DNA of 26,070 bases from a virus. Below, one piece after another: positions 1-26,070 of this stretch. The notes below the pieces were generated by a model. It saw only the letters and a list, made by a program, of their open reading frames with translations. It was not told where the DNA came from and made no database searches. The stretch covers positions 1 to 26,070 of IMG/VR virus record IMGVR_UViG_3300021373_002736. One strand, written 5' to 3'. Both the position numbers and the translations under genes were made by a program. The stretch's first letter is position 1. Every line of letters starts with the position of its first letter.

Positions 1-16
1 CCTGTGCTATTTCTTG

Positions 17-3000
17 TTATTGCACGTCAGATTTTAAACCGCCACGTCGTTCTTTTAGCTTAGGCGAATTAAATATTTTAACAAAATCCTTTGCAAATTG
101 TGGTATATTCATAAAAGCAGCTGCAGCTTGCAATGGGTTATTATCAGTATAATTTATAAAGTTTATTGTTGATAATAATTGTAATAAAGCTGATCTTCTG
201 TTAAAAAACATTATTGTACCTACAGAGCCATTTAAATATTCGTTAATAGCTTTGGTAAACTTATCAGTAGATGTTGGTTTATTAGAACCAGTTTCCATTC
301 TGTATAAAACATTTTCTAACGCTTGTCTAATGTTTTTGCCATAGGCGGCTTCTATTTTTGCTAAGTTAGAATTACTAAATATTGTATTTTTATTTTTTAT
401 AAATTCATTTAGGAATCCTTTCCTGTTAACATTTTCAGTTAAATCATTTAAATCAGAAAGTATACTATCAACATTCCAATATTCGCTAGGCTCTGGATAT
501 TTTTTGCCTTTCAATAAACTTTTTACACCCTCAGCAAGAGCCATCATGTCAGCGTTATTACCAACCTCTTTATTAAGCTTGTCTATTTCTTTTTGTGATA
601 TTCCAGGTATTTTATAACCAGCTTGCGTCCACAAGTATACTCTTAATGCTTGATCATGTGTATACACTGTGTTGCCTATAGGTTTTGCTAATTGTTTTTT
701 AATGCCTGGGAAAGCTTTTAGAACGCTAACATAGTTGTTTTTTAATTCTTGTCTAGCTTTTTCAATTTCGCCTATAGCTCTTGTGTATGGTAATATTAAA
801 GTATCATAAAAAAACTTTAAATCAGCTTCGCCTTGCTTACCCTTACCTAAAAAGTTATATAATAAACCTTCAAAGTCTTCTGCTGATGGTGGTAAAAATG
901 GTCTAAATTTTCCTTTTTTAGTGCCTGCAATTCTACCAGCAACTTGAGAAAACCTTGTTTTTGCAGGAATGTTTTTATTGCGCTCAATCATTTCATTAAA
1001 CTCACGGCTTAATGGTCTTTTGCTTTGCTTAATAGCTGTGTCTTGGGCTTTGCTATTTTCAACTAATTTTTGCGCTCCCGCTTTGTTTTCTAAATCGTAA
1101 TTAGATTTTTCAAGTTTTGTAAACACCGGGAATACCCTGAATGTTAATTCGCCTTTGCTTATTGTTGGTCTTATAACATATTGCACTTCGCCTTGCAGGG
1201 GCGGTATATCTTTATTAATGTTACTATTGCTTAAAGAAAATAATCCTTTTCCTCCAATCTGAATTAAATTAATATTTTTCTTTTGATATAAGCCTATTAT
1301 ACCGCTTGCGTCAAAACCCTTTTGATTTATTATATAATCAGGAAAAACCTCTCTTGTTTGTTTCCATTCTGCTACGTGAGTTTTGCCTCCTTTAGTATAA
1401 GAAGGATAAAATATTTTACCACTTCCTGAAATTTGAGCACCATTTTTTAAAGCTTCTTTTGCCAATCCTTCAAACTTAGATTTATTATCAGCAATAAGTT
1501 TTCTTATGCTTTCTATGCCTGGTATATTTTGCGTGAAGTTAAATGAATCGTTAAAAGTACCGTCATTGTTGAATATGTTCCGAACAGTAAAACTACCCAT
1601 TGGAGCAGTCTCGTCTAGCTTTAATTCAATAATTTGTACGGACCCGTCCTCGAAGGTTAATCTTAAATCACCATTTTGACCTTTAAATAAACCACTTTTA
1701 ACATTAGATTTAGCTAAGCGCAAAGCGTTATTAACTAATTTTTCGTAAGCTATTCCTAAATTAACACCTTTAATAGTTCTTAACCTTAAGAAATTACCAA
1801 AATTATCTTCAACCAAAGATAGCACAACTTCGTTAAATTCTTTTTCGTTTAAGCCAAAAGGTCTAGTAGCTCTATACTTTTTAAATTCTCTTCCGGCTAT
1901 GTTAGTTCTTAATAAATTTTGATATATTTGACCTGCTTGTTTAGGGTTGCCTAAAACGTCTTCAACCTTTTTGCTAAATTTAACATTGCCTCTTTCAGCT
2001 TGTCTACTAAATTCAGCTCCTAAATTAGCACCTACTTCAACACCTAATCTTTCTTGATTTGCGGCTAATGCTTCAGATACAGGGCCGTTATTTTCAAAGT
2101 CGTAACTTATTAATTCAAATGCAAGCTCTTCTGCGGCCATTTTAGAAAAAGCTTCTTTTCTTCCGCGTATAACTTCGCCATCTTCAAACATATATGCTAA
2201 ATAGTCTGCATCACTAACATTATTTACAGCATTTGGCACTCTGCGTACAATTTCAGCACCCGAAGTTCTACCGGCTAAATCTGTTGATGTAGTTTCTCTA
2301 TCTATTTTTTTACCTACCCAATCTGGATAAGGTAAAAATTTACCATCAACTTGTTTCTGTACCGCGAAGGGCATTGCTTTCATCAACCATGTAGTTGTAG
2401 CATTTTCAAGGGCGGTTTTCTTTAAGCTTAAAAAATTACGCCTTAGCTCACCATCTTTTTTACTTCCTAAGTGTTTTTTAATAATAATGTCTAATTGCTT
2501 GCCTGCTTCTTTTTTAATTTCAGCTATTAAAGGTGTAACTGTTCTGTTTTTTGAAACAGGAGTATCAATTTTATTTTTTAATACTCTAACAATAGACACA
2601 AGTTTATCAGTAGCAGCACTAATAACATTATCTGGAAACGCGTTTGCCCCTAAAAATGTTGTATACGTTTTTCTATCTTGTTGAACAGAAGGTTTTGATT
2701 CTTCTGCTACAACTTCTTTTTGTATATCCTCAAGCTGCGTTTTAGTTGTTTTGTCTAAGTAGTCAGGGTTTTTTGACACAGCATCTAAAATACGGAATTT
2801 AATTCTATCGTTTATATAACCGTATAATTCACCGCGCCCGTCAAATCTATATATTTCACCTGAAGTATATAACCTACCTATAACGTCAGAAACAAGCTCT
2901 TCTTTTAAATCTGGTGATAAATTTTGAAAACGATTATTTACTTGCACTTCAACCATGCCAAACAACTCTTTACCAATTATTTCAGCATTCCTTCCTGTTT

Positions 3001-6000
3001 GTAATTTTGCAGGATCTCCGCCGTAGTCTTGACCAATTTTATTTAATGTTTGTTTTGTAAGTTGTAGTCCTTTACTTGTTTTATCAACTTGACTTCTTTT
3101 AGCTGTTTCTTGAACAGCTCCAGGAACGCCGGTAGTTAATGCACCAATAGCTCCTTTTGTACCTAATTTTTTAAATGCTTTTGATCTTGCTAAATTACCT
3201 TTTTCAACAGAAGACGCATAATCACGGACAAAATTTAAAACATCTTTACCTTCATTAAATTTAATAGACATGCCAAACGTGTCTTGCAAAAATCTTCGTA
3301 TTACATCCGCAAGTTTTGATAAAGCTGTTTCAGGTAAAACAATATCTTTTGAAAGTATACTTTCTGATAACAATGTTAATACCTCTTCAAATTGATCGCC
3401 ATTTAAATTACCTTCACTATCTCGCTGTGTATTGATATAGTTCATCAAATCTGCTTGTGTTTCTAATTGCAGTATTTGACTATTATTTTTTTGTTTTGCA
3501 TAACTAGCAAGTCTAGCCTTGAATTGTTCGCTTAAAACTTTATCACCATTAGGAAGTGATTTAAGCTCGTTTAAAAGCTCATTACCAAGGTTTATTTGCG
3601 CTTTTACATTTCCTTTAACAGTTTTGTATAAAAGTGCATGTAAGAACTCGTGAGCGGCTGTTGTAACAACATTATCTTGTTTAGATAAATCCTTGTTTAT
3701 TAATATTTGCTGGCTACCATCTGTTCTTTGCAATATAGTACCATAAGTTTCAGCATTTTCTCGTAGCTTACTATCTTTTTCATTTTTTAATGCACTATAA
3801 TTGTCTTTATTAGCAACCAACCAATCACCTAGTTCTTGTGTGTCTTTAAATTCTTGTAACTGTAAGTCTTTTACAAGACCAGCATCCTTAGCGCTTATTA
3901 TTGTTTCAGTTTGCCTACGCGTTTCAGCTTCAATTAATATATCCTGCTTTTGTTTAGTAAGATCATTTACTTGCTCTTTAAGCTGATCTACTTTAAAATC
4001 TTTTATTTCTTGAGAAAGATTTTTATCTGATATTATTTCTTGATATTCGTTTTGTATTTTTTGAAATTCAGCATTATTGTTTATTAAAGATTGCTTTTCA
4101 ATATCGGTTAGCTGATCAACATTTTTAAAAGTATTTAACAATACTTTATTACTGTTTTCAGTAATTTTAAATATATCTTTACGTATGCTGTTTTTTATTT
4201 CATCTGAAAGATCAGGTTTTTGAAGCTCTTTTTCAAGCTTAGAAATCATTTGAAAATTTCTACCCAGCTGTTGGCTATAATCTTTAGTGATAAAGGGCTT
4301 TAAAGCGTAAGAGCCAATTACAGGTGCTTTTAAAACAACACCTGACATAAATGCACCAGAAGCAATTGCATTTGGAACGCCGTCCCATATATTTTTTTGT
4401 TTATCACCTAGAATAGCAATGTCTACTGCGTTTTCAACAAAAGTAGCAATGCCTTCGCCCCCGCCTTCTTTTAATGTATCTTTAATTAATCTACCCTTTG
4501 TTATTTCTTCTCGTATAAATTTTCTACTAGCGTCTAATACCTCGTTACGCGCAGCCCCTTTTGCACCTGTTAGTAAACCTCTAACTCTTTTTACTTGCCC
4601 TAAGGTAATTTTTTCTGTAAAGTATTCTGCAGCAGCTGTAATAACAGGAGCGGAAAACCATTGCCATGCATTGTATTCAACCCCCATTTCATTTTCCATC
4701 TCACGCATACTAGCGTATTTATTACCTCCGGCCGATGCTGCAACCGCATAAAAACCGTAAGTTGGAGCTAAAAACATAGCACCATATTGTGGTAGCTGAT
4801 TTCCAATTAGGTCAGCTGCCCAGGTGCCAAAATCTGCTAATGAATTTATATCTTGAACTTGTTTAGGTGTTTCTAGTGTGTCGCGTATATCAGCAGATGC
4901 TTTTGCTAAAGTTTTAGAAAGCGTACTTGCTGGAAAATATTGTTGCATGGCGCCAGCTATTACGTCGTCATCAACCCCCACGGCTTCGCCCATAGTAACA
5001 GCCAACCATTCAGGTAAATTTAAAACACCTGCAGCTATATCAGAACCTGATGCTATAGCTTTACCGGCTAAATTAGGAATGTTGCCGTATTCTCTTTTTA
5101 CAACATCTAGTATTAAAGCGTTGTCATTTAGTTTTTCTGCTGCTACTTTGTATAAATTATTATACGTTTGGTCAAAAACATCTAAGTCTGCATTGACTTT
5201 TTCAGCTATAATTCGACGTTCCGCAAAATCTTCAAGAGTTGCTGTTTTATTTTTTATTTTTGTGTCCAGCTCGTTTATCCTATTTTTATTTATAGATAAA
5301 TCTTGATCTAACAATTCAATCCTATCAACGTCTTTTTTAAGATTCTTTCTAGTATTTTTATCTATTTTAAGGACGTCTTTTTCAATAGCTTTTTGTAATG
5401 CTGTTGTCCTAAAACCTAGAGTGCCTGCGGCTTCGTCTAAAGCGTCACGTAAGTTTTCTGATCTTCTGTTTTTTCGTTTATCTTGTATGTAAAGATCTTG
5501 TGCTTTTTTTAAATGCTCCTCAGTTGCATTGCTATACACACCGCTGATGCCAGACTCAAAATTTACATTAGGATTTGCTTTTTCTAAATATTTATTATAA
5601 TCATCACTAATGTTAATTTCCATTACGTTAGGGTCCGAAGAAAATGCAAATTGTGTTTGAGGTTGCTCCTCATAAGGCTTAAATAAATTTGAAGCAAATT
5701 CTATATCGCCTTTATCTTGTTCTTGAAGATCTTCTTCTCTGGGCATAAATTGATCAACAGCTTTTCTTACGCGTTGTGATTCTTTTGATTCGCCTGTAAC
5801 GGTTACTTCAGGAATGTTAAGAGTCCTAGACGGGACAAGTTCTTTTTTTGCTTTTCCTCCAAAACCATTTAAATATTTTTCAAGCACATCAGTATCGCTC
5901 ATAGCTTCTCTATAACCGCCTAATTTAATTTGGCCGCTACGAACGTTATCTACAATTTCTCTTCCAGTATAAGGCTGATTACTTTTAGGTAAAATATATT

Positions 6001-6280
6001 GGTAAGCGTCTAGGTCATCTTCTTTTACACCAACTATATCAGCTTGGCCAGACAATACCGAAGAAGTATCTTCCGGCGATAAGTCCAAATCTTTTGTTTC
6101 CTGAACTAGTGCTGCTGCTTCCTGTTTTTGCGACTCCACAAGCGCAGCTTCCCTCGTTTCGTCTACTTGAAAATCCGGGTCTTCAAGTGTTTGATTTGTA
6201 ATTTCAAGATATTCTTCTAATGTAACACCGCTAGCTGCTGCCGCTTCAATAGCATCTTGTTTAGATATTTTATTAGCCAT
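17..6280 (-). CDS. Giant internal virion (ejection) protein, polyvalent type, 2087 aa
   Basis: This is the third and largest member of the ejection cassette and probably enters the host cell with the DNA. The N-terminal ~450 residues are charged and coil-rich. Small-residue, membrane-like segments lie near residues 496-520, 540-555 and 632-660, as in channel-forming internal virion proteins. An HEFLH motif (877-881) is a zincin-type HExxH site. Residues 1125-1170 resemble sigma-70 region 2 (FDGRG at 1146-1150). D1538, E1552 and K1554, with E1513 upstream, form a PD-(D/E)xK-like pattern. The C-terminal part contains a block (FFNRRSALLQ, from about 2025) that I recall from giant proteins of marine phages. 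The start is 6 bases after the 431-aa gene and lacks a Shine-Dalgarno motif. The gene ends at TAA (17-19), yet the same frame remains open to the window edge, so the protein may be truncated. A virion role is fairly secure; the individual domain calls are motif-based. Confidence 0.75.
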   Translation of the reverse strand: MANKISKQDAIEAAAASGVTLEEYLEITNQTLEDPDFQVDETREAALVESQKQEAAALVQETKDLDLSPEDTSSVLSGQADIVGVKEDDLDAYQYILPKSNQPYTGREIVDNVRSGQIKLGGYREAMSDTDVLEKYLNGFGGKAKKELVPSRTLNIPEVTVTGESKESQRVRKAVDQFMPREEDLQEQDKGDIEFASNLFKPYEEQPQTQFAFSSDPNVMEINISDDYNKYLEKANPNVNFESGISGVYSNATEEHLKKAQDLYIQDKRKNRRSENLRDALDEAAGTLGFRTTALQKAIEKDVLKIDKNTRKNLKKDVDRIELLDQDLSINKNRINELDTKIKNKTATLEDFAERRIIAEKVNADLDVFDQTYNNLYKVAAEKLNDNALILDVVKREYGNIPNLAGKAIASGSDIAAGVLNLPEWLAVTMGEAVGVDDDVIAGAMQQYFPASTLSKTLAKASADIRDTLETPKQVQDINSLADFGTWAADLIGNQLPQYGAMFLAPTYGFYAVAASAGGNKYASMREMENEMGVEYNAWQWFSAPVITAAAEYFTEKITLGQVKRVRGLLTGAKGAARNEVLDASRKFIREEITKGRLIKDTLKEGGGEGIATFVENAVDIAILGDKQKNIWDGVPNAIASGAFMSGVVLKAPVIGSYALKPFITKDYSQQLGRNFQMISKLEKELQKPDLSDEIKNSIRKDIFKITENSNKVLLNTFKNVDQLTDIEKQSLINNNAEFQKIQNEYQEIISDKNLSQEIKDFKVDQLKEQVNDLTKQKQDILIEAETRRQTETIISAKDAGLVKDLQLQEFKDTQELGDWLVANKDNYSALKNEKDSKLRENAETYGTILQRTDGSQQILINKDLSKQDNVVTTAAHEFLHALLYKTVKGNVKAQINLGNELLNELKSLPNGDKVLSEQFKARLASYAKQKNNSQILQLETQADLMNYINTQRDSEGNLNGDQFEEVLTLLSESILSKDIVLPETALSKLADVIRRFLQDTFGMSIKFNEGKDVLNFVRDYASSVEKGNLARSKAFKKLGTKGAIGALTTGVPGAVQETAKRSQVDKTSKGLQLTKQTLNKIGQDYGGDPAKLQTGRNAEIIGKELFGMVEVQVNNRFQNLSPDLKEELVSDVIGRLYTSGEIYRFDGRGELYGYINDRIKFRILDAVSKNPDYLDKTTKTQLEDIQKEVVAEESKPSVQQDRKTYTTFLGANAFPDNVISAATDKLVSIVRVLKNKIDTPVSKNRTVTPLIAEIKKEAGKQLDIIIKKHLGSKKDGELRRNFLSLKKTALENATTTWLMKAMPFAVQKQVDGKFLPYPDWVGKKIDRETTSTDLAGRTSGAEIVRRVPNAVNNVSDADYLAYMFEDGEVIRGRKEAFSKMAAEELAFELISYDFENNGPVSEALAANQERLGVEVGANLGAEFSRQAERGNVKFSKKVEDVLGNPKQAGQIYQNLLRTNIAGREFKKYRATRPFGLNEKEFNEVVLSLVEDNFGNFLRLRTIKGVNLGIAYEKLVNNALRLAKSNVKSGLFKGQNGDLRLTFEDGSVQIIELKLDETAPMGSFTVRNIFNNDGTFNDSFNFTQNIPGIESIRKLIADNKSKFEGLAKEALKNGAQISGSGKIFYPSYTKGGKTHVAEWKQTREVFPDYIINQKGFDASGIIGLYQKKNINLIQIGGKGLFSLSNSNINKDIPPLQGEVQYVIRPTISKGELTFRVFPVFTKLEKSNYDLENKAGAQKLVENSKAQDTAIKQSKRPLSREFNEMIERNKNIPAKTRFSQVAGRIAGTKKGKFRPFLPPSAEDFEGLLYNFLGKGKQGEADLKFFYDTLILPYTRAIGEIEKARQELKNNYVSVLKAFPGIKKQLAKPIGNTVYTHDQALRVYLWTQAGYKIPGISQKEIDKLNKEVGNNADMMALAEGVKSLLKGKKYPEPSEYWNVDSILSDLNDLTENVNRKGFLNEFIKNKNTIFSNSNLAKIEAAYGKNIRQALENVLYRMETGSNKPTSTDKFTKAINEYLNGSVGTIMFFNRRSALLQLLSTINFINYTDNNPLQAAAAFMNIPQFAKDFVKIFNSPKLKERRGGLKSDVQ

Positions 6281-6286
6281 TATATA

Positions 6287-7582
6287 TTATTGAATAGGAA
6301 TTAGTAGTTTATTTTTTAAAAAGTCTTCGGGATTTGGTGCCGCAACAGGAACATAATTACCGCTTTCTGTTTTTATTTCTATAACAATACCATCATTCTG
6401 TCTTTTAATTCTATATTTATTAGGAGTGGTAACGGATTTTTGGTCATTAGTAACTGGGGCATATTCAAACTCATAACTTCCAAGTTGATTATATGAGCCG
6501 TCTGTTAATAAGCTGTTATAGGCTTCTATTATTGCAGGTTGTTTATTTCTATCAGTATCCCGAAGCGGGTCGCCGCTAGGCCTATTGGATCCAGCTGGAT
6601 TGCTTTTTTCATTATATGATGCAAGACCGCTAGCTGAAACATTATCGTAATGGCCAAGCATTTGATTAGCTATATCTTCTCTAAGCTTTGGGTCGTTAAT
6701 TCCTTGCTCATAGTTAGCAGCTTCGATGCCTTCTGATAATGAAAACCCTTGAAAAAGATTATCATGCAATACCGATTGTATTCTAGCCTCACCGCCTGAT
6801 TCTAATGCGTTTATAATGTCAGCTTTGTAGGCATTTCGCTCAGGGTCACTTAATGGTCTACCTGCTGCAGCTCTATTATAAACCGTAGTTGCGTTGTTTT
6901 GAAATCCCGCGGCAAATTCGCTATCTTTTGCGTAGTAATCATCTAGCTCAGAATGTTTTATAGGCCCCTCTGGAGTAATATATGTTGGGTCCGAGGCGTT
7001 GGTCCAGTCCATTTCGTAGTTCCTTAAATTAGGATCTAACACATATTGCATTTTATTAAGCAAGCCAGGTCTTGAAATAGCAACGCCATTTGATACCTGC
7101 CCTCTTATTTTTATATATTCATCTGTAAGTTCTTGCTGATCTGTAGCAATTTGGTTAGCCGCTTGGAAAATATTTTTCTGCGAGCTAAGCTGTGTTTGTA
7201 AGTCTATATATTCCGAAGAATTTGCTCCAAATTGTTTACGCACTACGTCAGCTTGTAGAGCAAGATTTCCTGCATTTTGTTTTGTAGTAAATAATAAATT
7301 TTCAAGGCTTGCGCGCATTGCATTAGGTACTTTCTCAGGGTTATAATTAGCACCTACCCTGCCAATAGAATTAGCAGCTAAAATATCTAAACGTTTTTTT
7401 TCTTGCTTAGCCTCAGCCTCTTCCTGCAACTTTTGTCTCCTCGCTATTTCTCTTTCTTTTTCCTGGCTTTTAATAACAGGATCTAGAGTTTTATCAAAAG
7501 CGGCTGTAAATGCAGCCATTGGTGCTGCTTGGTTTCTAAATCCTCTAGCAAATGCCGCATTTAAATCTCTTTGTGTTGCCAT
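6287..7582 (-). CDS. Internal virion / ejection protein, gp15-like position, 431 aa
   Basis: This is probably the second ejection protein. The N-terminus (MATQRDLNAAFARGF) is followed by a long, highly charged and Q/K/E-rich helical stretch (about 35-70) and then mostly helical sequence with many Asn, Ala and Gln. I see no catalytic motif, signal peptide or long hydrophobic segment. The assignment rests on position. It lies between a 213-aa Gly/Ala/Gln-rich protein and a 2087-aa giant protein, matching the size and order of the T7 internal core proteins gp14, gp15 and gp16. The gap to the next gene is 6 bases and that to the previous gene 18 bases, so the three are co-transcribed. The start is preceded only by A and T bases. 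An alternative is a generic structural protein. Function is inferred; that it is coding is secure. Confidence 0.6.
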   Translation of the reverse strand: MATQRDLNAAFARGFRNQAAPMAAFTAAFDKTLDPVIKSQEKEREIARRQKLQEEAEAKQEKKRLDILAANSIGRVGANYNPEKVPNAMRASLENLLFTTKQNAGNLALQADVVRKQFGANSSEYIDLQTQLSSQKNIFQAANQIATDQQELTDEYIKIRGQVSNGVAISRPGLLNKMQYVLDPNLRNYEMDWTNASDPTYITPEGPIKHSELDDYYAKDSEFAAGFQNNATTVYNRAAAGRPLSDPERNAYKADIINALESGGEARIQSVLHDNLFQGFSLSEGIEAANYEQGINDPKLREDIANQMLGHYDNVSASGLASYNEKSNPAGSNRPSGDPLRDTDRNKQPAIIEAYNSLLTDGSYNQLGSYEFEYAPVTNDQKSVTTPNKYRIKRQNDGIVIEIKTESGNYVPVAAPNPEDFLKNKLLIPIQ

Positions 7583-7600
7583 ATTAAAATATTATTATTA

Positions 7601-8242
7601 TCAACTTAACATTTCTTGAATCCCGGTACCAAAAGCGCCTTTTGAGCCAGCTGAAACAGCACCGCCCATAAGACTTCCTACGCCACCCATTATAGAAGAT
7701 TTTGCCGCGGCTCTTGCTGCCTTTGCTGCCTCAAGTCGCTGTGAGGCCATATCCATCATTTTTTCACCCTTTTTAAACTGCATTTCTCGCGAAAGCGCTT
7801 CTCCCTGCGCTCGTTGCATTTGTGCTTGTTGTTCACCGCGTGCAGCTAATTGTTGATTTTGGGATTCTTGTGCGCCTATAGATGCGGCGGCTTGTTGTGC
7901 TGCTTGGGTTTGTTGATTAGCTAGGCTTTGTGCTAAAGCAGCAACTCCCCCGCCGCCGGCCGAGCTAGCAAGCCCTCCCATAATATTAGCTAGTCCCTGC
8001 TGTTGTTGTTGCGCTGCGAAATCGGCAGCCTGCGTATTTACAGTAAGGTCTTCAAACGTGTTTGTTACGTTTTTATATGGGTTAGATGTGTCTATAGCTG
8101 CATACCGTGATTTTGCATCATTAAGTTCTCTTTGTGCTGCTCTTTGCTCACGGCGTCTTTTGCGGCCGCCAATAAGTCCTCCTGCAATGCCTGCGACACC
8201 TTTTATTGCGCCGCCAACAGCGGCTGCTCCTAATGGGATCAT
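7601..8242 (-). CDS. Internal virion protein, gp14-like, Gly/Ala/Gln-rich, 213 aa
   Basis: This is the likely first member of the ejection cassette. The N-terminus is a Gly/Ala-rich hydrophobic segment (about residues 4-26, with several GxxxG-type spacings) followed directly by a basic cluster RKRRR, as expected of a segment that inserts into or crosses a membrane. The middle is Q/A-rich helix (about 75-150), and the C-terminus has another Gly/Ala/Ser-rich segment (about 183-205). The motif DLTVNTQAADF (about 65-75) resembles what I recall from internal virion protein A of podoviruses. Size matches T7 gp14 (about 200 aa). The ATG has AGGA only two bases upstream, too close for normal ribosome pairing. 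The gene ends in TGA, 18 bases before the 431-aa gene. The family call is by composition, size and order. Confidence 0.65.
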   Translation of the reverse strand: MIPLGAAAVGGAIKGVAGIAGGLIGGRKRRREQRAAQRELNDAKSRYAAIDTSNPYKNVTNTFEDLTVNTQAADFAAQQQQQGLANIMGGLASSAGGGGVAALAQSLANQQTQAAQQAAASIGAQESQNQQLAARGEQQAQMQRAQGEALSREMQFKKGEKMMDMASQRLEAAKAARAAAKSSIMGGVGSLMGGAVSAGSKGAFGTGIQEMLS

Positions 8243-8281
8243 ATCCTAATTTATTATTATGTTATTTTAATTACGTGTTAA

Positions 8282-11200
8282 TTAACTACTTAACGATATT
8301 TCGCTTCCAACCGAATAAAGCTCTTTTTTTACAGTAGAGGTATTTGCCATAGTTATTTCTGCATAATATCCTAAAATTCCTGAAGTATTAAATTTATTAT
8401 TTTTTACAAAATAACTAAATGCATTTGCCGGAGCACTATCAAGTGTAATAGTATTACCAGAAATTGCTGTTACAGCTTTGCCTGTATTATTGCCAAGCAT
8501 TGTGTTATCATAAACTATATCGCCAATTTGTATTGCATTGTTTAAATTAGTAAAAGTTGCATCGTTTGATGATATACTTGTTGGTGTTCCTAACCCTTGT
8601 ACATTTAATGCTTTTAAATCTAAATCTGCTTTAGTAGTTTGCGTTTCGCCAGATATATAATTATAGTATATACCTTCTTTTTCTATAAAGCTAGGCACAT
8701 TACCTGTTTGTTTGTCTGTAATTATATTACTAGATGTCCACCCACTGTCGCCCTGATAGTTTAATGTTCTAAAGTTTTTAACACTACCTGGGGAATCATT
8801 TAATATAAGCGTAACTTCTGAATCTGTTTTAGTACCATAAAAAGTATTTCTAGTTTCGTTATCATGCGAAAATATTTTACCATCTTTGAATGTGTAGTAT
8901 ATGTTATTAAGACTAACGCCCGCCTCTGGTATAAAGCTTTTACGACTTGTCCAACCACGAACACCTTCCGAAAAAGAAACCGTGTCTGCTTCGTTTTCAA
9001 ATGTTAAGTTATACAAACCTTTATTAGTATCATATGTACCTAAAATTAATCCAGTTTCAGTCGCAAGATTATCTTTAAAGTAATCTTTCATACCGTATTC
9101 GGATATTTCAGTCAAGCCATCCATAGACAATCTTAATACTTTACCTCTGTTTTTATCTGTAAAATATGCTCTATATGTAAAATCAACAAAGCTTTCTGGG
9201 TTTTTACTAATACCGTATGAGCCAAACGTTGCCGGTATAACAGCTTGCCCTAAGACTCTATTTGTGGCTGTTAGTTGTGGATTTCCATCAGCATTAAATA
9301 AAGCATCTTTGTTAGCTAATATTTTTACAACGCGATCTTCACACAAAGCAATTAAATCAGTGTCTCTAGCATGCAATTTTTGAACGCTACCATACTCCGG
9401 ATTTAAGTTTTTTGTTATAGGCTCTGCAATAATAAATTGGTTTAATCTATTAGCTCCATTTTTACTATTATATATGCCTGAAAATATTAAACCAGACTTC
9501 ATATTTTCTTCGCCGTAATTGTCTTCAAATACGGTAGATACTCTAACACCTTTACCAATTGTTGGCGCATTAAAGTCATCACGAATTCTATCTGATTCTA
9601 CTCCATTATTAAAGCTAATACAATTTGTATATTCTAAATCTTTTGGGGTACCAAGCTGGTCTATTGCATATGTTTGCTCTGTTTCGTAATAAATATCTAA
9701 AACGCCATCTTCGGGCTCTATTTCAAATACCGGCGGATTAATTGGCGTATTATTACCAATTAAAGTAAATTCCCTTACGTCTACAACAAAATCAACGCTC
9801 GCAGCTGGGAAATTTGTTTCTAAAAGTTTATTAAACTTTATTGCATAATATTTATGATTATCATATTCCCAGTCTACTACGTCAATTATTTTATAATTAG
9901 GATATTCTGATATATCATTATATTTATTATCTATATCTGTATATCCTGAGAATCTTATATAATTCCCTTTTTCTAGGCCTTGCCCAAATGGATCAGTTGT
10001 ATATTTAGAGCGCGCGTCTGTCCAATAATCGTCAGTCCTAATAATTAAATGATAACCAGCCCCTAAAGTTTGAGTATAATATGAACCACCTGTTAAAGCC
10101 GCTGTAGTAGTACTTGCATTTACCCAAATATATTGTCTTTCAGCGGTGCTATTGTCCACCCCGTCAAACGGGTAAGTAGTAGCAGCTGTAATCAAGCTAT
10201 CTTCGCTTGCAGATTCTACTAAAGCTTCTTTTAATTGTGACGAATTATTTAGTTTTATAAAAAATTTGCCAGCATAAGCGGGATTACCAGTGTCGTCTTC
10301 AACTGTTATAAATTGAATAGCGCACGAATATTCTGAGTCGTCGGCATTAGTTAAATATATAATGTTAACGTCTTCGCCAAACTGTTCTTCAAATACTATT
10401 TCCGCCTCGTCTTGGTCAGCATCACCAACGCCATCTTGCTCTATTGCTTTTATTGTGTAAATATTAGATTTGGCAGCAGTACCTTTTCTTATAAATCTTA
10501 ATTTAGCTCCAATAGTTGCAGCTGCAAAAAAATCTCCCGAGACTTCGTTTGGCGAGTGGCCTAGTTCTTGAGCTCTTTCTAGCTGAATTGTGTTATGACC
10601 CGGAACAGGCGTTAGGCCAGCTTGTTTGGTTAATTGTGGTGTTCCATCGGCATAGTCTGTAGCAAAAAAAACTTCATCTGCAGTAAAAGTTACCTTTTCT
10701 TTTTCTGCTAAAAATTTAGGCGGCTCACTGTCTTTAGCAAGAACTTTAAATTTATTATTACTTGGTATTTTGTAAGCAGTATTGCCAGATTGTTTTTTAA
10801 GTATTAAAATATCATCTTCAGAAACTTTATTTGTTTCAGATGATGGAAAAGCACAATATACATATCCAGTTTCTGTATCTTCATATATATCACTAACACA
10901 TATATTATAATATGGATTTGATACTTCTTTTATATAATATTTATAGTGCGTTAATTCAGACGGCAAAGAAGCATGTGTTGTGCTAACTCTAAAGGCTGAA
11001 TTTAAATCTGCGTTTACTGAATTAATTTTTATTACACCGCTAGTATCCGTAAATACGGGTGTTTGGCGGCTATATTCATCTTGGTATACAATACCGAATT
11101 GATATGTTCTACCTGATTTTATTGAAAACTTTTGCGAAGTATCACTTCTTGAAATAGCAGAAACTGTAAATGATGGATTTGTAGTTATATTAAAGTTTTG

Positions 11201-12544
11201 TTGGTAGTTTCCAAAAATTAATCTATTACCTGTAATTTCTAAAGCTTTTGCTTTTCTAGGTATACTATCAAAAGACCTTAGTATTTGGTTAGATTGTATA
11301 GTCTTATATATTTGTTCGTCTTTAACCTCAAGGGTTGCTGGAAAGCTACCACCTGATTTCTTTAAACTTTCAACAATATAAATATTAGAGCTTACTGAAT
11401 CTTTATATAATATTTCTATTTCTTCTATATCGGCCTGGTAGTTGCTAGCACTAGGAGAGGTGAACCAGCCCTCAAGCTTAAGTTCTCTTACTGTATTCAC
11501 CATGCCTAGATTATAGCCATCCTGCGCATCGTATTTAAAATCACCCGGTGTAAATGCCGGCAAAGAAAATGGGGCCATTATTGAAAACTGGCCGTTAGTA
11601 TATTTATATCTATATGAAAATTTAGCAAACTTTAATTCAAATAATGGGTCTTCTTCTTCCAGTAAGCATGTATATTCAACACTATCATCTTCAATTTCGG
11701 CTGTTTTAGAAAGAAGTTTTCCAGTAAAACTAGTTCCTGGGTCTGAGTGAACAGTAAGCTCTACTCTTAATACAGATTCTATAGTTTCTCCAAATTCTCC
11801 TGAAAATGAGTTTTTCATTTCAATAACGTCGCCTACTTGATAATTAGGGTCAGCACTAAAATTACCAGAAAAAGTATCATCAACTTCTACCTCTGTAAAA
11901 TTTTTAGTAAATGTTATTGCAGTACCGCCCTCTGTTCCAACTCCGCCTCGTAAACTTTGATCAATTGTTTCAAACGTAGGTGCATTAAGAGGCCCTTTTT
12001 TTGCTACAGTAATCCTGTCTTCTGATAAATTAAATGTATTTATTGTGTCATTTTCAAAATCAGTAATACCACCAAATCTGCTAGAATCACCCCAGTATTC
12101 TATATCAACTTGTTTTGGCTCTGAATAGTTATCTGTAAAGTATAGTATTTTGTCTAATATATTAATGCCTGTGATATATCTTGTTTCATCAAACTGCAAA
12201 ATATTATCGCTAACTTCTTCTAAAAGTATAGCTTTAACATTTGTGCCGTCATACTCAAATATACCATTTCGATTTGTTCCAGCGACTAGCCAATATATTT
12301 TGTCATGCTCAGAGTCTTTTATGGCGCCTACACATTTACCGCCAACTAAGTTCATAGCAGAACCATTTGGGGATACTGGCAATTCGGTATTTCCCAAAAT
12401 ATTTTGCATCACACCAACATTAGCGCCTTCTGAATATGAAACGTCAATATTTAATGCGTCTCTATATTCGCCTTTTGGAATAAGTCGTTCATCAAGGTCT
12501 TTATTCATTTTACCATTGAGGAACATGTTTTTAATCTCCGGCAT
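8282..12544 (-). CDS. Tail muzzle / stabilisation protein, 1420 aa
   Basis: This is a large beta-rich tail protein, probably the distal tail nozzle or muzzle that closes the short tail. The N-terminal signature (MFLNGKMNKDLDERLIPKGE, from residue 7) is the FxxGMNxDLxxRxxPxGEYRDAxN type of start that I recall from P22 gp10-like and crAss-like tail stabilisation proteins. A second recognisable block lies at about residues 1050-1160 (YGSVQKLHARD, YGISKNPESF, YFTDKNRGKVLRLSMDGLTE). In such proteins it forms part of a propeller-like domain. The centre (about 200-1000) is Thr/Ser/Asn/Asp-rich with many short beta-like strands and varied insertions. There is no signal peptide or membrane segment. 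The start lies 3 bases after the 375-aa gene, with no Shine-Dalgarno motif. The length is much greater than T7 gp12 or P22 gp10 and closer to crAss-like muzzle proteins. A minor alternative is a receptor-binding tail protein. Confidence 0.72.
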   Translation of the reverse strand: MPEIKNMFLNGKMNKDLDERLIPKGEYRDALNIDVSYSEGANVGVMQNILGNTELPVSPNGSAMNLVGGKCVGAIKDSEHDKIYWLVAGTNRNGIFEYDGTNVKAILLEEVSDNILQFDETRYITGINILDKILYFTDNYSEPKQVDIEYWGDSSRFGGITDFENDTINTFNLSEDRITVAKKGPLNAPTFETIDQSLRGGVGTEGGTAITFTKNFTEVEVDDTFSGNFSADPNYQVGDVIEMKNSFSGEFGETIESVLRVELTVHSDPGTSFTGKLLSKTAEIEDDSVEYTCLLEEEDPLFELKFAKFSYRYKYTNGQFSIMAPFSLPAFTPGDFKYDAQDGYNLGMVNTVRELKLEGWFTSPSASNYQADIEEIEILYKDSVSSNIYIVESLKKSGGSFPATLEVKDEQIYKTIQSNQILRSFDSIPRKAKALEITGNRLIFGNYQQNFNITTNPSFTVSAISRSDTSQKFSIKSGRTYQFGIVYQDEYSRQTPVFTDTSGVIKINSVNADLNSAFRVSTTHASLPSELTHYKYYIKEVSNPYYNICVSDIYEDTETGYVYCAFPSSETNKVSEDDILILKKQSGNTAYKIPSNNKFKVLAKDSEPPKFLAEKEKVTFTADEVFFATDYADGTPQLTKQAGLTPVPGHNTIQLERAQELGHSPNEVSGDFFAAATIGAKLRFIRKGTAAKSNIYTIKAIEQDGVGDADQDEAEIVFEEQFGEDVNIIYLTNADDSEYSCAIQFITVEDDTGNPAYAGKFFIKLNNSSQLKEALVESASEDSLITAATTYPFDGVDNSTAERQYIWVNASTTTAALTGGSYYTQTLGAGYHLIIRTDDYWTDARSKYTTDPFGQGLEKGNYIRFSGYTDIDNKYNDISEYPNYKIIDVVDWEYDNHKYYAIKFNKLLETNFPAASVDFVVDVREFTLIGNNTPINPPVFEIEPEDGVLDIYYETEQTYAIDQLGTPKDLEYTNCISFNNGVESDRIRDDFNAPTIGKGVRVSTVFEDNYGEENMKSGLIFSGIYNSKNGANRLNQFIIAEPITKNLNPEYGSVQKLHARDTDLIALCEDRVVKILANKDALFNADGNPQLTATNRVLGQAVIPATFGSYGISKNPESFVDFTYRAYFTDKNRGKVLRLSMDGLTEISEYGMKDYFKDNLATETGLILGTYDTNKGLYNLTFENEADTVSFSEGVRGWTSRKSFIPEAGVSLNNIYYTFKDGKIFSHDNETRNTFYGTKTDSEVTLILNDSPGSVKNFRTLNYQGDSGWTSSNIITDKQTGNVPSFIEKEGIYYNYISGETQTTKADLDLKALNVQGLGTPTSISSNDATFTNLNNAIQIGDIVYDNTMLGNNTGKAVTAISGNTITLDSAPANAFSYFVKNNKFNTSGILGYYAEITMANTSTVKKELYSVGSEISLSS

Positions 12545-12547
12545 ATT

Positions 12548-13675
12548 TTAGTGTTTAATCCACTTAGATTGCCCTCTAAGTGCTTGAGTGATATTTTCAG
12601 ACTTGTAATTAGATAAACGTATTTTAGCATTACGCACGGCAGCAAATTTTTCTTTTTTGAATCTTGCTACTAAATATTCTGGAGTATTAGCTCTGGTTGC
12701 TAAAATTGAATGCGCTATGCTTTTGTACATTGCTTCTTCAGCAAACTTGTGTACAATTTTTTCTTCTGCGGTAGCAACGCCATCGCTTATATACTTTAAT
12801 GTTATAATTTTATTTGCAAGGTCACTTGAAAAGAATATTTTACCTTTTGTTTGGTCTATAAAAAAAGATCCGTTGGTATTCATATATCTTGTATCAATAC
12901 CATACCTTTGGCCATGCAGGGCTTTAAAAGTACTATCGTTATCTAAATAAATATTGTCAGCCTCTTCTTGAGTGGCATTTGTACTAAACTTTTTCCACGT
13001 TTCAGATTCGTTAGCTTTAAGTAAGTTGCCATTGCTATCAAATAAATAATTATAATTATTGTCTTGCAATAATGCCGTAGGGTTGCTTGTTTTTTCAGCA
13101 GGAACTATAGTGTGTTCAATCCCACTCCCGTCAACCCAAGTTATTTTTACATAGCCCACATAATCATGTGGTAGCTTCATTTGTAGATTATCTGGTATTT
13201 CAATCTCTTGAGATTTTTCGCTTTGTAGAGTATCGTAACTGAGCTCTTGTATTGCTCTTTGAGCAAAGAAAAGTACATTGCTACGTTTTACCTTTGGTAT
13301 AATTTTTTCTTCGCCTACATATGAAATCATAAAGTTGTTTACAACGTCGGCCAAAGTAATATGTTGATAGCTGCCTAATCGCTCGATTGCATTTACCTGC
13401 GTAACTGTTATATTTAAACCATCTTTAGGCGCTCCGTCTGATTCTAATACATCTGTATTGTTTGTATTACCTGAAAATGTAATTGTAGGCGAAGAATAAC
13501 TATAATTGCCTTGGCTGATTTCTTTGCCGTTTACAAATATGCGTAAATCACCTAATGCTGTAGGTAATGGATCAAACATTGCGGTTGTTAAGGTAAACGC
13601 AAGCGTAGATCCATCCCCGGTGAAGTTTGTACTATTATTATAATAACGTTCTTGTGGTATTGTGAATAGTGACAT
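12548..13675 (-). CDS. Neck/tail connector protein with N-terminal beta-bead domain, 375 aa
   Basis: The body (about residue 106 to the end: DVVNNFMISYVGEEKIIPK, ELSYDTLQS, LPHDYVGYVKITW, ILATRANTPEYLVARFKKEK) matches a conserved protein that I recall from many marine short-tailed phages, always between the capsid gene and the large tail protein. This suggests a connector or tail-tube subunit. The C-terminus is helical and basic and ends in KWIKH. The first ~100 residues differ. They contain a GDGSTLAFTLT strand, LRIFVNGKEI, a YSYSSPTITF strand and GLNITVTQVN, a beta-sandwich bead typical of phage tail fibres and decorations. As I remember the family, most members begin near DVVNN, so the bead looks like an added surface domain. 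The gene lies 3 bases both from the upstream 229-aa gene and from the downstream muzzle gene. The structural role is likely; the exact position in the virion is inferred. Confidence 0.65.
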   Translation of the reverse strand: MSLFTIPQERYYNNSTNFTGDGSTLAFTLTTAMFDPLPTALGDLRIFVNGKEISQGNYSYSSPTITFSGNTNNTDVLESDGAPKDGLNITVTQVNAIERLGSYQHITLADVVNNFMISYVGEEKIIPKVKRSNVLFFAQRAIQELSYDTLQSEKSQEIEIPDNLQMKLPHDYVGYVKITWVDGSGIEHTIVPAEKTSNPTALLQDNNYNYLFDSNGNLLKANESETWKKFSTNATQEEADNIYLDNDSTFKALHGQRYGIDTRYMNTNGSFFIDQTKGKIFFSSDLANKIITLKYISDGVATAEEKIVHKFAEEAMYKSIAHSILATRANTPEYLVARFKKEKFAAVRNAKIRLSNYKSENITQALRGQSKWIKH

Positions 13676-13678
13676 TTA

Positions 13679-14368
13679 TTATGCTTTTTCTTGTTGAACG
13701 CTTTTTGTTTCTTCTGCAGATCCAATCTGATATAATCCTGGATCTTTTAATACAATACCAGCAAGCGCTAGTATTTTAATAACCAATTCTGTTTCTTCTG
13801 AAGCATGTAACTCAAAATTTGTTGAATTACCTGAATCGTATAAACCAGTAGTATTATCGTATGCCCATTCAACAGCTATTGGGGTTTTAATATAATTACA
13901 AGTAACATCCGCAGTTTCATTTGCAGTAATACTATCCGCATATACTTTAATTGCGTTTGTTTCGCTATCTCTTAAGTATACAGGAAAATTATTTGAAGGT
14001 TGCGATAATGGTGATTTTTTAATATATAGCCAATCTTTTTGTGTTATATGTTCAGCGTCAATATTATTATACAATATACTACCTAATCTATAAACATCAG
14101 ACGGCAATGTAGTACCGCCAGTAACAGTGGCACCTGCTTTTTCAAATAAACTTATTTTTTCTTCTAAAATATCCAGCATGTCTGAATACTCCGTGCTATT
14201 GCCTGGCAGTCTAGCGAATTGGTTTAAATCATAGAAGTATTGCTCAAGTATATCTAGTTGAGCTTGATTCGCCATATAGTTAAATTCCTGAGGTGTAATG
14301 TAGCCCCGTTGTTCTTTGTTTGTAATTGCTAATACCCTTTGGTATACAGTGTTTACATCTACACTCAT
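13679..14368 (-). CDS. Neck ring / head-tail adaptor candidate, 229 aa
   Basis: The N-terminal half is helical (VYQRVLAITNKEQRGYITPQ, then EFNYMANQAQLDILEQYFYD). It contains a pattern that I recall at the start of small adaptor or neck proteins in Bacteroidota phages: NKEQRGYITPxEFN, then a helix ending in DLNQF. The middle and C-terminal parts are beta-rich (TLPSDVYRLGSIL, VYLRDSETNAIKVYADS, DVTCNYIKTPIAVEW), followed by a helix (HASEETELVIKILALAGIVL). Position supports a connector role: it lies after the capsid gene and immediately before the 375-aa connector and the muzzle protein. A long hairpin lies just upstream of its start. No catalytic motif is visible. It could be one of the stacked neck rings; the particular ring cannot be told from sequence alone. 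Confidence 0.55.
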   Translation of the reverse strand: MSVDVNTVYQRVLAITNKEQRGYITPQEFNYMANQAQLDILEQYFYDLNQFARLPGNSTEYSDMLDILEEKISLFEKAGATVTGGTTLPSDVYRLGSILYNNIDAEHITQKDWLYIKKSPLSQPSNNFPVYLRDSETNAIKVYADSITANETADVTCNYIKTPIAVEWAYDNTTGLYDSGNSTNFELHASEETELVIKILALAGIVLKDPGLYQIGSAEETKSVQQEKA

Positions 14369-14378
14369 ATTTTAATAT

Positions 14379-14418
14379 TTTAGGTTAGGCCTACGGATAT
14401 TGTAGGCCTATACCTAAA
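14379..14418 (-). promoter_or_regulatory. Long intergenic hairpin between the 270-aa and 229-aa genes
   Basis: Within the 56-base gap, TTTAGGT(A)TAGGCCTAC pairs with GTAGGCCTAACCTAAA around a 7-base loop. This makes a 16-bp stem with a single bulged A. Neither strand has a strong run of T after the stem, so it is not a classic intrinsic terminator. It may be a processing or attenuation site, or a weak two-way terminator. Confidence 0.6.
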
Positions 14419-14424
14419 TATCAC

Positions 14425-15237
14425 TTATTTTAATCGTTTTTCAACTGTTTGGTACACTTCAATTCCATCATCGGTTTTAAAGTATGCCGCTAATGCTGAA
14501 TACGGGTTTTCATCAAATGGAACAGTAATTAATTTTCTACCATTACTAGCCCACGTAAATGTACGTTGGTCATTTGATAATTTAATAATGTTTTGCTCAA
14601 CTGCTTTAATACCAATATTCCTAATATTTAAATTATCGTCATTAGCAAGCTCTAAGAACAAAAATGGATTTTTGCGAGCAAATAGTAATAAATCTCTTTT
14701 AAGCTCTTTAGAAGTCATCTTAGATGCGTTATTTCCAACCTCAGTACGCATAATAGCTTCTGCTTGGTCAATATCCATACTTGATGCAATATTTAAAGCT
14801 TCTATTTCAAGCTCTAAAATATCAAGATCTTGTTCTGCATTTTTAATCTCATCAACTTCATAATATTTTTTATCTTTTAAAGGATGATATAATGAAAGAA
14901 GTTTTTGCAGTGTTTGTTTTTCTTTAGGAACAGCTAAGACTCCATCTAAAAAAGTAATATGGGCCATTCTAGCTTCGCCTTTAAATTCATCAACAAAAGG
15001 TGTTTTTTGATTAATCGCGTATTTCATTTCGCGTTCATACCCTTTTTCTTCGTCAAACCAATAAAGGTTTCTAGATTTAATTGTTGCTGTTAAAGGAGTT
15101 TTACCGTTTTTTAATCTATATATACGGTCTTTAATTTCCCATTTTGGTTTTGCGGGCTCTTGTTTTACAGTTTTAGCCTTAACTGTTGGCTGAGGTGCAA
15201 CCTCAACGGTTTCTTCTGCTATAGCTTTTTTTGCCAT
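14425..15237 (-). CDS. Conserved phage structural protein after the capsid gene, 270 aa, function unknown
   Basis: I recognise this as a conserved protein of marine phages without an established function as far as I know. The first ~33 residues are a low-complexity, Val/Lys/Ala/Pro-rich linker (TVKAKTVKQEPAKPKW). Then comes a beta-rich region (IYRLKNGKTPLTATI, LYWFDEEKGYEREMKYAI, THITFLDG-type strands near 90-105). The C-terminal half is helical (LDILELEIEALNIA, ELKRDLLLFARKNPFLFLEL) and ends in FTWASNGRKLITVPFDENPY. It is the first gene after the capsid protein, separated by a terminator-like stem-loop. This suggests a head completion, decoration or head-tail joining role. It has no signal peptide or membrane segment. 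The start is preceded by an AT-only stretch that is also the T-tract of that terminator. Confidence 0.55.
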   Translation of the reverse strand: MAKKAIAEETVEVAPQPTVKAKTVKQEPAKPKWEIKDRIYRLKNGKTPLTATIKSRNLYWFDEEKGYEREMKYAINQKTPFVDEFKGEARMAHITFLDGVLAVPKEKQTLQKLLSLYHPLKDKKYYEVDEIKNAEQDLDILELEIEALNIASSMDIDQAEAIMRTEVGNNASKMTSKELKRDLLLFARKNPFLFLELANDDNLNIRNIGIKAVEQNIIKLSNDQRTFTWASNGRKLITVPFDENPYSALAAYFKTDDGIEVYQTVEKRLK

Positions 15238-15241
15238 GATA

Positions 15242-15293
15242 TAATAAAATAAAAAAATTAAAATAAACCCAGGGCCAAATTAATGACCCCAGA
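15242..15293 (-). terminator. Rho-independent terminator after the capsid gene
   Basis: About 15 bases after the capsid stop, the minus strand reads TCTGGGGTC, an 8-base loop ATTAATTT, then GGCCCTGGG. The arms pair over 9 positions, including several G-T wobbles around a GGG/CCC core. A T-rich tract (TTTATTTTAATTTTTTTATT) follows and runs almost to the next start codon. This is the layout of an intrinsic terminator. It is probably leaky, because the tail genes follow on the same strand with no obvious promoter. Confidence 0.65.
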
Positions 15294-15307
15294 TTTAATG
15301 TTATGAA

Positions 15308-16720
15308 TTATGCGTTGAAAAGTACGAAGTTATTCGCAGCTTGTACAACTAAACATCTTTCAGATAAGTAGTGTACTTCCATCGCGTCAAGATCGCTAGT
15401 AGTAGCACCACCTACTGAACCAGTTACCCAAGATTTCATTCTTCGGTCATCAGCTTCTGACGCACGGTAACGTACGTGTAAGAATGGGCGACGAATGTTT
15501 TTACCTAGAGCTTGGTCATATACAGATGAAGTACCAGCAGGAACTAATAGTCCTTTAATGTCATTAATGAATCCACGCGTTTGACCATCATTAAGATATT
15601 TCCAGTCAGACTTATAGAAATCATAAGAACCTCTACGGAATCCAGAGAATCCAAGATTCAATGCCATATCTTCGCTGTTTTCAAATACCCCGTAAGAAGT
15701 ACCACCTGAACCATAAGAATTCTGAGAAGCCAACCAATCATCAATACGTAGGTTACGCTCACGGTTAAGGAAGAACATATTTTCTTCAATAGCTCCTTGA
15801 GCATCTAGCTTAGCAATTAAATCTTTAATATCAGCAGTAGTATCAGCAGCAGTATCGCTATCAAACATAGTGGCGGTATGCCCACGAGATTCGATAGCAG
15901 CGAAAAGACCTTCAGTACCAGCATCATCGCCAGCAGCAGTAAGTTGATTTTCAACTGTAGATGCAGCAACAACTTTTTCAGCTTCAACAAGCGTCATTTC
16001 TAAATAATCTTCGAAACGAGTACGAGTTTCACCCTCAGCTTTAATGTACCATAAGTATCCAGCCTCACCAGATTCACCAGAAACTTCTACCCAACCAATT
16101 TGAGCGGCATCAGATCCTGACACTTCAAATTTATCTTTAATGATAATAGGTTTGTTAGTAAAAGTAGTAAAAGAAGGATTGATAGTATCACCTGCCATTC
16201 CAGATTTACCTTTTGCAAATTCAGAACCAAATACAAAAAGTTTTAGTCCATCGCCGTCTGCATAGTTAGTATCTAGACTAGCCGCATCATACGGAAGTAC
16301 TGTAATTTCTGTGCTAGAAGCTACAGCGGAAACATAACCTTTTGTAGTAGTAGTTCCATCAGAAAGAACAACTGTATTACCTACACGAATTGCGTGACCG
16401 CCTGAAATTTCTACTGTACCAGCAGCAGCGTCGCCAGCAGTAGCACCAATTTTACAGCCACCACCTGCAGTCCCATCACCGTAAGAAAGGTGCAAACGAC
16501 CTTGCTCAGACCAAATAACTTGATCAGAAGCCATAGGCATTTCTGCTCCTACCATACGTAAGAAAGAAGATACAGAACGATTTCCATAACGCTCTACTTC
16601 TTGTTCATATAATTCAGGTAGATATTGTTGTGCCCACCCGTTGTTTTGAATGTCTAAATAATTTGAGGATAACGCTTTCTTTGCAGGATAAGTGTCAGTC
16701 CCTTGAAATGTAATTGCCAT
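15308..16720 (-). CDS. Major capsid protein, HK97-fold type, 470 aa
   Basis: This is the main shell protein. The assignment rests on position (directly after a scaffold-like gene and after terminase and portal), length, and the N-terminal segment (ALSSNYLDIQNNGWAQQYLP, then ELYEQEVERYGNRSVSSFL) that I recall from capsid proteins of marine podoviruses. The C-terminal half carries RRSPF-type and FLHVRYRASEADDRR-type segments, and the end (SERCLVVQAANNFVLFNA) is beta-rich. Residues ~90-165 form a Gly/Thr/Val-rich beta insertion (HAIRVGNTVVLSDGTTTTKG) that could be a surface or E-loop domain. A second helical insertion at ~260-330 is acidic. There is no N-terminal protease-cleaved delta domain, consistent with the separate scaffold gene. 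The start is 10 bases after the scaffold stop, and a terminator follows. Confidence 0.85.
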   Translation of the reverse strand: MAITFQGTDTYPAKKALSSNYLDIQNNGWAQQYLPELYEQEVERYGNRSVSSFLRMVGAEMPMASDQVIWSEQGRLHLSYGDGTAGGGCKIGATAGDAAAGTVEISGGHAIRVGNTVVLSDGTTTTKGYVSAVASSTEITVLPYDAASLDTNYADGDGLKLFVFGSEFAKGKSGMAGDTINPSFTTFTNKPIIIKDKFEVSGSDAAQIGWVEVSGESGEAGYLWYIKAEGETRTRFEDYLEMTLVEAEKVVAASTVENQLTAAGDDAGTEGLFAAIESRGHTATMFDSDTAADTTADIKDLIAKLDAQGAIEENMFFLNRERNLRIDDWLASQNSYGSGGTSYGVFENSEDMALNLGFSGFRRGSYDFYKSDWKYLNDGQTRGFINDIKGLLVPAGTSSVYDQALGKNIRRPFLHVRYRASEADDRRMKSWVTGSVGGATTSDLDAMEVHYLSERCLVVQAANNFVLFNA

Positions 16721-16730
16721 TTTTTAAGTT

Positions 16731-17969
16731 TTAGTAATTTTTAAGTTTTAATTTTAGCGAAGAAGCTGAATCGCCTACAACTCTTGCTTGAACGCCGCCT
16801 TTAGCACCAGCTTGGTTATGTATCCCTCTCGGATCCATCTTGATGTTTTTAGCTTTGCTCATGCTTTCTTTCAACGCGTCAGCTTTGCCTTGTTGATAGA
16901 AATGATTTGCAATTGAATCTGCATTCATAGCTGTAAACAAAGATTTGTGATAACCCGCAGCATCCGACATTTCATTATTTTCATTTAAGAACTTCTTAAC
17001 AAAATTATTAATATCACTTTGGGTTTCTTTTACTTCATTTGCGTTTTTAACATTAAATCTATACTTTTTTTCTCCAACTTTATATTCAAAACCTTTGAAT
17101 TGATCGTTAAAAACATTATTAGTTTTTTGTGAAAATATAGATTTTTGTTTTTCAGCTACTTTTGTTACTTCTTCAGTTTCGTTGTTATACCTATTGAAAA
17201 AATCAACAGCCTTCTGTTGGTCAGATGTTAACCTAGACCCAGCTTTAATTTCTTCGTAGTATTTGTTTTTGAGACCATCTAAATGAGTTTTAGCGTGTGC
17301 TAATTCTTCTTTAAATGCAAGCTTTTTACGCTTAATGTCTCTTTCCTCATCAATTTCTTCATCAAATGAAAATTTATCTTCAATTAAAAAATCAATTTCA
17401 TCTGTTGAAAGATGAGGCTTAGTTTTTTCGTAATATTCTCTAAGTAAGTTTTGATCATCAACGTTTGAATAATCTTTATTTAAACTTACGTAATCTTCAA
17501 GCGACCCACCTGTTTCATTAATAAAGTCTACAACTTTTTGAATATTTTCCGGAAGTTCAATACCAGAATCTTGTTGCTCCTGAATAGCTTCTTCAACTTC
17601 GCTAGCTAATTCTTGTGCTTCTTCTTGTGCTGTTTCTTCCGAAGGTTCTTCTTCAGTAATTTCTTGTAAAATTACTTCTTCTTCTTTTTCTTCTTCTTGG
17701 GTAGGTTCTTCGGTGTCCCGTACTTCTTCTGCCACTTCTTGGCTAACTTCGGGTTCGTCGCGAACAGAAACCTCATCTGTGCTTTGCTCTTGAACGGCAT
17801 TTTCTTCTGTTTGTTGTTGTTCTGTTGCAGGTGGTTTTGATAAATCTACTTTATAAGTATCAGTAGGAGCTTCAACTTCTACACCCGCGTTTTCTAGAAC
17901 TGTTTGTTCTTTTTCTTGAATAGACGGCTCTTCGCTATCTACAAGATTAACTTTTATTGTGTCTGACAT
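16731..17969 (-). CDS. Scaffolding protein candidate, 412 aa
   Basis: This is probably the internal scaffold that guides capsid assembly. Residues ~30-140 are extremely acidic and low-complexity (runs of Glu with Gln, Val and Thr). The middle is charged and helical (about 190-290: LIEDKFSFDEEIDEERDIKR, KKLAFKEELAHAKTHLDGLK). The C-terminus is basic (AKNIKMDPRGIHNQAGAKGG, ending LKLKLKNY), as expected of a capsid-binding tail. It lies between portal and major capsid genes, the normal place for a scaffold, with 10 bases to the capsid start and 31 to the portal stop. I see no serine-protease motif, so it is not an evident fused prohead protease. The 31-base gap upstream is pure AT-rich sequence including the palindrome TATAATTATA, with no clear promoter. 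Confidence 0.75.
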   Translation of the reverse strand: MSDTIKVNLVDSEEPSIQEKEQTVLENAGVEVEAPTDTYKVDLSKPPATEQQQTEENAVQEQSTDEVSVRDEPEVSQEVAEEVRDTEEPTQEEEKEEEVILQEITEEEPSEETAQEEAQELASEVEEAIQEQQDSGIELPENIQKVVDFINETGGSLEDYVSLNKDYSNVDDQNLLREYYEKTKPHLSTDEIDFLIEDKFSFDEEIDEERDIKRKKLAFKEELAHAKTHLDGLKNKYYEEIKAGSRLTSDQQKAVDFFNRYNNETEEVTKVAEKQKSIFSQKTNNVFNDQFKGFEYKVGEKKYRFNVKNANEVKETQSDINNFVKKFLNENNEMSDAAGYHKSLFTAMNADSIANHFYQQGKADALKESMSKAKNIKMDPRGIHNQAGAKGGVQARVVGDSASSLKLKLKNY

Positions 17970-18000
17970 GATAAGATATTATATAATTATACACTATAGA

Positions 18001-20424
18001 TTACTTAGGTTCAAAAGAACCTAAATTAAAATTACCACTAATTATATCATTTCCAGATGATTCGAAATTTTTAGGCGGTAAATTATTTTTTCTTTGATCG
18101 ATTAATTCAGATTGTTGCGATGCAACTAACCTTGCTCTATCATCTTTACGATCTTCTTTTTCTTTTACTTCTTGTTTTTTAACCCCAAGTGTTGATTCTT
18201 GTAATGTAAGATTCATTTGGAATTCTAAATTCATTAACTCTTTTTTCAATTGTGCTTCTTGTGTAAGCTTATTAGTATCTATTTGAGCTTTAACCTGCTC
18301 TAATTGTATTTTACTTTGAATTAATGCTTGTTGCTTTTGCACTTCAGCCTGCGCTGCAACTTGTTGTGCTTGTGCATTTGCTTGCGATTGCGCTTGAATA
18401 TTTTGTTGTTGTATCTGCTGATCTTTAATCTGCTTTTTACCTTTACGTATTTTAAGCATTTGATTTGCTAGCTTGAGATTCTTAATTTCTCTAATATCAA
18501 TAGCATCATCTAAATCTATTAAACCTGCAGATAATGCAACTTGAATATTATTTTCAAGCATTTGTTTTTCTTCTTCGTCTGGCATAAGATCAATAAATAT
18601 GCCAAAGTCATATAAATGTAACTCGTCAAGCTCCGCTAATGTTGCTACATTATGCACTCCTATTTGCTGTATAAACGCATCTTTAGTTGGTGAATACTCA
18701 ATTATATCAGATATTCTTAATGATATTTTTTCAGCAGTTTCAGCCGTTAAAAATAAACCGCTTTGTAATATATGCCTTGTTGCGGTATTAGAATTCATAG
18801 CCGCAAGCTTCTGCACGCCAACTAGTGCATTTTTATCCGGATTACTACCGTCTCTAGCTTCATTTAAACCAGTAGTATCTCGCATCATTTGCAAATAGTA
18901 ATTGTACGTACTAATCAACGATGCAATCTTATTACTACCCGGGTTTGATGAAATTTGCTGAATCGGTATTTTACCAGGATTCATATCACCATCTGATGTA
19001 AAAGATCTACCAATTACAGAACCCGTTTGAAAAAACATATTCAACGCTTCTTGCGGATTATAATTTGTACCATTACCTAAATCTATTTCAGCAAGGCCAT
19101 CAGCATCAAGATAAACACCGTCAGGTACCATTCTTGACATTACTTGTTGTATTTTTAAATGTGTAAGCTGAATCATATCAGCAAATCCAGTAATTCTACT
19201 AACAAGCGACTCAACCCTACCGTTATACATTCTTGGTGCAACAATAGAATAGTTCATGCGAACTTTATTCATATCACTTTTAGTACGCAGCATATTAGCG
19301 GCTATATTCCACTTAGCTAATTTTCTAGACCCCAATATATATGCCCCCTCAAAAACAACTTCAACAGCTCTTGATATTTTTGAAAACTTTGCTCTTGGAT
19401 CATTTGGTGGATTAAATAAATCGTTTTTAGGTATTACTTTTTCGGCTCCCGAAGCGGTTTGTTTTATTTTATAAACTTCGTTTACATACGTTTTATAATT
19501 AAAATACAAAACATCTACTGTGTTAACATCGTATTTATTATTATCCGTATTTTGTTTATTATATGTTTTATACTGCGTATTGCCTTTATCAGTAATTTCT
19601 TGTAAATCTTCCTGTGTAAGATTAGGAAATTCTTTTTTAAGCTCGTTTATTGATATTGTTTTTAATTCACCTACATAATATATATCGTCGAAGTATGGTG
19701 AATCTGTATATGAATAAACTAAATTAGCAGGATCTACATATTCTATTTTTATACCTTCCGATGTTGAAAACGTAGTTTTAGTAGCACCTATACCCAATAC
19801 GGCTAAATCGTAATAAAAGCGTTTTTTGGTAAGCTCATATTTGTTTTGTTCAAATACAACTTTTAATGCTTGTTCCTCAGCCATTTCAACAGCTTGCTTA
19901 TAGGTAAGTTGCATATGTAATTGCAGCTCTTCTTCGTCTTGTGGTAATTTGTCTGGCTCAGTTTGCGCTATTTGAATACCAAAGTTCTGCATTGAAAAGT
20001 CCGCAAGATCTTTAGTTTTCATATCAATTAGCAAGCTTTCCATATATTCTGTGCGTTTTGATACGCCATATGGATCTTGTGAATATGCTTTTATATCATA
20101 TCCTCTTTCCGCAATACCGTTTACAACAATATCAACAAATTTAGGTATAATTGGAACTGGTTTCCAATCTAAATTAAGATATGACATGTCACCATTAATA
20201 GACAACTCGTCTTTATATTTTTGTACTGATTGCTCACCGCGGGCATATAGTCGTAACTTATGAAAGTTTTGTTGATTTAAATGATACCTGTTTGTTCCAG
20301 AGTCTCTTTTAAACCATTCGTTTTCAATAGCACGAGCAATTTTTTCGCCGTAAGCAAAACTCATTTTTTCTTCATCACTAGCAACTTGGCTAGGAAAGTA
20401 ACTTTTACTAACTGCTTCAGACAT
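18001..20424 (-). CDS. Portal protein, 807 aa
   Basis: This should be the dodecameric DNA entry and exit channel at one capsid vertex. It directly follows the large terminase and overlaps it by 8 bases (ATGTCTGA). Portal-like features are an N-terminal wing region with WFKRDSGTNRYHLNQQNFHK, a middle portion with RMYNGRVESLVSRITGFADM and VMSRMVPDGVYLDADGLAEI, and a stem/wing region around QMMRDTTGLNEARDGSNPDK. The DTTGLNEARDGS segment is one I associate with portals of Bacteroidota phages. Residues ~664-780 form a long Gln/Ala/Lys coiled coil (IQQQNIQAQSQANAQAQQ), which may be a barrel reaching into the capsid, as in P22 gp1, or a terminase contact. At ~800 aa it is longer than T7 gp8 (~536) and near P22 gp1 (~725). 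It is followed by a short tail ending SFEPK. Confidence 0.85.
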   Translation of the reverse strand: MSEAVSKSYFPSQVASDEEKMSFAYGEKIARAIENEWFKRDSGTNRYHLNQQNFHKLRLYARGEQSVQKYKDELSINGDMSYLNLDWKPVPIIPKFVDIVVNGIAERGYDIKAYSQDPYGVSKRTEYMESLLIDMKTKDLADFSMQNFGIQIAQTEPDKLPQDEEELQLHMQLTYKQAVEMAEEQALKVVFEQNKYELTKKRFYYDLAVLGIGATKTTFSTSEGIKIEYVDPANLVYSYTDSPYFDDIYYVGELKTISINELKKEFPNLTQEDLQEITDKGNTQYKTYNKQNTDNNKYDVNTVDVLYFNYKTYVNEVYKIKQTASGAEKVIPKNDLFNPPNDPRAKFSKISRAVEVVFEGAYILGSRKLAKWNIAANMLRTKSDMNKVRMNYSIVAPRMYNGRVESLVSRITGFADMIQLTHLKIQQVMSRMVPDGVYLDADGLAEIDLGNGTNYNPQEALNMFFQTGSVIGRSFTSDGDMNPGKIPIQQISSNPGSNKIASLISTYNYYLQMMRDTTGLNEARDGSNPDKNALVGVQKLAAMNSNTATRHILQSGLFLTAETAEKISLRISDIIEYSPTKDAFIQQIGVHNVATLAELDELHLYDFGIFIDLMPDEEEKQMLENNIQVALSAGLIDLDDAIDIREIKNLKLANQMLKIRKGKKQIKDQQIQQQNIQAQSQANAQAQQVAAQAEVQKQQALIQSKIQLEQVKAQIDTNKLTQEAQLKKELMNLEFQMNLTLQESTLGVKKQEVKEKEDRKDDRARLVASQQSELIDQRKNNLPPKNFESSGNDIISGNFNLGSFEPK

Positions 20425-22636
20425 TATTTTTAATTAATTTCGAGGTACTACCATCGTTTGAATATCTTGCGATATTAAAGTTTACTTTTAATTTTGATTT
20501 TTCTTGGTTGGGCGCATACAAATTTTTATTGCAAGCCATAATGGCTAAACCTGAGCTAATAGCCGCATCAAATTTTGTACGGTTATTAATGTTAAATTTA
20601 GCCCAGTCGTTTAGCGTATTATTAAAATACATATTCCCATATTCTTGGTTATCTAATATGCCTACATATTTTTCTATATACGATTCTATAGCAGCGGCGT
20701 GTGCTTGCTTAATATCTTCAGAAGAGTTAGGAATTCCACCAATTTCTTTTTCTGTAACAGATAGCTTATTTCTAGCTCTGTCAGGTCTATTCATTGAAAA
20801 TCCACGATAGCCTCTTCTTCTTAAATAATATAATAATCTAGGTTTGTTATTCTCTGCAAGTAATGGCATCCCGTAAAACGCCAACGCCATCAGCACATCT
20901 TCAAAAAACATTTCTGCCGTTTGTGGTCTTGCTACGTATTCTAAAAAAAACATATTAGCAGGAGCATCCTCCATACTAAATTTCGTTAAACCGTGCAAAG
21001 CGCCTTTAGATCCTTGACCATCTGTAGTACCTGATATATCGTAGCTATCGCAGCCAAATGCGCCAATATGTTCATTTCCGGGGTATTTTACCCCATTCTT
21101 TACTATTACACGATTTTGTAAATTCGTAGGTGGTACCCAGCTTACTTTAAATCTTCCATTTGGGTTTGGCGCAAATTGTACTTTAGTGTCTTGTACACCA
21201 TTTTCCCATTGAAAACTTCCAACCGTAATGCCAGCTAAAGATTCAATATCATCGTTGTAATCTATTTGCTCGTATATTTTAGCTAAATTAAATATACTAT
21301 TTTTAGTTTCATCGCGGAACGCGTGCTCTTCTGTACGCGGGAACTGCCTGTAATATTCGTTTAAGCCATCCTGGTCGCCTTTTAATCCGTCAACTTCATT
21401 ATCCCAATGTTCTATAACCCCGACGTCTATAATGTCGCCGTATGGGCCTTCAGCTGGTTTTTTTGGCGTATCAAATACAGGGTGTCCATAAGAATCAATG
21501 AATCCTTCGTAATTCCACTCCATAGGTATGAACAAGCTATATAATCCACTGCGAGTCTGTCCATTGCGGTTTCTTTTTCTAACGTCTGAATCATTATACA
21601 ACTTTTTAAAATTTTCGCCGCCTTTGTCAAGAGCATTGCTCGTTGATCCCATCATACACTTGCCAATAACCCTGCTACCCAGTCTTAAGGTAGTTTTTGT
21701 TACGCGCCAGTTATTTAAAATATTATCTGGCTTTTCCCATTTACCGCTTTCATCATGCACTAGCAGCTTCAGTTTTTCACCATCGTAGCTGTTATCGCCT
21801 GTGTTTTTCCAATCAATAGTCGTATCTAGGCCTTCAAGCTCTTCGCGTTGTTGTCCTGACTCTATAGACTTTCTTGTTAACTTTGATGCGGGTACTCTAT
21901 ATGCTAATTCTGTTTTTGGACGGTCCATACCGTCTTGTATTGGTTTAAAGAAAAATGGATAGTTTATTGATATTGGTACAACTTTATCTGTGAACATTTT
22001 CTTCGCATCGGAACCAGATTTGGACAATATGCCGAATCGTGCATCACTTGATATTGTAGCCCAGTTAACGGTCTCAGCTGATGCCATAAACGAAAATCCT
22101 GAACGTCTGTTTTTGAGATAGCACATTCCATAACATCTGGCGTCTGCTTTGCAAGCTTCCCAGAAAATAAAGAAAAGTCTGTTTGCTTCTCTAAACTCAG
22201 GTGCCCCAACATCAATCTTGGTCCACTGCAAGTACATATAGTTAGTGCCAGTAATGTAAGTAGCCACGTTTTTATTATAGAACCAATGGCCTTCTTCGCG
22301 TCTTCTAAATTCTTCATCAATGTACGGCTCCCATTTTTCTTGAAATTCTGGCGGATAGTTTTTCCAATCAAATATGGTTTTTATTTTGTTTAATTCTTTT
22401 GGATATTCTTTTTTTACCCATTTATTATCGCCTTTGCTTAATTTAGTAGGCGTAGGGGGCAAAGCTATTTTAAGATTTTGTATTTCGTATACTTCACCTA
22501 TTTGCCCGGTTTTACTTATAACAATAATATCCTCTTCTTTGTTATAACCGTATTTCCACCGCTTAGCTTTATTAAACCGCTTTAGCTTATTTATTTTAAT
22601 AGGTTCTATAACCTTACACAAAGTTTGCTGGTACAT
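20417..22636 (-). CDS. terL: Terminase large subunit, 739 aa
   Basis: This is the packaging motor ATPase and nuclease that docks on the portal. The ATPase part carries a variant Walker A (KNRRSGFS, 175-182) and a Walker B-like LLVHDESGKW with D295 and E296. SRVIGKCMMGSTSNALDKGG (about 320-340) would be the coupling segment. The nuclease part has a RuvC-like first acidic residue in GAFGCDSYDISGT (D530), a second candidate in LLAENNK (E595), and further acidic residues near the GIPNSSEDIKQAH and NDWAKFN segments. The first ~130 residues are an N-terminal extension including EFRRREEGHWFYNKN and THE YMYLQWTKID region, which I recall from large marine phage terminases. Its start overlaps the stop of the preceding small gene by one base (TAATG-type), and it overlaps the portal start by 8 bases. 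The assignment is firm from motifs and context. Confidence 0.88.
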   Translation of the reverse strand: MYQQTLCKVIEPIKINKLKRFNKAKRWKYGYNKEEDIIVISKTGQIGEVYEIQNLKIALPPTPTKLSKGDNKWVKKEYPKELNKIKTIFDWKNYPPEFQEKWEPYIDEEFRRREEGHWFYNKNVATYITGTNYMYLQWTKIDVGAPEFREANRLFFIFWEACKADARCYGMCYLKNRRSGFSFMASAETVNWATISSDARFGILSKSGSDAKKMFTDKVVPISINYPFFFKPIQDGMDRPKTELAYRVPASKLTRKSIESGQQREELEGLDTTIDWKNTGDNSYDGEKLKLLVHDESGKWEKPDNILNNWRVTKTTLRLGSRVIGKCMMGSTSNALDKGGENFKKLYNDSDVRKRNRNGQTRSGLYSLFIPMEWNYEGFIDSYGHPVFDTPKKPAEGPYGDIIDVGVIEHWDNEVDGLKGDQDGLNEYYRQFPRTEEHAFRDETKNSIFNLAKIYEQIDYNDDIESLAGITVGSFQWENGVQDTKVQFAPNPNGRFKVSWVPPTNLQNRVIVKNGVKYPGNEHIGAFGCDSYDISGTTDGQGSKGALHGLTKFSMEDAPANMFFLEYVARPQTAEMFFEDVLMALAFYGMPLLAENNKPRLLYYLRRRGYRGFSMNRPDRARNKLSVTEKEIGGIPNSSEDIKQAHAAAIESYIEKYVGILDNQEYGNMYFNNTLNDWAKFNINNRTKFDAAISSGLAIMACNKNLYAPNQEKSKLKVNFNIARYSNDGSTSKLIKNNV

Positions 22637-22908
22637 TACTTACTTCTTTTTTCAGCAAAACCTTTAAACGCCTTTTTTTCTTCCCGTGGTTTATTTTCAA
22701 GTACAGCTTTTTCTTCTTGAATTCTATTCAATATTTCAAACGCATCAAATATTGCAAGCTTTTTTGTAGCCGCTGCGTTTTTAAGCCTATCGGCAGATAC
22801 GTCGTCTTCTGTATTTGTAATAATTTTTTCCTCAGCTACTTTTATAAGCTCATCAACCGCTTTGTAACCAGCTTGGATTATACTCGACTTCGTTTCCTTG
22901 ATATTCAT
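22636..22908 (-). CDS. Small terminase subunit candidate (helical protein before terL), 90 aa
   Basis: This is an all-helical, highly charged protein (IIQAGYKAVDELIKVAEEKI, ADRLKNAAATKKLAIFDAFE) with a basic C-terminus (PREEKKAFKGFAEKRSK). It sits immediately before the large terminase with a one-base stop/start overlap, the usual position of the small, DNA-recognising terminase subunit. I chose the ATG at 22906-22908 (MNIKETKSS) rather than the longer form from 22956. The conserved part begins there, and the AT-rich upstream sequence matches other starts here. The longer start would extend the overlap with the 201-aa gene from 56 to 104 bases. No helix-turn-helix is obvious and the protein is short for a small terminase, so this role is tentative. 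Confidence 0.5.
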   Translation of the reverse strand: MNIKETKSSIIQAGYKAVDELIKVAEEKIITNTEDDVSADRLKNAAATKKLAIFDAFEILNRIQEEKAVLENKPREEKKAFKGFAEKRSK

Positions 22909-23458
22909 ATTTAATTGTAATAGATTCGGTGTGTACCCTATAAAATCTTTCATCATCTATAATAAACTCATAATTTGATGTAGGGGTAAAACCAACAAGT
23001 GTACCGGCTTTAATACCATTTTTTTCAAGTGCAGCATCGGCATACTTTATAATACCAACACACGGCTTCTCTTTATCTGTATTTAAATTATCATCAGATG
23101 CTAGGGGCTTAACGAAACAAAATCCTTTTGGCGCTTTCCATTTATCTTTACGTTTGTATAAAAATATTTGATCTAAATCAATAAAATATTTATTATCTTC
23201 AAAAAAGCTTCTTGAATTTTTTTCTTTACCACGAACATCATACCACCGGCGAAAAATATTATGGTGAACGATTACCTCGTCACCTTTTTTAATATCTGTT
23301 TTTTCTGCAAGCGGTGTTTCAAGTACAATAGCATTTCTGCTAATATACCTGTGGTCAGATATTTCTGTATTTAATATTAATTCGTTATCACCAACTTGTT
23401 TTTTGTTATTGTAACGATCTTCTTTTGGCTCAACTATAAAACTAAAAATGCTACGCAT
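22853..23458 (-). CDS. Tandem GroES-like (co-chaperonin-like) protein, 201 aa
   Basis: The sequence reads as two copies of a co-chaperonin 10 fold. Copy one (about 5-101) has FSFIVEP, NELILNTE, SRNAIVLETP, IKKGDEVIVHHNIF and NKYFIDLDQIFLY. These match the GroES order of first strand, GGIxxP, rGxVxxxG, VxxGDxVxF and a final DILAV-like strand. Copy two (about 107-184) has GFCFVKPL, KPCVGIIKYA, IKAGTLVGFTP and RFYRVHTESITIKYE. Phage co-chaperonins such as T4 gp31 help the host chaperonin fold the capsid protein, and this gene lies upstream of the head genes, which fits. Bacterial GroES is ~97 aa, so the doubled length suggests an internal duplication. The final ~17 residues overlap the next gene. 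The fold call is by pattern only. An alternative is an unrelated beta-barrel structural protein. The start overlaps the previous stop by one base. Confidence 0.5.
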   Translation of the reverse strand: MRSIFSFIVEPKEDRYNNKKQVGDNELILNTEISDHRYISRNAIVLETPLAEKTDIKKGDEVIVHHNIFRRWYDVRGKEKNSRSFFEDNKYFIDLDQIFLYKRKDKWKAPKGFCFVKPLASDDNLNTDKEKPCVGIIKYADAALEKNGIKAGTLVGFTPTSNYEFIIDDERFYRVHTESITIKYEYQGNEVEYNPSWLQSG

Positions 23459-23676
23459 TAATATTCTAGGTTATACTCAACTGCTACGGCCATGTTTTTA
23501 TTGAAGTCTTTCCACGGCAATACTTCGTTGTTTTTTTTAATATAAATACTGTATTTGTTTTCTTCTTCGACTATATCACAAATAGTATGCCCTCCGTAGA
23601 CCTCTTGGCCTACGGAGTAATGCATAGCTTCATTTTTATAGTCTCTCCCGATACTAATCTTCCTTATCAGATTCAT
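23458..23676 (-). CDS. Conserved small phage protein, 72 aa, function unknown
   Basis: This is a short beta-rich, mildly acidic protein (MNLIRKISIGRDYKNEAMHY, ENKYSIYIKKNNEVLPWKDF, VAVEYNLEY). I recall similar small proteins starting MNLIRKISIG in marine phage head modules, but no function. The fold could be a small beta-barrel. Its start overlaps the end of the 86-aa gene by 23 bases, and its stop shares one base with the start of the GroES-like gene, so it is translated as part of a tight cluster. A perfect inverted repeat of 8-bp arms lies inside the reading frame at 23592-23617, encoding the EVYGGH region. Confidence 0.6.
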   Translation of the reverse strand: MNLIRKISIGRDYKNEAMHYSVGQEVYGGHTICDIVEEENKYSIYIKKNNEVLPWKDFNKNMAVAVEYNLEY

Positions 23677-23914
23677 CTTCTTCCGGGATTGCTACATAAG
23701 TTCCATCTTGAATATTTACAGATACTTTTCCGTATTCTTCTTCAAGTTCTTTTTGGAACGTTTGTAATTGTGCTTGGATTTCTCCGGTTTGGTGCAATAG
23801 GTTATGCTTTTCAACTTCTAGTTGGCCTAATTGCAGTTGTGCTTGGTTTAGAGCTTGTACAAATCCTTGCAGTTTTTGTAGTTGCTCTTCGGTTAATTTT
23901 GCGTCGTTAGACAT
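23654..23914 (-). CDS. Small coiled-coil protein, 86 aa
   Basis: The first ~62 residues are a Gln/Leu/Glu-rich helix with heptad-like leucines (LTEEQLQKLQGFVQALNQ, LQLGQLEVEKHNLL, LQTFQKELEEEYG), predicted to form a coiled coil. A short strand pair (VSVNIQDGTYVAIP) and an acidic tail (EEDESDKED) follow. The helix-strand layout is reminiscent of prefoldin-like small proteins. Lying next to a GroES-like gene, it might take part in assembly or folding, but no motif proves this. It ends in TAG, the only TAG stop among genes here, and overlaps the next gene by 23 bases. The start is preceded by AT-only sequence. Confidence 0.6.
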   Translation of the reverse strand: MSNDAKLTEEQLQKLQGFVQALNQAQLQLGQLEVEKHNLLHQTGEIQAQLQTFQKELEEEYGKVSVNIQDGTYVAIPEEDESDKED

Positions 23915-23944
23915 AATTTAATTGTATTTAATTGTTAATAATAG

Positions 23945-24286
23945 TTATGCAGTTGGTAACTGCTTGGTTACACTTGTAGGTGTAATTTTTTCTTCAATTT
24001 GAGCATCTAAGCTAGCTTTAATACTATCAATGTCAAGTTCACTAGCTTCAAGCCACGCCTCTACAATATCTTGTGTAAGATCATCAAAAGCTGTATAGTC
24101 AGCAGCATCAGGAGCAGCAACGATTTGCGTGCCGATATAGTTTGCTGTATAGGCAACGCCGTCGGCATCTGTTTGATCAGACGTAGCTGTCATTCCCCAG
24201 TGAACGTTGTAAACAACATCCGCAAGTGAATCTTGCGTTGGGTATGTATCTAAAGCATTTATTTGCCAAGAATATGTATTTGCCAT
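23945..24286 (-). CDS. Conserved small protein beside the tail fibre gene, 113 aa
   Basis: The N-terminal part is beta-rich (NTYSWQINALDTYPTQDSLA, DVVYNVHWGMTATSDQ, VAYTANYIGTQIV). An acidic helical part follows (YTAFDDLTQDIVEAWLEASE, LDIDSIKASLDAQIEEKITP). I recall close relatives, with the same W-x-I-N-A-L-D opening and V-x-x-VHW core, beside tail fibre genes of cyanophages and other marine phages, without a known function. It directly follows the S74 tail fibre gene with a 34-base AT-rich gap. A tail-fibre accessory or chaperone role is possible, but this is inferred from position only. Confidence 0.6.
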   Translation of the reverse strand: MANTYSWQINALDTYPTQDSLADVVYNVHWGMTATSDQTDADGVAYTANYIGTQIVAAPDAADYTAFDDLTQDIVEAWLEASELDIDSIKASLDAQIEEKITPTSVTKQLPTA

Positions 24287-24320
24287 TTTTTGTTTAGTTT
24301 ATATTTATTAATTACTTATT

Positions 24321-26070
24321 TTATTGGTTTTCTAAAATTTGTATTCTAGATTCTAAATTTTCTATTTTAGTTATTGCTTCTTGTAATGCCGCTGTAAGAA
24401 GCGGTACAAGCTTAGCTTGGTCAATGCCTTGGTAATTTGGCTCTCCATTTGGCAGCAAGTCATCTTTTTCACCCGTAACAGCTTCGGGGACTACTTCTTG
24501 TGCTTCGTGCGCAATAAAACCATCTACTATTAAGCTATCAGGCCCATCCGACCAATTAAATCTGCTAGGTTTTAATTGTTTTATTCTTTGTATACCGTCT
24601 TGTATTTTAACAATATTTCTTTTAAGCCTATAGTCAGAAGTAGTATTATATTGAACGGCAAATTGGTTCATTGTAATATATCCTCGAACCGACCCGTTGG
24701 ACCTTGTGAAATCTATCATTCTTCCAACAGTTGATGGTAAAGAATTTGTAGCTTTTAAAATTAAATGGTCACTATCTGTTGTACTTGCTGTCCCTTCAAT
24801 TTGCAACTTAGCTCCAGGACTAGTCGTCCCGATACCAACGTTGCCTGAATAATCTATAGTCATTTTGGCATCTGTCTCATCAGCATTTGATGAGTTAGCT
24901 GTTCCTTCCATAGCAAAGTACATTTTTCCTCTACCATTTGCATCTTGACCTTCAAAAATTATTGCACCTTTTTGATATGTATTACCTGTGTAACCAAAAC
25001 GTATTCCTGTGTGTGTTCCTACTGTACCTATATTGTTATTTTCTAAAGAAAGAGGATAAGCGCTTGTACTGTCATCTCTTAAAGAAAGTTTGTATGAAGG
25101 ACTAGTCGTTCCAATACCAACGTTGCCGTTAAAATATGTTGTACCGCTATGCCCATCAATACTAAACATAGTCGCTGTATCACTTCTTGTTAATTTTATA
25201 TTAGCACTATTGTTTGCGTTGTTATTTACTTCAAAATATGAGTCTGTATCATAACCGAAAGCTCTAAAAGTTGGCGAGGTTGTTCCACCTGAACTTGCTG
25301 AAGTCCTAATGTCCGTCTTAGCTGTCGGGCTCGCTGTACCTATGCCGACGTTGCCATTGTGCTCAATGCGCATGCGCTCTCCATTTACTGTTTCAAAAAC
25401 AAAACCAGAGGCGTTTGATTGGTTTCCATAAAAATTAAGAAATCCATTAGAAGTATTTCTACCTATATCATAATAATATGTAGCTGTACCTATTCTAAAT
25501 TGATAGTCATTTGATCCAGTTGTATTAATTTCTAAAGCCCTACTAGGATTAGTTGTCCCAATCCCAACGTTGCCACTGGAGTTAATACGCATTTTTTCAC
25601 TGCCATTTACATTAAATGCAGTTGTTGATGCGTCTATACTTAGCGTATTCCACTGGTTAGTGTTTGAGCCTAAATAAAGAACTTTTGTATTATCTGTTGT
25701 TGGTCTTATATACGAAGCGTTTCTGCTTAATTGCAAACCATACCCTCGCATTTCAGTATAAGTTCCATCATTAAAATAAGATCGTACAGCATCATCAGCC
25801 GTCCCATCTCCAATTTGTAGTTTAACCTCAGGATTAGTAGTCCCAATTCCTACGTTGCCAGTGCCGTCAATAGTCATAACTCTATTAGAGCCTAATACAT
25901 TAGCACTATCACTGGGTGTCCAAATATAAAAATCAATTGCGTTTGTTGAGGCTGTAGCACTGTTGTGTCTTGTTCTTATAGTATGAGCATACCCATTTGA
26001 ATTAAACGGATTCCCCCCATAACTAAATATTATTTGAGCTGAATCTGTACCTGTACTTATATCTCCTGAT
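24321..26070 (-). CDS. Tail fibre with C-terminal S74 autoprocessing chaperone domain (5' end outside window)
   Basis: This is the 3' part of a tail fibre or spike. The frame stays open past the ATG at 25875-25877 to the right edge, giving 64 further residues (including RHNSATASTNAIDFYIWTP), so that ATG is internal. At least 582 residues are visible. The stalk has five copies of a G-N-V-G-I-G-T-(T/A)-(S/N)-P turn, each followed by a short beta segment, with spacers resembling decorated trimeric fibre shafts. The last 105 residues are an intramolecular chaperone of the peptidase S74 family. SDYRLKRN (Ser codon 24636-24638) contains the Ser and Lys expected to drive self-cleavage before the Ser. 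It is followed by IQRIKQLKPSRFNW, GFIAHEAQEVVPEAV, a helical segment and a C-terminal coiled coil (LQEAITKIENLESRIQILEN). It probably helps trimerise the fibre, which recognises the host surface. Confidence 0.85.
   Translation of the reverse strand, partial: SGDISTGTDSAQIIFSYGGNPFNSNGYAHTIRTRHNSATASTNAIDFYIWTPSDSANVLGSNRVMTIDGTGNVGIGTTNPEVKLQIGDGTADDAVRSYFNDGTYTEMRGYGLQLSRNASYIRPTTDNTKVLYLGSNTNQWNTLSIDASTTAFNVNGSEKMRINSSGNVGIGTTNPSRALEINTTGSNDYQFRIGTATYYYDIGRNTSNGFLNFYGNQSNASGFVFETVNGERMRIEHNGNVGIGTASPTAKTDIRTSASSGGTTSPTFRAFGYDTDSYFEVNNNANNSANIKLTRSDTATMFSIDGHSGTTYFNGNVGIGTTSPSYKLSLRDDSTSAYPLSLENNNIGTVGTHTGIRFGYTGNTYQKGAIIFEGQDANGRGKMYFAMEGTANSSNADETDAKMTIDYSGNVGIGTTSPGAKLQIEGTASTTDSDHLILKATNSLPSTVGRMIDFTRSNGSVRGYITMNQFAVQYNTTSDYRLKRNIVKIQDGIQRIKQLKPSRFNWSDGPDSLIVDGFIAHEAQEVVPEAVTGEKDDLLPNGEPNYQGIDQAKLVPLLTAALQEAITKIENLESRIQILENQ
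24817..25859 (-). repeat. Five-copy 29-base repeat in the tail fibre stalk
   Basis: A 29-base unit ending in the plus-strand core ACGTTGCC occurs at 24817-24845, 25099-25127, 25327-25355, 25546-25574 and 25831-25859. Start-to-start distances are 282, 228, 219 and 285 bases, all multiples of three. The units encode the GNVGIGTTxP turn, while the sequence between copies differs. Two copies begin with the same GGACTAGTCGT. This is a coding repeat and a possible site for recombination between fibre modules. Confidence 0.85.

Follow-up and report, generated by a model that had tools for sequence, protein, structure and literature searches.

Does the giant virion-protein gene at the edge of this viral record really stop where its reading frame stops, or has a longer gene been made to look shorter by a wrong base where the assembled fragment ends? 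The window, that is, the whole stretch of DNA analysed here (26,070 bp), spans the complete linear record IMGVR_UViG_3300021373_002736. On its minus strand, a frame of 2087 aa ends in ...RGGLKSDVQ and is closed by a TAA (table 1). Past this codon, the same frame can be followed only as QEIAQ, since the record edge is reached 16 nt beyond the stop. The first-pass annotation had described this arrangement (GGLKSDVQ, then TAA, then QEIAQ) within positions 1-40, and we confirmed both the reading and the location. Terminal repeats, direct or inverted, were sought at the record ends and none was found; circular permutation was likewise unsupported. Because the window is the whole record and has no end repeat, no more than 19 nt lie between the TAA and the terminus of the assembled fragment, a distance shorter than a read (positions 17-19 of 26,070). 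An in-frame stop in a giant gene of a metagenomic virus calls for caution: the distance to the contig edge and the state of the relatives should be checked before biological conclusions are drawn. A real stop would deprive the protein of a strongly conserved stretch of ~400 aa at its C-terminus, a surprising loss. The apparent truncation is most likely not a real feature of the phage.

Table 1. Features at the giant-gene end of the record (window positions).
Feature	Position	Strand	Basis
Giant virion-protein gene, with 2087 codons in this record (nearest relative: ~2500 aa)	17..6280	-	
TAA stop interrupting the giant frame; Glu codon in relatives (Ala in one)	17..19	-	Sequence and alignment of relatives
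QEIAQ, five in-frame codons past the stop; conserved in relatives, silent differences only versus L002	2..16	-	
Edge of the assembly, lacking an end repeat and any further sequence	1..19		

At the site itself, the relatives agree. All 32 aligned relatives have a residue at the position of the stop (Glu in 31, Ala in one), none has a stop, and every one of them continues. The first-pass annotation had expected, from homologues, that the sequence should run on past this point; the 32 relatives do carry on, as RGGLKSDVQEQEIA. The frame ends 365-437 aa past the site in 30 of the 32. One of the other two runs off its contig, and the second (L026) has a later frameshift, so that its giant frame ends early, at 236 aa. 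A degenerate DNA pattern, with any base allowed at the variable position, matched 18 contigs, and all 18 have GAA. The lesion is thus absent from the independent assemblies of the relatives (0/32 aligned relatives and 0/18 pattern matches). The giant proteins nearest to this one come from uncultured marine phages, and the closest of these, L002 (IMGVR_UViG_3300035145_000576), also has GAA at the site, and its frame of 2503 aa is 416 aa longer than that of the window. The two giant proteins are 92% identical in amino acids over their shared length (91% in nucleotides over window 3-5413), and the residues flanking the site are the same in both, the window itself reading TAA there before it runs out. 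Judging from this match on both sides, the similarity to L002 across the stop is not a matter of chance. Two further proposals of the earlier reading hold as well: the region around the stop is conserved, and a single base change from GAA suffices to produce it. No same-strain copy of the site turned up when viral contigs were searched for the exact 30-mer, nor did a degenerate search bring one to light in bacterial or archaeal species genomes. For another close relative, L150 (99% amino acid identity in the portal, 90% nucleotide identity over 10.7 kb), the part compared ends short of the giant gene.

The comparison with L002 can be taken to the level of single codons. Over 2092 codon pairs, 1538 are identical, 376 differ silently, 177 differ by replacement and 1 by nonsense. 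The last 93 codons contain 19 silent differences, no replacement and the one nonsense codon; in the five codons past the stop there are 3 silent differences and, again, no replacement. On this pattern, the DNA past the stop is homologous coding sequence and not a chimeric join. The frame there was under coding constraint until very recently, although five codons are few and alone give a modest signal. Recent constraint past the stop argues against an old pseudogene; an error, a fresh mutation and readthrough are all compatible with it. The change implied on the coding strand, G>T, belongs to a rare class between the window and L002 (15 of 639 differences). By calculation, ~5.3% of single-base changes in the giant frame would yield a stop.

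Elsewhere in the window, the genes are intact. Seventeen window genes were set against L002 and three larger related contigs, and no other gene was found interrupted. TAA, TGA and TAG all serve as ordinary terminators in these genes, and TAA closes 13 of the 16 other listed genes, mostly where the genes of the relatives end. A recoded genetic code, with TAA read as an amino acid, would have this single codon as its only instance: TAA is the usual terminator, it does not recur inside the window genes, and no tRNA gene was found within the window. We therefore rejected recoding, the probability of which is close to negligible; the first-pass annotation had already thought it unlikely.

How often are stops of this kind met at contig ends and inside genes? 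The control set for contig ends comprised the relatives fetched with terminase and portal, plus the window. Among the other ends that cut a conserved gene, none of 139 carries an in-frame stop, and the end of the window stands alone among 140. Inside genes, ~216,000 aligned codons yielded two believable nonsense codons, both in portal genes, plus one apparently spurious alignment. The interior background is thus ~1 in 100,000 codons, and is itself partly error. In this collection, nonsense errors at contig ends are uncommon, and interior stops are rare too. For a randomly placed single lesion, the probability of falling in the outermost 19 nt at one end or the other is ~0.0015, a positional argument that is weakened by the window having been selected for its stop (and no end-error rate should be derived from the window). 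A Fisher-type comparison of contigs that end within the giant gene comprised just four, the window among them, and was given no weight. As to contig ends in general, SOAPdenovo removes k bases from them so that erroneous bases are left out (PMC4252104), and contigs frequently break off where coverage dips (PMC7953547).

Some of these contigs have lesions of their own. The two interior portal stops, a TAA (L181:1602) and a TAG (L199:2553), are single in-frame stops in otherwise intact genes, far from contig ends, and look like sporadic errors or mutations. L026 (contig 3300046171_000154) has a comparable lesion in its giant gene, which is disrupted by a 1-nt insertion at a point 109 nt short of the contig end. 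The terminase gene of this contig is split between two frames near 15,400 (an interior frameshift), and because this comes in addition to the end insertion, the contig may be error-prone throughout.

With regard to the cause of the stop, we infer that the TAA is very probably a single-base sequencing or assembly error. That is, one wrong base at the extreme end of a metagenomic contig would create the TAA, and the real gene would most likely run ~400 codons further, as it does in the relatives, to give one giant virion protein of ~2500 aa. This reading is favoured because the stop falls 17-19 nt short of the record edge and is unique among the relatives, the frame beyond it is constrained and the other genes are intact. 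The rarity of the G>T class, the low probability of a random lesion so near an end and the literature on contig-end errors and coverage dips favour it further. On the other hand, the 139 control ends interrupting a conserved gene were all free of stops, and a single strain was seen, which leaves room for a private, real mutation. Such a genuine nonsense mutation in the phage lineage, whether of recent origin or present in a defective minority genome, would leave the protein ~400 aa shorter. It would take the change of a single base from GAA, it would agree with the lack of decay in the frame beyond (if very recent), and the two portal codons show that nonsense codons do occur sporadically in relatives. 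Yet we consider it unlikely: all relatives strongly conserve the C-terminal region that would be missing, so its loss should be harmful, and at the interior background given above a real stop in the very last codons of a contig is improbable.

Readings in which the stop is real and functional fare worse. Programmed stop-codon readthrough, or a protein made of two subunits joined at this point, would account for a frame that is open and conserved past the stop, and constraint is indeed seen on both sides of it. But the stop is found in 0/32 relatives, as is any split or gene boundary at the site; a single frame crosses it in all of them, with no start of a second gene. The sequence visible past the stop, where a restart site or a readthrough signal would be looked for, amounts to five codons. 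We regard this pair of explanations as very improbable. Less probable still is a real, lineage-specific TAA at which partial readthrough by the ribosome would give rise to two forms of the giant protein, one short and one long. In sum, nothing supports programmed readthrough, a protein in two parts or a recoded code. The first-pass annotation had listed four options, of which an error and a chance nonsense mutation are the ones now favoured, while a split protein and readthrough lost support with the finding that no relative is split or stopped there.

The identity of the giant protein is approached through its neighbourhood. Around it are genes with matches to terminase, portal, virion structural and tail-fibre families. 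Two smaller genes separate the giant gene from the gene for a 1420-aa muzzle-type protein, which is located upstream. Residues ~466-782 match, at 21-28%, an annotated structural protein of Flavobacterium phage elemo (QMP84890.1) and its counterparts in Tenacibaculum phage Gundel_1 and Cellulophaga phage Calle_1, the latter two being podoviral flavophages (PMC8776804). In elemo, the matching gene is very large and is the last of the structural block. The proteins of all three phages are without a match to the C-terminal part around the window's stop. In crassviruses, cargo proteins are stored in the capsid and tail and are ejected (PMC10172136). The window has large proteins encoded beside a protein with the crassvirus muzzle C-terminal domain, but the analogy with these cargo proteins (phi-crAss001 gp45-gp50; PMC10172136) is one of position only, as no sequence relation between any of them and the giant protein was detected. 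By analogy with crassviruses, the giant protein is probably an ejected cargo protein. The label of ejection protein given to it at first is therefore plausible from gene order and from the flavophage structural-protein match, but no profile library recognises the protein. The full sequence had no match in Pfam or PHROGs, and so none to a profile of an internal virion or cargo family, and the C-terminal part gave nothing convincing against Pfam, PHROGs or the PDB. For the last 510 aa of L002, structure prediction reached a mean pLDDT of 48, too poor for a fold search.

Other features of the giant protein can be recorded here. It contains an HEFLH motif at residue 877 (frame 17-6280, minus strand), of the HExxH, metallopeptidase-like form; across an alignment of five full-length relatives, His877, Glu878 and His881 never vary. 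A conserved segment at window 2711-3040 (minus strand) carries the motif DGRGxLYGF(I/L)NxRIxxRIxD and resembles sigma-70 region 2 by eye. This look of residues ~1081-1190 was unsupported by Pfam and PDB searches.

The 1420-aa protein (window 8282-12544) contains the crassvirus muzzle C-terminal domain PF25729, scored above the cut-off. By sequence, this domain would link the tail of this marine phage group to the crassvirus tail. Finally, the giant gene is 91% identical in nucleotides to that of contig 3300035145_000576, falling to 80% at its 5' end (window 3-6569 versus L002/L067-L068). In the neighbouring genes the two contigs are much less alike, with amino acid identities of 33-48% in the muzzle-type protein, 62% in the major structural protein and 69% in the portal. 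Because the giant gene is far closer between the two contigs than its neighbours are, the comparison suggests that it was recently exchanged as a module.
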